In this document: positions 1-64,000 of the stretch, one piece after another
Numbering within the stretch: position 1 is the stretch's first letter
Layout: every line of letters starts with the position of its first letter
DNA from: Gammaproteobacteria bacterium
Lineage (GTDB): Bacteria; Pseudomonadota; Gammaproteobacteria; Nevskiales; Nevskiaceae
Assembly (NCBI GenBank): GCA_026398815.1
Contig: JAPLSA010000026.1
Coordinates: 1 to 64,000 of the forward strand
Reading direction: 5' to 3'
DNA: 64,000 nt
The notes under the pieces: model-generated
Database searches by the model: none
Told to the model about the DNA's origin: nothing
The model's input: only the letters and a program-made list of their open reading frames with translations
Made by a program: the position numbers and the translations under genes

Positions 1-336
1 GTCGATCTCGACCTGGGTCGCCGACTTCACTTCCGGATGCTTGAGCACTTCGCGCAGCGTGCCGCAGTCGCCGCCGCCGACGATCACCACCTGCTCCGGT
101 GCCGGATGCGAGTTGAGCGCCGGGTGCGACATCATCTCGTGATAGAGGAAGTTGTCGCGGGTCGACACCATCGTGCAGCCGTCGATGGTCATCAGGTAGC
201 CGAAGGATTCGGTCTGGTAGATGTCGATCTTCTGGAACGGCGTCTGCTCGCCGTGCACGTGGCGGCCCAGTTTCAGCGAAAATGCCGTCCCGGTCTTGTC
301 GACCGGCTCCGTGAACCAGCTTTCGTCCAATGACAT
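1..336 (-). CDS. speE: Spermidine synthase (N-terminal part, cut by window edge)
   Basis: Aminopropyltransferase that moves the aminopropyl group of decarboxylated S-adenosylmethionine to putrescine, giving spermidine in the cytoplasm. The visible 112 residues start MSLDESWFTE and include the family hallmarks GYLMTIDGCTM, the segment RDNFLYHEMMSHPAL and the glycine-rich cofactor loop VIVGGGDCGTLREVLKHPEV, reaching the acidic residue of VEID at the edge. The ATG at 336 is preceded by a CCGGAG ribosome-binding sequence. The gene diverges from speA across 64 bases, so the two polyamine genes share one intergenic control region. The C-terminal half lies outside the window. Family assignment is secure. 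Confidence 0.93.
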   Translation of the reverse strand, partial: MSLDESWFTEPVDKTGTAFSLKLGRHVHGEQTPFQKIDIYQTESFGYLMTIDGCTMVSTRDNFLYHEMMSHPALNSHPAPEQVVIVGGGDCGTLREVLKHPEVKSATQVEID

Positions 337-400
337 CGTTGTCGCGCTCCGGAAAAGACGCGCGAGTATACGGAAGCGATCCCTACCTTTGAGTGACGGC

Positions 401-2290
401 ATGACCGAACCCGGCTGGACGACGCGCGACGCCGTCGATCTCTACAACGTGGCCAAGTGGGGCGACGGCTATTTCGATGTCAATGCTGACGGGCATGTGA
501 CCGTGCGTCCGCAGGGCCAGGAATCGGCGGTTGCGATCGATCTGCACGCGCTCGCCGAGCGGCTGCCGAAGGAAGGCCTGGACCTGCCGGTGCTGGTGCG
601 CTTCACCGACATTCTCAAGGACCGGGTCGACGTGCTGACCGGCGCCTTCGCGCAGGTGATCCAGGAACTCCACTACGCCGGCCATTACACGGCCGTCTAC
701 CCGATCAAGGTCAACCAGCAGGAATCGGTGGTGAAGGCGATCGTCGCCCACGGCGGCGATCGCGTTGGCCTGGAAGCCGGCTCCAAGCCGGAACTGGCGG
801 CGGTGCTTGGCCTGGCGCCGGCCGGCTGCACGATCGTCTGCAACGGCTACAAGGATCGCGGCTACATCCGCCGTGCGCTGATCGGCGCCAAGCTCGGCCA
901 CACGGTCTACATCGTGGTCGAGAAGCTGTCCGAACTGCCGCTGGTGCTGGCGGAATCCAAGGCGCTGGAGGTTGCACCGATCATCGGCCTGCGGGTGCGG
1001 CTGTCGGCGGTGTCGGAATCGACGCAGCAGAACACCGGCGGCGAGAAATCCAAGTTCGGCCTGACCGTGCCGCAGGTCGTCGAAGCGGTGGAGATGATGC
1101 GCGCCGCCGGCCAGATCGATGCGATCCGCATGGTCCATTTCCATCTCGGCAGCCAGGTCGCCAACGTGCAGGACGTGGCGCGCGGCATGCGCGAGGCGGC
1201 GCGCTATTACGTGGAACTGCGCAAGCTCGGCGCACCGGTCGATACCGTCGATGTCGGCGGTGGTCTGGGTGTCGACTACGAAGGCACGCGCTCGCGTTCC
1301 TATTGCTCGATGAACTACTCGGTGCGCGAGTACGCCCGCAACATCATCCGCACGCTGGCCGAAGTCTGCGAAGCGGCCGGCGAGCCGCAGCCGAACCTGA
1401 TCTCGGAATCCGGACGGGCGCTGACCGCCCACCATGCGGTACTGATCACCTCGGTGGTCGATTCCGAAGTCGCGCCCAGCGGCACCCTGGAAGCGCCGCA
1501 TGCCGACGCCCCGGCCGCGCTGCGCGCGCTGCACGAACTGCCCGGCCACATCGACGCCGATGGCCCGATCGAATGCCTGCACGATGCCGCCAACTATCTC
1601 GCCGACGCCCAGACCCAGTACACGCTGGGCCTGATTCCGCTGCGCGACCGCGCCTATGCCGAGCGCGCCTACTACGCCGTGGCCCGCGCGGTGCTGCCGA
1701 AGCTGGACCCGACCATCCGCGCCGAGCGCGATGCGCTCGAAGAGCTGCGCGAAAAGCTGTCGGCCAAGTATTTCTGCAACTTTTCGGTGTTCCAGTCGGT
1801 GCCCGATGCCTGGGCGATCGAGCAGGTGTTTCCGATCATGCCGATCCACCGGCTCGCCGAGCGCCCTGACATCCGGGGCCGGCTCTGTGACCTGACCTGC
1901 GACTCCGATGGCCGGCTCGATCTGTACGTCGATCGCGAAGGCGTGATGTCGACGATGGCGCTGCATGAACTGCGTCACCACGAGCCCTACCTGCTGGCGA
2001 TCTTCATGGTTGGCGCCTACCAGGAGATCCTCGGCGACATGCACAACCTGTTCGGCGACACCAATGCGGTGAATGTCGTCGTCAATGCCGATGGCAAGGG
2101 CTGGTCGCTGGAAGGTGCCGAGCACGGCGACCGTACCGACGAACTGCTGCGCTACGTCCATCTGGCGCCGGAAGAACTGGCCCAGAGCTACCGCCGCAAG
2201 TTCGCCGCAACCTCGTTGCCGCCGGCGGTCAAAAGCGCGCTGCTGGCCGAACTGGAAGCCGGCTTGAGCGGCTACACCTATCTGAGCTGA
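401..2290 (+). CDS. speA: Biosynthetic arginine decarboxylase
   Basis: PLP-dependent fold-III decarboxylase converting arginine to agmatine, the first step of the arginine route to putrescine. The ATG at 401 gives 629 residues, the usual length for the family, and the N-terminus MTEPGWTTRDAVDLYNVAKW matches the family start. The reading frame stays open upstream to 221, but that part lies antisense to the start of speE and was rejected. The PLP lysine is K103 in YPIKVNQQ. Also visible are HFHLGSQ and the glycine loop DVGGGLGVDYEGT that binds the cofactor phosphate. With speE it supplies the spermidine pathway; agmatine-to-putrescine enzymes are not in this window. Confidence 0.95.
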   Translation: MTEPGWTTRDAVDLYNVAKWGDGYFDVNADGHVTVRPQGQESAVAIDLHALAERLPKEGLDLPVLVRFTDILKDRVDVLTGAFAQVIQELHYAGHYTAVYPIKVNQQESVVKAIVAHGGDRVGLEAGSKPELAAVLGLAPAGCTIVCNGYKDRGYIRRALIGAKLGHTVYIVVEKLSELPLVLAESKALEVAPIIGLRVRLSAVSESTQQNTGGEKSKFGLTVPQVVEAVEMMRAAGQIDAIRMVHFHLGSQVANVQDVARGMREAARYYVELRKLGAPVDTVDVGGGLGVDYEGTRSRSYCSMNYSVREYARNIIRTLAEVCEAAGEPQPNLISESGRALTAHHAVLITSVVDSEVAPSGTLEAPHADAPAALRALHELPGHIDADGPIECLHDAANYLADAQTQYTLGLIPLRDRAYAERAYYAVARAVLPKLDPTIRAERDALEELREKLSAKYFCNFSVFQSVPDAWAIEQVFPIMPIHRLAERPDIRGRLCDLTCDSDGRLDLYVDREGVMSTMALHELRHHEPYLLAIFMVGAYQEILGDMHNLFGDTNAVNVVVNADGKGWSLEGAEHGDRTDELLRYVHLAPEELAQSYRRKFAATSLPPAVKSALLAELEAGLSGYTYLS

Positions 2291-2307
2291 AGCCCGGAGG
2301 CTGCGTG

Positions 2308-2808
2308 ATGATCAGCCGCGAATACGCATCGACGATGGCGCGCTACAACCGCTGGATGAACGGCAAGGTCTACGCGGCCTGCGCCGGGCTGACGGACGAT
2401 GCGCGCAAGGCCGATCGCGGCGCCTTCTTCGGATCGATACACCGCACGCTGAACCATCTGCTGGTCGGTGATCTGCTCTGGCTGTCGCGCTTCACTGGCA
2501 GCTCGCGCAAAGGCCTGCACATCGGCCAGCCGCTGCACGACAGCTTCGACGCACTGCGCGTGCACCGGGAGCAGACCGATGCCGCGCTGCTGGCTTTTGC
2601 CGACGGGCTGACGCCGGAGACGCTGCGCGCCGATCTGGAAATCACCAGCACCGCCCATGGCGTGTTCAGCCGGCCGACCTGGGTGTTCGTCAGTCATTTG
2701 TTCAACCACCAGACCCATCACCGCGGCCAGATCACCACGCTGCTGTCGCAGCTCGGCATCGACATCGGCGCCACCGATCTACCGGTGCTGCCCGACCTCG
2801 CCGGCTGA
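2308..2808 (+). CDS. DinB-family protein
   Basis: Small (166 residues) DinB/YfiT-like four-helix-bundle protein. Members of this family bind a divalent metal through three histidines; many are thiol-dependent transferases or of unknown activity. The first helix MISREYASTMARYNRWMN is typical, candidate metal ligands are in HRTLNHLLVGDLLW and in the C-terminal FNHQTHHRGQ. The ATG at 2308 is chosen over the GTG at 2305 because GGAGG ends at 2300, giving a 7-base spacing. It follows speA after 17 bases and may be co-transcribed, though no functional link to polyamines is known. It converges on the next gene. Substrate unknown. Confidence 0.82.
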   Translation: MISREYASTMARYNRWMNGKVYAACAGLTDDARKADRGAFFGSIHRTLNHLLVGDLLWLSRFTGSSRKGLHIGQPLHDSFDALRVHREQTDAALLAFADGLTPETLRADLEITSTAHGVFSRPTWVFVSHLFNHQTHHRGQITTLLSQLGIDIGATDLPVLPDLAG

Positions 2809-2825
2809 GCCGGCGCCGCTGCGGA

Positions 2826-3728
2826 TCAGGCGGCCTTCAGGAAGCGGTTCAGCTCGGCGACGAAGCGGCGCGGCGATTCGAACGGCACGGTGTGGCCGGC
2901 GTCGGCGAACTCGACCAGCCTGGCCCCTGGAATCAGCCGGCCCAGTTCGCGCTGACCGGCCGCCGGATACATCCGCGAGCGGGCGCCGATGAAGACCGTG
3001 GTGGGCCGGTCGATGTGGCGTACCGACGCGCGCCAGTCCAGCCCGCCTTCGGTGTAGGCGCGCATGGTGTCCAGATAGACGCCCCAGTTGGCGGTTGGAA
3101 TCACCCGCCGGGCCAGCGCATCGCTGCGCGTGAAGTGGGCGGTCTGCTGCCACAGCCGCGAGGCGAATGCGTAGCCGAGGAATTCGCGCAACACCTGCCA
3201 GTAGCGGCGGCGCAGCGCCAGCGGCAGCGCCGTGAACGGCCGGTCGCGCTGCGTTTCGATGGCGGCGATCACCGTCGACCACTGCGGCAGCCGTGTCGCC
3301 TGGTCGTCGCCAAGCAGGCCGTGCTGCCAGTCCGCGCCATTGAGGATGCACGGCGCCTGGTCGATGTGCAGCCAGCGCGCCACGCCGCGGAAGCCGTGTC
3401 GGGCATGGTGTTCCATGCCGGTACAGGCGCCCATCGACAGCCCGGCCAGGCGCACGTCGGACAGCTTCAAGCCGTCGATTAGATCGGCCACGTCATCGGC
3501 ATGCTGGGCGATCGCACCCTGCGCGCCGAGTGACAGCCGGTGCGAGCCGCCGAAGCCGCGCAGGTCCGGCAGGATGAAGCGCTGCCGGGCCAGCAGCGGC
3601 GCCACCACCGGCAGCCACATCGCGCCCTGCATGCCGAAGCCGTGCAGCAGCACGCAGGCCGGGCCGCGCCGGGCGCCGACATCGAGGTAATGCAGGCGGG
3701 CGCCGTCGCGGGTGGTCAGGTAAGGCAT
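2826..3728 (-). CDS. Alpha/beta-fold hydrolase
   Basis: 300-residue serine hydrolase of the alpha/beta superfamily with no signal peptide, so cytoplasmic. The oxyanion-hole motif LLHGFGMQG is at residues 28-35. The nucleophile elbow GLSMG has Ser98, and the C-terminal histidine is in DAGHTVPFESP near residue 280. At the usual acid position after strand 6 (motif GxxDxxxP) the sequence reads GARSRMYP, so the expected Asp looks replaced by Ser; the acid may sit elsewhere. It lies 7 bases downstream of the CocE-type lipoprotein gene on the same strand and is probably co-transcribed with it. Substrate is not deducible. Confidence 0.85.
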   Translation of the reverse strand: MPYLTTRDGARLHYLDVGARRGPACVLLHGFGMQGAMWLPVVAPLLARQRFILPDLRGFGGSHRLSLGAQGAIAQHADDVADLIDGLKLSDVRLAGLSMGACTGMEHHARHGFRGVARWLHIDQAPCILNGADWQHGLLGDDQATRLPQWSTVIAAIETQRDRPFTALPLALRRRYWQVLREFLGYAFASRLWQQTAHFTRSDALARRVIPTANWGVYLDTMRAYTEGGLDWRASVRHIDRPTTVFIGARSRMYPAAGQRELGRLIPGARLVEFADAGHTVPFESPRRFVAELNRFLKAA

Positions 3729-3735
3729 GGGCGTT

Positions 3736-5685
3736 CTAGTTCAGGGCGGAAGCCGGCACCACCGGCAGCACCACGCTCGACGGCCGCGCCGCGTCGTGGT
3801 GGATGGTCAGGATGCCGGCCAGCGATTGCAGCAGCGTGCCCAGCGGCGGCACGCCCTGCGGCAGGTTGCTGGCGCTGATCGACACCCGCAGTCGGTGGCC
3901 GGCGGCGATGACGGCGCTGGTCTGGAACACCTCGACCGGCACCAGCACCGGTTCGTTGCGCGGCAGCGGCAGCACCGACGCCAGCGTGAACGGATGCCAG
4001 GGCTGGATCGACTGGCCGTCCAGCATGCGGCTGCGGCTGGCATCGACGCTGCGCAGGCTGGCGGTCTGCAGGCCGTTGGTCAGCGAGCGGGCAACGCCGC
4101 GTTCGTCGACATCCGACACCCGCACTGACAGCCCGGCATCGCCGGCCGTGGTTTCCATCCAGATGTCGGCCTGGATCGGGCCGTTCAGGTACAGCGGCGC
4201 GGTCAGGGCCGGCGTTTCGAAGACGACGGCCAGCCGGTCCGAGGCGTTGGAGTTCTCGAAGCAGGGCAGCGGAATGAAGCCGGCGGCGCCGGCCGTCCAC
4301 TGCGCGGTGGACACCGAGCACAGGCCGCCGATCGGCACCTGCAGCACCCGGCTGACCGCCGTGTTGCTGCCCGGCGCCTCGGTGCCGAGCCCGCCGTTGC
4401 CGTACAGGTAGTAGCGCTGCGCCCGGGCCTGCGGATGCGGCCAGTCGCTGGCGGTCACATAGCGTTCGGCGCCGTAGACCCACTGGGTGACGTTGGGCAT
4501 CTGCTCGGCGCCGACCGCCATGCCTTTCACGTACTGGTCGAACCAGCGCAGCTGGATCTGGTTCAGCAGTGGCACGCCATCGCGCGGCAGGCCGGCACCG
4601 AAGGCCGCTTCCAGATGCGTCCACGGCCCCATCAGCAGCTTGGCCGGCACGCGATTCTTCAGCGCTTCGTAGCTGGTGGGCTCGCTGCGCTGGAACAGGT
4701 CGCGCAGGCCGCCGACCACGAAGGTCGGCACGCTGACCTGGTCCAGCACTTCGAGCGGCGAGCGGGTGCGCCAGAACGCGCCGTCGTAGGCGGTATCCGG
4801 ATCGCCGGTCAGCGCCTGCAGCACCAGCGGCGCCTGGAAGCGCAGCGCGGCGTTGAGCAGATGCTCGATGACCAGCGGCGCGCCGTTGGCGGGGTCGGTC
4901 AGCGCAGTCGGATTGGTCACGCCAAGCGCGGTGATCAGGCCGAGCCACAGCGGGATGAACGTCGGGTTGACCTGGCCGCCGGTGAACACGATGTCCCGGT
5001 AGCCGTCGCCGATCGGCACGATCGGAAACGCCGCCTTGACCGCCGGGTGGTGCTGGGCCGCGGTCAGCATCGCGGTGATGCCGAGATAGCTGACGCCGTA
5101 CAGGCCGATGCGGCCGTCGCTGAACGGCTGGGTCGCGGCCCAGTCGGTAACCTCGGCGTAGTCGGCCTGCTCGGTTTCGCCGAACGCTTCCCAGACGCCT
5201 TCCGACTGGCCGGTGCCGCGCACGTCGACCACCACCGTCGCGTAGCCGTGGCGGACGATGTACGGATCGGCGCCGCCAAGGCCATCGACATAGCCGCCGA
5301 CCACGCCGTTGTACGGCGTCTGCACCAGCACCACCGGGAAGCGGCCGGGCGCGGCATTGCCGTCGGCATCGGCGGGCAGGGTCACGTAAGTGGCCAGACG
5401 GGTGCCGTCGCGCAGGGTGATGTACTGCACCGGCTGCCGGGCGATGCCGGCGAATTCCGCCGGCGGGTCGTAGCTCGTCCAGACGCCGTTCGGATTGGCC
5501 GACACGGCCGTGCCGGCGGTGGCCGCCGTGGTGCTGGTGCCGAGCGTCGTCCAGCTGCTGCGGGCAGATGGCGCCGGTCCATCGCCGCCCTGCGGCGCGT
5601 TGCTGCTGCCGCAGCCGGCCAGCGCCGTGACAGCCGCCACCAACAGGGCCCGGATCATGTCCGGGCCGGATTTCGCCTTGCGCAT
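3736..5685 (-). CDS. CocE/NonD-family hydrolase, predicted lipoprotein (X-Pro dipeptidyl-peptidase S15 fold)
   Basis: 649-residue secreted hydrolase. The N-terminus has a positively charged start, a hydrophobic stretch and the lipobox ALAGC with Cys25, so it should be lipid-anchored in the envelope. The catalytic domain carries the S15/CocE signature GLYGVSYLG with Ser199, the preceding VVVDVRGTGQS loop, and a C-terminal jelly-roll domain typical of CocE-type acyl hydrolases. Start chosen at 5685 because AGGGAG lies a few bases upstream. Members hydrolyse acyl esters, amides or beta-lactam acyl groups; the substrate here is unknown. The downstream alpha/beta hydrolase follows after 7 bases. 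Confidence 0.85.
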   Translation of the reverse strand: MRKAKSGPDMIRALLVAAVTALAGCGSSNAPQGGDGPAPSARSSWTTLGTSTTAATAGTAVSANPNGVWTSYDPPAEFAGIARQPVQYITLRDGTRLATYVTLPADADGNAAPGRFPVVLVQTPYNGVVGGYVDGLGGADPYIVRHGYATVVVDVRGTGQSEGVWEAFGETEQADYAEVTDWAATQPFSDGRIGLYGVSYLGITAMLTAAQHHPAVKAAFPIVPIGDGYRDIVFTGGQVNPTFIPLWLGLITALGVTNPTALTDPANGAPLVIEHLLNAALRFQAPLVLQALTGDPDTAYDGAFWRTRSPLEVLDQVSVPTFVVGGLRDLFQRSEPTSYEALKNRVPAKLLMGPWTHLEAAFGAGLPRDGVPLLNQIQLRWFDQYVKGMAVGAEQMPNVTQWVYGAERYVTASDWPHPQARAQRYYLYGNGGLGTEAPGSNTAVSRVLQVPIGGLCSVSTAQWTAGAAGFIPLPCFENSNASDRLAVVFETPALTAPLYLNGPIQADIWMETTAGDAGLSVRVSDVDERGVARSLTNGLQTASLRSVDASRSRMLDGQSIQPWHPFTLASVLPLPRNEPVLVPVEVFQTSAVIAAGHRLRVSISASNLPQGVPPLGTLLQSLAGILTIHHDAARPSSVVLPVVPASALN

Positions 5686-5778
5686 CTGCCGTCTCCCTGT
5701 CGCACCGTGGATCGCCGTGTCAGCGCCGGCGTAGCGGCTGCTGCATCGGAGAACGATTGTTCACGCGACAGATGATAA

Positions 5779-5799
5779 CCGCAGCCTGTCCGGCTGCGG
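5779..5799 (-). terminator. Hairpin downstream of argH
   Basis: Perfect 8-bp inverted repeat CCGCAGCC/GGCTGCGG with a 5-base loop, 24-44 bases past the argH stop. It is followed on the minus strand by TTATC, not a full T-run, so termination is only probable. The 137-base gap between argH and the lipoprotein gene holds nothing else recognisable. Confidence 0.4.
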
Positions 5800-5822
5800 C
5801 GGACGGCGCCGCCCGGATGCCG

Positions 5823-7259
5823 TCAGCGGCGGGCGCGGGCCCGGGCGATCGCGGCGCGCACCTGCGCCGGCGCGGTGCCGCCCCAGTGGTTGCGGGCGTT
5901 GACCGAGCCGTCGAGGGTCAGCACCTCGAAGACGTCGGCCGTGATCAGCGGCGAAAAGCCGCGCAGTTCCTCGAGGCTCAGCTCCGACAGGTCGCAGCCC
6001 TTGGCGACGGCATGGCCGACTGCGCTGCCTACCGCATGGTGGGCATCGCGGAACGGTAGGCCCTTCTTGACCAGGTAATCGGCCAGGTCGGTGGCGGTGG
6101 AATAGCCCTTGAACGCGGCGGCGCGGCAGGCGTCGCGCTGCACGGTGAGGTTCGGCAGCATCGCCGCGAACAGCCGCAGGCTCGCCGACACGGTGTCGTG
6201 GGCGTCGAAGATCGGCGGCTTGTCTTCCTGGTTGTCGCGGTTGTAGGCCAGCGGCTGGCCCTTCATCAGCACCAGCAGCGTGTTGAGGTCGCCGACCACG
6301 CGGCCGGTCTTGCCACGCACCAGCTCGGGCACGTCCGGGTTCTTCTTCTGCGGCATGATCGAACTGCCGGTGCAGTAGCGATCCGGCAGCTTCACGAAGC
6401 CGAACATCGGCGTGCACCAGAGGATCAGCTCCTCGCTCCAGCGCGACAGGTGCAGCATGGTCATTGCGCAGGCCGCCACGAATTCGATCGCGAAGTCGCG
6501 GTCGCTGACTGCATCGAGCGAGTTCTCCGAGACGCTGTCGAAACCGAGCTGCTCGGCGACGAACTGGCGGTCGATCGGGTAGACGGTGCCGGCCAGCGCG
6601 GCCGAGCCCAGCGGCAGCACGTTGGTGCGCCGGCGGGCATCAAGCAGGCGCGCCTTGTCGCGCAGCACCTGTTCGCGCCAGGCCATCATGTGATGGCCGA
6701 AGGTCACCGGCTGGGCGACCTGCATGTGGGTGAAGCCCGGCATGATCGAATCGGCCTCGCGCTCGGCCAGATCCAGCAGCGCTTCGGCCAGGCTCTCGAT
6801 CACCGCCACCAGTTCGTCGATCGCGTCGCGCACGTACAGGCGGATGTCGGTCGCCACCTGGTCGTTGCGGCTGCGCGCGGTATGCAGGCGCTTGCCGGCG
6901 TCGCCGATCAGCGCGGTCAGCCGCGATTCGATGTTCATGTGCACGTCTTCGAGCGCCAGCTGCCACTCGAAGCGGCCGGCCTCGATCTCGGCTCGGATGC
7001 TGGCCAGGCCGGCGACGATCGCCTCGACATCGTCGGCCTTCAGCACGCCGACCTTGCCGAGCATCCGCGCATGGGCGGTGCTGCCGGCGATGTCCTGGCG
7101 CCACAGGCGCTGGTCGAAGCTGACCGATTCGGAAAACGCTTCGACCAGGGCGTCGGTGCCCTCGCTGAAACGGCCGCCCCAGAGCTTGGCGGCGGGGGCT
7201 GGCGCGGACGAGGCAGCCGCAGGCTGGGCAGCCGGCGCGGAAGGATGGGCAGCGGTCAT
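5823..7259 (-). CDS. argH: Argininosuccinate lyase
   Basis: Last enzyme of arginine biosynthesis: splits argininosuccinate into arginine and fumarate. The fumarase/aspartase superfamily signature [12 protein letters not shown] is intact, as are [12 protein letters not shown] at the start of the core and the flexible catalytic loop containing the signature. Length is 478 residues, about 20 more than usual: the first 24 residues are an Ala/Pro/Ser-rich leader without homology to the enzyme, so a downstream start cannot be ruled out, but no other ATG precedes the core. It diverges from algZ, the same arrangement as in Pseudomonas. It supplies arginine, the substrate of SpeA encoded nearby. Confidence 0.95.
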
Positions 7260-7380
7260 GGGGGTGTGCAGCGGCAGGGGAAACGGGATCGGAAGGCGGC
7301 CGGCGCGAATTTTCGGGCCGGTGCCGAAACTATTGTAAGGCCGCTCGCCACGGCCCGGAGACTTCCGCTAGGCTCGCTGG

Positions 7381-8484
7381 ATGAAGCGTTTCGAGGTCTC
7401 CACCACATCCCAGTCCAGCCTGATCCCGGAATTCTGCCGGGCGCCCGCGCTGTTGACGCTGGCCTATGTGATGGAGCTGATCGCTGTGCTGCTGACCCTG
7501 GCCAGCTACGCCAGCGGCGAAGCGGCGCTGAAGCAGCTGCTGGTGCTGTCGCTGTACCTGCATGCCATCGGCCTGTGCTGCGCCGGTGCCTTGTGCGGCG
7601 TGCGCCGCGGGCTGCCGCCAGCGCGTGACGGCGTGCTGTTCTTCGTCTGCTGGATGGTGATCGCCCTGGTCACCTTCGCGGTCAGCTTCACGGCCTGGCT
7701 GATCGACCGCCGTTTCGCGCTCGGCTTCGTCCCCGGCGACGGCCCGTGGCCGTTCGTGCTCCGCAACCTGGTGATGGCCGGCATCGTCGCGCTGCTGCTG
7801 CTGCGCTACCTCTGGGAGCGCCACCAGTGGCAGGAGGAATCGCGCGCCGAGGCCGATGGCCGCTACCTCGCGCTGCAGGCGCGCATCCGTCCGCATTTCC
7901 TGTTCAACGCGCTGAACTCGCTGGCCGAGCTGATTCCGAGCAAGCCGGAAGTGGCCGAGGAAATGGTCATCGACCTGTCCGACCTGTTCCGGGTCAGCCT
8001 CGATTCCCGGCAGCGGCTGATTCCGCTGCGCGAGGAGATCGAGATCGTCAAGATCTACATGCGCATCGAGGAAATCCGCCTCGGCGACAAGCTGCTGGTC
8101 AACTGGGAAATCCCCGATGCCGTGCTCGACGCCCAGGTGCCGCGCCTGACCGTGCAGCCGCTGGTCGAGAATGGCGTGCTGCACGGGGTGTCGCGGCTGC
8201 GCGCGCGCGGCATGCTGCACGTCATCGCCCGCCGCGAGGGTGCGTTCCTGGTGGTCGACGTCGAGAACCCGATCCCGCCGGAAGACGCGCCGAAGCGCGC
8301 CGGCACCGGCACGGCGATCGGCAACATCGCGCAGCGGATCAAGCTGATCTATGGCGAACGGGCGAAGCTGATTCTCGGCGAGGATCGCGACGAATTCGGG
8401 CCGCTGTTCCGGGCCCGCCTGCGCCTGCCTTTCGTGGTTCATAGTGGTGGCGAAATCAACGCGCCCACCTTTACGGAGGATTGA
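7381..8484 (+). CDS. algZ: LytS/AlgZ-family sensor histidine kinase
   Basis: Membrane-bound sensor kinase of the HPK8 (His_kinase) type, like Pseudomonas AlgZ/FimS. The first ~145 residues hold about four hydrophobic segments (around 24-43, 52-72, 85-107, 125-142). The phosphoacceptor motif is ARIRPHFLFNALNSL with His172. A degenerate HATPase domain follows, with QPLVENGVLHG as N box and GTGTAIGNIAQRI as the glycine loop. The partner regulator algR starts 5 bases after the stop. In Pseudomonas this pair controls virulence, twitching and alginate genes; the regulon here is unknown. Confidence 0.9.
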   Translation: MKRFEVSTTSQSSLIPEFCRAPALLTLAYVMELIAVLLTLASYASGEAALKQLLVLSLYLHAIGLCCAGALCGVRRGLPPARDGVLFFVCWMVIALVTFAVSFTAWLIDRRFALGFVPGDGPWPFVLRNLVMAGIVALLLLRYLWERHQWQEESRAEADGRYLALQARIRPHFLFNALNSLAELIPSKPEVAEEMVIDLSDLFRVSLDSRQRLIPLREEIEIVKIYMRIEEIRLGDKLLVNWEIPDAVLDAQVPRLTVQPLVENGVLHGVSRLRARGMLHVIARREGAFLVVDVENPIPPEDAPKRAGTGTAIGNIAQRIKLIYGERAKLILGEDRDEFGPLFRARLRLPFVVHSGGEINAPTFTED

Positions 8485-8488
8485 AGCA

Positions 8489-9247
8489 ATGAGAGTCGTG
8501 ATCGTCGATGACGAGCCGCTGGCGCGGGAGCGTCTGCGCCGCCTGGTCGCGGAATTCCCGGGGTACGAGATCGTCGGTGAAGCCGGCGACGGCGAGGCGG
8601 CGATCGAGCTGATCCGCGACGAGGAGCCCGACGTGGTGCTGCTCGATGTGCGCATGGGCATGGTCGACGGCCTGCAGGTAGCGCGCGCCATCAAGGAAGA
8701 GGACATGGCGCCGGCGATCATCTTCATCACTGCCTACCCGGAGCACGCACTGAGCGCCTTCGATGCCCAGGGCGATGCCTACCTGCTCAAGCCGGTGCGC
8801 AAGGAAAAGCTGAAAGAGGCGCTGCAGCGGGTGCGCAAGCTGTCGCGTGCCCAGAAGCCGACCATCGCGCTGCCCGGCACCAAGCCGGCGCGCGATTTCG
8901 TGCTGGCGACCACCCGTGAAGGCCTGGCCCGGGTGCCGGCCGAGGACATCGTCTATTTCCTTGCCGACCAGAAATACACCACCGTCTGCCATCTGCACGG
9001 CGAGGTGTTGATCGAGGAATCGCTGAAGACGCTGGAAGACGATTTCTCGCCGTGGTTCCTGCGCGTGCACCGCAAGGCGCTGGTCGCCACCCGCTTCATC
9101 GCCGGCCTCGAACGTGGCAAGGGAGATGAATCCCAGCACTGGCTGAAGGTGCGCCACGCCTCGACCCTGCTGCCGGTCAGCCGCCGCCGTCTGGCCGAGG
9201 TGCGCCGCTTCCTGACCGATGACGGCAGCGACAAGACGCTGGACTGA
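8489..9247 (+). CDS. algR: LytTR-type response regulator
   Basis: Cytoplasmic DNA-binding regulator, 252 residues: receiver domain (about 1-120) with acidic pocket Asp8/Asp9, phosphoacceptor Asp53 in VVLLDVRMG and Lys in [11 protein letters not shown]; then a LytTR DNA-binding domain (about 145-245) with [18 protein letters not shown] and the [10 protein letters not shown] segment. The ATG at 8489 is preceded by GGAGGA at 8475-8480. The reading frame is open further upstream, but only this start gives the canonical [16 protein letters not shown]. It sits between its kinase and hemC, matching the Pseudomonas algZ-algR-hemC order. Confidence 0.93.
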
Positions 9248-9272
9248 TCACAACGCCACGGACACCGCTGTC

Positions 9273-10196
9273 TTGCCGATCCGAATCGCAACCCGAGAAA
9301 GCCCGCTGGCCCTGTGGCAGGCGGAGCACGTCAAGGCGCTGATCGAGCGCACCCATCCCGGCGTCGCCGTCAGCCTGGTGCCGATGACCACCATCGGCGA
9401 CCAGCTGCTCGACCGCAGCCTCGCGACCGTTGGCGGCAAGGGCCTGTTCGTCAAGGAACTGGAAGCGGCGATGCTGGAAGGCCGCGCCGACATCGCCGTG
9501 CACTCGATGAAGGATGTGCCGGCGGTGCTGCCCGATGGTCTGGTGCTGACTGCCTTCCTGGCCGGCGAAGACCCGCGCGATGCCTTCGTGTCCAACCGCT
9601 ACGCCTCGCTGGATGCGTTGCCGCAGGGTGCGGTGGTCGGCACGGCGTCGCTGCGCCGGCAGGCCCAGCTGCGCGGCTTGCGGCCGGATCTGGTGATCAG
9701 GGAACTGCGCGGCAATGTCGGCACCCGGCTGCGCAAGCTCGACGAAGGCCAGTACGACGCCATCCTGCTGGCCGCTGCCGGCCTGATCCGGCTGGGCCTT
9801 GAAGCGCGGATCCGCGAAAAATTCGACATGGGCCGCTTCGTGCCGGCCTGCGCCCAGGGCGTGGTCGGCATCGAATGCCGCGCCGATGACGCCGCCACCC
9901 GGGCGCTGATCGCGCCGCTGCACGATCCGCAGTCGGCGATCCGGCTGGCCGCCGAACGCGGCCTCAATGCCCGGCTCGGCGGTGCCTGCACGGTGCCGGT
10001 GGCCGGTCATGCAGTGATCGCCGCCGACCGGATCCGGCTGACCGGCCTGGTTGCCGCGCCGGATGCCAGCGCCTGCGTCCGCGACGAGATCGAAGGCCCC
10101 GCCGCCGAGGCCGCAGCACTCGGCGTGCAGCTGGCCGAGCGCCTGCTCGAACGCGGCGCGCGCGCCATCCTGGCCCAGCTCGGCATCCATGCCTGA
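9273..10196 (+). CDS. hemC: Porphobilinogen deaminase (hydroxymethylbilane synthase)
   Basis: Polymerises four porphobilinogens into hydroxymethylbilane in tetrapyrrole synthesis. Core starts at [20 protein letters not shown]. The substrate-binding segment [14 protein letters not shown] and the dipyrromethane-cofactor cysteine in [15 protein letters not shown] are intact. Start is uncertain: the TTG at 9273 gives 307 residues and the family N-terminus, while an in-frame ATG at 9219 adds 18 residues and overlaps algR by 29 bases. Neither has a strong ribosome-binding site. First gene of the tight hemC-hemD-hemX-hemY run. Confidence 0.94.
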
Positions 10197-10974
10197 GTCC
10201 GCTGCCGCGCGGCTGGGCGGGTTGACCGTCCTGGTCGCGCGGCCCGCCGGCCAGGCCGAGGCGCTGTGCGCGCTGATCGAGGCCGACGGTGGCCGGGCGC
10301 TGCCGCTGCCGCTGTTCGCGATCGCCGCGCTGGATGCCGGGGCGATGGCAGTGGCCGGCGCCGTGCTCGATGACGCCCGGGCTGCCGACCTCTGGCTGTT
10401 CACCAGCCGCAATGCCGTCGACCACGCGGCGCGGCTGTGCCCGCTGCCCTGGCCGGCGCTGGCGGCGGTCGGCGACGCGACGGCGGCGGCGCTGCGCCAG
10501 CATAGCGGCCAGCCGGTGCTGACGCCGCCGGCCGGCGACGGCGCGGCCGCCTTGCTGGCGCATCCGGCGCTGCAGCAGGGGGACGGCCGACGGGCGCTGA
10601 TCGTCACCGGCGAGCAGACGCTGCCGGTGCTGGAAGACGGTCTGCGTGCGCGCGGCATGACCGTGACCGTGCTGCCGGTATATCGGCGCGCGGCCATCGA
10701 TCATCCGTCGGCGGCGGTCGCCGCCTGGCTGCAGGCGGCCGATGTGGCGGTGATTCCGAGCGGCGAGGCGCTGCGCCGGCTGCAGGCGCTGACGCCGCCG
10801 GAGGCCCGCTCGCGGCTGGCGGGGCTGCAATTGGCCGTGCCGTCGCCGCGTGTGATAGAAACTGCGCGCTTGCTGGGCTTCACCGCCGAGCCGCTGCTGC
10901 CGGAGCGGGTCAGCGACCTGGCCTACCTCGAAGTCCTACGGCGTCACGCGCGCCACCGCCACTCGAACGCATGA
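10189..10974 (+). CDS. hemD: Uroporphyrinogen-III synthase
   Basis: Cyclises hydroxymethylbilane with inversion of ring D to uroporphyrinogen III. Identified by the HemD fold (261 residues), the N-terminal [35 protein letters not shown], and the C-terminal [14 protein letters not shown] segment, plus position directly after hemC. HemD is poorly conserved in sequence, so context carries much of the weight. ATG at 10189 overlaps the hemC stop by 8 bases and suggests translational coupling; the frame is open upstream inside hemC but that part is not HemD-like. Confidence 0.9.
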
Positions 10975-12035
10975 CCGAATACGACGTCCCCGAACGCCCG
11001 CGCCCGGCGCGCAGCCTCTGGCGTGTGCTGTGGCTGTGGACCCTGCTGCTGGTGCTGGCGGCGCTGCTGGGCGGCGGTGGCTACGCCGGCTGGCAGTTCT
11101 GGCAGGAGCGGCAGGCGACCGAGGACATCGTCGCTGCCCAGGACACCTTGCTGCGCCGGCTCAGCCGCCAGCTCGGCGACGCCGGCGCCGAGATCCAGCA
11201 GCTGCGGCAGCGGCAGGGCGATCTCGCCGAAAGCGGGCGCCGCAGCACCGATCTGGTCGCCGCGCTGCAGGGCCGGGCCGATGACGCCGACGCCACGCTG
11301 GAGCGCATCAACGCCACCATCCAGGGCGGTCGCGGCCGCGCCCAGCTGCTGGCAGTCGAGCAGCTGCTGCTGATCGCCAACGAGCGCGCCCGCCTGGCTC
11401 GCGATGTGCCGGGCGCCATCGAGGCGCTGAGCCTGGCGCAGGACCGTCTCGGCAGCCTGGCCGAACCGAAGCTGTTTCCGATCCGCGAGGCGCTGGCCGA
11501 GGAGCGCAGCCGTCTCGAAGCGCTGCCGCGCATCGACCTCGAAGCCGCAGCGCTGACGCTGTCGAGCCTGATCCGCCGGGTGCCTGAGCTGCCGCAGCGT
11601 TCGCGGGCGCCGACCCATGCCGCCGTCGTCGACGGCGAACCGTCGCGCGACATCACGCCGGAAGCTAGCGGCTTCTGGGCGCGCGGCGCCAGCAGCCTGC
11701 GGCAGATGTTCGGCGCGGTGTTCACCGTGCGGCGCACCGACAAGCCGGTCGACCGCCTGCTGCCGCCGGAGCAGGAGCGGCTGGTCGGCCAGCTGCTGCT
11801 GCTGAAGCTGGAAACCGCCCGCGCGGCGCTGCTGACCCGCAGCACGGCGACGCTGCGCGCGACGATCGAAGACGCTGCCGCGTTCCTGAACGACTACTAC
11901 CGCAGCGACGATCCGACGGTGCTGGGCGCCCGTGCCGAGCTGGATCGCCTGATGACGCTGGACCTGAATCCGCAGCTGCCGGAACTGGGCCGCAGCCTGG
12001 GCCTGCTGCGGGCCTACCTCGACGCGACGCGCTGA
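10971..12035 (+). CDS. hemX: HemX family membrane protein
   Basis: 354-residue inner-membrane protein of the HemX family, often mislabelled uroporphyrin-III C-methyltransferase but lacking that domain. It has a short cytoplasmic N-terminus rich in Pro/Arg, one membrane segment (about residues 20-43, LLLVLAALLGGGGYAG), then a long alpha-helical, Gln/Arg/Leu-rich periplasmic region predicted to form coiled coil, and a globular C-terminal part. Its ATG overlaps the hemD stop by 4 bases (ATGA). The role in heme synthesis is not established; the gene is conserved between hemD and hemY. Confidence 0.88.
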   Translation: MTEYDVPERPRPARSLWRVLWLWTLLLVLAALLGGGGYAGWQFWQERQATEDIVAAQDTLLRRLSRQLGDAGAEIQQLRQRQGDLAESGRRSTDLVAALQGRADDADATLERINATIQGGRGRAQLLAVEQLLLIANERARLARDVPGAIEALSLAQDRLGSLAEPKLFPIREALAEERSRLEALPRIDLEAAALTLSSLIRRVPELPQRSRAPTHAAVVDGEPSRDITPEASGFWARGASSLRQMFGAVFTVRRTDKPVDRLLPPEQERLVGQLLLLKLETARAALLTRSTATLRATIEDAAAFLNDYYRSDDPTVLGARAELDRLMTLDLNPQLPELGRSLGLLRAYLDATR

Positions 12036-12061
12036 CGTCAGTCGGCCACCAGACTCCCACC

Positions 12062-13249
12062 GTGATCATCGTTTTCCTTTCGCTGCTGCTGGTCTTCGTC
12101 GGCGGCCTGGTCGCGATCCTGCTGCTGCGGCCGGATACCGGCTACGTGCTGATCAACTACGGGCCGTGGGTGGTCGAGACCTCGCTGGCGGTGCTGGTGT
12201 TCGGCATCGGCCTGTTCTTCCTGCTGGTCTGGCTGCTGCTGCGGCTGTCGGGCTTCGCGGTGCGGCTGCCGGGTTCGCTGCGTGAAGCGGTCGACCGGCG
12301 GCGCAGCTACCGCGCCCGTGAAGCCTTCGAGAACGGCCTGCTGGCGCTGTTCGAGGGCAACTGGGCGCGTGCCGAGAGCGAGCTGATCAAGCGCGCCAGC
12401 GACCACCACGCGCCACACCTGAACTACCTGGCGGCGGCCCGCGCGGCGCAGCGTCAGGCGGCCACCGACCGTCGCGACCACTACCTGCGGCTGGCGATGT
12501 TGAACCGGCCCGAGCATGAGTTCGCCACGCTGTTGTCGCAGGCGGATCTGCAGCGCAAGCGCGGCGAGTTCGAGGCCACCCGGCAGACCGCGCTGAAGCT
12601 GCGCGAGAAAGACCCGATGCACCCGTTCGCCATCGAGCTGCTGGCCGAAAGCCATGCCGCGCTCGGCGAATGGGCGGCGCTGCGCGCGCTGCTGCTGGAG
12701 CCGGCCAGCGCCCAGGCGATCGTCGCCACGCGTCGCGACCAGCTGATGGGCCGGGCGATCCTGGAACTGATGCAGACGGCCATCGACGACGCCCGGCTGC
12801 CGATCCTGAAGGCGCTCTGGGAAGGCGCCGGCAACCTGCGCGACGATCCCGAGCTGAAGCGCGCCTACGCCCGTGGCCTGGCCCGCCTGAACGCCGACGC
12901 CGAAGCGCTGGCGCTGATCGCCCAGGCACTGTCGGTGGACTGGGACGGCGAGCTGGCGCTGCTCTACGGCGACCTGCACGCCGGCGATCCGATCACCCAG
13001 CTGGCGACCGTCGAATCCTGGCTGGCGCTGTACGGCGAGAAGACCGAACTGCTGCAGGTGGCCGGCCATGTCTGTCTCGCCAACCGCTTGTGGGGCAAGG
13101 CGCGCAGCTATCTCGAGGCGGTGATCGCCATCGCGCCTACGCCGAAGGCCTATCTCGATCTGGCGCGGCTGTGCGCCGATACCCAGCAGCCGGACGAGGC
13201 CGCGCGCCACTACCGGCTGGGGCTGGAACTGGCCGCCGGCCAGCACTGA
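12062..13249 (+). CDS. hemY: HemY family protein with TPR repeats
   Basis: 395-residue inner-membrane protein of the proteobacterial HemY family (not the protoporphyrinogen oxidase of the same name in Bacillus). Two membrane segments lie at about residues 2-22 and 42-62, followed by the conserved LPGSLREAVDRRRSYRAREA and a cytoplasmic array of TPR-like helical hairpins including the AREAFENGLLALFEGNWARAE repeat. Starts with GTG at 12062, 26 bases after hemX. Probably a scaffold for late heme synthesis; function is inferred from conserved location only. Confidence 0.88.
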   Translation: MIIVFLSLLLVFVGGLVAILLLRPDTGYVLINYGPWVVETSLAVLVFGIGLFFLLVWLLLRLSGFAVRLPGSLREAVDRRRSYRAREAFENGLLALFEGNWARAESELIKRASDHHAPHLNYLAAARAAQRQAATDRRDHYLRLAMLNRPEHEFATLLSQADLQRKRGEFEATRQTALKLREKDPMHPFAIELLAESHAALGEWAALRALLLEPASAQAIVATRRDQLMGRAILELMQTAIDDARLPILKALWEGAGNLRDDPELKRAYARGLARLNADAEALALIAQALSVDWDGELALLYGDLHAGDPITQLATVESWLALYGEKTELLQVAGHVCLANRLWGKARSYLEAVIAIAPTPKAYLDLARLCADTQQPDEAARHYRLGLELAAGQH

Positions 13250-13349
13250 GCGGCCTGCGGCGTCGTTGCCGTTCCCGGCAGGGCTCCGCCACACTCCGAC
13301 GATGCGGCCGCGCACCCGAGCCGCGATCCATCGAGGAGGAGCAAGCGAG

Positions 13350-14006
13350 ATGAGCACCATGTTCAGCAGCAGCCAGCGCGCGTTGCAGGAACGGTTTGGC
13401 ACCGCGGCCCTGGCCGATCGCGTGTCGATGATCACCATGCACGCCGAGGTCACCGACGCCGAGAAGGCGTTCATCGAAAGCCGCGATCTGTTCTTCCTGT
13501 CGACCGTCGACGACGAGGGTCAGCCGACCTGCTCGTACAAGGGCGGCGCCGTCGGCTTCGTGCGGGTGGTCGATGCCGGCACCATCGCCTTCCCGAGCTA
13601 CGACGGCAACGGCATGTATCTGTCGATGGGCAACATCGGCACGCATGCCAAGGTCGGCCTGCTGTTCATCGATTTCGAGACGCCGAACCGGCTGCGCCTG
13701 CACGGCGAGGCCCGCATCGACCCGAATGACCCGCTGCTTGCCGACTATCCGGGCGCGGACCTGATCGTCCGCGTGGCGATCACCCAGCTGTTCGTCAATT
13801 GCCCGCGCTACATCCACCGCTACCAGAAGCTCGGCGATTCGGTCTACGTGCCGAAGGCCGGCTGCGCCACGCCGCCGGCGAAATGGAAGCGCATCGACGC
13901 CTTTGGCGACGTGCTGCCAGCCCGCGATGCCGCCGCCGTCGCCGCTGCCGGCGCCGCGATCAGCTTCGACGACTACATGGCCGACGTCGCGGCCGGACAG
14001 GGCTGA
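13350..14006 (+). CDS. Pyridoxamine 5'-phosphate oxidase-fold protein
   Basis: 218-residue split-barrel flavin-binding family protein. The segment ESRDLFFLSTVDDEGQPTCSYKGG is the typical first strand pair of the PNPOx-like fold, followed by IAFPSYDGNGMYLSMGNI and VGLLFIDFETPNRLRLHGEA, which form the cofactor-binding barrel. Such proteins bind FMN, F420 or heme; which one is not clear here, and this is not the vitamin B6 enzyme PdxH. The ATG at 13350 follows GAGGAGGA at 13333-13340; the frame continues upstream to 13266 without a ribosome-binding site. Its stop overlaps the next start (TGATG), so the pair is likely co-translated. Confidence 0.83.
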   Translation: MSTMFSSSQRALQERFGTAALADRVSMITMHAEVTDAEKAFIESRDLFFLSTVDDEGQPTCSYKGGAVGFVRVVDAGTIAFPSYDGNGMYLSMGNIGTHAKVGLLFIDFETPNRLRLHGEARIDPNDPLLADYPGADLIVRVAITQLFVNCPRYIHRYQKLGDSVYVPKAGCATPPAKWKRIDAFGDVLPARDAAAVAAAGAAISFDDYMADVAAGQG

Positions 14007-14896
14007 TGCAGGCACTGATCGTCGGCTGCGGCGATGTCGGTTGCCGGCTGGCGCTGCGGCTGCAGGCGCGCGGCATCGCTGTGACCGGCGTCGTGCGCTC
14101 GCCGTCGAGCGTCGCCGCGCTGCGCCGGCTGGGCATCACGCCGCTGCTTGCCGATCTCGATGCCGATGTGATCGCCGACTGGCCGCCGGCCGACTGGCTG
14201 TTCCACTTCGCGCCGCCGCCGGAGACCGGCGACGCCGATCCCCGGCTGGTCGGCACGCTGGCGGCCCTGCAGGTGGTACCGGCGCGGCTGGTCTATCTGT
14301 CGACCTCGGCGGTCTACGGCGATTGCGAGGGCCGCTGGATCGACGAGACCGAATCGCTGAAGCCGAAGAGCGCACGCGGCCAGCGCCGGCTAGATGCCGA
14401 ACGCAGCGCGCTGGCCTACGCCCGCGAGCACGGCAGCGCCGCGATGATCCTGCGGGTGCCGGGCATCTACGGGCCGGGGCGGCTGCCGTTGCAGCGGCTC
14501 AACGCCGGTGCGCCGCTGGTGCAGCGCGACCAGTCGCCGTACACCAACCGCATCCATGCCGATGACCTGGCCGCCGCCGCGCAGCGGGTCGCCGAACTCG
14601 GTGCCGATGGCGCCGCCTACAACGTCAGCGACGGCCAGCCGACCACGATGACCGACTACTTCCAGCGCTGCGCGCGGCTGCTGGGCGTGCCGCCGCTGCC
14701 GGAGCAGCCGCTGGAGGCTGCGTTGCGGACGATGTCGCCGATGCTGCGTTCGTTCCTCGAGGAATCGAAGCGGCTGTCGAACCGGCGCCTGGTCGAGGAG
14801 CTGGGCTGGCAGCCGCAGTATCCGAATCTCGATACCGGCCTGCCGGCCAGCCTCGATGCCGATGCGGTGGTCCGGGCATTCACCGGCGCAGCCTAG
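14006..14896 (+). CDS. NAD(P)-dependent SDR-family epimerase/dehydratase-like protein (YeeZ-like)
   Basis: 296-residue Rossmann protein of the atypical/extended SDR group. The N-terminal dinucleotide loop is [34 protein letters not shown] corresponds to the active-site strand with Ser/Thr; in place of a clear YxxxK there is a less typical arrangement, as in YeeZ-like proteins. [14 protein letters not shown] and [11 protein letters not shown] are further SDR hallmarks. Overlaps the PNPOx-like gene by one base and precedes mscL. Substrate unknown. Confidence 0.82.
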
Positions 14897-14948
14897 AATC
14901 GGCACGCGGCACCCATTACAACCCCTGCCAGTGGCTACGGAGAACAGC

Positions 14949-15359
14949 ATGAGCATCGCCAGTGAATTCAAGGCATTCGCAATGCGTGGCAACGTCATCG
15001 ATCTCGCCGTCGGCGTGGTCATCGGCGGTGCCTTCGGCACCATCGTCACCTCGCTGGTCGGCGACGTGATCATGCCGGTGCTCGGCCAGCTGACGGCCGG
15101 CGTCGACTTTTCCAAGGCCGCGCTGGTGCTCAAGGAAGCGTCCGAGGACGGCAAGACGCCGGCCGTGCTGCTCGGCTACGGCAAGTTCATCCAGTCGATC
15201 ATCAATTTCATCATCGTCGCCTTCGCGATCTTCCTGATGGTCAAGGCGATCAACACGATGAAGAAGGCGGAAGCCGCCGCGCCGCCGCCTCCGCCGCCGG
15301 GGCCGAGCAACGAGGAAAAGCTGCTCGCCGAGATCCGCGACCTGCTGAAGAAGCCGTAA
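14949..15359 (+). CDS. mscL: Large-conductance mechanosensitive channel
   Basis: Homopentameric inner-membrane channel that opens at high membrane tension to release solutes on hypo-osmotic shock. 136 residues, the same length as the E. coli protein. N-terminal amphipathic helix [20 protein letters not shown]1 [19 protein letters not shown] with the gate glycines/alanines, periplasmic loop, TM2 [19 protein letters not shown] and C-terminal helix bundle [15 protein letters not shown] run of six prolines sits in the linker before the bundle. ATG at 14949 is preceded by ACGGAG. Followed by a hairpin terminator. Confidence 0.96.
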
Positions 15360-15374
15360 ACACCGCCAACAGGT

Positions 15375-15402
15375 AAGCCGGCCCGACGTATCGGGCCGGC
15401 TT
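15375..15402. terminator. Bidirectional hairpin between mscL and the desaturase gene
   Basis: Perfect 12-bp inverted repeat AAGCCGGCCCGA/TCGGGCCGGCTT with a CGTA loop, 16 bases after the mscL stop and 33 bases after the convergent desaturase stop. There is only a short T-stretch on each side, but its location between convergent genes supports a shared terminator. Confidence 0.65.
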
Positions 15403-15434
15403 CCAGCGCGGCAGTCGCAACTCGACCCGCGTGA

Positions 15435-16553
15435 TCAGGCCGCCATGGCCAGCGGCGCCGGCGCCTCGTCGCTGCTGTTGCGCGGCGAGGCCTTCGGCCG
15501 CTTCGGCGTCGGCAGCGACAGCCGGGCGATGCGCTTCCAGGTGCTCAAGGTCTGGCGCAGGAACGAGCCGGTGTTGTACGGCAGGCCGTACTTCTCGCAG
15601 ATCGCCCGCACCTCCGGCGCGATGTCGGCGTAGCGGTGCGCCGGCAGGTCGGGGAACAGGTGGTGCTCGATCTGGAAGCTCAGGTTGCCGCTCATGATGT
15701 GCATCAGCTTGCCGCCCTCGAAATTCGCCGAGCCGAGCAGCTGGCGCACGTACCACTGGCCGCGGGTTTCGTTCTCGATCACCGATTCCGGGAACTGCTC
15801 GACGTCTTCCGGGAAGTGGCCGTTGAAGATCACCGCGCAGGCCCAGACGTTGCGCATCAGGTTCGCACCGATGTTGCCGACCAGCACCAGCGGCGCCAGC
15901 GGCCCGGCCAGCAGCGGGAAGAAGACGTAATCCTTCTTCAGCTGCTTCTTCATCTTCGCCCACATCGGCTTGAACTCTTCCTTGACCTGCGCTGCGGTCT
16001 TGGTCTTGTAGACCAGCGCTTCTTCAAGGTGCAGGTTCTGCACCGCGACGAAATGCTGGAAGAAGGTGTGCAGGATCACCGTCAGTGGCAGATTGGCGAG
16101 GAAGCGCGGCTCCCACTTTTGGTCTTCCGACATCCGCAGCAGGCCGTAGCCGACGTCGTGATCCTTGCCGAGCACGTTGGTGTAGGTGTGGTGCTCGTGG
16201 TTGTGGGTGATCTTCCAGTTCTTCGAGGTGTCGGCGCTGTCCCACTCGAAGTGCTTGGAATTCAGCGCCGGATCGTTCATCCAGTCGTACTGACCGTGCA
16301 TGACGTTGTGGCCGATCTCCATGTTGTCGAGGATCTTCGACACGCCAAGCGAGGCGACGCCGAGCGGCCAGGCCGGCGGGATCATCATCATCACGCGGCC
16401 GGCCACTTCGAAGCGCCGCTGCCGCTTGACGAGCGTGCGGATGTAGTCGGCATCGCGCTGGCCGAGGTCGGCGCGCACGCGGTTGCGGATGGCATCGAGC
16501 TCGGTGCCGATGGCGGCGAACTGGGCGGGGGTCAGGCTGCTGAAGGTATTCAT
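15435..16553 (-). CDS. desB: Membrane fatty-acid (acyl-CoA type) desaturase
   Basis: 372-residue integral-membrane di-iron desaturase. The three histidine clusters are GHNVMHGQYDW, THNHEHHTYTN and QIEHHLFP. Two hydrophobic regions (about 55-75 and 205-245) surround them. The HGQYDWMNDP segment resembles mycobacterial DesA3 and Pseudomonas DesB, aerobic desaturases acting on saturated acyl chains with electrons from a dedicated reductase. The reductase gene lies 173 bases upstream on the same strand and the DesT-type repressor gene is divergent from it, so the desCB/desT assignment rests on both sequence and context. Exact double-bond position is inferred, not seen. Confidence 0.87.
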   Translation of the reverse strand: MNTFSSLTPAQFAAIGTELDAIRNRVRADLGQRDADYIRTLVKRQRRFEVAGRVMMMIPPAWPLGVASLGVSKILDNMEIGHNVMHGQYDWMNDPALNSKHFEWDSADTSKNWKITHNHEHHTYTNVLGKDHDVGYGLLRMSEDQKWEPRFLANLPLTVILHTFFQHFVAVQNLHLEEALVYKTKTAAQVKEEFKPMWAKMKKQLKKDYVFFPLLAGPLAPLVLVGNIGANLMRNVWACAVIFNGHFPEDVEQFPESVIENETRGQWYVRQLLGSANFEGGKLMHIMSGNLSFQIEHHLFPDLPAHRYADIAPEVRAICEKYGLPYNTGSFLRQTLSTWKRIARLSLPTPKRPKASPRNSSDEAPAPLAMAA

Positions 16554-16616
16554 GGAAGTCTCGAAGGGCTGCCGGAGGTCAGGGGTGCAAAGTCAAAAGT
16601 TGACGGCGCGAAATTC

Positions 16617-16716
16617 AGAAGAAAGGACGCAAAGAAAAGCCGAGCAATGCTTTTTCAATCGATCGTTTGCTTCTCTTTGCGTCCTTTCAGTTCCCTTTGC
16701 GCCTTTGCGTTTAACG
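16617..16716. repeat. Palindromic intergenic repeat (copy 1) between desC and desB
   Basis: The 173-base gap holds a perfect 15-base inverted repeat (GAAAGGACGCAAAGA at 16621-16635 and its complement at 16674-16688) with a 38-base interior, followed by two more CTTTGCG units ending near 16711. Base composition is AT-richer than the flanking genes. A related element lies at 57189-57278. No ORF and no recognised RNA family is seen in it. Confidence 0.6.
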
Positions 16717-16726
16717 GTTCGTTTTT

Positions 16727-17848
16727 TCAGAGATCCAGCGTCACGGTGCCGACCGGCACGCTGACGCAGATCTGGATGTCGGCCTCGCCGGCATCGCTGA
16801 TCTCGCCGGTCCGGGTGTCGCGGACGCGGCCCGAGGCCTTGCGGCAGGTGCAGGCGTGGCAGATGCCCATGCGGCAGCCGGATTCCGGCTTCAGGCCGGC
16901 GGCTTCGGCCTGGTCGAGCAGGGTGGCGCCGCTGTTCTTCGCGAGGCGTTCGCTGCGGATGAAGCGCACGTCGCCGTCGGCGTTGACGCTGTCGGCCACC
17001 ACGGCCGGCGCGGCCGCGAAATGCTCGACGTGCAGGCGCTCGGCGAGTCCCTCGTCCGCCCACAGCTTCTGCACGGCTTTCATCATTCCCGGCGGGCCGC
17101 AGAGGAAAGCCTCGGCGTCCGCGAAGTCCGGCACTGCGTTCAGGTGCGCGCGGCAGAACAGGCCTTCCAGCTCGCCACCCTGGTTCGGCGCGGCGTAGCC
17201 ACGCAGCAGCAGCACGTTCGGGAAGCGTGCGGCGATCGCGGCCAGCTCGGCGCCGTACAGCTGGTCCTGCGCGGTATTGGCGTAGTGAAGGAAGGTGATC
17301 GGGCCAGCGTGCCCTTCGTCGGTCAGCGTGCGCAGCATCGACATCACCGGCGTGATGCCGCTGCCGCCGCTGATCAGCAGCACGCGTGCAGGGCGCTGAT
17401 CCGGCAGTGCGAAGCTGCCTTCGGCCTGCGACAGGCCGACGACGGTGCCGACCGTCAGGCCCTGCTTCAGATGCTTCGACACGAAGCCGGCTGCGTGGGT
17501 CTTGGCGGTCAGCTCGATCAGACCGTCGGTGGCGTGCACCGACTGCGCCGGCGAGTAGCAGCGGCTGCGGCGGCGGCCGTCGATCTCCACCGTCAGACGA
17601 ACGTACTGGCCGGCGCGGAAGCCCTTCCAGTTGCGGTTCGGGCGCAGGCGCAGCGTGACGCTGTCGGCGGTCGGATGATCGATCGCGACGACGTCGGCGC
17701 GCACCTCGGTCAGCGATTCGGTCGGCGCGAACTGTTCGAGGTAGCGGTCGACACCATGCGGGTAAGCCAGCGTGGCGGCGAGTCGCGAACCCAGGGCGCG
17801 GCGCAGGCCGTTGGCAAGGAAGTGAGAGCGCGGAGCAGTGGCGGACAT
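16727..17848 (-). CDS. desC: Ferredoxin reductase-type oxidoreductase, electron donor to the desaturase
   Basis: 373-residue NAD(P)H-dependent flavoprotein with a C-terminal plant-type [2Fe-2S] domain. FAD site RCYSPAQS (about 135-142), nucleotide-binding ISGGSGITPVMSML, FLCGPPGMM near the C-terminal end of the NAD domain, and cluster cysteines in ESGCRMGICHACTCRK plus a fourth Cys in QICVSV. It should pass electrons to the desaturase encoded downstream, as in DesC/DesB of Pseudomonas and Rv3230c/DesA3 of Mycobacterium. ATG at 17848 is preceded by GAGGA. Two DesT-like operators lie just upstream. Confidence 0.88.
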   Translation of the reverse strand: MSATAPRSHFLANGLRRALGSRLAATLAYPHGVDRYLEQFAPTESLTEVRADVVAIDHPTADSVTLRLRPNRNWKGFRAGQYVRLTVEIDGRRRSRCYSPAQSVHATDGLIELTAKTHAAGFVSKHLKQGLTVGTVVGLSQAEGSFALPDQRPARVLLISGGSGITPVMSMLRTLTDEGHAGPITFLHYANTAQDQLYGAELAAIAARFPNVLLLRGYAAPNQGGELEGLFCRAHLNAVPDFADAEAFLCGPPGMMKAVQKLWADEGLAERLHVEHFAAAPAVVADSVNADGDVRFIRSERLAKNSGATLLDQAEAAGLKPESGCRMGICHACTCRKASGRVRDTRTGEISDAGEADIQICVSVPVGTVTLDL

Positions 17849-17866
17849 GACGAAGATTCCTCAGTG

Positions 17867-17884
17867 AGTGGACGTATGTTCACT
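17867..17884. promoter_or_regulatory. DesT-like operator 1
   Basis: 18-base interrupted palindrome AGTGGAC-GTAT-GTTCACT, 6 of 7 arm positions symmetric, 18 bases upstream of the desC start codon. The half-site AGTGAAC/GTTCACT recurs in operator 2. Position between the repressor gene and its presumed target makes it a probable DesT site. Confidence 0.6.
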
Positions 17885-17898
17885 GATGAGAATTCATA

Positions 17899-17916
17899 TG
17901 TCAACAATCGTTCACT
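17899..17916. promoter_or_regulatory. DesT-like operator 2
   Basis: 18-base imperfect palindrome TGTCAAC-AATC-GTTCACT, 5 of 7 arm positions symmetric, with the same GTTCACT half as operator 1. Centre-to-centre distance is 32 bp, about three helical turns, so both would face the same side of the DNA. A third isolated half GTTCAC is at 17931-17936. Confidence 0.55.
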
Positions 17917-18007
17917 AAAAACGATCAAATGTTCACGGAGTCACGCTAGTGCTCGGTTTTTCCTGAGGTTTCGAGCTAACATCACGGCCGGATCACCAGG
18001 AATCGTC

Positions 18008-18697
18008 ATGACTGTACGCAGCCGCCCCGCATCTGAACCGTCGGTCGTCGAAGACGACGAGGCGACGCTGCCGCGCGGTCAGCGCAAGCAGCGCACGCGG
18101 GACGCGCTGATCGATGCCGCGCTGCAGCTGATGAACGAAGGGCGCAGCTTCAATTCGCTCGGCCTGCGCGAAATCACCCGTGTGGCCGGCGTGGTACCGA
18201 CCTCGTTCTATCGCCACTTCAAGGACACCAACGAGCTCGGGCTGGTGTTGGTCGAGGAAAGCGGCCTGACCCTGCGCCGCATGCTGCGTGAGGCGCGCCG
18301 CGCCGGGGCGCCGATGAAGGACATGATTCGCCGCTCGGTGCAGGTCTACAAGGCGTTCGTGCTGTCCAACCGCCTGCATTTCCTGTTCGTCGCCGGCGAG
18401 CGCAGCGGTGGTTCGCCGGTGATCCGCAGTGCCATCCGCAACGAGGTGGACCAGTTCATCGACGAGATGACCTCGGACCTGCGGCATCTGGCGATCTTCC
18501 CGAACCTGTCGCCGGAATCGCTGCGCATGGTCTGCGAGCTGGTGGTCAACACCATGCTGCATGCCGCGACCGACATCCTCGACCTGCCGCCGGGCGACGA
18601 GGCGCAGGCCAGGGCGCAGGAAGACAACCACGTGCATCAGGTGCGGCTGATCTTCCTTGGTGCCCAGCTGTGGCGCGACGAGAACGAGAAGGGCTGA
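18008..18697 (+). CDS. desT: TetR-family repressor, DesT/FabR type
   Basis: 229-residue regulator. The TetR helix-turn-helix occupies about residues 28-75 (RDALIDAALQLMNEG, then EITRVAGVVPTSFYRHFKDT). The C-terminal part carries VLSNRLHFLFVAGERSGGSP, a stretch characteristic of the FabR/DesT group, which senses the ratio of unsaturated to saturated acyl-CoA. The ATG at 18008 gives the family length; the frame is open far upstream but antisense to desC. Divergent from desC-desB with two operator-like palindromes in the gap, it should repress the desaturase and probably itself. Confidence 0.87.
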   Translation: MTVRSRPASEPSVVEDDEATLPRGQRKQRTRDALIDAALQLMNEGRSFNSLGLREITRVAGVVPTSFYRHFKDTNELGLVLVEESGLTLRRMLREARRAGAPMKDMIRRSVQVYKAFVLSNRLHFLFVAGERSGGSPVIRSAIRNEVDQFIDEMTSDLRHLAIFPNLSPESLRMVCELVVNTMLHAATDILDLPPGDEAQARAQEDNHVHQVRLIFLGAQLWRDENEKG

Positions 18698-18712
18698 CGG
18701 CCCCGGCCGGCG

Positions 18713-20233
18713 CTAGCTGAAACGCAGCTTGAAGCCGGCGGCGGCGACGAAGCCCGCTTCCAGTTCGAGGTCTTCGCGGGTCAGCGGATGCCTGTCGAGC
18801 CAGCCGGTGCGGAAGCTCAGCTTCAGCTGCTTGCCGATCACGCTGAGCGTGAACGGAATCCGCATGTTCGGCGCCCGCGAGCGATGCAGCACGATCGCCA
18901 GCCGGAACAGCAGCGCGAGGCGGCGAATGGTCAGCTGCCAGGTCGCCGGCAGATCTTCCAGCGCGCTCAATGCGAACTTGCCGCGCTGCAGGCGCACCAG
19001 TGCGGCGACCAGCCGCTGATCGGTCTGCGAAAAACCGAACATCTCGGCATGCCGCAGCATGTACTCGCCATGGCGATGGCTGCCCTCATGGGCGATCACC
19101 AGGCCGATCTCGTGCAGCAGCGCGGCCCAGCGCAGCAGGCGGCCTGCGACTTCGCGATCGAGCTGCCAGTCGCTGCGCACCTGTTCGAACAGCTTCAGCG
19201 CCGTGCGCTCGACTTCCCGCGCGTGTCCACGGTCGACGCCGTAGCGGGCCGCCATCGCCTCGACCGAACGGCTGCGGACATCGTTGTCGGACAGCCGGCC
19301 GAGCAGGTCGTAGAGCAGGCCCTCGCGCAACGCATGCTCGGAGGTGTCCATCGCTTCGATGCCAAGGCTGTCGAAGACGCCGGCCAGCACGGCCAGTCCG
19401 CCAGCGAACACCGGTCGTCGATCCTCGCGCAGGCCCGGGAAGTCGATCCTGGCCACGTTGCCGGTGCGGATCGTCAGTTCGACGCAGCGGTCGACGGCAT
19501 CGCGGGTGATGCGTTCGGTGGCCCAGCCCTGCGCCCGCGCCACGCGCCAGACACCGCGGACCGTGCCGCTGGCGCCGATGGCGACGTCCCAGCCGGCGTC
19601 GCGGTACTGGCGTTCGACGAATTCCAGTTCCACACGCGCCGCCAGCCGCGCTTCCTGCATGCGCTCGCGGGTGATCACTCCGTCGGCGAAAAAACGCTGG
19701 GTGTGGGTGACGCAGCCGAGCGCCGTGCTTTCCATCAGCTTCGGGTCCGGGCCGCGGCCGATGATCAGCTCGGTCGAGCCACCGCCGATATCGACCACCA
19801 GCCGGCGCGGGGCCGCCTTGCCGAGGCCGTGGGTGACGCCGTTGTAGACCAGCCGCGCTTCCTCGACGCCGGAGATCACTTCGATCTCGTGGCCGAGCGC
19901 CTTTTCCGCCGCGCGCATGAACACGCCGCCGTCGGCGAGCCGGCGCATGGTGTTGGTGCCGACCACGCGGACGCGGGCGGCCGGAATGCCGCGCAGCCGC
20001 TGGCCGAAACGGGTCAGGCAGGCGAGGGCGCGGCGCTCGGCGTCGACTGTGAGCTTGCGTTCGGCATCGAGGCCGGCGGCCAGGCGCACGGCATCGCGCA
20101 GGCGATCGACGATCTGCAGCTGGCCGTCGCTTTCGCGGGCCACCAGCATGTGGAAGGAGTTCGAGCCGAGATCGACGGCGGCGACTTCGCCGGCATTCGC
20201 CTTCGAGGCCGGCGCCTTGGCCGAGCGTGGCAT
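18713..20233 (-). CDS. ppx: Exopolyphosphatase (Ppx/GppA family)
   Basis: 506-residue actin-fold phosphatase releasing phosphate from polyphosphate, possibly also acting on pppGpp. N-terminal phosphate loop AVDLGSNSFHMLVAR (about 18-32), second loop VVDIGGGSTELIIG, catalytic Glu region in the TNTMRRLADG segment, and a C-terminal HD-like domain WAALLHEIGLVIAHEGSHRHGEY. Start at 20233 gives MPRSAKAP and the family length; the frame runs on upstream into the MAPEG gene region. It follows the MAPEG gene after 5 bases. Ppx rather than GppA is preferred from length and the extended C-terminal domain. Confidence 0.9.
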   Translation of the reverse strand: MPRSAKAPASKANAGEVAAVDLGSNSFHMLVARESDGQLQIVDRLRDAVRLAAGLDAERKLTVDAERRALACLTRFGQRLRGIPAARVRVVGTNTMRRLADGGVFMRAAEKALGHEIEVISGVEEARLVYNGVTHGLGKAAPRRLVVDIGGGSTELIIGRGPDPKLMESTALGCVTHTQRFFADGVITRERMQEARLAARVELEFVERQYRDAGWDVAIGASGTVRGVWRVARAQGWATERITRDAVDRCVELTIRTGNVARIDFPGLREDRRPVFAGGLAVLAGVFDSLGIEAMDTSEHALREGLLYDLLGRLSDNDVRSRSVEAMAARYGVDRGHAREVERTALKLFEQVRSDWQLDREVAGRLLRWAALLHEIGLVIAHEGSHRHGEYMLRHAEMFGFSQTDQRLVAALVRLQRGKFALSALEDLPATWQLTIRRLALLFRLAIVLHRSRAPNMRIPFTLSVIGKQLKLSFRTGWLDRHPLTREDLELEAGFVAAAGFKLRFS

Positions 20234-20238
20234 CGCGT

Positions 20239-20631
20239 TCAGATGGTGGTGATGACGGCGGCCAGCAGCAGCCCGGAGGCCAGCAGCAGGCTCAGATACG
20301 ACAGGCCTGCGCCCAGGCGGCGCAGCGGATGCACCGGCGCCAGGCTGTAGCCGACTGCGAAGGCGATGCGGGCGGCGACGAAGACGCCGTCCAGACCGAT
20401 CAGCACGGCATTGGCGCCGGCGTACAGCTCGTAGCACAGCGACAGCAGCACGAAGATCGGCACGAACTCGATGGTGTTGGCGTGCACGCGGATGGCCCGC
20501 ACCAGCTCGTCGTGACCGCCGTCGCCGATCGCCACCCGATAGCGCATCCGCAGCAGCGACACCCGGAACGCCAGCACCAGGATCAGCAGGCCGCACAGGG
20601 CGGCGCAGGCGGCAGTCACGGGGATTTGCAT
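20239..20631 (-). CDS. MAPEG-family membrane protein
   Basis: 130-residue protein with four predicted membrane helices (about 5-24, 55-73, 78-95, 108-127). RAIRVHANTIEFVPIFVLLS matches the conserved motif of the MAPEG family (membrane-associated proteins in eicosanoid and glutathione metabolism). Bacterial members are mostly uncharacterised, and some have glutathione-dependent activity. ATG at 20631 is chosen because it gives the family N-terminus. Upstream of ppx in one transcription unit; divergent from the cytochrome genes. Confidence 0.87.
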   Translation of the reverse strand: MQIPVTAACAALCGLLILVLAFRVSLLRMRYRVAIGDGGHDELVRAIRVHANTIEFVPIFVLLSLCYELYAGANAVLIGLDGVFVAARIAFAVGYSLAPVHPLRRLGAGLSYLSLLLASGLLLAAVITTI

Positions 20632-20836
20632 GGCGGGCCAGTGGGGGGGAGGGGCTCGGGCGGCTGCACTATAGCGTGAAGCCCGGCTATCGACAGCCGA
20701 TGACAAAGCGGCGGCATCGGTGCCGAAAAGGATGCGAAAAGCGCGCATTCGATTGACGCAAACTGCGGATTCGCCGACCATATTGGACGCTGCACATGCA
20801 TTTTCCCGCAGCCTCACGTTCCGAGGAGACTCCCTG

Positions 20837-21163
20837 ATGATTTCAGTGCGATGGGGCCTGATTGCCCTCACCGCCGCCCTGAGCTGCGGCACTGCGAGCG
20901 CCGTAGGCGACGCGGCGGCCGGAAAGGTCAAGGCCTACACCTGCTACGGCTGCCACGGCATCGTGAACTACACGAACGTCTACCCGAGCTACCACGTGCC
21001 GAAGCTCGGCGGCCAGCACCCGGACTACATCGTGGCCGCGCTGAAGGCGTACAAGTCCGGCGAGCGCCGGCACCCGACGATGACCGCCCAGGCGGCCAAC
21101 CTCAGCGACCAGGACATGGCCGATATCGCGGCCTACCTCTCCAAGGCTCCGGAAAAGAAGTGA
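20837..21163 (+). CDS. Small monoheme cytochrome c (c4/c5-like)
   Basis: 108-residue exported cytochrome. Signal peptide [22 protein letters not shown] with likely cleavage before VGDAA. Heme site CYGCH at 36-40. The axial methionine is probably Met82 in [29 protein letters not shown] is the c4-type helix region. The ATG at 20837 follows GAGGA. The next gene encodes a very similar cytochrome and starts 8 bases after this stop. Probable periplasmic electron carriers; partner oxidase or reductase is not in the window. Confidence 0.9.
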
Positions 21164-21171
21164 GCGCCCCG

Positions 21172-21543
21172 ATGAAACTCCCGAACGCGAAGCTCGTTTC
21201 GTCTGCCGTACTCGCCTTCGGCGTGCTGTCGACGGCCTCCGCCAACGACGCCGCTGCCACCCCGGCTGCCGGCGGCAAGCCGGCCCAGGTCGCCGTCTGC
21301 GCGGCCTGCCATGGCGAGAATGGCGTCAGCGCCTCTCCGGCGTTCCCGAACCTGGCGGGCCAGCACCGCAGCTACATCGAAGTGGCGCTGAAGGCCTACA
21401 AGAGCGGCACCCGCAAGAACGCCGTGATGGCCGGCCAGGCCGCTGGCCTGAGCGATGCCGACATCAAGGCGCTGGCGCTGTGGTATTCGAGCCAGCAGTC
21501 GGTGCTGTACACGGTGGCCCCGGAAGGCGAAGCGAAGAAGTAA
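21172..21543 (+). CDS. Small monoheme cytochrome c (c4-like)
   Basis: 123-residue exported cytochrome with signal peptide [24 protein letters not shown], heme site CAACH at 43-47 followed by [21 protein letters not shown], and probable axial Met86 in KNAVMAGQA. The region [13 protein letters not shown] is shared with the preceding cytochrome. Together the two genes look like the two halves of a diheme cytochrome c4 encoded separately. A strong terminator follows. Confidence 0.9.
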
Positions 21544-21561
21544 GTCGCCGCTGACGCCCCG

Positions 21562-21601
21562 ACCGGCCCCTCGCCTTCAGGTGCGACGGGCCGGTTTTTT
21601 T
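21562..21601 (+). terminator. Rho-independent terminator of the cytochrome genes
   Basis: 8-bp stem ACCGGCCC/GGGCCGGT closing an 18-base loop, followed by seven T, 18 bases after the second cytochrome stop. Confidence 0.8.
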
Positions 21602-21633
21602 GTGCCTGTGTTTCCCGCGCGGGCGCAGCCTGC

Positions 21634-21673
21634 GGACATGAAAAACCCCGCCGAAGCGGGGTTTTTCATGTCC
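21634..21673. terminator. Bidirectional terminator between cytochrome genes and rpoD
   Basis: Perfect 18-bp inverted repeat (21634-21651 and 21656-21673) with a CGAA loop. The core is AAAAACCCCGC/GCGGGGTTTTT, so it has an A-tract before and a T-tract after the stem in both directions. It lies between the cytochrome terminator and the convergent end of rpoD. Confidence 0.85.
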
Positions 21674-21690
21674 GGTCTGCCGGCTCGTCC

Positions 21691-23535
<1,845 letters not shown>

Positions 23536-23687
23536 CTGAATACTCTTGTGTGAAACCGGGGCGCGTGACACCGGTCAAGAACTGCGCAGTTTACCGGAAC
23601 CGGCCTGATCACGGCCAGACCGTGCAAGGGACGTGGGGGCTGCGAGGCCCGCTTAAAGAGCGCTTCGTCGGATCGGCGGCCGGCCGT

Positions 23688-25442
23688 TCAGCCAGTCTGT
23701 TCCGTCATCAGCGCCATCAGTTCGGCCTGTTCCGCGGGCGCAAGTTCCCTGTCGCGGGCGAGATCGAGCAGCGCCTGCTGCCGTTCGCGGACCGCCCGCT
23801 TGCGCAGCAGGCCCAGACAATCAGTGAATTCGGCGCCGAGATCGCCGGTAATCGGCAGCGGCATCGCGCTGATCCGGGCCAGCGCGGCGCCACGGGCGCT
23901 GCCGCGGTTCATTTCCAGCCACTGCGCGGCATGAGCCTCCGGGTTCTCGCTGAAGAACTCGATGGTGTCGAGCAGGATGTCGAGACCGGGCTGGTTCAGC
24001 ATCGCGATCTGGCCCAGATGCTCGGCCCGCGCGGCCAGCGCCGGCTCTTCGAGCAGCAGCTGCAGCGCGATCCGTATCGGCTTGGAACCAGGGGTTTCGA
24101 TGCGCCGGCCACGCTCGCCGCCGCTGTCGGCAGCGGCTGGAGCTGCCTTGCCGGCGGCGGCCAGTGCGGCTTCCAGGTCGTCGCGCTGCATCCGCGTCAG
24201 GGTCAGCAGGCGATCGACGATCAGGGTTCGCAGTGCTCCGTCGCGAAGTTTCTCGAGATGCGGCCTGGCCAGCCCGGGTAGCCGGGCGCGGCCTTCACGG
24301 CTGGCCAGATTGACCTGCTTCAGCAGTTCGTCGAGCAGGAAATCCGATAGCGGCTGGGCAGCATCGATCAGCGCCCGGAAGGCGTCTTCGCCAATTTCCT
24401 GGACCAGCGAGTCGGGATCGTGGCCATCGGGCAGGAACATGAAGCGGCATTCGCGATCGTCGAACACCTCCGGCAGTGCCTGTTCCAGCGCCCGCCAGGC
24501 GGCCGAGCGGCCGGCGCGGTCGCCATCGAAGCAGAAGACCGCGCGGCGCGTCGACTTGAACAGCAGGGTCAGATGCTCGCGGGTGGTCGCGGTGCCGAGC
24601 GTGGCCACGGCATTGCGAATGCCGTGCTGGGCCAGCATCACCACGTCCATGTAGCCCTCGACGACCAGCAGGTACGGCAGTTCCGCCTTCGTCGACTGCT
24701 TGGCCTCGAACAGGCCGAACAGGTTGCGGCCCTTGTGGAACAGCGGCGTTTCCGGGGAATTGAGGTACTTGGCCGGATCGTTCGCGAGCGTGCGACCGCC
24801 GAAGCCGATGGTGCGGCCGCGGGTGTCGCGGATCGGGAACATCACCCGGTTGCGGAAGCGGTCGTAGGCGCCGCCGCCATCGCGCTCGATCAGCAGGCCG
24901 GCATCGAGCGCGTGCTGGCGCTGGCCGTCGGCCTCGGGAAACAGGCGGGTCAGCGCGTCCCAGGATTCCGCTGCGTAGCCGATGTTGAACAGCTTGGCGG
25001 TGTCGCCGTCGAGGCCGCGCTGCTTCAGGTAATCGATCGCCGGCTGATGAGTCTTCAGCTGGCTGCGATAGAACTTCTCGGCGACCGCCAGCGCATCAAG
25101 CGGGCCGTCGAGCACCAGGCGCGGGCCTTCGTTGCCGCCTTCGCGCGGCACTTCCACGCCGGCGCGCTTGGCCAGTTCCTCGACCGCCTCGACAAAGCTG
25201 AGGCGATCGTTCTCCATCAGGAAGGTGATCGCGGTGCCGTTCTTGCCCGAGGAGAAGTCGAAGAACATCTGCTTCGCCGGATTGACGAAGAACGATGCCG
25301 ACTTCTCGTTGGTGAACGGCGACAGGCCCTTGTATTCGCGGCCGGCGCGCTTGAGTTCGACCCGGCTGCCGACGACCTCGACGATGTCGGTGCGCGACAG
25401 CAGATCGTGAATGAAGGAATCGGGGATGCGTCCGCCAGCCAT
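23688..25442 (-). CDS. dnaG: DNA primase lacking zinc-finger ligands
   Basis: Replicative primase, 584 residues, synthesising RNA primers for the replication fork. The N-terminal zinc-ribbon domain is present in outline (YKGLSPFTNEKSASFFV, then MFFDFSSGKNG), but the usual CPFH and HCFGC ligands are replaced: Ser41, Thr44, Asp62 and Ser65. The RNA polymerase/TOPRIM core is normal, with VVEGYMDVVMLAQHGI and CFDGDRAGRSAAWRAL, and a C-terminal helicase-binding domain follows. Zinc-less primases of this type are known in alphaproteobacteria; here the gene is in the usual gammaproteobacterial operon, 152 bases before rpoD. Confidence 0.94.
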   Translation of the reverse strand: MAGGRIPDSFIHDLLSRTDIVEVVGSRVELKRAGREYKGLSPFTNEKSASFFVNPAKQMFFDFSSGKNGTAITFLMENDRLSFVEAVEELAKRAGVEVPREGGNEGPRLVLDGPLDALAVAEKFYRSQLKTHQPAIDYLKQRGLDGDTAKLFNIGYAAESWDALTRLFPEADGQRQHALDAGLLIERDGGGAYDRFRNRVMFPIRDTRGRTIGFGGRTLANDPAKYLNSPETPLFHKGRNLFGLFEAKQSTKAELPYLLVVEGYMDVVMLAQHGIRNAVATLGTATTREHLTLLFKSTRRAVFCFDGDRAGRSAAWRALEQALPEVFDDRECRFMFLPDGHDPDSLVQEIGEDAFRALIDAAQPLSDFLLDELLKQVNLASREGRARLPGLARPHLEKLRDGALRTLIVDRLLTLTRMQRDDLEAALAAAGKAAPAAADSGGERGRRIETPGSKPIRIALQLLLEEPALAARAEHLGQIAMLNQPGLDILLDTIEFFSENPEAHAAQWLEMNRGSARGAALARISAMPLPITGDLGAEFTDCLGLLRKRAVRERQQALLDLARDRELAPAEQAELMALMTEQTG

Positions 25443-25468
25443 GGGCGGAGTCTAGCCCGCAGGCCGGT

Positions 25469-25915
25469 TCAGCCGAGTCGCGCCTTGATCAGCCCGGACA
25501 GCTTGCCCATGTCGGTGCGGCCGGCGACCTGTGGCTTCAGCCAGTTCATGACCTTGCCCATGTCCTTCATGCCGGCAGCGCCGGTTTCGCTGATGCCCTG
25601 CTGGATCAGCGCGGCGAGTTCGTCCTCGCTCAGCGCCGTGGGCAGATACTGGCTCAGCACGACGATTTCCGCCGCTTCGATCTCGGCCAGATCGAGGCGA
25701 TTGCCGGCGCGGAACTGCGATTCCGAATCGCGCCGCTGCTTGAGCATCTTTTCCAGCGCTTCGATGACCACGGCGTCGGTCAGTTCCTGCGACAGCACGA
25801 CTTCGCGGTTCTTCAGCTCCGCCGTCAGCATCCGCAGCACGCCGAGGCGCGCCTTGTCGCCGGCCTTCATCGCCAGCTTCACGTCTTCGGTGATGCGGGT
25901 CTTGAGATCGGTCAT
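25469..25915 (-). CDS. yqeY: GatB/YqeY domain-containing protein
   Basis: 148-residue all-helical protein homologous to the C-terminal domain of amidotransferase subunit GatB. N-terminus MTDLKTRITEDVKLAMKAGDKARLGVLRML and the C-terminal GMKDMGKVMNWLKPQVAGRTDMGKLSGLIK are characteristic. The ATG at 25915 matches the family start; an upstream in-frame start at 25951 was not used. Between rpsU and dnaG, 26 bases from dnaG. Function is uncertain; binding to tRNA or amidotransferase is inferred from homology only. Confidence 0.9.
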   Translation of the reverse strand: MTDLKTRITEDVKLAMKAGDKARLGVLRMLTAELKNREVVLSQELTDAVVIEALEKMLKQRRDSESQFRAGNRLDLAEIEAAEIVVLSQYLPTALSEDELAALIQQGISETGAAGMKDMGKVMNWLKPQVAGRTDMGKLSGLIKARLG

Positions 25916-25951
25916 CGGGGCACCTGGGAGATAGGGATGCGGAACAAACAC

Positions 25952-25975
25952 AAATCGCGCCGGGAGGCGCGATTT
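25952..25975 (-). terminator. Hairpin between rpsU and yqeY
   Basis: Perfect 10-bp stem AAATCGCGCC/GGCGCGATTT with a 4-base loop, about 75 bases after the rpsU stop on the minus strand and just before the yqeY start. A second GC-rich stem CCGCGCC/GGCGCGG lies at 26007-26026. They could reduce read-through from the highly expressed rpsU into yqeY-dnaG-rpoD, as known for this operon in E. coli. Confidence 0.6.
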
Positions 25976-26048
25976 GAACGACGGGGTGAGACCTTCCTTG
26001 AGAAGTCCGCGCCATGGATGGCGCGGTCTTGTCAGGACGACAAACTCG

Positions 26049-26264
26049 TCAGTACAGGCGAATCTGCTTCGAAGTCTCGCGGGAGACCTTCTTGGCCTGA
26101 CGCTTCACGGCGGCGGCACGCTTGCGCTTGCGCTCCTGGCTCGGCTTCTCGAAGAATTCCTTCTTGCGGAGATCGGTCAGCACGCCTGCCTTTTCGCAGG
26201 TGCGCTTGAAACGGCGGAGAGCAACTTCAAACGGCTCGTTATCGCGAACGCGGACATTCGGCAT
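26049..26264 (-). CDS. rpsU: 30S ribosomal protein S21
   Basis: 71-residue basic ribosomal protein near the 3' end of 16S rRNA, needed for efficient initiation. [21 protein letters not shown] and the Arg/Lys-rich tail [20 protein letters not shown] are typical. First gene of the rpsU-yqeY-dnaG-rpoD unit and divergent from tsaD. Confidence 0.97.
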
Positions 26265-26402
26265 CAGTTCAATCTCGACAGCGGATTTGGCACGGTCCGG
26301 ACGCAGGCGGACCGGAAGGGGCGCAAAGTCTAGTCAATCAGTCGCCGCAACGCAACGCGCGGCGCTGCAATCCGGCGCGCACTGGCGCAGAATCCGCAGC
26401 CG

Positions 26403-27425
26403 ATGAAAATCCTGGGCCTCGAATCCTCCTGCGACGAGACCGCCGCCGCGATCTACGACGGCGAGCGCGGCCTGCTGGCGCACGTGCTGCACAGCCAGGC
26501 CGCCATGCACGCCGAATACGGCGGCGTGGTACCGGAACTGGCGGCTCGTGACCATGTCGGCCGCATCCAGTCGCTGGTCGCTGCGGTGCTTGCCGAAGCC
26601 GGGCTGGCCGCCGACGCGCTGGACGGCATCGCCTACACGGCCGGCCCCGGCCTGATCGGCGCCTTGCTGGTCGGCGGCAGCTTCGCCGCCGGGCTGGCTG
26701 CGGCCATCGGCAAGCCGCTGCTGCCGGTGCATCACCTGGAAGGTCACCTGCTGGCGCCGATGCTCGAAGACGAGCGCCCGGCCTTTCCGTTCGTGGCGCT
26801 GCTGGTTTCCGGCGGCCACACGATGCTGGCGCGGGTCGATGGCGTGGGGCGCTACGAGATCCTTGGCGAAACGCTCGACGATGCCGCCGGCGAAGCCTTC
26901 GACAAGACCGCCAAGGCGCTCGGTCTGCCGTATCCAGGCGGGCCGGAACTGGCCCGGCTTGCCGAGCGCGGCCAGCCGGGCGTGTTCCGCTTCGCGCGGC
27001 CGATGACCGATCGTCCGGGCCTGGAATTCAGCTTCAGCGGCCTGAAGACTGCGGTGCTGAACCAGCTAAAAGCCGATTTCGACGACCAGGCCCGGGCCGA
27101 TCTGGCGCGCGCCTTCGAAGAAGCAGTGACCGACACCTTGGCGATCAAGTGCGAACGCGCGCTCGACGCCACCGGCCTGCGCAGCCTGATCGTCGCTGGC
27201 GGCGTCGGCGCCAATCGCCGCCTGCGGGCGCGGCTCAAAGCGGCGACCGAGGCGCGCGGCGCCAGCCTGCATTTTCCGCGTCCAGCGTTCTGCACCGACA
27301 ACGCCGCGATGATTGCCTACGCCGGCTGGGCGCGGCTGTCGGCCGGCGAGCGCAGCGACGGCCTGCCAGCCCGGGCCCGCTGGCCGCTGCACGAGTTGCG
27401 TCCTCCTTCCTTCCTCTCGCCCTGA
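26403..27425 (+). CDS. tsaD: tRNA threonylcarbamoyladenosine transferase subunit TsaD
   Basis: Catalytic subunit that transfers threonylcarbamoyl to A37 of ANN-reading tRNAs, working with TsaB and TsaE. 340 residues with [19 protein letters not shown] at the N-terminus, metal-ligand motif [12 protein letters not shown], and ASKHA-fold phosphate loops [11 protein letters not shown] and [12 protein letters not shown]. Divergent from rpsU across 138 bases, a widely conserved arrangement. folB follows 4 bases after the stop. Confidence 0.96.
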
Positions 27426-27429
27426 GTCC

Positions 27430-27813
27430 ATGTCGCTCGACACCGTCTTCATCCAGGCGCTGCACATCGAAACCATCATCGGCATCCATGCCTACGAGCA
27501 GCAGGCGCCGCGGCCGCTGATTCTCGATCTGGAGCTGGGTGTCGATATCCGCGAGGCCGCCGCCAGCGACCGCATCCGCGACGCGGTCGACTACAGCGCG
27601 GTGGCCGAGGCGATCATCAAGCTGGCTGCTGCGCGTCGCTTCCAGCTGATCGAGACGCTGGCCGAGACGCTGGCGCGGATGATCTTCGAACGTTTCCCGA
27701 TCGCCCGGCTGCAACTGTCGATCGGCAAGCCGGGCGCGATCGACACCGCGAAGACGGTTGGCGTGCGCATCGAGCGCCGCCGCGAGGACTACGCGGCCTG
27801 CGGCCTGCGATAA
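27430..27813 (+). CDS. folB: Dihydroneopterin aldolase
   Basis: Folate pathway enzyme converting dihydroneopterin to 6-hydroxymethyl-dihydropterin and glycolaldehyde. 127 residues; TVFIQALHIETIIGIHAYEQQ holds the first strand with the substrate-binding Glu/Tyr, DYSAVAEAI and QLIETLAETLARMI follow, and the catalytic Lys is in QLSIGKPGAI. The ATG at 27430 starts 4 bases after tsaD. Confidence 0.93.
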   Translation: MSLDTVFIQALHIETIIGIHAYEQQAPRPLILDLELGVDIREAAASDRIRDAVDYSAVAEAIIKLAAARRFQLIETLAETLARMIFERFPIARLQLSIGKPGAIDTAKTVGVRIERRREDYAACGLR

Positions 27814-27880
27814 GCCACCGGATGCCGCAGCCTGCGGTTATCCTCGCCACACCCGCGACCACCGCCACGGAAGCCCTGCG

Positions 27881-28318
27881 ATGAAGAAACTGCAACGTCT
27901 GGAATTGCTCAAGGACTTCATCCAGGAAGCCGTCGATCGCGGTGCGACGTCCGTGCAGGCGGTGCATCAGTACATCGCCGACCTGCCGTTCGAAGCGCTG
28001 GAGCAGACCGGCCTGATCGATGCCGAAAAGTCGGCACTGCGGCAGAAGCACCGGCAGACCATCGGCGTCGTCTACGACGCGATCCGCCGCATCAATCGCG
28101 ACATCGGCCAGCTGATCTCCGACCAGTTCGAAAACCTCGAGGAGTCGAAGATCGCGGCTTCCCGGATCGCGCCGGCTCAGGCTGCCGCAGCGGCGCCGCG
28201 CCCGGCCCCGATGCCGGCTGCGGCAGACAGGAAACCGGCCGCGAAGAAGCCGGCCGCGAAGAAGGCTGCGGCGAAAAAGCGCGCCGCCAGGAAGCCGGCT
28301 GCCCCGCCGGCCGACTAG
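27881..28318 (+). CDS. Unknown protein with histone H1-like Ala/Lys/Pro tail
   Basis: 145 residues, not assigned to a named family. Residues 1-85 are predicted all-helical: MKKLQRLELLKDFIQEAVDRG, VQAVHQYIADLPFEALEQ and TIGVVYDAIRRINRDIGQLI. From about residue 95 the protein becomes Ala/Pro-rich and ends in a basic repeat of PAAKK-type units, as in eukaryotic H1 tails and Pseudomonas AlgP. This suggests a nucleic-acid or polyanion-binding tail on a small helical domain; that is inference. The gene lies 67 bases after folB and may share its transcript. Confidence 0.75.
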   Translation: MKKLQRLELLKDFIQEAVDRGATSVQAVHQYIADLPFEALEQTGLIDAEKSALRQKHRQTIGVVYDAIRRINRDIGQLISDQFENLEESKIAASRIAPAQAAAAAPRPAPMPAAADRKPAAKKPAAKKAAAKKRAARKPAAPPAD

Positions 28319-28337
28319 TCGCGCCCTGCAAGCACCG

Positions 28338-28694
28338 TCACGGCGGCAGCGTGCCGTCGTCGCACAGCGGCAGCAGCATGCCCCTCGAGGTCCAGACCCC
28401 GCCGCTGCGTTCGAACTGGTAGGCCACCGAGCCGCCGCAGCCCGGGTTGACGAGGCTGTTCGACGGATCGCAGACCATCACCCGATCGCTGCCCTGGCCG
28501 TACCACTGCACGTCCGCCTCGTTCGGCAGGTTGGCGCGGGTCAGCAGTTCGGCCCTGTCGGCCGGCGCGGCCGACAGGTGCTGCCAGCCCTTGCCGGCGA
28601 TCGAATTGCAGTCCTGCACGCCGCGCGAGGCGCAGCCGGTTAGCACGAGCAGGGCGGTGAGGATGAGGCTCGATCGGATCACGGCGGCGTCCAC
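28338..28694 (-). CDS. Small predicted lipoprotein, unknown function
   Basis: 118 residues with a lipoprotein signal: VIRSSLILTALLVLTGC, lipobox LTGC at Cys21. The mature part has four more cysteines (in VQDCNS, MVCDPS, NPGCGG, PLCDDG), which could form two disulfides in the periplasm. Starts with GTG; a second GTG four codons later is possible and neither has a clear ribosome-binding site. It lies 29 bases after pmbA on the same strand. No family recognised. Confidence 0.65.
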   Translation of the reverse strand: MDAAVIRSSLILTALLVLTGCASRGVQDCNSIAGKGWQHLSAAPADRAELLTRANLPNEADVQWYGQGSDRVMVCDPSNSLVNPGCGGSVAYQFERSGGVWTSRGMLLPLCDDGTLPP

Positions 28695-28723
28695 GTCGAA
28701 GGTTGGCAGGGAAGGGTGAGGCG

Positions 28724-30091
28724 TCAGGCGCCGCCGGCAATGGTCATCGCGTCGATCAGGACCGAGCCGCAGCGCACGCCGCCACGGGTATCGACATCGG
28801 AACCGATCGCGGAGATCCCGCGATACATCGTGGCCAGATTGCCGGCGATGGTGATTTCGTCGACCGGGTAGGCGATCGCGCCGTTCTCGACCCAGAAGCC
28901 GCTGGCGGCGCGCGAGTAGTCGCCGGTCACGGTGTTGACGCCCTGGCCCATCAGGTCGGTCGCGATCAGGCCTTCGCCCATCTCGCGGGCCAGTGCTTCC
29001 AGGCCGCCGTCGAAGGTCGAATCGATCAGCAGGTTGTAGACGCCGCCAGCATTGCCGGTCGATTCCAGCCCCAGCTTGCGGGCGCTGTAGCTGCCGAGCA
29101 GATAGCCGCCGAGCACGCCCTTGTCGATCAGCTGGCGCTCGGTGGTTGCCACGCCTTCCTGGTCGTAGGCGCTGCTGCCGGCCGCGCCTTTCAGGAACGG
29201 CATCTGGCGGGCGCTGACCCGTTCGGCGAATACGGTCTCGCCGAGCTTGCCGTGCAGGAAGCTGGCGCGGCGATACAGCGCGGCCCCGGAAATCGCGCCG
29301 ATGAAATGGCCGAACAGGCCGCGCGCGATCTCGGCCGGGAAGATCACCGGCGCGCTGCGCGTGGCCAGCGTGCGGCCGCCGAGCCGCGCGGCGGCGCGTT
29401 CGCCGGCCTTGCGGCCGATCGCTTCCGGCGCGTCGAGCGCGTCGAAGCGGCGCGCGCTGCTGTACCAGTGGCCGAGCTGCATCGCCTCGCCTTCGACGGC
29501 AATCGCCGCGCAGCCGAGGCTGTAGTCGGTGGCCCGGCGGCGGCCGATGAAGCCGTGACTGTTGGCGTACAGGCTCAAGGATTCGCGGGTATCGATGCTG
29601 GCCCCTTCCGACTGACTGATCCGGGGATCGACGGCGAAGGCGGCGGCCTCGCAGGCGCGGGCGCGCTCGATCGCCGCTTCCGGGGCCAGCGCGTGCGGGT
29701 GGTAGAGCTCGAGATCCGGAAACGCCCGGGCCATCCGCGCCGGATCGGCAAGGCCGACGCAGGGATCTTCGCCGCCGACCCGGGCGATTGCGCAGGCGGC
29801 TTCGACGGTGCGCTTCAGCGCCGCGTCGGACAGGTCCGTGGTGCTGGCCGAGCCGGTGCGATGGCCGAAGAACACGGTCAGCGACAGGTCGCGATCGCGC
29901 TGGAACTGCACCGATTCGACCTCGCCCTGACGCACCGCGACCGACAGGCCGCGGCTGACGCCGAGATAGCCTTCGGCCGCCGTCGCGCCGAGCGATTTCG
30001 CAAGGTCCAGCGCGGCCAGCAGGCGCGGTTCGAGGTCGCGGACATCGGGCAGCGCGGCGGCCGGCGAGGCGGCGGTCGGAATCGCGGTCAT
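28724..30091 (-). CDS. pmbA: Metalloprotease PmbA/TldE
   Basis: 455-residue partner of TldD in a heterodimeric cytoplasmic protease that matures microcin B17, degrades CcdA and cleaves peptides. TldE itself lacks the zinc motif, which TldD supplies. Recognised by GATAAEGYLGVSRGLSVAVRQGEVES, SEGASIDTRESLSLYANSHGF and the C-terminal VTGDYSRAASGFWVENGAIAYPVDEITIAGN. The first ~18 residues are an Ala/Pro-rich leader. tldD is not in the window. Confidence 0.93.
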   Translation of the reverse strand: MTAIPTAASPAAALPDVRDLEPRLLAALDLAKSLGATAAEGYLGVSRGLSVAVRQGEVESVQFQRDRDLSLTVFFGHRTGSASTTDLSDAALKRTVEAACAIARVGGEDPCVGLADPARMARAFPDLELYHPHALAPEAAIERARACEAAAFAVDPRISQSEGASIDTRESLSLYANSHGFIGRRRATDYSLGCAAIAVEGEAMQLGHWYSSARRFDALDAPEAIGRKAGERAAARLGGRTLATRSAPVIFPAEIARGLFGHFIGAISGAALYRRASFLHGKLGETVFAERVSARQMPFLKGAAGSSAYDQEGVATTERQLIDKGVLGGYLLGSYSARKLGLESTGNAGGVYNLLIDSTFDGGLEALAREMGEGLIATDLMGQGVNTVTGDYSRAASGFWVENGAIAYPVDEITIAGNLATMYRGISAIGSDVDTRGGVRCGSVLIDAMTIAGGA

Positions 30092-30168
30092 GGTCAGGTA
30101 TTCACGAGAGAGGGCGCGAGCTTACCATCCGGGTCCCGGCTCTCAGACCCTCAAGGACCCCCGCTGGC

Positions 30169-30984
30169 ATGGACTTCACGACGCTGAAAATCGAACTCGA
30201 CGGCCCTGTCGCCCGGCTGCTGCTGAATCGCCCCGACAAGGCCAACGCGATGTCGGAAGCGATGTGGCAGGAACTGCCGAAGGCGGCCGCGTGGATCAAC
30301 ACCCAGAGACAGATCCGCGTGGTGATCCTGGCGGGCGCCGGCAAGCACTTCACCGCCGGCATCGATCTGCAGGTGCTGGCCGGGCTCAGCAAGCGGGTCA
30401 CCGGGCCTGGCTGCCCGGCGCGGGCGCGTGAATACCTGCGCGAGTGGATTCTGGCGGCGCAGGCCAGCATCACCGCGATCGAGAACATCCGGGTGCCGGT
30501 GATCGCCGCCGTGCAGGGCGCCTGCGTCGGCGCCGGGGTCGATCTGATCGCCGCCTGCGACCTGCGCTACTCGACGGTGGACGCGAAGTTCTGCATCAAG
30601 GAAGTCGATCTCGCCGTGGTTGCCGATGTCGGCACCGTGCAGCGGCTGCGCCACGTCGTCGGCTACGCCAAGGTGGCCGAGCTGACCTACACCGGTGAAA
30701 CCTTCGACGGCGCCAAGGCCGAGGCGATCGGCCTGGTCAGCGCCACCCATGCCGATGGCGAGGCGCTGATGCAGGCGGTCGATGGCATCGCGCGCAGTCT
30801 GGCCGCCAAGTCGCCGCTGACCGTGCGCGGCGTCAAGCAGAGCCTGCTGTATGCGCGCGACCACAGCGTTGCCGAAGGGCTGGAATACGTCGCTGGCTGG
30901 AATGCCGCGATGCTGATTTCTGCCGATCTCAACGAAGCGGTCAGCGCCTACCTCGGCAAGCGGCCGGCAGTCTTCGAGGACTGA
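30169..30984 (+). CDS. Delta(3,5)-delta(2,4)-dienoyl-CoA isomerase (crotonase family)
   Basis: 271-residue crotonase-fold enzyme that moves double bonds in dienoyl-CoA intermediates when unsaturated fatty acids are beta-oxidised. The oxyanion-hole segment is AVQGACVGAGVDLIAACDLRY. The acidic residues typical of mammalian ECH1-type isomerases are all present: Asp in AGVDL, Glu in IKEVDL and Asp in VVADVGTVQRL. These point to the dienoyl-CoA isomerase rather than enoyl-CoA hydratase. It stands alone and divergent from pmbA. Matches the presence of a desaturase in the genome. Confidence 0.85.
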   Translation: MDFTTLKIELDGPVARLLLNRPDKANAMSEAMWQELPKAAAWINTQRQIRVVILAGAGKHFTAGIDLQVLAGLSKRVTGPGCPARAREYLREWILAAQASITAIENIRVPVIAAVQGACVGAGVDLIAACDLRYSTVDAKFCIKEVDLAVVADVGTVQRLRHVVGYAKVAELTYTGETFDGAKAEAIGLVSATHADGEALMQAVDGIARSLAAKSPLTVRGVKQSLLYARDHSVAEGLEYVAGWNAAMLISADLNEAVSAYLGKRPAVFED

Positions 30985-31046
30985 TCCCAGGCGCGCCGCC
31001 CGCCGAACCCGGCGGGCGTCATGGCACCACCGAGGAACCGCTGCCC

Positions 31047-31976
31047 ATGAATGCAACGATCGCTGCCCGCCTTCTCGGCTTGCTGCTGCTGACGCTGGCC
31101 GTGACGCTGCAGGCGCAGGAAACAGCGCCAGCAGAAGCGCAGGACCCGACCGCGGCCGGCCGCACCGCCGACGCCGTCAACGCCGCGTTCGCGGCAGCCG
31201 GCACGGCGTTGCTGCGCGGACCCCAGACGCTGTCGCTGCGCGATCAGGGGCTGCTGAAGCTGCCGGAGGGCTACGGCTTCGTGCCGCTGGCCGAGGCGCG
31301 CCGGCTGATGGAGGCACTCGGCAATTCGGTCAACGAGCAGTTCATCGGCCTGATCGTTCCGGTCGGCCAGGATGACGCGAACTGGATGATGCGCCTCGAC
31401 TTCGATCCCGCCGGCTACATCAAGGACGACGACGCCCGCGAGTGGAACGCCGACGAGATGCTGGACAGCCTGCGCAAGGGCACGGCGGCCGGCAATGCGC
31501 GTCGCCAGGCGCTCGGCTATCCGGGGCTCGAAGTCAGCCAGTGGATCGAGCCGCCGACCTGGGATGCCGCCAATCAGCGGCTGGTCTGGTCGCTGGAAGC
31601 GCGCGAGATCGGCGCTGCGCCGGGCACCGAGGGCACGGTCAACTACAACACCTACGTGCTGGGTCGCGAAGGCTATTTCGAGATGAACCTGGTCACCTCG
31701 AGCGCGGAGATCAATCGCTACAAGCCCGACGCCCGGACCTTGCTGGCGGCGGTCAGCTTCAACGAGGGCAAGCGCTACGCCGACTTCAAGCCCGACACCG
31801 ACAAGGTGGCGACCTACGGGCTGGCGGCGCTGGTCGGCGGCGTTGCCGCCAAGAAGCTCGGCCTGCTGGCGGTGATCGGCGTGTTCCTCGCCAAGTTCGC
31901 CAAGATCATCCTGTTTGCCGTGCTTGGCCTCGGCGCGCTGATCGGCAAGTTCTTCGGTCGCGGCAAGAAGGCCTGA
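31047..31976 (+). CDS. DUF2167 family membrane protein
   Basis: 309 residues. Signal sequence MNATIAARLLGLLLLTLAVTLQA, a long periplasmic region with the family motifs KLPEGYGFVPLAEARRLMEALGN, WMMRLDFDPAGYIKDDDAREWNADEML and LEVSQWIEPPTWDAANQRLVWSLEA, and a C-terminal membrane anchor (about 268-300, KLGLLAVIGVFLAKFAKIIL) ending in a basic tail. Function of the family is unknown. Single gene with its own terminator. Confidence 0.85.
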   Translation: MNATIAARLLGLLLLTLAVTLQAQETAPAEAQDPTAAGRTADAVNAAFAAAGTALLRGPQTLSLRDQGLLKLPEGYGFVPLAEARRLMEALGNSVNEQFIGLIVPVGQDDANWMMRLDFDPAGYIKDDDAREWNADEMLDSLRKGTAAGNARRQALGYPGLEVSQWIEPPTWDAANQRLVWSLEAREIGAAPGTEGTVNYNTYVLGREGYFEMNLVTSSAEINRYKPDARTLLAAVSFNEGKRYADFKPDTDKVATYGLAALVGGVAAKKLGLLAVIGVFLAKFAKIILFAVLGLGALIGKFFGRGKKA

Positions 31977-32009
31977 GCAGGTCGCGCAGCGTCCGAGGCG
32001 GACAGCAAG

Positions 32010-32035
32010 AAGGCCGGCTCCTGCGAGCCGGCCTT
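32010..32035. terminator. Hairpin between the DUF2167 and DUF4394 genes
   Basis: Perfect 11-bp stem AAGGCCGGCTC/GAGCCGGCCTT with a CTGC loop, 34 bases after the DUF2167 stop and 32 bases beyond the convergent DUF4394 stop. Short A/T ends on both sides fit a shared terminator. Confidence 0.7.
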
Positions 32036-32066
32036 CCTGTTTCAGCGGGGTGTCGCGATCAGGCGA

Positions 32067-34535
32067 TCAGCGCACGTCGATCGCCAGGCTGCGCACCGAT
32101 GACGCCGTCGCCGCGCCGATCCGGGCGCTGTCGTCGACCACGCCGACCGGCGTCGCCGCGCCCGTGGCGAGGTTGATGCGGTACAGGTTCGACGGGCCTT
32201 CGCCGGCGCTGGTCCGGATCGCCGCCAGCACCAGGCCGTTGGCGCCGCCAGCGATGTCGAAGCCGGCATCGCCGACCGCCGTCACGCCGGTCGCCCCGAC
32301 AGGCACCAGCGTGCCGTCGTTCGGCGGCACCTGGGTGAACAGCGTGGTGGCGTCGAGGTTGTACAGCGTGGTCGCCGTCGCGCCTGCGAAGCTGTTGAGG
32401 TAGGCCGAGGCGATCACGCCGCTGGTCGCCGCGCCGTTGATCGGGCCGTCGGTGATGGTCGCTCCGGTGCCGACGTTGATCCGCAGATTGTTGCCGACCG
32501 TATCGACGACGCGCAGGCGATCCGGCACCGGGTTGAAGTCGACCCCGAAGCGGGCGCCGGCGGCCAACGACGAGAACGGCGCCGAGGCGTCGGTCGGATC
32601 GGCGGCCAGCGTCGCCGCCAGCGTCGCCAGGCCGGTCGTGGTGTTGATCACGTAGATGCGGTTCAGCGAGCTGACGCCGTACAGCAGGCCGTTGGCCGGG
32701 CGGACGTCGATGCCAAGCAGCGATTCGCCGGCGGTCAGGCCGGTGATCGTCAGATCGATGGCGTCATTCGGCGCGAAGGCGTTGTCGACCTGGGTGAAGC
32801 TCAGCAGGTGGTTGTCGTCGGTCAGCGCGTGGACGCGCAGATTGCTGCCGGTGGTCACCGTCAGGCCGATCAGCGGCGCCAGCGTGGCCGTGCCGTTGCC
32901 ACCGCCAATCGCGCCGACCGCCGTGGCGGCACCGGTGGCGAGGTTCACCGTGTACAGCGTCGAGGCGCTGGCGCCGGTCTCAGCGGCCGCCAGCAGCGCG
33001 GCGTTGTTGCGGCCATCGACCACGAAGACGCTGTTGTCGCCGACGTCGCCGATGCCCAGCGAGCCGATGGTGGTCGCCACGCCGCTGTTCGGATTGCCCG
33101 GATCGCCGGCAATGCCGTTGGCCGGGTTGCCGCCGATGCGGACGAAGGTGTCGGCGCCGCTGTCGATTGCGTACAGCGTGGTGCTGACGGTGCCCGGAAT
33201 GGCGTTGGTGTAGCCGACGCCGGTCACCGAGGTGGCTCCGGTCAGCTCCGTGTCGGTGGTTACCAGACACTTGCCCTCGTCATTCGGGCTGGTGTTGATG
33301 CGCAGGTTCAGGCCGGTGCTGGTGGTCACCCGCAGGCGGTCCGGCACCGGATTGAAACCGATGCCGAAGCTGGCGTCAGCCGGCAGGGCCGTGAACGGCA
33401 GCGTGGCGTCGGCCGGGTCGGCGATCAGCGGACACAGCTCGCTGGCGGCGCCGGTGGGCGAGATCGCATAGAGCTTGCTATCGCTGCCGAGGCCGATCAG
33501 CTGGCCGGTGGCCGGGCGGCTGTCGATGCCGAGCAGCGTGGTCGCTTCCGGCAGACCGCTGACCGTGCCGGTGGTGCACAGCTTGGCCGGCGCCGTGCGC
33601 GTGAAGGTGCCGAAGCTGCCGTCGGCGGCCAGGCCGAACAGGTCGCCGGCTGCCTGCGCGGTGAAGCGGCTCTGCGCGCGGATCGCGAAGCCGGCGGCGG
33701 TTTCCGCGTCGGCCAGCGAAAGCGTCGCGGTCTGGGTGGCGGCGCCGGTGGTGGTGTCGATCGCGTAGACGGCCGTGCCGTCGGCGGTGTTGAGCACCGC
33801 GAACGCCGAGTTGACGCCGGTCTGCGAGGTGGCGACATCGAAGCCGCCGATGCTGTCGGCGTCGACTCCGAGGTTGCCGATCGCGGTCAGCACGCCATCG
33901 TTCGGCGGGTTCTGCTGGAACAGGCGGTCGCTGGCCGGGTCGATCGCGAACTGCATCGTCCGGCAGGCTGCGTTGAAGGCGTTGGTGTAGGCGGTGGCGG
34001 TGGCCCCGGTGCCGGCGCCGTTCAGCGCGGTGTCGGTGATGGTGGCGCCGGTGGCGACATTGATGCGCAGGTTCTGGCCAGCGTCGGAGATCACCCGCAG
34101 GCGATCCGGCACCGGGTTGAAGTCGATGCCGAAACGGGTGCCGGACAGGCCGGTGAACGGCGCGCTGGTGTCGGTCGGGTCGGCGCTGAGGGTGCTGACG
34201 GCGGTGGTGACGCCGGTGCTCGGGTCGATCGTCACGAGGCGGCCGCTGCTGCCGCTGACCACCAGGCCGTACAGCAGGCCGTCATTGGGCCGGAACGCGA
34301 TGTCGACCATCGACTCGCCTTCTGCAAGGCCGGTGATCGCGTTGCTGACCTGGATGGCGCCGGTGCCGGCGATGTTGAAGCCGACCAGCCGGTTGGCGCT
34401 GGTCAGCAGGTAGCTGTCGGTGACAGCCGGCGGCGTCGGCGGTGCCACCGGCGGCGTGAAAGTGTCCTGGTTGTTGCAACCGGCGATGAAAATGGTCGCG
34501 ACGGCGGCCGTCCAGCGGTGGTGATGCAAGGCCAT
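32067..34535 (-). CDS. Three-repeat DUF4394 lipoprotein
   Basis: 822-residue exported protein. N-terminus has a signal with lipobox FIAGC (about Cys20), then a Pro-rich linker and three tandem copies of a ~250-residue DUF4394 domain. Each copy contains a near-identical block: FGIDFNPVPDRLRV (about 170), FGIGFNPVPDRLRV (about 430) and FGVDFNPVPDRLRV (about 700), each followed by NLRIN and a hydrophobic, Thr/Ala/Gly-rich beta-propeller-like segment. The start at 34535 is supported by GAGGAGAG upstream. Most members have one domain. Role unknown; a surface or envelope beta-propeller is an inference. Confidence 0.82.
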   Translation of the reverse strand: MALHHHRWTAAVATIFIAGCNNQDTFTPPVAPPTPPAVTDSYLLTSANRLVGFNIAGTGAIQVSNAITGLAEGESMVDIAFRPNDGLLYGLVVSGSSGRLVTIDPSTGVTTAVSTLSADPTDTSAPFTGLSGTRFGIDFNPVPDRLRVISDAGQNLRINVATGATITDTALNGAGTGATATAYTNAFNAACRTMQFAIDPASDRLFQQNPPNDGVLTAIGNLGVDADSIGGFDVATSQTGVNSAFAVLNTADGTAVYAIDTTTGAATQTATLSLADAETAAGFAIRAQSRFTAQAAGDLFGLAADGSFGTFTRTAPAKLCTTGTVSGLPEATTLLGIDSRPATGQLIGLGSDSKLYAISPTGAASELCPLIADPADATLPFTALPADASFGIGFNPVPDRLRVTTSTGLNLRINTSPNDEGKCLVTTDTELTGATSVTGVGYTNAIPGTVSTTLYAIDSGADTFVRIGGNPANGIAGDPGNPNSGVATTIGSLGIGDVGDNSVFVVDGRNNAALLAAAETGASASTLYTVNLATGAATAVGAIGGGNGTATLAPLIGLTVTTGSNLRVHALTDDNHLLSFTQVDNAFAPNDAIDLTITGLTAGESLLGIDVRPANGLLYGVSSLNRIYVINTTTGLATLAATLAADPTDASAPFSSLAAGARFGVDFNPVPDRLRVVDTVGNNLRINVGTGATITDGPINGAATSGVIASAYLNSFAGATATTLYNLDATTLFTQVPPNDGTLVPVGATGVTAVGDAGFDIAGGANGLVLAAIRTSAGEGPSNLYRINLATGAATPVGVVDDSARIGAATASSVRSLAIDVR

Positions 34536-34742
34536 GGTTGGGTCTCTCCTCGTTCTTGAGTGTGCGCAGCCGGGATGCCGGCTGCGGGGTTCCTGCGGCT
34601 CGCACGATAACTCCGCCGCAGGCTGCGCGGCAGTGGGTGAGCGCGAAGACATCGGGGTGTACCCCGGGAATGCGGATTTGGATGCAGGCCGGACGTATCC
34701 TGCGACCAGCGGGCAGCGGCGCTGCCGCGCGCCGTGGCGGAC

Positions 34743-36101
<1,359 letters not shown>

Positions 36102-36108
36102 GGCGGGC

Positions 36109-36723
36109 TCAGCCGAGGATCAGGGACAGCAGATTGCCGGCGATCACCATCGACACCATGACGTTGCTGATCAGCAGCAGCGCCATCATCGCGGCGGCGA
36201 AGCGGGCGATGCCGGTGGCCCGGCGCAGCACGTGAGTGGCGCTGGCGGCGAACCACAGGCCGAGCAGGTCGAGCAGCAGCCCCGGCAGCACCGGCACCTG
36301 CGGCAGCTGGTCGGCGCTGATTACCGGTGGCGGTGCGTCGGGACCCGCCGCTTGCTGGGCGGCGGCGACCGAGGTCAGGAATTCGGTCATCACCGGCATC
36401 ACCATCGACATCGGCAGCCACATCGCCAGCAGCAGCAGCGAACCGGTGGCGAGCAGCGCATTGCGGGTCTGCTGTTGGCGCGACTCGAGGCCGCGCAGGC
36501 GCAGCACCAGGCGCGTATAGAGCGTCACCGCCAGCGTTGCCACCGCACCGTCGACGATCGCCAGCGGCAGCGGCTGGACGATGCCGAACAGCAGCGCCGT
36601 GGCGATGATGCCGAGCCCCGTGCAGGCCTTGTCCAGGCGGCCGTCGGCGGCATACGGGAAATCCTCGGGTCCCTGGCGGAACAGCAGGATCTGCAGCGTG
36701 GCGTGGAACGCCTGGTTGAACAT
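36109..36723 (-). CDS. Small multi-pass membrane protein, unknown function
   Basis: 204 residues with about four hydrophobic segments (near 30-55, 85-108, 138-158, 175-200) and the N-terminus MFNQAFHATLQILLFRQGPEDFPY. The combination of QGPEDFPYA near the N-terminus with a polytopic body looks like a YIP1/DUF-type inner-membrane protein but no family is assigned. The ATG at 36723 is chosen because sequence upstream is Arg/Ser/Pro-rich and unlike a membrane protein start. Upstream neighbour of mpl. Confidence 0.7.
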   Translation of the reverse strand: MFNQAFHATLQILLFRQGPEDFPYAADGRLDKACTGLGIIATALLFGIVQPLPLAIVDGAVATLAVTLYTRLVLRLRGLESRQQQTRNALLATGSLLLLAMWLPMSMVMPVMTEFLTSVAAAQQAAGPDAPPPVISADQLPQVPVLPGLLLDLLGLWFAASATHVLRRATGIARFAAAMMALLLISNVMVSMVIAGNLLSLILG

Positions 36724-36832
36724 CGCGTGAGGGCTCGTCGGGGAGGCCGTCATTCTAGTGGCCGGCCGGCGCGACGCGGATGGCCGACAGCCATGTGGGA
36801 CACTGCACACCACGCACGCCATCCCTTTTCCC

Positions 36833-37933
36833 GTGAATCCCGGCTATCTCCTGATCACCACGCCCGACGCCCTTGCCGCCTGCATCGATGTCTGGAAGCA
36901 GCGCCCCTGGCTGGCGCTCGATACCGAGTTCCTGCGCGAGGACACCTATCACCCGATCCTCTGCCTGATCCAGGTCGGCGACGGCGTAACCGACGTCTGC
37001 ATCGACACGCTGGCCTTCACCGCCGAGGCGCTGGCGCCGCTGTGGGCGCTGTTCGCGGACCCGGCCATCACCAAGGTCTTCCATGCGCCGTCGCAGGATC
37101 TGGAGATCTTCCTGCGCCAGGGCCGGACCACGGCGACGCCGTTCTTCGACACCCAGATCGCCGCCGCGATGCTCGGCATGGGCGACCAGCTGGGCTATGC
37201 CGCGCTGGTCGAGAAGATGACCGGCGAGAAGCTCGACAAGAGCCTGACCCGCACCAACTGGTCGCGGCGCCCGCTGACCGGCCCGGAACTGGCGTACGCG
37301 GCGGCCGATGTCCGCCACCTGTCCGACATCCACCCGGCCTTGCGCGAGGCGCTGCTTGCCCGGGGCCGGCTGCCGTGGCTGGAGGAAGACTGCGCCCGGC
37401 TCGCCGATCCGGCGCGCTACCGCAATCCGCCGGAAGACGCCTGGAAGCGGCTCAAGGGCCTGGCCCGGCTGGCGCCGCCGGCCCAGCCGATCGCCATCGC
37501 GCTGGCCGGCTGGCGCGAGACCATCGCCCAGGAACGCGACCGGCCGCGCAAGTGGATTCTCGACGACGAGGCGCTGTACCGGATTGCTGAGCGCGCGCCG
37601 TCGGGTCTCGACGAACTGGCGGCCTTGAAGGTGCTGCCGGCCAAGACGCTGGAGCGCCACGGCGAGGCGCTGGTGGCAATTGTCGCGGCGGCGCCGACGA
37701 CGGCGCTGCCGGTGCTGGTCGACGAGCCGCTGAGCGATCCGCAGAAAGCGCTGCTGAAACGCCTGCAGGATCGCCTGCGCGGCATTGCCGATGCGCTGGA
37801 CGTGCCGGCATCGCTGCTTGCCCCGAGGGCGGATCTGGAGCTGCTGGTGCGGGTCGGCGCGCAGGCCGACGCAGCGGTGCTGGGCGGCTGGCGCCGGGAC
37901 GTGGCCGGCACCGCGCTGCTGGCCCTGCTGTAG
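36833..37933 (+). CDS. rnd: Ribonuclease D
   Basis: 3'-5' exoribonuclease trimming tRNA precursors. DEDDy catalytic motifs: ALDTEFLREDTY (Exo I), FHAPSQDLEIF (Exo II) and YAAADVRHLSDI (Exo III, with Tyr four residues before the Asp). Two HRDC domains follow (about 205-285 and 290-366). GTG at 36833 gives 366 residues and aligns with the E. coli start; the frame is open 75 bases further upstream. Divergent from the mpl pair. Confidence 0.93.
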   Translation: MNPGYLLITTPDALAACIDVWKQRPWLALDTEFLREDTYHPILCLIQVGDGVTDVCIDTLAFTAEALAPLWALFADPAITKVFHAPSQDLEIFLRQGRTTATPFFDTQIAAAMLGMGDQLGYAALVEKMTGEKLDKSLTRTNWSRRPLTGPELAYAAADVRHLSDIHPALREALLARGRLPWLEEDCARLADPARYRNPPEDAWKRLKGLARLAPPAQPIAIALAGWRETIAQERDRPRKWILDDEALYRIAERAPSGLDELAALKVLPAKTLERHGEALVAIVAAAPTTALPVLVDEPLSDPQKALLKRLQDRLRGIADALDVPASLLAPRADLELLVRVGAQADAAVLGGWRRDVAGTALLALL

Positions 37934-37995
37934 GGCGAAACCGTTGCGGCATCGCCCTGCAGGGCGGGCCCGGCAGCCGCCGGACCCGGCGTGAC

Positions 37996-38556
37996 TCAGG
38001 CGACGGCGATGATCCGCGCGAAGATCTCGTCCATCGTGCCGATGCCGTCGACCGTCGCGACCTTGCCCTGCTTGCCGTAGTAGTCGAGCAGCGGGTGGGT
38101 CTCGGCGTTGTAGACGCTGATGCGGTGGCGGATCACGTCTTCCTTGTCGTCGTCGCGGCCTTCCTTCTGCGCGCGGTCGAGCAGGCGGCCGATGATTTCC
38201 TCGTCGGCCACTGCCAGATGCACGGCGCGCGAGATCGGCGGCTGGCCGAGGCGCACCAGCATCTGGTCAAGCACTTCGGCCTGGGCGACGTTGCGCGGGA
38301 AGCCGTCGAGGATGAAGCCCTTCTTGGCGTCGTCCTGCCCGAGGCGTTCCTCGACGATGCCGATGACGATCTCGTTGGCCACCAGCTGGCCGGCGTCCAT
38401 CACCGCCTTCGCCTTCTTGCCCAGCTCGGTGCCGGCCTTGACGGCGGCGCGCAGCGCGTCGCCGGTGGAGATCTTCGGGATGCCGTAGTGCGCAACCAGC
38501 TTTTCGCCTTGCGTGCCTTTGCCGGAGCCGGGTGCGCCCAGCAGGATGATTCTCAT
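37996..38556 (-). CDS. adk: Adenylate kinase (short-lid form)
   Basis: Converts AMP and ATP to two ADP. 186 residues with P-loop MRIILLGAPGSGKGTQGEKL, AMP-binding ISTGDALRAAVKAG, and DGFPRNVAQAE. The lid is the short form (LLDRAQKEGRDDDKEDVIRHRI), as in Xanthomonas, without the long lid of the E. coli enzyme. The ATG at 38556 is used; upstream in-frame residues to 38649 do not resemble the family. Confidence 0.96.
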   Translation of the reverse strand: MRIILLGAPGSGKGTQGEKLVAHYGIPKISTGDALRAAVKAGTELGKKAKAVMDAGQLVANEIVIGIVEERLGQDDAKKGFILDGFPRNVAQAEVLDQMLVRLGQPPISRAVHLAVADEEIIGRLLDRAQKEGRDDDKEDVIRHRISVYNAETHPLLDYYGKQGKVATVDGIGTMDEIFARIIAVA

Positions 38557-38947
38557 GATGCAGACAGCCCCAGTTGTGAGCCGGTGTGGGCCGGCTTCGT
38601 TCGATGAAACGGCGGATACGACGGTGCTGGTCGGATGTCGCGATGACATCGGCCGCAGGATGGATGACGCACGATGGGCGGCACGGTACTAGCTGTACGC
38701 GCATGGCGTCAACGCGACGAAAGTCGGGGTATGACGGTGTCGCGGTTATACTTCGCCGCGTTGCATCATTCGCGCATCGCGCCGGTTCCAGCGCTGCAAC
38801 CCGCCGAATCCGGCCCCGGCCGCTGCGCGATGACCGTCTTTCCGGCCGCTGGACCCGCGCCAGGCGCCGAGGTGTGGCCTGCGAGGCCCCGAATTCGAGT
38901 TACAGACGCAGCACCGCTCTCCACCACTCCACAGCAGGTACGCACAC
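38557..38947. other. 391-base intergenic region between adk and ppa
   Basis: Divergent control region. A TATACT box at 38747-38752 could be a -10 element for ppa, without a good -35 partner at 17 bases; the implied leader would be about 190 nt. Short ORFs here (for example 38674-38958 plus) have no recognisable product and no ribosome-binding site. No RNA family seen. Confidence 0.5.
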
Positions 38948-39478
38948 ATGGGTTTTGAAGCACTGGGTCCGGGCGAGAAGGCCCCGAACGAGTTCTACGT
39001 CGTCATCGAGATCCCGGCCTACGGCCCGCCGGTGAAGTACGAAGTCGACAAGGACACCGGCCTGCTGATGGTCGACCGCTTCATGAACGTGGCGATGAGC
39101 TACCCGGCGAACTACGGCTACGTGCCGAAGACGCTGGCTGGCGACGGCGACCCGGTCGACGTGCTGGTGATCACGCCGCATCCGGTGGTTGCCGGCTCGG
39201 TGATCAAGTGCCGCGCGGTCTGCGTGCTCGACACCGAGGACGAGAAGGGCACCGACGCCAAGCTGCTGGCCGTGCCGGTCGACAAGGTGTCGAACGGCGC
39301 CTACGACCATCTCCGTGATCTGGCCGATGTGCCGGAGCGGACCAAGAACGAGATCCACCACTTCTACTCGTCGTACAAGGCGCTGGAGAAGGGCAAGTGG
39401 GTGAAGATCTCCGGCTGGCGCGATGCCGCCGCCGCGCGCGCCGAGATCGAGAACGGCATCAAGGCCTACCAAGGCTGA
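38948..39478 (+). CDS. ppa: Inorganic pyrophosphatase
   Basis: Family I soluble pyrophosphatase, 176 residues, hydrolysing pyrophosphate from biosynthetic reactions. EIPAYGPPVKYEVDKDTG, NYGYVPKTLAGDGDPVDVLV (with the metal-binding D-x-D-P-x-D) and the C-terminal KALEKGKWVKISGW are diagnostic. Monocistronic with its own terminator. Confidence 0.97.
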   Translation: MGFEALGPGEKAPNEFYVVIEIPAYGPPVKYEVDKDTGLLMVDRFMNVAMSYPANYGYVPKTLAGDGDPVDVLVITPHPVVAGSVIKCRAVCVLDTEDEKGTDAKLLAVPVDKVSNGAYDHLRDLADVPERTKNEIHHFYSSYKALEKGKWVKISGWRDAAAARAEIENGIKAYQG

Positions 39479-39502
39479 TTGCCGGTCACACCGCTGATCG
39501 GG

Positions 39503-39529
39503 AAAGGCAGGCCGCGCGCCTGCCTTTTT
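39503..39529 (+). terminator. Rho-independent terminator of ppa
   Basis: 10-bp stem AAAGGCAGGC/GCCTGCCTTT with a 5-base loop and five T, 24 bases after the ppa stop. Confidence 0.85.
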
Positions 39530-39578
39530 CGTCTCTGGCGTCGTGTCGGCGCTGCGTTTCCGCTAGAACTGAAAGCAC

Positions 39579-40877
39579 ATGAAACAGAAAGTCCTCGTCA
39601 TCGGCGGCGGTGGCCGCGAACACGCCATCGCCTGGAAGCTGGCCGCTTCGCCTCGGGTGGCCGAAGTGCTGGTCGCGCCCGGCAACGCCGGCACCGCCAC
39701 CGAGTTCGGCTGCCGGAATGTCGCCGTGGCGGTCGAGGACATTGCCGGGCTGCTGAAGCTGGCAGCGGATGAGGCGGTCGATTTCACCGTCGTCGGGCCG
39801 GAAGTGCCGCTGTCGCGCGGTGTGGTCGACGCCTTCCGCGCCGCTGGCCGGCGCATCTTCGGGCCGACCCAGGCTGCCGCGCAGCTGGAATCGAGCAAGG
39901 CTTTCACCAAGGCCTTCCTGGCTCGACACCGGATTCCGACCGCCGGCTACGAGGTGTTCACCGAGGTCGAGCCGGCGCTGGCCTATGTCACCGCGCGCGG
40001 TGCGCCGATCGTGGTCAAGGCCGATGGTTTGGCTGCCGGCAAGGGTGTCGTGGTCGCCGAAACGGTGACGCAGGCGCAGGAGGCGATCCGCGACATGCTG
40101 GGCGGCGCCTTCGGTGGTGCCGGCGCCCGAGTCGTCATCGAAGATTTCCTGCACGGCGAGGAAGCCAGCTACATCGTCGTCGCCGCCGGCACCCATTACG
40201 TGCCGCTGGCCTCGGCCCAGGATCACAAGCGGGTGTTCGATGCCGACCAGGGCCCGAACACCGGCGGCATGGGCGCCTACTCTCCGGCACCGGTGGTGAC
40301 CGCCGAAGTCGACGCCCGGGTGCGCAGGCTGGTGATCGAGCCGACCCTGGCCGGCATGGCGGCCGAAGGCACGCCGTTCACCGGCTTCCTGTACGCCGGG
40401 CTGATGATCGATGCCGCCGGTGAGCCCAGCGTTGTCGAGTTCAACGCCCGTCTCGGCGACCCGGAAACCCAGCCAATCCTGATGCGGCTCGATTCCGACC
40501 TGCTGAGCCTGCTCGAAGCCGCTGTCGATGGCGATCCGAACACGGCGCCGCCGGCCTGGAATCCGCAGGTGGCGCTCGGCGTGGTGCTGGCCGCCGGCGG
40601 CTATCCGGGCGAGATCCGCAAGGCCGACGTCATCTCCGGCCTCGACGGCGCCAATGCAGACGACGCCAAGGTGTTCCACGCCGGCACCGCAGTCGATGCG
40701 CGCGGCCAGGTGATCACCAGCGGCGGCCGCGTGCTCTGCGTCACCGGGCTCGGCGACACCACCGAAGCCGCGCAGGCGGCGGCCTACCGCGCCGCCTCGG
40801 GCATCGACTGGACCGGTGTGCACTACCGTCGCGACATCGGCTATCGCGCCATCGCGCGGGAACGGCAGGGCCGATGA
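39579..40877 (+). CDS. purD: Phosphoribosylamine-glycine ligase
   Basis: Second step of purine synthesis: ATP-dependent joining of phosphoribosylamine and glycine. 432 residues; N-terminal [21 protein letters not shown]-grasp core with [17 protein letters not shown] and [20 protein letters not shown], and [11 protein letters not shown] for metal binding. The next ORF overlaps the stop by 4 bases (ATGA). Confidence 0.97.
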
Positions 40878-41383
40878 ACCGGATCGTGGCGGCGCTGTTG
40901 TTGGCCGGGGCGGCGGTTGCCGCTGCCCGCGCCGACACCTACGGCCGCCACGAACGGGTACGCGTGCAGGCGACGCCCGGCATCGAGATCGTCGGTCGGC
41001 TCGATCCGGCTGCGCCGGCATCCCTGCTCGCGGCGCGCGACGTGAAGTACTTCAACCGCCAGGGCGGCATGTGGGTGCGTTTCACGATCGACAACGGCGG
41101 CGTGCTGGCCGGCAGCCGGCTGACGCTGGAACGGCCGCTGATCCGCGACCAGAAACTGCGCCAGCGCGATGGCAGCATCGAGCATCGCCCGCTGGTCGCG
41201 CTGGCACTGTGCATCGGCCGTGCGCCGATCGAAGCGGCGCTCAGCCTGTCGGAGCGCAGCGGCTACACCGCGCCACTGGTTCTTGGCGCGCCGGAAATCG
41301 CCAGGCTGGGCGCCGTCGATGCGGCGCGCGAGTACACGATCGAGCCGTCGTGCGGGGACGCGGGCGCTGCAACGGCGCGCTGA
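40874..41383 (+). CDS. Degenerate retropepsin-like (RimK-associated Zn-protease family) exported protein
   Basis: 169 residues with signal peptide [20 protein letters not shown]. The mature part resembles the ATP-dependent zinc-protease/retropepsin-like family often linked to RimK: WVRFTIDNGG, RPLIRDQKLRQRDG, LSERSGYTAPLVLGAPEIARLGAVDAAREY. In that family the active-site block reads DTGA; here it reads D44-P-A-A, so Thr and Gly of the aspartyl-protease-like motif are lost and activity is doubtful. Starts inside the purD stop (ATGA), so translationally coupled. Family call is moderate. Confidence 0.6.
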   Translation: MNRIVAALLLAGAAVAAARADTYGRHERVRVQATPGIEIVGRLDPAAPASLLAARDVKYFNRQGGMWVRFTIDNGGVLAGSRLTLERPLIRDQKLRQRDGSIEHRPLVALALCIGRAPIEAALSLSERSGYTAPLVLGAPEIARLGAVDAAREYTIEPSCGDAGAATAR

Positions 41384-41428
41384 CTGCGAAGGCCGAATCC
41401 GGTGGCGACAGGCCGGGTGCCGGACATG

Positions 41429-41458
41429 AAAAAAGCCGCAGCAAGCTGCGGCTTTTTT
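41429..41458. terminator. Bidirectional terminator between purD unit and rho
   Basis: 14-base arms AAAAAAGCCGCAGC/GCTGCGGCTTTTTT separated by two bases (effective CAAG loop), with an A-tract on one side and six T on the other. Lies 45 bases after the purD-unit stop and 16 bases beyond the convergent rho stop. Confidence 0.88.
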
Positions 41459-41474
41459 GTTTGCGGCGCGTCGA

Positions 41475-43382
<1,908 letters not shown>

Positions 43383-43398
43383 GTGGGACGAAAGTTTT

Positions 43399-43734
43399 TC
43401 AGGCGGTGGCGAGATGCGGCTGCACGAACGCCGTCAGCGCGGCCTTGTGCACGGCGCCGACCTGGGTGGCGGCCGGCTTGCCGTTCTTGAACAGGATCAG
43501 CGTCGGAATGCCGCGGATCGCGAACTTCGGCGGCGTGCCCGGGTTCTCGTCGACATTGAGCTTGACGATCTTCAGCTTGCCCTGGGTTTCCGTGGCGAGC
43601 TGCTCGAGCACCGGTGCAATCATCTTGCACGGCCCGCACCATTCGGCCCAGAAATCGACCAGCACCGGGAGATCGCTCTGCAGCACGTCGGCATCGAAGC
43701 TTGCGTCGCTGACGGCCGAAATGTTTTCGCTCAT
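43399..43734 (-). CDS. trxA: Thioredoxin
   Basis: 111-residue disulfide reductase with active site [11 protein letters not shown] and the cis-Pro region [25 protein letters not shown] is typical of gammaproteobacterial TrxA. The ATG at 43734 is used; the frame is open upstream to 43854 but that stretch is not thioredoxin-like. Precedes rho by 16 bases, a conserved pair, and is divergent from rhlB. Confidence 0.96.
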
Positions 43735-43979
43735 GTACAAACTCCGATGATGTCCACGGCAGGCCGGTGGACGTTGGGAAATGACGGAATCCGGGGATGC
43801 CGATGCGGGGTACAGCCACCCGCACGTCATGGGTATCAGGCGGTGCGCATTCAATGCGCCTGCCCGAACGATCTGCTTTAATAGCCGGAAGATTTTCGCG
43901 ATTTCGACTGTGATGGCGCGACGCTTTGGTGCGCTTCAGTCGTTGTGATTAGCGGTATTTCAATCCAAGTTCCGACCAA

Positions 43980-45314
43980 ATGCAAGCCTTGTCCGAAGCC
44001 GAGAGCCGCGATTCCGCACGCCAGAAGCACCTGAGCAGCACTGCGTTCGACAGCCTGCCGCTGCACGAGACGCTGAAGTCGAGCCTGGCCGCGATGGGTT
44101 ACACGCACTGCACGCCGATCCAGGCGGAAACCCTGCCGCTGGCGCTGGCTGGCAAGGATCTGGCCGGACAGGCGCAGACCGGTACCGGCAAGACTGCCGC
44201 CTTCCTGCTGGCAACGATGCATCACCTGCTGACCCAGCCCCGCGTCGGCGAGCCGGGCCAGCCGCGCGCCTACATCCTGGCGCCGACCCGCGAACTGGCG
44301 CTGCAGATCTACAACGATGCCGTGCAGCTCGGCGCCCACACCGGCCTGAAGATGACGGCGGTCTACGGCGGCACCGGCTACGACGCGCAGAAGACCGCGA
44401 TCGCCGACGGCGTCGACATCCTGATCGGCACGCCGGGACGGATGATCGACTTCTTCAAGCAGGGCATCTACAAGCTCAACGGTATCGAAGTGCTGGTGCT
44501 CGACGAAGCCGATCGCATGTTCGATCTCGGCTTCATCGCCGACATCCGCTTCCTGATGCGGCGCATGCCGCGCCCGGGCTCGCGGATCAATTACCTGTTC
44601 TCGGCGACGCTGTCGCACCGCGTGCTGGAGCTGGCCTACGAGCACATGAACAGCCCGACGCGCATCGAGATCCAGCCCGAGCAGGTGACTGCCGAGCGGG
44701 TCCGGCAGTCGCTGATCCACGTCGCCAACGAAGACAAGCTGCCGATGCTGGTCGGCCTGATGCGCCACCACGCGCCGATCCGCACGCTGGTGTTCGTCAA
44801 CACCAAGCGCGGTGCCGAGGATGTCGAAGCCGCGCTGAAGGCCAACGGCTTCAACGCCGGCGTGCTGTCCGGCGACGTGCCGCAGAACAAGCGCGAGCGG
44901 CTTCTGGCGGAGTTCAAGCTCGGCGAACTGCCGGTGCTGGTGGCCACCGATGTCGCGGCCCGCGGCCTGCACATTCCCGAGGTCTCGCACGTCATCAACT
45001 TCGATCTGCCGCAGGACAGCGAGGACTACGTGCACCGCATCGGCCGCACCGCGCGCGCTGGCGCTTCGGGCGACGCGATTTCGCTGTGCTGCGAAACCTG
45101 GGTGTATTCGCTGCCGGACATCGAGAAGGCGATCGGCATGCGCATCCCGCAGTCGCTGAACCCGGATGAGCTGATGCCGCAGGACTACATCAAGCCCAAG
45201 CACGTGCACCGCGATCGCAGCGGTGCGCCGCCGCGTCGCAATGGCGGCGGCGGTCGTCCGGGTGGTGGCCGTCCTGGCGGCGGTCGTCCGCGATCGACCC
45301 GCCCGACGCGCTGA
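43980..45314 (+). CDS. rhlB: DEAD-box RNA helicase RhlB
   Basis: ATP-dependent RNA helicase, 444 residues. Q-motif FDSLPLHETLKSSLAAMGYTHCTPIQ, motif I GQAQTGTGKTAAF, motif II VLDEADRMFDLGF, SAT motif as FSATLSH, and C-terminal HRIGRTARAGASGDAIS. The last ~25 residues are Gly/Arg/Pro-rich (GGGRPGGGRPGGGRP), an RGG-like RNA-binding tail. Divergent from trxA-rho, the same order as in other gammaproteobacteria. In E. coli RhlB joins the RNA degradosome. Confidence 0.93.
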   Translation: MQALSEAESRDSARQKHLSSTAFDSLPLHETLKSSLAAMGYTHCTPIQAETLPLALAGKDLAGQAQTGTGKTAAFLLATMHHLLTQPRVGEPGQPRAYILAPTRELALQIYNDAVQLGAHTGLKMTAVYGGTGYDAQKTAIADGVDILIGTPGRMIDFFKQGIYKLNGIEVLVLDEADRMFDLGFIADIRFLMRRMPRPGSRINYLFSATLSHRVLELAYEHMNSPTRIEIQPEQVTAERVRQSLIHVANEDKLPMLVGLMRHHAPIRTLVFVNTKRGAEDVEAALKANGFNAGVLSGDVPQNKRERLLAEFKLGELPVLVATDVAARGLHIPEVSHVINFDLPQDSEDYVHRIGRTARAGASGDAISLCCETWVYSLPDIEKAIGMRIPQSLNPDELMPQDYIKPKHVHRDRSGAPPRRNGGGGRPGGGRPGGGRPRSTRPTR

Positions 45315-45324
45315 ACGCCCGGCG

Positions 45325-46005
45325 CTAGATCGGCAGCAGTTGCGGCAGCCGATCGACGGCCGTGAAGCCGTCGATCACGCGCGGCGCGGCGGTCGAATCC
45401 GGGTGGCGGATCGCCACCACCTCGCGGATGCCATGGGCCTTCGCGGTCTTGAGCACCGACAGGCTGTCATCGGCGAACAGCGCCCGCGCCGGATCGAACG
45501 GATGCTGCGCGCGCAGCGCCGGCCAGAAGCGCGGATCTTCCTTCGGCATGCCGAAGTCGTGCGACGAGATCACCCGGTCGAAGTGCCGGCCGATGCCGGT
45601 GTGCTCCAGCTTCACCCGCCAGCTGCCGGGATGGGCATTGGTCACCAGCCACAGCGGTCGGCCGCTGGCGCGGACCGCGGTCAGGAAATCCTCGCTGCCG
45701 GGCAACACGGAGATGCGGTGCTGAAGCTCGATCTTCATCGCCGCGATGTCGAGTCCGGTGAACCGGCTCCAGTAATCGAGGCAGTACCAGTCGAGTGTTC
45801 CCTGCGTGGCCTGGAACTCGCGGGACAGCGCCGCCCAGGCCTCGTCGTGGGCCAGCTGCCGGCGTTCGGCAAAGCGCTGCGGCAGCAGCGTCAGCCAGAA
45901 GTGGTTGTCGAACGCCAGATCAAGGACCGTTCCGTCCATGTCGAGCAGCACGTGGTCGATCTGCGACCAGTCGATGAGCGCGGAATCCGCAGGGTCTGAA
46001 GTCAT
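45325..46005 (-). CDS. yrfG: HAD-family GMP/IMP nucleotidase (YrfG-like)
   Basis: 226-residue HAD phosphatase. Motif I LLDMDGTVLDLAFDNHFW closely matches E. coli YrfG, as do DWYCLDYWSRFTGLDI, motif II LVTNAHPGSW, KLEHTGIGRHFD, and motif IV LFADDSLSVL. Such enzymes dephosphorylate purine nucleoside monophosphates. The start at 46005 matches the family length; alternatives at 46017 and 46044 exist, the last overlapping the start of the divergent cysQ. Confidence 0.87.
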   Translation of the reverse strand: MTSDPADSALIDWSQIDHVLLDMDGTVLDLAFDNHFWLTLLPQRFAERRQLAHDEAWAALSREFQATQGTLDWYCLDYWSRFTGLDIAAMKIELQHRISVLPGSEDFLTAVRASGRPLWLVTNAHPGSWRVKLEHTGIGRHFDRVISSHDFGMPKEDPRFWPALRAQHPFDPARALFADDSLSVLKTAKAHGIREVVAIRHPDSTAAPRVIDGFTAVDRLPQLLPI

Positions 46006-46042
46006 GGCCGGTATCATAGCGGTGCCCACCACCTGCTCCGAC

Positions 46043-46848
<806 letters not shown>

Positions 46849-46849
<1 letters not shown>

Positions 46850-47478
46850 TGGCGGCGCGGCTGCCGGCACCGTACCGGGCCCGGGTGCTCGGTTTCTGGC
46901 AGGAACTCGGCATTTCACCGAGGCTGGTCAAGGCGCGCCGGCTGCCGGTGCATGTCGAGGCCCAGCGCCTGCAGCCGATCGGCCTCGGCACCGATGGCCG
47001 CGACAAGCTGCTGGTACCCGGGGCTGCGATCGCCTGGTCGGCGATGCGGATGGCGGCCGGCGATGACGGCATCGGCCTGCTGATGGTGTCGGCGTTCCGC
47101 AGCATCGACTACCAGGCCAGCCTGATCCGCGCCAAGCTGGCCAAGGGCAGGACCATTGACGAGATCCTCACCGTCAACGCGCCACCCGGCTGCAGCGAGC
47201 ATCACACCGGCCGCGCGGTGGACATCGGCGAAGCCGGCTGCCCGCCGCTGGAGGAAGCCTTCGACCAGACCGAGGCGTTCCGCTGGCTGACCGCCAATGC
47301 CGCCCGCTACGGCTTCACGATGACCTACCCGAAGGGCAACGCCGAGGGCTATCTGTACGAGCCATGGCACTGGTGCTGGAAGAAGATCGGCGACAGCGAG
47401 CAGGGCGGGGCGCTGGCCACCGAAGCGGCGGTGCCAATCGATCAGTCGACGACCACTTCCGAGAAATCCCTGGCCTGA
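46849..47478 (+). CDS. VanY-type D-alanyl-D-alanine carboxypeptidase family protein
   Basis: 209-residue zinc peptidase of the M15B family. Zinc motif CSEHHTGRAVDIG supplies His and Asp, and YLYEPWHW gives the catalytic Glu and third His ligand. LLMVSAFRSIDYQASLI is the preceding family motif. There is no signal peptide, unlike most DD-carboxypeptidases, so it may act on cytoplasmic peptides or need another export route. It overlaps cysQ by one base, and its last 37 bases overlap the convergent end of mtnC. Confidence 0.85.
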
Positions 47479-48125
47479 CGGTGGGCCGGAAACGGCCGGG
47501 CCTTGGCGTCGCGGATCAGTTGGAAGGTCTGCAGGCCGGCTTCGTGGGCGGCATCGAGTTCCTCGCCGATGTCGGACAGGAACAGCACGGCTTCGCCCGG
47601 CAGGCCGATGCGTTCGAGGATCGTCCGGTAGGACTGAGCCTCGCGCTTCATGCCGATCCGGGTATCGAAATAGCCGGAAAACAGCGGCCGGAGATCGCCG
47701 GCGTCCGAATGGCCGAAGATCAGCTTCTGCGCCGCTTCCGAGCCGGATGAGTACACGTACAGCGCCTTGCCCGCAGCATGCCACTGGCGCAGGAACACCG
47801 GCGTGTCGGCATAGACGTGGCCGGTCAGCTCGCCCGCCGCGTAGCCTTCCGCCCAGATCAGCCCTTGCAGGTCCTTCAGCGGCGTGGCCTTGCGATCCTC
47901 GGCGATCCAGCGCTCCAGCACGTCGGCGGCCTCGTCGATGCTGGCAAAGCGGCGGCCTTCGAGTTCCGCCGTGGCGTCGATCTGCGCGGCGACATGACGC
48001 TCGCCCGAGTGGGTGTGCAGATAGCGGCGCAGGTGCTGCTTCGCGTACGGGAACAGCGTCTGGTGAACGAAGTCGATCGAGGACGTGGTTCCCTCAATGT
48101 CGGTGACGATGGCGCGAACGGGCAT
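47442..48125 (-). CDS. mtnC: Enolase-phosphatase E1 of methionine salvage
   Basis: Bifunctional HAD enzyme that enolises and dephosphorylates 2,3-diketo-5-methylthiopentyl-1-phosphate to acireductone. 227 residues; motif I IVTDIEGTTSSIDFVHQTLFPYA, motif II YVYSSGSEAAQKLIFGHS and motif IV LFLSDIGEELDAA are characteristic. The start at 48125 (MPVRAIVTDIEG) is preferred to 48155. Downstream of mtnD with a hairpin between them. Confidence 0.95.
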   Translation of the reverse strand: MPVRAIVTDIEGTTSSIDFVHQTLFPYAKQHLRRYLHTHSGERHVAAQIDATAELEGRRFASIDEAADVLERWIAEDRKATPLKDLQGLIWAEGYAAGELTGHVYADTPVFLRQWHAAGKALYVYSSGSEAAQKLIFGHSDAGDLRPLFSGYFDTRIGMKREAQSYRTILERIGLPGEAVLFLSDIGEELDAAHEAGLQTFQLIRDAKARPFPAHRQARDFSEVVVD

Positions 48126-48190
48126 GGGGATGATGGTTTCTTGAACGCGTGACACGCGGAGCGACGAGAGGGCGCTCGCACTGAAAACGC

Positions 48191-48214
48191 GAAGGCCGCC
48201 CGCAGGCGGCCTTC
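48191..48214 (-). terminator. Hairpin (possible attenuator) between mtnD and mtnC
   Basis: Perfect 10-bp stem GAAGGCCGCC/GGCGGCCTTC with a 4-base loop, followed on the minus strand by GCGTTTTC. It lies 17 bases after mtnD and 66 bases before mtnC. Weak T-tract, so partial termination or mRNA stabilisation is more likely than a full stop. Confidence 0.55.
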
Positions 48215-48230
48215 GGCATCGCAGTGGAGT

Positions 48231-48791
48231 TCAGGCCGCCTGCTGGTAATGCGGCGCTTCCAGCCGCGGGAAGCGGTCGGCGATGGCGTCGCCGGTGAAG
48301 TTGGCCACCCAGCCGTCCGGCGTGATGAACAGCCGGATCGCCTTGAAGTTCGGGTTCGGGCCCATGTCGAACCAGTGGCGGACATTGGCCGGCACCGAGA
48401 TCAGGTCGCCCTTGGAGCACAGCACGCCGTGCACCTTGCCGGCGTCGCGGATGTAGAACAGCGCTTCGCCATCGACGAAGAAGCGCACTTCAAATTCGTC
48501 ATGCCGGTGTTCGCTGAGGAACTTGGTGCGCAGCACGTCCTTCTGCGGATGCGCCGGGTGCAGGCTGATCACGTCGACCGACTTGAAGCCGTACTGGTTC
48601 ATCAGCCGGTTCACCGAGCCCCGATAGGCTTCGATGATCTCGTCCTGCGTGGCCTGGGCATCAAGCGGCTTGCTGGCTTCCCAGCGCTCGAACTGCACGC
48701 CGATCCGCTCCAGCTGATCGCGGATGTCCTCGAACTTCGTGTACGTGGCCACCGGCCGCGCATTTTCCTCGTAAATCCGGAGTTCACTCAT
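48231..48791 (-). CDS. mtnD: Acireductone dioxygenase
   Basis: Cupin metalloenzyme turning acireductone into the keto acid precursor of methionine (Fe form) or into methylthiopropionate, CO and formate (Ni form). 186 residues; metal ligands in SEHRHDEFEVRFFVDGE and the last His in NVRHWFDMG. The start at 48791 overlaps the mtnB stop (ATGA). Confidence 0.95.
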   Translation of the reverse strand: MSELRIYEENARPVATYTKFEDIRDQLERIGVQFERWEASKPLDAQATQDEIIEAYRGSVNRLMNQYGFKSVDVISLHPAHPQKDVLRTKFLSEHRHDEFEVRFFVDGEALFYIRDAGKVHGVLCSKGDLISVPANVRHWFDMGPNPNFKAIRLFITPDGWVANFTGDAIADRFPRLEAPHYQQAA

Positions 48792-49408
48792 GGATTTCTC
48801 CTGTTGTTCCACAACTCGCACTCAAACATGAATTCCAGGGCTTCCAAGCGGTAACGTGCTTCGCGCACTGTCCTGCCCCAGGTGTATAGACCGTGCCCGG
48901 CTATCAGATAAGCAGGCACGGCCGTTGGTTCCCGCATCCGCGCATCCACCTGTCGGGCCAGACGGGCGATGTCCTGATCGTTGCCGAACACCGGAATCTC
49001 GACCGTCACCGACGGCTCGGTGATCCCCGGCAGGATCTTCAGCAGTTCGTAGCCGGACAGCCGGATCGCCTCATGCTGCCGCGACAGCACCGTGTTCGCC
49101 ACCGAATGGACGTGCAGCACGGCGCCAATATCCGGCGCGAACCGGTACAGCTGGGTATGCAGCCCGGTTTCGTACGACGACTTGCGACCCGGTTCCAGCG
49201 CCTGGCCGTCGACATCGACGACCATGAAATCAGCCCGTGTCAGCTCGCCCTTGTGCACGCCGCTGGCGGTGATCAGCAGGTGCCGATCATCGAGCCGGGC
49301 GGAGAAGTTGCCGCCGGTCGCCGGCACCCAGCCGCGTGCGTGGAACAGCTGGCAGGACGCGATCAGGTCGTCGGCGAGCGCGTCGGCAGTGGCGAATTGC
49401 GGTTCCAT
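48788..49408 (-). CDS. mtnB: Methylthioribulose-1-phosphate dehydratase
   Basis: Class II aldolase-fold zinc enzyme dehydrating methylthioribulose 1-phosphate. 206 residues; GWVPATGGNFSARL, TASGVHKGEL and the zinc motif AVLHVHSVANTVLS, plus the third ligand in IAGHGLYTWG. First gene of mtnB-mtnD-mtnC. mtnA and mtnP are not in the window. Confidence 0.93.
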   Translation of the reverse strand: MEPQFATADALADDLIASCQLFHARGWVPATGGNFSARLDDRHLLITASGVHKGELTRADFMVVDVDGQALEPGRKSSYETGLHTQLYRFAPDIGAVLHVHSVANTVLSRQHEAIRLSGYELLKILPGITEPSVTVEIPVFGNDQDIARLARQVDARMREPTAVPAYLIAGHGLYTWGRTVREARYRLEALEFMFECELWNNRRNP

Positions 49409-49458
49409 CCAGGCTCCATGCGCGTCGCGGGCGCGACCGCCGGGTTTCAAGGCCGCGC

Positions 49459-49487
49459 ACAGTAGGCCAAGGGCCGTGACAACGCAA
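49459..49487 (-). promoter_or_regulatory. Probable promoter of the mtnBDC operon
   Basis: On the minus strand TTGCGT (49487-49482) and TACTGT (49464-49459) are spaced by 17 bases, about 50 bases upstream of the mtnB start. No SAM-responsive riboswitch is visible in the short leader. Confidence 0.45.
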
Positions 49488-49506
49488 TGACGCGTTGGCG
49501 ATGACC

Positions 49507-50973
49507 TCAGACCAGAACCAGTGCTGCCAGTCCGAGGAAGATCAGGAAGCCCATGCTGTCGGTCAGCGCGGTCAGGATCACGCTGGAACCGAGCACCGGA
49601 TCGCGGCCGAAGCGTTCCAGCGACACCGGGATGATCGCGCCGGCCGCTGCCGCGACGATCAGTTCCAGCAAGGTGGCGGTGGCGATCACCAGACCCAGTT
49701 TCAGGTCGTGGTAGATCGCGAATGTCACGGCGCCGAGCGCCGATCCCCAGATCGCGCCGTTCATCGCGGCAATCAGCAGTTCCTTCAGCAGCATCTTGCG
49801 CAGCAGCGCGCCGCTGAGCTGGTTCAGGCTCAGTGCGCGAATCACCAGCGCCATTGTCTGGTTGCCGGTGTTGCCGCCGATCGAGGCGACGATCGGCATC
49901 AGGGTCGCCAGCGCCACCAGCTTTTCGATGGTCGGCTCGTAGAAGCCGATCACCCGCGAGGCGGCGAAGGCGGTGAACAGGTTCAGCGCCAGCCACGGCC
50001 AGCGGTTGCGTCCGGATTTCCAGACCGGTGCGAACAGATCTTCGTCCTCGCGCAGACCGACCTGGCGCAGGTTGTCGCGTTCCTGCTGCGCCTTGATGGC
50101 GTCGACGATCTCGTCGACCGCGATGCGGCCCACGACTTCGCGGTGCAGGTTCACCACCGGCGCGGAAATCAGGTCGTAGCGTTCGAAGCTGTCGATCGCG
50201 TCGGTAACTGCATCGTCGGTGTAGAAGAAATGCGGGTTCGGCGTCATCACCTCGACGACCGTGCGCTCCGGCTCGCTGAGCAGCAGCTGTTCGAGGGTCA
50301 GCACGCCTCGGAGCACCTTGGCGCGGTCGACGACGATCAGCTGGTTGGTGTCGGCAGGCAGGCGCTTGCGCCGGCGCAGCAGGCGCAGCACCGCTTCCAG
50401 CGGCGCGTCGTCGCGCACGGTGGTGAAGTCGAGATCCATCAGCGCGCCCACCGTGCCTTCCGGGAAGCTCAGCACTGCGCGGACTTCCGCCTGATCGGTG
50501 GTGTCGAGCCGCGCCAGCACTTCCGCTGCGGTGTCCGGCGGCAGCGAAGCGATCAGCTCGGCGATGTCGTCGGAATCCAGATGGTGGAAGGCGGCGACGA
50601 TGTCGGCCGGCGGCATGCCTTCGACCAGGCTGCGGCGGACCGCATCGGTGGTTTCCAGCAGCACCGTGCCGCGCCGTTCGGCACGGACCAGCGCCCAGGC
50701 CATTTCGCGCGCTTCCGGCGGCAGGCTTTCGAGCACGAAAGCGATGTCGGCCGGGTGGAAGCGCAACAGCCGCTGTTCGAGCGCCGCCTGCTGCTGGCGG
50801 GCGACCAGCTGGCTGACCACGTCGACCGGCGCGCCGTGGCCAGCTTCCGAGCGGGACACCAGTTCCCGCTCGACCGCTTGGCGCGTCAGCATCTCGATCA
50901 CCTGGGCGCGGGCATGCTCCAGGTTCCGGTGATGCGGATTGTCGCGACCGAGGATGTCGTTCTGGGCGTCCAT
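49507..50973 (-). CDS. mgtE: Magnesium transporter MgtE
   Basis: 488-residue dimeric Mg2+ channel. N-terminal helical domain (about 35-160, with RFHPADIAFVLESLPPEAR and HLDSDDIAELIASLP), two CBS domains (about 165-290, with VGALMDLDF and MTPNPHFFYTDD), then five membrane helices; the pore motif is IVASIGGNTGNQTMALVIRAL. Mg2+ bound by the cytosolic domains closes the pore in characterised homologues. ATG at 50973. A stretch of four hairpins separates it from rpmG upstream. Confidence 0.94.
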   Translation of the reverse strand: MDAQNDILGRDNPHHRNLEHARAQVIEMLTRQAVERELVSRSEAGHGAPVDVVSQLVARQQQAALEQRLLRFHPADIAFVLESLPPEAREMAWALVRAERRGTVLLETTDAVRRSLVEGMPPADIVAAFHHLDSDDIAELIASLPPDTAAEVLARLDTTDQAEVRAVLSFPEGTVGALMDLDFTTVRDDAPLEAVLRLLRRRKRLPADTNQLIVVDRAKVLRGVLTLEQLLLSEPERTVVEVMTPNPHFFYTDDAVTDAIDSFERYDLISAPVVNLHREVVGRIAVDEIVDAIKAQQERDNLRQVGLREDEDLFAPVWKSGRNRWPWLALNLFTAFAASRVIGFYEPTIEKLVALATLMPIVASIGGNTGNQTMALVIRALSLNQLSGALLRKMLLKELLIAAMNGAIWGSALGAVTFAIYHDLKLGLVIATATLLELIVAAAAGAIIPVSLERFGRDPVLGSSVILTALTDSMGFLIFLGLAALVLV

Positions 50974-51057
50974 GTGCACCGCATCATACGGGGCGAATTT
51001 CGCGATTCCGAGACAAACCGCATGCCGGAGATCGCGGCGAGCTGCAGAAACGAGAAA

Positions 51058-51149
51058 GCCCGCTTTCGCGGGCCTTCTGTTGAGCCTCAGCTTTCGCTTT
51101 GAGGCTCTGGACCCCGGTTTTGCCGGGGTAACGCGCTTTCGCGCGTTAC
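51058..51149 (-). promoter_or_regulatory. Four tandem hairpins between rpmG and mgtE
   Basis: On the minus strand, in order: GTAACGCGC/GCGCGTTAC with GAAA loop, covering the rpmG stop codon (51149-51128); ACCCCGG/CCGGGGT (51129-51111); GAGCCTC with inner AGC/GCT and GAAA loop (51107-51082); GCCCGC/GCGGGC with GAAA loop followed by TTTCT (51073-51058), the likely terminator of rpmB-rpmG. The region also forms the mgtE leader if transcription reads through. Confidence 0.7.
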
Positions 51150-51319
51150 TTGATCTTCGCTTCCTTGAACGGGACGTGCTTGCGCACGATCGGGTCGTAC
51201 TTGGAGAACTCGAACTTGTCCGGCGTGTTCTTCTTGTTCTTGGTCGTCGTGTAGAAGAAGCCCGTCCCGGCGGTCGAGATGAGCTTGATCTTTTCGCGGT
51301 CTTTCTTGCCCTTGGCCAT
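51146..51319 (-). CDS. rpmG: 50S ribosomal protein L33
   Basis: 57-residue ribosomal protein: starts [20 protein letters not shown] and ends [15 protein letters not shown]. It has no zinc cysteines, so it is the zinc-independent form. Three bases separate it from rpmB. Its stop codon lies inside the first of four hairpins. Confidence 0.95.
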
Positions 51320-51322
51320 GTC

Positions 51323-51559
51323 TTACACCTTCTCGCCGCGCGAACGAAGGTCGGCGATGATCGCTTCGACGCCCTTCTTGTCAATGATGCGCATGCCGTT
51401 GGCGGACACGCGGAGGCTCACGAACCGCTTCTCGGCTTCAAACCAGAAACGATGGGTGTGCAGGTTGGGCAGGAAGCGGCGGCGACGCTTGTTGTTGGCG
51501 TGGCTGACCGTGTTTCCCACGATCGGCTTCTTGCCGGTGACTTGGCAGACTCTGGACAT
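51323..51559 (-). CDS. rpmB: 50S ribosomal protein L28
   Basis: 78-residue ribosomal protein with [20 protein letters not shown] and [18 protein letters not shown]. First gene of the rpmB-rpmG pair. The ATG at 51559 gives the normal length; residues read through upstream are not L28-like. Confidence 0.97.
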
Positions 51560-51668
51560 GCGAACCTCGAAACTGGGGGGTGCCGCGAAAAAGGACGCGA
51601 AATGTACCAGCATGATCCGGCACCGGCAAGGCCCGGCAGCCGGAAATTGCGGGCTGCCAGCCGCAGCA

Positions 51669-52343
51669 TCACAGCCAGCCGCGTTCGGCAAACGATACCG
51701 GCCGGCCTTCGCCGATGACGAAGTGGTCAAGCACCCGGATGTCGACCAGCGCCAGTGCGGCGCACAGCCGCTCGGTCAGCCGACGGTCGGCCGTGCTCGG
51801 TTCGGCGACGCCGGACGGATGGTTGTGCGCAAAGATCACCGCCGCCGCCTGCTGGTGCAGCGCGCGTTTGACCACTTCCCGGGTGTAGACGCTGGCGGCG
51901 TTGATCGTGCCGCTGGACAGCACTTCGAAGCCGAGCACCTGGTGGGCGCTGTCGAGGAACAGCGCGCAGAACGCCTCGTGATCGAGATCGCGCAGTTTCA
52001 GCTGCAGGAACGCGCGGGTGGCGGCCGGATCGGCCAGCGCGCTGCGCTCGCGCAGCTGCTCGGCCAGGTGGCGGCGGGCGATTTCCATCACCGCCTGCAG
52101 CTGCGCGTACTTGGCATCGCCCAGGCCGTGGGCGGCGCAGAAGGCATCGCGCGGCGCCTTCAGCAGCGCGCGCAGGCCGCCGAAGCGGCTCAGCAGGTCA
52201 CGCGCCAGATCCACTGCGCTGCGGCCGGCCACGCCGGTGCGCAGGAAGATCGCCAGCAGCTCGGCATCGGACAGCGCCTCGGCGCCCCGGCTCAGCAGCT
52301 TTTCGCGCGGACGCTCGTCTTCGGGCCAGTCGGTGATCGGCAT
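51669..52343 (-). CDS. radC: RadC/JAB-domain protein
   Basis: 224-residue protein with an N-terminal helix-hairpin-helix-type region ([25 protein letters not shown]) and a C-terminal JAB/JAMM metal domain: [21 protein letters not shown] supplies HxHP and the downstream Asp, with the Glu in [11 protein letters not shown]. Its role, long assumed to be DNA repair, is unclear. The ATG at 52343 is preferred because GGAG lies 6 bases upstream; 52355 is the alternative. Divergent from coaBC, a widespread arrangement. Confidence 0.92.
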
Positions 52344-52452
52344 TGCGGGCTCCATCCGTGAGCAACAGCGATGACCGGACGAGGCTAACCCGGCCAGCCG
52401 CTACAATTCCGCGCCCCAGATCACGCCGCATCCCGGCCGGTAGCTCCGAACC

Positions 52453-53723
52453 ATGCCCACGAACCCGAACGCCGGGCCGCGCATCCTGCTGGCGCTGACC
52501 GGCGGCATTGCCGCCTACAAGTCCGCCGAGCTGGCGCGGCGCTTCGTCAAGGCCGGCTGCGACGTGCAGGTGGTGATGACCGCGTCGGCGCAGCGTTTCA
52601 TCGGCGCCCAGACCTTCCAGGCGCTGACCGGCAAGCCGGTGCGCGCCTCGCTGTGGGATGAGGCGGCCGAAGCGGCGATGGGCCACATCGAGCTGGCGCG
52701 CTGGCCGGATGCCATCGTCATCGCGCCGGCCACCGCCAATACGCTGGCGAAGATCACGCATGGCCTTGCCGACGACCTGCTGACGACCCTGGTGCTGGCC
52801 ACGGACAAGCTGATCTTCGTCGCCCCGGCGATGAACCGGCTGATGTGGGCCAACGCGGCCACCCAGGCGAACATGGCGACCTTGCGCGCGCGCGGTGTCC
52901 GGGTGATCGGACCGGGCAGCGGCGAGCAGGCCTGCGGCGAAGTCGGCGAGGGCCGGGTGGCCGAGCCGGAAGACGTCGCGAAGGCGGTGCTGGGCGCGCT
53001 CGCTCGCAGCACCGCGAGTCCGGCCATCGACGGGCCGCTGAGCGGTCGCCGCGCGGTGGTGACGGCCGGCCCGACCCGCGAGCCGATCGATCCGGTCCGC
53101 TTCATCACCAATCGTTCGTCCGGCAAGCAGGGCTATGCCGTGGCCGCCGCGCTGCGGGCGCTCGGGGCCCAGGTGACGCTGGTCAGCGGCCCGGTGAACC
53201 TGCCGACGCCGGCCGGCGTCACCCGTGTCGACTGCGAAACCGCGCTGGACATGCTCGATGCCACGCAGGCGGCCTGCGCGACCGCCGATCTCCTGGTCGG
53301 CACTGCGGCGGTGGCTGACTACCGCTGCGTCGAGATCGCCAGCCAGAAGATCAAGAAGCAGCGCGACACGCTGGAACTGCAGCTGGTCAAGAACGCCGAC
53401 ATCCTGACCGAGGTCCGGGCCGCGCAGCCGCAGCTGTTCATCGTCGGTTTCGCGGCGGAAACCGAACGGCTGGCCGAGCACGCGCGCGGCAAGCTGGTCC
53501 GCAAGAAACTCGATCTGATCGCGGCCAACTGGGTCGGCGACGGCCGTGCCTTCGACCGCGACGATAACCAGCTCACCGTCTACTGGGCCGAAGGCGAACA
53601 GGCGATCGGTCCGGCCGACAAGGCCGACATCGCCCGCCAGCTGGCGGCCCTGATCGCCGAACGCCTGCTTGCCGCGCCGCGCGCGCCGGCGGCCGCGCGC
53701 CGGCCCGCCAGAAAGCGCACCCC

Positions 53724-53727
<4 letters not shown>
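52453..53727 (+). CDS. coaBC: Bifunctional phosphopantothenoylcysteine decarboxylase/synthetase
   Basis: Two steps of coenzyme A synthesis. 424 residues: N-terminal flavoprotein CoaC ([19 protein letters not shown], catalytic His in [21 protein letters not shown], substrate-recognition Cys in [13 protein letters not shown]) and C-terminal CoaB ([31 protein letters not shown]). dut starts within its stop codon. Confidence 0.96.
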
Positions 53728-55068
<1,341 letters not shown>

Positions 55069-55081
55069 GCGGCCCGCACGC

Positions 55082-55846
55082 TCAGGCGCGCGCCGCGTCG
55101 ATCGCCGCGCGCAGCTGCCGATAGCCTTCGACCACGCGCGGCCCGGGCCGGCCGAGGAATTCCTCGCTGATCGCGACGATGCGGCCGTCGCGCACCGCCG
55201 GCACCTTGGCCCAGCCGGGCCGGCGACTGACCACGTCGGCGCGGTAGTTCGCGACCTTGACGCCGCACCAGCTCATCGCGATCACGTCTGGCGGGTTGGC
55301 CATGACCTGTTCGTCGGTCAGCGGCGCGCTCTTGCCGTCGATGCCGGCCCATGGATTGCAGCCGCCGGCCCGTTCGATGAGATCGGTCGCCCAGGCCTGG
55401 CGGGTCGGCGTGATCACCGGCTTCGGCCACCATTCGACCAGCACCTTCGGCCGCGTCGGCGCTTCGACCCGCGGCATCGCCACCTGCATCTCGGCGACCA
55501 GCTGCTCGCCGCGCGGAGCGATGCCGAGGGCGGCGGCGATCCGGCGGATGTCGGCAAAGATGTCGTCGAGGCCCAGCGGATCGCAGACCAAGGTGGCGAT
55601 GCCGGCCGCCTCGATCGCTTCGACGATGCGCTCGTGGCCGGGCACGGTCAGCGAGGTCAGCACCAGATCCGGCCGCAGCGCGATGACCTCATCGACCCGC
55701 AGATCGAGATCGCGCCCGTAGGCCGGTACGCGGGCGGCAACGTCGGGCGGGAAATCGGAATCGTCATCGCGGCCGATCAGCAGGTCGGCGGCGCCGAGTG
55801 CGGCGACGATCTCGGTGTTCGAGCAGGTGTGGGAGAAAACGCGCAT
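55082..55846 (-). CDS. BtuF-like cobalamin-binding protein without signal peptide
   Basis: 254 residues of the TroA/BtuF fold. RVFSHTCSNTEIVAALGAADLLIG starts directly with the first domain, followed by ARVPAYGRDLDLRVDEVIALRPDLVL and a long backbone helix, then LVEWWPKPVITPTRQAW and a C-terminal domain with PPDVIAMSWCG. Related proteins bind vitamin B12 outside the inner membrane, but there is no export signal here and no btuC/btuD nearby. The start overlaps the upstream metallo-hydrolase stop (ATGA), so an N-terminal signal lost by mis-calling is unlikely. Confidence 0.75.
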   Translation of the reverse strand: MRVFSHTCSNTEIVAALGAADLLIGRDDDSDFPPDVAARVPAYGRDLDLRVDEVIALRPDLVLTSLTVPGHERIVEAIEAAGIATLVCDPLGLDDIFADIRRIAAALGIAPRGEQLVAEMQVAMPRVEAPTRPKVLVEWWPKPVITPTRQAWATDLIERAGGCNPWAGIDGKSAPLTDEQVMANPPDVIAMSWCGVKVANYRADVVSRRPGWAKVPAVRDGRIVAISEEFLGRPGPRVVEGYRQLRAAIDAARA

Positions 55847-56781
55847 CAGCGCGCCGCTGCCATGACGTATTCGGGGAAGTAGCCGAGCGTGTCGTGCACG
55901 CTGCTGTCGTGCGCCGGGATGATCTGCAGGCCCGGGTTGGCGTCGCGCAGGCCGCGCAGCGCCAGCACCGCCTGCCAGGTCGCGTCGCGGTCGGCATCGA
56001 CAATCAGGCTGGAGATGCTGAACTTCGGCGCCGGCTGGTCGATGCCGCGATGGTTCCAGACGGTGTCGCCGACGAAGAAGTAGCGGCGGCCGTCGGCCAG
56101 ACTCAGCAGCAGGCCGGTCGAGCCGGCGGTGTGGCCGGGCAACGGCAGCAGCACGACGCTGCCATCGCCGAACAGATCGAGGCTGGCCGGGAAGCCGGCG
56201 ACTGCCGGGCCGTCGAAGCGGAACGGATGCCAGCGCAGCGTCGGGCTGCTGAACTGTGACGGCAGGAACGCCGGCGGCCGGCCGTGCAGCGCGGTGTCGC
56301 GTTCCGCATCCGGCACCCAGACTTCGGCCTGCGGGAAGTCGCCGAGCGCGCTGGCGTGATCCCAGTGGGCGTGCGACAGGAAGATGCGGTCCGGTGCGGC
56401 GACGCCGGCATCGCGCAGCTGCTGCACGGCCGGCCGGACCTGCCGGTAGGCGAAGATCGGCTTGGCCCAGAACGCCATCTCGGTGCCGAACTGGGTGTCG
56501 ATGGCGGTGCCGAGTCCGCTGTCGAACAGGAAGCGCCCGGCCGGATGCTCGACCAGCACCGCCACATGGCCGATCGCGGTCGGGCGGAACAGGCTGCCAC
56601 CGGCCACCACCATCGCTTCCAGCGTGGTTGCCGCGCCGGTCTTCAGCAGTGCAAAGCGCAGTGTGGCCGGCGCCTGCGCCGCCGGCAGGGCCTGGCCGGG
56701 CGGGATCACGGCCTCCGGCAGTGGCCAGAGGCGCCAGACGCCGAGCGCGGCGACGACCAGCAACACGATCATTTTGCGCAT
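55846..56781 (-). CDS. Metallo-beta-lactamase-fold hydrolase, exported
   Basis: 311 residues. Starts with MRKMIVLLVVAALGVWRLWPL, a membrane anchor or uncleaved signal. Zinc motif LSHAHWDHASALGDF (HxHxDH), third His in PGHTAGSTGLLL, bridging Asp in FVGDTVWNH, and the last His in IPAHDSSVHD. It resembles lactonase/AHL-hydrolase-like MBL proteins, but the substrate is unknown. Coupled by ATGA to the BtuF-like gene; stands directly upstream of rnpB on the opposite strand. Confidence 0.82.
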   Translation of the reverse strand: MRKMIVLLVVAALGVWRLWPLPEAVIPPGQALPAAQAPATLRFALLKTGAATTLEAMVVAGGSLFRPTAIGHVAVLVEHPAGRFLFDSGLGTAIDTQFGTEMAFWAKPIFAYRQVRPAVQQLRDAGVAAPDRIFLSHAHWDHASALGDFPQAEVWVPDAERDTALHGRPPAFLPSQFSSPTLRWHPFRFDGPAVAGFPASLDLFGDGSVVLLPLPGHTAGSTGLLLSLADGRRYFFVGDTVWNHRGIDQPAPKFSISSLIVDADRDATWQAVLALRGLRDANPGLQIIPAHDSSVHDTLGYFPEYVMAAAR

Positions 56782-56842
56782 GACGCGAAGGTGTCCAGGA
56801 AGGTGGCCGGGATGATAGCGGGGGCCGCTGCGACCGAAGGCG

Positions 56843-56848
56843 TACAAT
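56843..56848 (+). promoter_or_regulatory. -10 element of rnpB
   Basis: TACAAT 7 bases before the predicted RNA start GGGAG at 56856. No clear -35 element is seen in the GC-rich sequence upstream. Confidence 0.6.
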
Positions 56849-56855
56849 CCGCGCC

Positions 56856-57170
56856 GGGAGTCGGCCAGACAACCGCTGCCACCTCACGGTGGGGGAGGAA
56901 AGTCCGGGCTCCGCAGGACGATGTGCCAGCTAACGGCTGGGCGGCGCAAGCCGACGGAAAGTGCAACAGAAAGATACCGCCGATGGTCCCGGTGCAGATC
57001 GGGAATCAGGCAAGGGTGAAATGGTGCGGCAAGAGCGCACCGCGAGTTCAGCAATGAACCGGCACGGCAAACCCCACATGGAGCAAGGCCAAATAGGGAG
57101 GGACGCGGCAGCCGCAAGGTCGCCGCAACACGTGGTCCGCGTGCTGACCTCGTCGGGCTGGGCGTTCGGC
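56856..57170 (+). ncRNA. rnpB: RNase P RNA (type A), 3' end not recognised
   Basis: Catalytic RNA of tRNA 5' processing. Conserved blocks are clear: GGGAGTCGGCCAGACAACCG at the 5' end, GGAGGAAAGTCCGGGCTCC (P4 5' strand), TGCAACAGAAAGATACCGCC, TCAGGCAAGGGTGAAATGGT, AAGAGCGCACCGCG and GGAGCAAGGCCAAATAGGG. After about 57100 the match fades. The expected 3' block with ACAGAA-CCGGCTTA (P4 3' strand) and the complement of the 5' end (P1) is not found up to mraZ. The 3' boundary given is therefore approximate. Location before mraZ is the usual one. Confidence 0.85.
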
Positions 57171-57188
57171 TTTTCTCAAGAAAATCCA

Positions 57189-57278
57189 GAACACAAAGGC
57201 GCAGAGGTGGAAAGCAAGGACACAAAGGACGCTTTTCTTCGTGCCCTTGCTGTGGCTTTCCTTCGTGCCTTTGTGCTC
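57189..57278. repeat. Palindromic repeat (copy 2) downstream of rnpB
   Basis: Long imperfect inverted repeat: ACACAAAGGCGCAGAGG and GAAAGCAAGGACAC on one arm (57190-57224), GTGCCCTTGC and CTTTCCTTCGTGCCTTTGTG on the other (57241-57276). Built from the same ACACAAAGG/ACGCAAAG unit as the element at 16617-16716. It lies where the 3' part of rnpB is expected. Confidence 0.65.
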
Positions 57279-57467
57279 CGGAGCTTTCGACGTTCGCGTC
57301 CAGGCTTGTCGATGAAGCCGACCCGAGCGCGATCCAGTTCACACTCGTCTACCGATCGTCTGCCCGCTTCGGCCGTCCAGACCCCGGCAAATGTTGCACC
57401 GCACTTTAGGTAGTTCGCCTAAATGCTTGTTTTTGATGACTTAGATCGAACCTCCGAGAATTCTCCT
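57279..57467. other. Non-coding stretch between repeat and dcw promoter
   Basis: No gene or known RNA seen. One small hairpin TTTAGG/CCTAAA at 57405-57423 followed by a T-rich stretch at 57427-57434 could be a weak terminator. Confidence 0.4.
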
Positions 57468-57492
57468 AAGCCCTTGTCAGGACAGGCTTTTT
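57468..57492 (+). terminator. Terminator upstream of the dcw cluster
   Basis: Stem AAGCC..TGT/ACA-GGCTT with a CAGG loop, followed by TTTTT. It would end the rnpB-region transcript just before the mraZ promoter. Confidence 0.6.
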
Positions 57493-57506
57493 GGCTCTGA
57501 TCGTGC

Positions 57507-57535
57507 TTGCGGGGTGGTGTCACGTGGCATATAGT
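57507..57535 (+). promoter_or_regulatory. Promoter of the dcw cluster
   Basis: TTGCGG at 57507-57512 and TATAGT at 57530-57535, spaced 17 bases. Transcription would start near 57542, giving a leader of about 58 nt to mraZ. Confidence 0.65.
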
Positions 57536-57558
57536 GGGGTGAGTGGGGGAAAAGTGGC
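57534..57558 (+). promoter_or_regulatory. MraZ-binding GTGGG repeats
   Basis: Two GTGGGG boxes at 57534 and 57543 and a GTGGC at 57554, about 10 bases apart, next to the -10 element. MraZ of E. coli binds TGGG-type direct repeats in the same place and represses the cluster. Confidence 0.6.
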
Positions 57559-57599
57559 TGTACTTGCCTTCGCTGCACGCCATTGTGGGGCTTGATGCC

Positions 57600-58031
57600 A
57601 TGTTTGCTGGTTCCAACCGACTGACGATCGACGACAAGGGCCGCCTCGCGGTCCCTGCGCGTCTTCGCGCCCAGTTGGCGGACGAGTACGGCAAGCAGCT
57701 CACCGTGACGCTCGGGCCGGAGTGCATCGAGGTCTACCCGGCGCCGGTGTTCCGCAAGATGGCCGAGCAGATCCCGAAGATCGCCGACCGCGCCAAGCGG
57801 ATGCTGGTCCAGCGCCTGTTCCTCGGAAACGCGGTGGAGTCGGAGATCGACGGCCAGGGCCGCATCGTGGTGCCGGCGCTGCTGCGCGACATGAAGGCGC
57901 TCGGCAGCGATGTCGTGCTGGTCGGTGCCTTCGACCATTTCGAGCTGTGGTCCTACGCCCAGTGGCAGGACAACAACGCCCAGGGCCAGCAGAGCTACGC
58001 CGACGCCTTCGCGGCGCTGGCCGTGCCATGA
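57600..58031 (+). CDS. mraZ: Transcriptional regulator MraZ
   Basis: 143-residue ring-forming AbrB-fold DNA-binding protein that represses its own operon. Two SpoVT/AbrB repeats: FAGSNRLTIDDKGRLAVPARLR and NAVESEIDGQGRIVVPALLRD. The ATG at 57600 matches the family start MF; the frame is open back to 57543. First gene of the dcw cluster, with GTGGG boxes at its promoter. Confidence 0.94.
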   Translation: MFAGSNRLTIDDKGRLAVPARLRAQLADEYGKQLTVTLGPECIEVYPAPVFRKMAEQIPKIADRAKRMLVQRLFLGNAVESEIDGQGRIVVPALLRDMKALGSDVVLVGAFDHFELWSYAQWQDNNAQGQQSYADAFAALAVP

Positions 58032-58088
58032 AGCCTCCCCGTGCCGCACGCCGCCGCGAGCCCAAGCCCGAACGAGGGCGCTGACCGG

Positions 58089-59012
58089 ATGTTTTCCCAT
58101 CGGCCAGTTCTGCTCGACGAAGCCCTGGCCGGACTCGCCGTCCGCCCGGATGGACTTTATGTGGACGGCACCTTTGGTCGCGGCGGCCATTCCGGCGCGA
58201 TTCTCGAGCGCCTGAACGCCGACGGCGCACTGCATGCGTTCGATCGCGATCCGGACGCCGGCCGGCACGCCTGGAAGGCTTTTGCCGGCCGGCCGAACTT
58301 CCATTTCCATGCGGCCAACTTCGCCGATCTGGCCCGGGTCGCCGGCGCTGCCGGCATCGCCGGCCGGATCGACGGCATCCTGCTCGACCTCGGCGTGTCC
58401 AGCCCGCAGTTCGACGATGCCGCCCGCGGCTTCAGCTTCCAGAACGACGGCCCGCTCGACATGCGCATGGACCCGTCGTCCGGCGAATCGGCGGCCGACT
58501 GGCTGGCGCACGCCGACGAGGCGGAGATCGCCGACGTGCTGTACACGCTCGGCGAGGAACGCAACAGCCGGCGGATCGCGAAGAAGATCGTCGAATCGCG
58601 GCTGCTGGCACCGCTTGCGACCACGGCGCAGCTGGCCGCGCTGATCGCCAGCGTGCCCGGCCCGCGCTCGTTCAAGATCCACCCGGCGACGCGGGCCTTC
58701 CAGGCCCTGCGCATCCACGTCAACGGCGAGCTGTCGGCGCTGGAAACCGTGCTGGCCGCAGCACCGGCACTGCTGGCGCCGGGCGGCCGGCTGGCGGTGA
58801 TCAGCTTCCATTCGCTGGAAGACCGCATCGTCAAGCGCTTCATCCGCGACGCCGAGGGCACCGAGCGCGACGTGCTGACCGGCCAGCGCCTGAACCGTGA
58901 TGGCGCGCCGCTGCTGAAGCGCGTCGACCGCTGCTTCCCGAGCACGGCGGAGACCGACGCCAACCCGCGCGCCCGTTCGGCCGTGCTGCGCGTCGCCGAG
59001 CGCATCGCCTGA
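58089..59012 (+). CDS. rsmH: 16S rRNA m4C1402 methyltransferase
   Basis: SAM-dependent N4-methyltransferase acting on C1402 of 16S rRNA. 307 residues; HRPVLLDEALAGLAV, YVDGTFGRGGHSGAIL (SAM loop), DGILLDLGVSSPQFDDAARGFSF and AVISFHSLEDRIVKRF are characteristic. The ATG at 58089 gives the usual MFSHRPVLL start. Confidence 0.96.
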   Translation: MFSHRPVLLDEALAGLAVRPDGLYVDGTFGRGGHSGAILERLNADGALHAFDRDPDAGRHAWKAFAGRPNFHFHAANFADLARVAGAAGIAGRIDGILLDLGVSSPQFDDAARGFSFQNDGPLDMRMDPSSGESAADWLAHADEAEIADVLYTLGEERNSRRIAKKIVESRLLAPLATTAQLAALIASVPGPRSFKIHPATRAFQALRIHVNGELSALETVLAAAPALLAPGGRLAVISFHSLEDRIVKRFIRDAEGTERDVLTGQRLNRDGAPLLKRVDRCFPSTAETDANPRARSAVLRVAERIA

Positions 59013-59371
59013 TGGCTGCCCACCCGACCACCTCGCGCCGCGACAGCCGCAGCAGCGGCGGCCTGCTGCTGCCGATCACGCTGGCGATCTTCGTGGTGAT
59101 CTCCGCGCTGGCCGTCGTGCAGGTCAAGAACGAGCACCGCCGGCTGACCGTCAAGGCCGAAGCGCTGAGAGTCGACAACGAGCGCCTCGATCTGGAATGG
59201 GCGCAGCTGCAGCTCGAGGAAGCCACCCTGGCGCAGGCGGCGCGCGTCGAGCCGATCGCCCGCGCCCAGTTCGGGCTGGTCGAGCCTTCGGCCTGGCAGA
59301 CCATCCAGGCGGTGCAGGGCGCGGCTGGCGTCGCGCCGCCAAGCGCTACGCCAGCGGAGCCGAAGCGGTGA
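59012..59371 (+). CDS. ftsL: Cell division protein FtsL
   Basis: 119-residue bitopic divisome protein acting with FtsB and FtsQ. Short cytoplasmic tail, one membrane helix (about 18-38, LLLPITLAIFVVISALAVV), then a leucine-zipper-like coiled coil (KAEALRVDNERLDLEWAQLQ). Overlaps the rsmH stop by one base and ftsI by 4. Confidence 0.92.
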   Translation: MAAHPTTSRRDSRSSGGLLLPITLAIFVVISALAVVQVKNEHRRLTVKAEALRVDNERLDLEWAQLQLEEATLAQAARVEPIARAQFGLVEPSAWQTIQAVQGAAGVAPPSATPAEPKR

Positions 59372-61194
59372 AGGGGCCGGTCAATGCCGCGCAGCGTTCG
59401 CTGCCCGATGCGCCGGAAGGCTGGCGCCGCAAGCTCGCGCTCGGCGTGCTCGGCGTGCTGGCGATCGGCATTCTCGGCCGCGCGTTCCAGCTGCAGGTGG
59501 TCAGCAACGATCGCTACAGCGCCCGTGGCGACAACCAGTACGTGCGCATGCAGCAGCTGCGCGCCCATCGCGGCGCGGTACGCGACCGCAACGGCGAGCC
59601 GCTGGCGCTGTCGGCACCGGTGGTGTCGATCACCGCCGATCCCGACAAGCTGCTGGCCGCGCCGCAGTACCACGCCGCGCTGGCGGCGCTGCTGCAGCAG
59701 ACGCCGCGCCAGCTCGGCCGTTATCTCGAAGCGCGCAAGCACGACTACGACCTGCTGAAGACCGGCCCGAAGCCGCCGAAAGGCCCGCAGAAGGTGTACC
59801 TGAAGCGCTCGATGACGCCGGACGAAGGCCAGCGGATCGCCGAACTGAAGGCGCCGGGCGTGGAGACCGAGCCCGACTACCGCCGTTTCTATCCGGCCGG
59901 TGAAGTCGCCGCGCATGTCGTCGGCTTCCTCGATTTCGAAGGCAATCCGGCGTCCGGCGTCGAGCGCACGCGCGACGAACTGCTGGCCGGCACGCCAGGC
60001 AAGCGCCGGGTGATCCGCGACAACAAGAAACGCATCGTCGAGGACCCGACCGAGCTGACACCGGCCCAGCCCGGTGCCGACGTGCAGGTGACGCTCGACC
60101 TGCGGCTGCAGTACCTCGCCTATCGCGAGCTGAAGGCGGCGGTCACCGAGAACAAGGCCAAGGGCGGCCTGATCGTGCTGGCCGATGCCCACAGCGGCGA
60201 CATCCTGGCGCTGGCCAGCCAGCCCGGCTTCAACCCCAATCGTTCCGACGTCCGCGATCCGGAAGCGCTGCGCAACCGCGCGGTGGCGCTGACTTTCGAA
60301 CCCGGCTCCACGGTCAAGCCGCTGATGGTGGCGCAGGCACTGGATACCGGCGTGATCGGCCCGGACTACCGCGTCGACACCGGCAACGGCTTCCTGAAGA
60401 TCAGCAATGTCTCGGTGCGCGATGTCCATGCCGCCGGCGAAGTGGATCTGGCGACCTTGCTGGCCAAGTCGTCGAACGTCGGCGCCGTCTACATTGGCCA
60501 GAAGCTCGGCACCGAACAGCTCTGGAACGGCTACACCCGCTTCGGCTTCGGCGACCGGGTGGCCGCCGGCCTGCCGTTCGAGGAACGGACGGTGCTGCGG
60601 GATTTCCATCGCTGGCGACCGTCCGACACGGTCACCGCCAGCTACGGCTATTCGTTCACCGCCAACGCGCTGCAGCTGGTGCGGGCCTACTGCGCGATCG
60701 CCAACGACGGCCTGATGCCGGCGATCAGCATCCTGAAGCGCGATCACGAAGAGCCGCCGCAGCGGGTGGTGTCGGCGCGCACCGCGCAGCTGGTGCGGAC
60801 CATGCTGGAAGGCGTCACCGTCAAGGGCGGCACCGGCACCAAGGCCGCCGTGCCCGGTTACCGCGTGGCCGGCAAGACCGGCACGGTGAAGAAGAACGGC
60901 AAGGGCGGCTACATCAAGGGCGCCTACCAGTCGGCGTTCGTCGGCATGCTGCCGGCGCAGAATCCGAGCCTGGTCGCGCTGGTGATGATCGACGAGCCGG
61001 GCAACGGCGACTACTACGGCGGCGCGGTCTCGGCACCGGTGTTCGGTCGGGTGATGGCCGGCGCAGCGCGGCTGCTGCAGATCAAGCCGGACGAACTGTC
61101 GCCGCCGCTGGAAGCGCCGACGCCGGCCCCGGCTCCGGCGGTGCCGACCCAGCAGGTCGATGTCGGCCCGGCGCTGGCGAGGGCGCAGCCGTGA
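59368..61194 (+). CDS. ftsI: Septal peptidoglycan transpeptidase FtsI (PBP3)
   Basis: Class B penicillin-binding protein crosslinking septal peptidoglycan. 608 residues: membrane anchor at about 22-42, pedestal domain with RGAVRDRNGEPLALS, and transpeptidase domain with active-site Ser314 in EPGSTVKPLM, the SSN motif in AKSSNVG and KTGT in VAGKTGTVKK. GTG start at 59368 overlaps the ftsL stop. Ends in a Pro/Ala-rich tail. Confidence 0.96.
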   Translation: MKGPVNAAQRSLPDAPEGWRRKLALGVLGVLAIGILGRAFQLQVVSNDRYSARGDNQYVRMQQLRAHRGAVRDRNGEPLALSAPVVSITADPDKLLAAPQYHAALAALLQQTPRQLGRYLEARKHDYDLLKTGPKPPKGPQKVYLKRSMTPDEGQRIAELKAPGVETEPDYRRFYPAGEVAAHVVGFLDFEGNPASGVERTRDELLAGTPGKRRVIRDNKKRIVEDPTELTPAQPGADVQVTLDLRLQYLAYRELKAAVTENKAKGGLIVLADAHSGDILALASQPGFNPNRSDVRDPEALRNRAVALTFEPGSTVKPLMVAQALDTGVIGPDYRVDTGNGFLKISNVSVRDVHAAGEVDLATLLAKSSNVGAVYIGQKLGTEQLWNGYTRFGFGDRVAAGLPFEERTVLRDFHRWRPSDTVTASYGYSFTANALQLVRAYCAIANDGLMPAISILKRDHEEPPQRVVSARTAQLVRTMLEGVTVKGGTGTKAAVPGYRVAGKTGTVKKNGKGGYIKGAYQSAFVGMLPAQNPSLVALVMIDEPGNGDYYGGAVSAPVFGRVMAGAARLLQIKPDELSPPLEAPTPAPAPAVPTQQVDVGPALARAQP

Positions 61195-62699
61195 ACGCCG
61201 CGCTCGCCACCCGCAGCCTGCGCGCCCTGCTCGACGGCTTCGCCGCCGTTGATCCGGCCGCCGATGTCGCGATCACCGGCCTGGCGCTCGACAGCCGCCA
61301 GGTCACGCCCGGCGCACTGTTCCTGGCCGTGCGCGGCAGCGCTTCCCATGGCCTGGCGCATGTCGATGCAGCGCTGGCGCGCGGCGCGGTGGCGGTGGCC
61401 TGGGAGCCGGCGGCGGGCCTTGCAGCGCCGCAGCTGCCGGTGCCGGCCATCGCCGTCGACGCGCTCGGCCAGCAGGCCGGCGCCATCGCCGCGCGCTGGT
61501 ATCGCCAGCCCTCGGCGAATCTGTTCACCGCCGGCATCACCGGCACCGACGGCAAGACCTCCACCGCGCATCTCATCGCCCAGGCGCTGGATCATCTCGA
61601 CAGCCCCTGCGCCTATTTCGGCACGCTCGGCTACGGCCGGCTCGGCGCGCTGGCCGATGCCTCGCACACGACACCGGACCCGCTGCGCCTGCAGGCCTTG
61701 CTGGCCGAGGCCCGCGATGCCGGTGCCCGCGCCTGTGCGATGGAAGTGTCCTCGCATGCGCTCGATCAGGCGCGCGTCGGCGGGGTCGAATTCGATGTCG
61801 CGGTGCTGACCAATGTCGGCCGCGATCACCTCGACTACCACGGCACCGTCGAGGCCTATACCGCCGCCAAGCGCCGCCTGTTCGCGTGGCCGGCCTTGAA
61901 GGCCGCCGTGCTCAACCAGGACGATGCCCACGGCCGCCGCTGGGCCAGCGAACTGCTGGCGGAAGCGGCGACGCCGGTGATCGTCTACGGCCTTGATGGC
62001 CATGCACCGCAGGGCGCGCGCTTCGTCATCGGCCGCGAACTGGCGCTGCACGGTGACGGCCTGTCGATGCAGCTGGATACCTCCTGGGGTCGCGCGCGGC
62101 TCGACAGCCGCCTGCTCGGCCGCTTCAACGCCCACAACCTGCTGGCCGCCACTGGCGTGCTGCTGGCCAAGGGCGTGGCGCTGGCCGATGTGGTCGCCGC
62201 GCTGGCCGCTGCCCACACCGTGCCGGGCCGCATCGAAGCCTTCCGCGCGCCGGGCAGCCCGTTGGTGGTGGTCGACTACGCGCACACGCCGCAGGCGCTG
62301 GCCGCGGTGCTCGACGCGCTGCGGCCGCATGCCGCCGGCCGGTTGCTCAGCGTGTTCGGCTGCGGCGGCGACCGCGATGCCGGCAAGCGGCCGCTGATGG
62401 CCGCCGCGGCTGCCGAGCGCAGCGACCTGGCGATCATCACCGACGACAACCCGCGCTCCGAGTCCCCCGAAGCGATTGCCGCGGCGATGCTCGCCGGCAT
62501 TCCGGCCGGTCGTTCGGCCCGGGTGATCCACGACCGCGCCACCGCCATCGCCACCGCGATCGGCACGGCCGCGCCGGATGACCTGGTGCTGATCGCCGGC
62601 AAGGGCCACGAGGATTACCAGCTGTACGGCCGCGAACGCCGCGCCTTTTCCGACCGCGCCTATGTCGCCGACCTGCTCGGCCTGCCGAGGCGCGCATGA
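61191..62699 (+). CDS. murE: UDP-MurNAc-tripeptide synthetase (mDAP-adding)
   Basis: Adds meso-diaminopimelate to UDP-MurNAc-L-Ala-D-Glu. 502 residues; P-loop ITGTDGKTSTAHLIAQ, carbamylated-Lys region SSHALDQARV, and DDNPRSE, whose DNPR motif marks mDAP rather than lysine specificity. GTG start overlaps the ftsI stop by 4 bases. Confidence 0.96.
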   Translation: MNAALATRSLRALLDGFAAVDPAADVAITGLALDSRQVTPGALFLAVRGSASHGLAHVDAALARGAVAVAWEPAAGLAAPQLPVPAIAVDALGQQAGAIAARWYRQPSANLFTAGITGTDGKTSTAHLIAQALDHLDSPCAYFGTLGYGRLGALADASHTTPDPLRLQALLAEARDAGARACAMEVSSHALDQARVGGVEFDVAVLTNVGRDHLDYHGTVEAYTAAKRRLFAWPALKAAVLNQDDAHGRRWASELLAEAATPVIVYGLDGHAPQGARFVIGRELALHGDGLSMQLDTSWGRARLDSRLLGRFNAHNLLAATGVLLAKGVALADVVAALAAAHTVPGRIEAFRAPGSPLVVVDYAHTPQALAAVLDALRPHAAGRLLSVFGCGGDRDAGKRPLMAAAAAERSDLAIITDDNPRSESPEAIAAAMLAGIPAGRSARVIHDRATAIATAIGTAAPDDLVLIAGKGHEDYQLYGRERRAFSDRAYVADLLGLPRRA

Positions 62700-64000
62700 G
62701 CCTGAACCCGAATCCCGTGACGTCCGAACCGATGGAATCGCTTTTTGCAGCCGCTGCCCGCATCGGCGCGGTGCTGTACGGGCCCAATGCGCCGTTCCAT
62801 CGCGTGGTCACCGACACCCGGCAGCTGCAGCCGGGCGATCTGTTCGTGGCGCTGAAGGGCGACCGCTTCGATGGCCACGACTACGTGGCACGCGCGGCCA
62901 GCCTCGGCGCGGTCGGCTGTCTGGTGGCGCGGCGCATCGACGGCGGCGGCGCGCAGATCGTCATCGCTGACGTCGATGGCGGCGACACCCTGGTGGCGCT
63001 GCAGCGGCTGGCGCAGAGCTGGCGCAATGATTTCGACATTCCGGTGATCGGCATCACCGGCTCCAACGGCAAGACCACGACCAAGCAGATCGTCGCCAGC
63101 GTGATGGCCGCGCGCGGCCCGGTGCTGGCCACCGAAGGCAATCTGAACAACCACATCGGCGTGCCGCTGACCTTGCTGAAGCTGCGCGCCGAGCACGCCA
63201 CAGCAGTCATCGAGATGGGCGCCAACCACGCCGGCGAAATCGCGCTGCTGGCCAAGCTGGCGCGGCCGCAAATCGGCATCGTGACGATGGCCGGCGACGC
63301 CCATCTGGAAGGCTTCGGCTCGCGCGACGGTGTGGCCCAGGCGAAGGGCGAGCTGTTCGCCGCACTCGGCGCCGAAGGGCTGGCAGTCATCAATGCCGAC
63401 GACGCCTACGCGCCGCTGTGGAAGCAGCTGGCCGGTCCGGCCGCAATCCTGAGCTTCGGCCTGTCCGACGCCGCCGACGTGCGTGCCGAGGATCTGGTCG
63501 GCGTGCCGGAAGCTGCACCCGAAGCCACCGCGTTCACCCTGGTGACGCCGGCTGGCGGTGCGCGCGTCGAACTCGGCATTCCCGGTGCCCATAACGTGAT
63601 GAACGCGCTGTCGGCGGTCGCTGCCGGGCTGGCGCTGAATCTCGGCATCGGCCAGATCGCCGAGGGCCTGGCGCGGATGGCGCCGGTGGCCGGCCGGCTG
63701 AACTGGAAGACCACGCGCGAAGGCGCGCGGCTGCTCGACGACAGCTACAACGCCAATCCGACGAGTCTGCGCGCCGCGCTCGATCTGCTGGCCGGCCTGC
63801 CCGGGCAGCGCTGGCTGGTGCTCGGCGAAATGCGCGAGCTGGGGCCGGATGCTGCGCAGATCCACGAGGACGCCGGCCGCGCCGCTCGCTCGCTGGGCAT
63901 CGACCGCCTGTACACGCTGGGTGCGATGACCCGCCACGCCGCCGACGGCTTCGGGGGCGAATCGCGCCACTTCGAGCAGGTCGACGATCTGGTCGCCGCA
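62696..64000 (+). CDS. murF: UDP-MurNAc-tripeptide:D-Ala-D-Ala ligase (cut by window edge)
   Basis: Adds D-Ala-D-Ala to the UDP-MurNAc-tripeptide, completing the pentapeptide. 435 residues are visible and the stop lies outside. N-terminal VTDTRQLQPGDLFVALKGDRFDGHDY, P-loop VIGITGSNGKTTTKQIV, EMGANHAGEIALLA, and DDSYNANPTSLRAALDLL. ATGA overlap with murE. The next dcw genes (mraY onward) would follow. Confidence 0.96.
   Translation, partial: MSLNPNPVTSEPMESLFAAAARIGAVLYGPNAPFHRVVTDTRQLQPGDLFVALKGDRFDGHDYVARAASLGAVGCLVARRIDGGGAQIVIADVDGGDTLVALQRLAQSWRNDFDIPVIGITGSNGKTTTKQIVASVMAARGPVLATEGNLNNHIGVPLTLLKLRAEHATAVIEMGANHAGEIALLAKLARPQIGIVTMAGDAHLEGFGSRDGVAQAKGELFAALGAEGLAVINADDAYAPLWKQLAGPAAILSFGLSDAADVRAEDLVGVPEAAPEATAFTLVTPAGGARVELGIPGAHNVMNALSAVAAGLALNLGIGQIAEGLARMAPVAGRLNWKTTREGARLLDDSYNANPTSLRAALDLLAGLPGQRWLVLGEMRELGPDAAQIHEDAGRAARSLGIDRLYTLGAMTRHAADGFGGESRHFEQVDDLVAA

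Follow-up and report, generated by a model that had tools for sequence, protein, structure and literature searches.

The closest described counterparts of the primase reported here are the zinc-binding DnaG proteins of E. coli, G. stearothermophilus (1D0Q) and A. aeolicus (2AU3). It shares with them the order of domains, the TOPRIM acids, the strands of the N-terminal ribbon and many of the residues within this ribbon, but all four of their zinc ligands have been replaced. Bacterial zinc ribbons have been lost recurrently, for example in L31 and L36, which occur in Cys-bearing and Cys-free forms, a genome often containing paralogues of both kinds under the control of zinc; in contrast, dnaG is single in the genome studied here, with no zinc-binding copy beside it. 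A further parallel is glutamyl-tRNA synthetase (GluRS) with a zinc-free pZBD, likewise a housekeeping enzyme, whose zinc domain is without the metal motif in many bacteria; E. coli GluRS furnished with the zinc-free pZBD of B. thailandensis was reported to be as functional as the wild type (PMC4381286). However, GluRS is another enzyme, and one whose zinc-free function was shown by experiment.

The gene lies in a 64,000-nucleotide stretch of DNA from a member of the Nevskiaceae (hereafter the window), where an intact ORF of 584 aa on the minus strand (23688..25442) encodes a replicative DNA primase, DnaG, with a zinc-less N-terminal ribbon. In a profile search the protein scored 422.7 bits against the dnaG equivalog TIGR01391 (cut-off 283.6), with domain matches to PF01807, DNAG_N, Toprim and DnaG_DnaB_bind, and it is 52% identical to the P. 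aeruginosa DnaG core (5vaz_A). The ribbon domain, which binds zinc in other DnaGs, comprises residues 1-105 (25128..25442, minus strand), and the PF01807 profile of the CHC2 zinc ribbon matches it at residues 7-101 with 100 bits (cut-off 24.9). It is followed on the same strand by the RNA polymerase domain including TOPRIM, defined by its profile match and used for our tree (residues 106-412; 24207..25127), and by the C-terminal DnaB-binding domain (residues 457-578; 23709..24074; PF08278, 66.2 bits, cut-off 29.1). The TOPRIM acids E262, D266, D306, D308, D342 and D344 are invariant in an alignment of 35 rows from several phyla (A1), and we take their catalytic role to be that known in E. coli DnaG. 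Beyond this DnaG no second PF01807 match was found in the genome assembly, which is 95.6% complete; with one match only, an extra CHCC (Cys-His-Cys-Cys) DnaG in this genome was dropped from consideration.

The neighbours of dnaG, named by eye, are rpoD downstream (21691..23571), a yqeY-like gene upstream (25469..25951) and rpsU (26049..26264), all on the minus strand and all found beside dnaG in relatives, so that the order reads tsaD on the plus strand, then rpsU, yqeY, dnaG and rpoD on the minus strand. The original prediction had described a rpsU-dnaG-rpoD order; all three genes are indeed present, but yqeY sits between the first two. The four genes rpoD, yqeY, rpsU and tsaD accompany dnaG in 27 of the 29 Nevskiaceae loci that had 1.5-kb flanks, the other two being one locus without tsaD and one with rpoD only.

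When the protein was aligned to its relatives, the positions of the Cys, His, Cys and Cys ligands were found to be occupied by Ser41 (TCG, 25320..25322), Thr44 (ACC, 25311..25313), Asp62 (GAC, 25257..25259) and Ser65 (TCG), the last within Ser64-Ser65-Gly66-Lys67 (25242..25253), as read from the alignment and the minus-strand codons. The exchange reaches beyond the ligands, since Ser64 and Lys67 correspond to Gly64 and Ala67 in the CHCC rows of Nevskiales. Residues 1-105 contain no Cys and a single His (H12), and thus there is no alternative Cys/His set in the ribbon domain. With S-T-D-S in place of the Cys-His-Cys-Cys set and no Cys in these 105 residues, the PF01807 match identifies a DnaG with a ribbon-like domain and not a zinc-binding CHC2 ribbon. 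These alignments and profile matches bear out what had been read from the letters at first, namely that all four zinc ligands are gone from a ribbon that is otherwise preserved, as is the TOPRIM core. To judge from its residues, the ribbon would be without bound zinc.

This state is not peculiar to one genome. A protein search of 37 Nevskiaceae genomes, that of the window included, gave 35 DnaGs of this type, and the zinc site was missing from every one of them. Position 41 was Ser in all 35, position 44 Thr in 30 and Ser in 5, position 62 Asp in 24 and Cys in 11, and position 65 Ser in 34 and Ala in one; 23 of the ribbons contained no Cys and 12 contained one. Since the loss of 41, 44 and 65 is common to all 35 proteins, chance is not an issue. 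Cys or His was found at 41, 44 or 65 in 0/35 of these DnaGs, while 62 varies between Asp and Cys. The family label of the relatives was inferred from DnaGs identical to those of named records (G025 to Stagnimonas aquatica, L236; G035 to Hydrocarboniphaga sp., L211), and NCBI places the genera Nevskia, Stagnimonas and Hydrocarboniphaga in the Nevskiaceae, Nevskiales. The genus label Nevskia rests in the same way on G004, G009, G011, G013 and G015, genomes of the window's genus whose DnaGs equal those of the Nevskia sp. records L198, L225, L231, L213 and L256, respectively. One Nevskiaceae genome (G006) gave no DnaG match and another (G001) only two distant primase-like matches with a CHCA ribbon. 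Distant primase-like ORFs with this CHCA ribbon were seen in two Nevskia genomes, G010 and G001 (L062, L063, L064), and are perhaps of phage or plasmid origin. We also noted that L259, a record titled Rhodospirillales bacterium, and the Nevskia genome G012 encode identical DnaGs, so the title of L259 looks wrong.

Outside the family the ligands are kept. Five further families of Nevskiales were represented by 24 genomes, and all 24 ribbons read from these are CHCC (among these genomes, L059 and L061 are two pieces of a single one, with the ribbon in L061), and so are the best-matching 29 DnaGs read from other Gammaproteobacteria, which came from a phylum-wide search with a match in 382 of 398 genomes. 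A zinc-less sequence pattern, which recovered 35/35 and 14/14 known zinc-less loci and 0/52 CHCC loci, matched only one of 369 Gammaproteobacteria (272 genera), namely the window's own genome, the sole member of the Nevskiaceae sampled. The original prediction had allowed that most relatives might share the loss; they do within the family (35/35) but not beyond it (0/24 in the five other families), and the survey of the four positions across Nevskiales makes the loss a clade trait of the Nevskiaceae.

We think it very probable that this is an ordinary, single Nevskia DnaG whose ribbon became metal-free by loss in place, a polar set of residues replacing the zinc site. The loss could instead have belonged to a wider economy of zinc in the lineage, as the Cys-free L31 found in three of the five Nevskiaceae genomes examined (G002, G021, G024) might suggest. 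We regard this as unlikely, given that Cys-free L31 is equally common in CHCC relatives (3/5; G038, G052, G056), that Cys is present in both L31 and L36 of the window's genome, and that L36 was Cys-bearing in all nine genomes read, out of ten. There is no sign of a zinc-saving lifestyle in L31 and L36 of the genomes examined. A search for the zinc ribbon of topoisomerase I gave matches in 6/10 genomes, with no relation to the state of DnaG. L31 was also seen to differ within the genus, being Cys-bearing in the window's genome and Cys-free in its congener G002 (L332, L324, L337).

Continued metal binding, be it by other residues of the domain or across subunits, is quite unlikely. Asp62 or Cys62, together with Ser and Thr, could provide ligands, and position 62 is held to these two residues in the 64 zinc-less rows of our tree (25 D, 39 C and nothing else). 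However, a lone Cys is not known to make a structural zinc site, and the Nevskiaceae ribbons have one Cys at most, that of the window having none besides its single His.

In a tree of the catalytic domain (311 columns; 100 DnaGs hand-chosen from 299 entries, with L255 dropped for length), obtained as our other trees by a quick search without bootstrap, the Nevskiaceae (28 rows) form one clade (SH-aLRT 98) inside Nevskiales (95) and inside Gammaproteobacteria (99). Their union with 11 zinc-less rows of other phyla changed the likelihood of the catalytic domain by -61 log units and is rejected (AU p 0.03). The ribbon might have had a history of its own, having been acquired alone by recombination from a zinc-less lineage, and AU tests on its 88 sites reject union neither with the alphaproteobacterial zinc-less ribbons (p 0.096) nor with those of other phyla (p 0.445), which is why we keep this explanation at a low weight. 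Yet when the seven signature sites were excluded, the Nevskiaceae ribbons had mean identities of 0.62 to the CHCC ribbons of Nevskiales and 0.64 to those of other Gammaproteobacteria, against 0.49 to alphaproteobacterial CHCC, 0.47 to alphaproteobacterial zinc-less and 0.47 to other zinc-less ribbons. All 28 were nearer to Nevskiales CHCC than to either zinc-less group, and constraining them with the Nevskiales and gammaproteobacterial CHCC ribbons gave a likelihood 10 units above that of the free search. Because ribbon identity favours the gammaproteobacterial CHCC proteins, transfer of the ribbon alone is very unlikely. The most likely history is a single in-place loss on the Nevskiaceae stem, which has since become fixed throughout the family.

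The disappearance of four defining residues could also be expected of a ribbon that is decaying and no longer needed, but this we hold to be extremely unlikely. In 13 close pairs, hand-chosen among 21 Nevskiaceae rows, dN/dS was 0.03-0.12 for the ribbon, 0.03-0.11 for the catalytic domain and 0.03-0.29 for the C-terminal domain, and the ribbon value was below that of the C-terminal domain in 12 of the 13. Moreover, all 35 rows of alignment A1, which spans several phyla, have G34, G69, F74 and A91, none of which the scan pattern imposes. The ribbon is under purifying selection. It is also predicted to keep its fold, the AlphaFold2 model having block mean pLDDT values of 91-96 over residues 11-80 and four strands as in the model of a CHCC control (L238). 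The modelled ribbon aligned with zinc-binding 1d0q_A over 100 residues (Z 16.4, rmsd 1.9), the VIA-align comparison being a second look at Foldseek matches. Since AlphaFold2 takes no account of zinc and may carry a fold over from relatives, the evidence from the model is weak and shows no more than that the sequence contains nothing at odds with the fold. Among solved structures, the ribbon domain is matched by sequence only in 1d0q and 2au3, each of which has a zinc site.

Replacement of dnaG in place by an alphaproteobacterial zinc-less copy, one of two origins first proposed, has a negligible chance of being right: the ribbon signature of our DnaG is nearly identical to that of some Alphaproteobacteria, as had been noticed from the start (S-T-D-S occurs in families f50 and f63), but the catalytic domain lies inside Nevskiales and its union with 25 alphaproteobacterial zinc-less DnaGs costs 218 log units (AU p 9.5e-108), so that common descent with these to the exclusion of the CHCC Gammaproteobacteria is rejected for this domain under the model used.

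The other origin proposed, parallel loss, agrees both with the in-place ancestry of the catalytic domain and with the existence of several convergent cases, of which that of the Nevskiaceae is one. The zinc-less DnaGs of Alphaproteobacteria and of Bacteroidota and Chlorobiota show a like replacement at 41, 44, 62, 64 and 65, but their branches are separate from the Nevskiaceae on the catalytic-domain tree. Among 220 alphaproteobacterial genomes, 22 matched the zinc-less pattern, 168 a CHCC pattern and 30 neither; a further pattern requires W-S-N at 44, by which Asn and Gln escape it. A scan of genome contigs, whose pattern also requires several other residues, returned at least 118 stretches, and the 80 of these that were read comprised 74 zinc-less and four CHCC loci, one broken in the alignment and one without a DnaG match. 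Outside the Nevskiaceae, the zinc-less loci among the matches listed belonged to Bacteroidota, Chlorobiota, two Verrucomicrobiota, one Paceibacterota and one Omnitrophota, where single metagenome bins may be mis-binned. The zinc-less state is thus not confined to Alphaproteobacteria and one gammaproteobacterium, as it occurs also in Bacteroidota, Chlorobiota and a few records of other phyla. A census of the Bacteroidota phylum, that of a Flavobacteriia genome, was made with a pattern that demanded nothing at 44, 61, 62, 64 and 65 and did not cover 41. Of the 148 genomes, 73 had no match and 75 had 76 matches between them; 37 of these matches were zinc-less and 39 had His44, Cys62, Gly64 and Cys65, with none mixed. 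One 8-kb stretch of a Crocinitomicaceae bin (L264) carries a pair of zinc-less dnaG-like ORFs. Among the open-access titles and abstract openings listed in our literature searches none dealt with zinc-less DnaG, and we make no claim of priority.

The replacement is stereotyped, with S41, a variable residue at 44, C/D62, S64 and S/T65, the exceptions being one Ala64 among the alphaproteobacterial rows and one Ala65 among the Nevskiaceae. Lys67 is present in 24 of 28 Nevskiaceae and 13 of 25 alphaproteobacterial rows, and most alphaproteobacterial zinc-less DnaGs have ND-K where the Nevskiaceae have SP-KQ or NP-KQ. Since the zinc-less pattern of the scans of 369 Gammaproteobacteria, of 220 Alphaproteobacteria and of contigs required W-S-N codons at 41 and 64, the constancy of Ser at these two positions is partly imposed in the scanned sets; the Nevskiaceae DnaGs and 14 zinc-less alphaproteobacterial loci came from protein searches. 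Positions 41, 44 and 65 change together among the DnaGs read, with no intermediates seen among these. On the 100-row tree the state of each of the three changes six times, the same as the zinc state overall, and position 64 also changes six times, with three CHCC rows carrying Ser64; as the root and deep forks are unsure, six is a count on this tree and no proven number of losses. Strict co-change of 64 with the ligands would be too strong a statement. Ser64 is found with an intact zinc site in some CHCC DnaGs of Bacillota, Burkholderiales, Neisseriales and Bacteroidales (L214, L238, L251, L255, L279), which came through a pattern asking for a Ser-like codon at 64, and it is thus not diagnostic. 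The tree requires position 62 to have changed at least 6 times inside the Nevskiaceae, and 12 times when every zinc-less row is taken in, and because of the former number Asp and Cys appear to interchange there. A stepwise path from His61-Cys62 to Phe61 and then to Asp62 was unsupported, since the Nevskiaceae branches that leave first on the catalytic-domain tree carry Phe61 and Asp62 and position 62 has changed so often.

How such a ribbon might work is suggested by the two loops 41-44 and 62-65 that meet at the metal. They carry the polar set Ser41, Thr/Ser44, Asp/Cys62, Ser64 and Ser65, which together with Lys67 probably ties the loops by hydrogen bonds, and the same four-stranded ribbon would then present the template to the catalytic domain. 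The template-sensing role would be retained in the metal-free ribbon, while the initiation trinucleotide may shift, because residue 61 is Phe in most Nevskiaceae (30/35, with His in 5/35) and not His or Tyr as in CHCC Nevskiales. A study of C. difficile DnaG reports that Lys70, beside the zinc site of the ribbon, contributes to the d(CCC) preference of the enzyme, that its change to His lowered this preference and raised d(CTA) priming, and that the corresponding residue is His in G. stearothermophilus and Lys in A. aeolicus (PMC5204125). Residue 61, just before the third ligand, is the only column with His in 1d0q and Lys in 2au3 in the alignments to the window DnaG, and on this ground we map it to Lys70; in our protein it is Phe61 (TTC; 25260..25262, minus strand), located by its codon and the structure alignments. 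It is Lys in all 37 zinc-less and in 24 of the 39 CHCC ribbons of the Bacteroidota-phylum census, and His in 22 of the 25 alphaproteobacterial zinc-less rows. With Phe at a position where mutation altered initiation specificity in C. difficile, a changed start site of initiation in Nevskia is plausible by analogy. It is possible, although we put it forward only tentatively and would sooner doubt it, that the ribbon of replicative primases in bacteria passes repeatedly, and in a single step each time, between a zinc-held state and a metal-free one with a convergent polar lock (S41, C/D62, S64, S/T65, often K67), and that residue 61 is freed in the latter, which would alter the initiation trinucleotide and hence how Okazaki fragments are spaced in the lineage.

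With natural DnaGs that seem to be free of zinc, the part played by the metal in initiation can be addressed directly, and they caution against treating the zinc site of DnaG as a universal feature or drug target. For the Nevskiaceae, the metal-free ribbon appears to be an ancient, functional variant rather than the product of a recent gene exchange, because the loss is common to the relatives within the family and a similar switch is seen in distant bacterial groups; zinc-binding and zinc-free DnaG can here be compared within one order.

Follow-up and report, generated by a model that had tools for sequence, protein, structure and literature searches.

The window analysed here is a stretch of 64,000 nucleotides at the start of contig JAPLSA010000026.1, from a gammaproteobacterium of the Nevskiaceae, and its RNase P RNA gene (rnpB) breaks off before the 3' third of the molecule. 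This raises the question of whether the organism has truly lost part of this RNA, encodes it in separate pieces, or received a truncated gene during assembly. Judging from sequence comparisons, the truncation is almost certainly an artefact of short-read metagenome assembly rather than biology, with only slight doubt remaining.

A class A RNase P RNA gene that stops after P17

The class A covariance model RF00010 matches the window at 56876-57190 with 178.3 bits, spanning model positions 20-308 of 367. When the input was limited to 56800-57146, the match extended from 56857 to 57146, scored 179.5 bits and was flagged as 3'-cut. Given that the input ending at 57146 yielded 179.5 bits versus 178.3 for the full match, no rnpB match is contributed past 57145, which is the final rnpB base. 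A P15/P18 look-alike that might have re-evolved in 57146-57190, as drawn in the cmscan alignment, was rejected because it contributes no score. The preserved 5' part (56857..57145, forward strand; model 1-264) runs from the P1 5' strand to P17, and both scores exceed the gathering score of 100, placing the gene among class A RNase P RNAs. Missing from the assembled gene are the P16 3' strand, P15/L15, P18 and the 3' strands of P4 and P1; the absence in cis of the P4 and P1 3' strands and of L15, which class A membership calls for, is attributed to loss during assembly. These results bear out the original prediction where it described a type A rnpB with a recognisable 5' part and an unrecognisable 3' third, and where it reported the P4 and P1 3' strands as absent from the region, neither of which was recovered by RF00010 run on the window and the genome. 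None of 91 columns that are invariant across 42 intact relatives is altered, either in the window's genome (G000) or in a second truncated copy from a related genome (G009, discussed below), and the 5' part therefore shows no decay.

RF00010 produced a single match in the whole 32-contig genome, and no second rnpB was found there by this model. A P4 pattern search of the same genome returned nothing beyond 3-mismatch noise, and blastn with the rnpB 3' part of a relative gave no match in G000 or G009. A dedicated covariance model of the 3' part, which scored 121.5 and 119 bits in intact relatives, reached at best 14.6 bits in G000 and G009, identifying no 3' piece in either. A genome with the protein-only RNase P HARP could in principle dispense with rnpB. 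Searches of G000 and G009 for HARP and PRORP gave no match to TIGR03875 or PF16953; the window's genome differs from HARP-based systems in lacking a HARP match and in keeping rnpA, which was found. These searches bear on a real deletion, in which rnpB would be a dying pseudogene whose role had passed to an intact second copy or to HARP or PRORP. Although the assembly is 95.6% complete and a second copy might be missing from it, no second rnpB, HARP or PRORP was found in the genome, no invariant column has been altered, and the close intact relatives have a single rnpB. We consider such a deletion highly improbable.

The break point in related genomes

Full-length rnpB is present in 14 other species of the genus (267-302 bits with RF00010), and close intact relatives carry one rnpB each, located 5' of mraZ. 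The window's gene resembles these class A RNAs in sequence and structure from the P1 5' strand to P17, in its single copy and in its position 5' of mraZ; it differs in that the assembled gene stops after P17, its 3' third having almost certainly been lost by assembly. The locus is syntenic with relatives on both flanks. In the right flank, we take the syntenic reading frame at 57600..58031 (forward strand; from the ORF list) to be mraZ, based on our own reading of the gene order mraZ-rsmH-ftsL-ftsI and of the sequence.

Pairwise alignment with the intact relative G007 revealed that about 149 nt, from the P16 3' strand to the 5' arm of the terminator, are gone at the junction GCGTGCT/GACC (57145..57146, forward strand), which is in all probability false. 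The 149-nt block lacking relative to G007 has clean edges and ends within the rnpB terminator; the segment at 57146..57168 (forward strand) aligns with the hairpin that follows the intact rnpB of G007 and is probably the 3' half of the rnpB terminator hairpin. About 100 nt 3' of its intact gene, G007 (L014; G007:C1:1510474-1510560) carries a partial second rnpB 3' end (CCGGCTTATCGGCCGACTCCCACTTATTCC).

G009 is the sole other genome of the order with such a loss inside a contig (rnpB match, 154 bits). It breaks at the same base as the window, after ...CGCGTGCT, where relatives read on into CTCCGGGTAGG (P16 3' strand, P15, L15), and it resumes further downstream, at a sequence different from the window's. 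Over most of the locus, G009 clusters, weakly, with the intact G003; therefore, simple descent fails to explain the common left breakpoint, and a shared ancestral deletion in G000 and G009 was rejected. A recombined truncated allele was suggested by a pair of sites that group G000 with G009, located 23 and 26 nt short of the break, and was discarded because both lie within the 141 nt that the two genomes share. A mobile element targeting the P17/P16 boundary was also considered: a 24-nt rnpB 3' pattern occurred in no viral contig searched, a search of the literature on rnpB as an integration site returned nothing relevant, and the k-mer result presented below makes the idea unnecessary. In G003 and G009 (loci L015 and L016), P3 of rnpB carries an inserted 35-nt hairpin (CCCGGGTTCCCATCGAGCTTGCTCGATGGG) that the other relatives lack.

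Downstream of the junction lies an unstranded palindromic intergenic repeat (57189..57278), outside rnpB. G007 has a similar but longer repeat at the same place, in the rnpB-mraZ spacer 3' of an intact rnpB; therefore, the palindrome is not the cause of the truncation. On comparative grounds, it is evidently an old spacer repeat. The G007 arrangement refutes the original prediction that the palindrome replaces the rnpB 3' end. The further proposal of an assembly chimera at the repeat was right about an assembly error and wrong about its site: the error falls within rnpB, where 141 nt of identity with G009 come to an end. Repeats are able to mislead short-read assemblers, but the break at 57145 is about 44 nt 5' of the palindrome, G009 has no palindrome yet is broken at the identical base, and G007 has such a repeat at the same place with both flanks syntenic, which leaves a chimera at the palindrome with next to no credibility. 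Similarly, the hairpin at 57468..57492 (forward strand), earlier taken for the rnpB terminator, is a conserved element 5' of mraZ that also occurs in relatives with intact rnpB. Across 57468-57560, a genus-conserved hairpin with a T-run is followed by a conserved CATATAGT and a G-rich stretch, just 5' of mraZ, and this segment looks like an mraZ control region.

A 141-nt signature shared by two genomes

The largest k in the default list of MEGAHIT is 141, and neighbouring MEGAHIT contigs overlap by k. The window and G009 are identical over exactly 141 nt to the left of the break (57005..57145, forward strand) and over 0 nt to its right; the other relatives share only 22 nt of identity up to the break. 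Identity of exactly k ending at the break, with none after it, is the pattern of a shared-k-mer artefact, and the 141-nt stretch would represent the k-mer at which the assembly graph branched. The sequence comparison of G000 and G009 covered contig ends and syntenic contigs. A comparison of every contig end in G000 and G009, 112 in total, for terminal overlaps yielded 36 pairs with exactly 141 nt in common at both termini (16 within G000, 9 within G009 and 11 between them), the same length as the stretch at rnpB. The 11 between-genome overlaps point to a single assembly graph, and with such overlaps present both within and between the genomes, both bins therefore derive from one MEGAHIT assembly. 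Exact matches between the 134.6-kb contig and 220 kb of G009 were no longer than 141 nt, a length reached once, at rnpB; the longest exact matches to G003, which comes from another project, were 146 nt (G000) and 266 nt (G009).

G009 is a metagenome-assembled genome from Lac Pavin (JAPLSB010000005.1), a project that used 150-bp paired Illumina reads, MEGAHIT 1.2.9 at default settings, IDBA-UD scaffolding and a minimum scaffold length of 1000 bp (PMC9875498). From the shared 141-mers, rather than the record name, we infer that the window's genome also comes from Lac Pavin. 16S rRNA is absent from both bins, which is compatible with short-read binning. Elsewhere in the order, partial rnpB genes (G076, G077 and G078) are all at contig ends, which suggests that metagenome assemblies often break at this conserved gene. 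In G076:C172, G077:C204, G078:C18, G072:C21 and G005:C77, the contig terminates within rnpB or at most 75 nt away from it.

The truncation most probably arose as follows. Two related species in one sample would have rnpB sequences identical over more than 141 nt, from 57005 through the 3' end. A graph at k = 141 would merge both species, so that their left contigs each end with the first shared 141-mer, at 57145, and the common rnpB 3' block would become a short, separate, unresolved node. Scaffolding, performed with IDBA-UD in the Lac Pavin paper, would then have used read pairs to link each species' left contig to its right one and dropped the shared node, with the right flank of each restarting at the first difference between the genomes. 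At a few hundred bases, the lost node would fall far under the 1000-bp cut-off and hence would never have been binned. The merged-node model accounts for the coincidence of the left breakpoints, the difference between the right ones and the lack of any shared sequence just past the break. A point against the model is that the joins carry no N, which a gap left by the scaffolder would have introduced; how the block disappeared without N, what precisely the scaffolder did and which sequence the block contained are what we infer here. The window's break resembles MEGAHIT contig breaks at shared k-mers in that it comes exactly 141 nt after the start of sequence common to the window and a co-assembled genome, and in that contig ends overlap by 141 nt. 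It differs in that later scaffolding would have joined its two sides gap-free, hiding the break inside a scaffold.

The position of the break also weighs on a real split RNase P RNA, whose 5' two thirds would be encoded here and would join in trans with a 3' third from another gene. Such an RNA would agree with the undecayed 5' part, the retained rnpA and the identical left end in a second species (G009). Nevertheless, no 3' piece was found by pattern in the window's genome or by blastn or covariance model in both genomes, and the break falls exactly 141 nt past the last difference between the co-assembled genomes, a distance to which a biological split would be blind. We therefore regard a split RNA as extremely unlikely, and we give just as little credence to a truncated or split RNase P RNA without P4 3' strand, L15 and P18 in cis, whose remaining part, absent from both assemblies, is supplied in trans. 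A real deletion would also leave the 141-nt coincidence without explanation. A very diverged insertion, a split gene or a decayed copy accompanied by a second rnpB had been among the options first offered for this locus; with no 3' piece or second rnpB found and no 5' decay, they gained no support.

Implications for rnpB and for the two genomes

The assembly reading carries a warning for metagenomics. When the rnpB genes of two species in one short-read metagenome coincide over more than k bases, both bins may show an essential RNA cut off cleanly, without a gap and as if by convergence, well inside a long contig. A check for a k-long exact match at the break and for k-long overlaps between contig ends can reveal such artefacts without recourse to reads. 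As G000 and G009 stem from one k = 141 assembly, apparent deletions in conserved genes of either genome warrant a check for the same scar. The truncation itself has no biological importance, and the living organism very likely carries one ordinary full-length class A rnpB.
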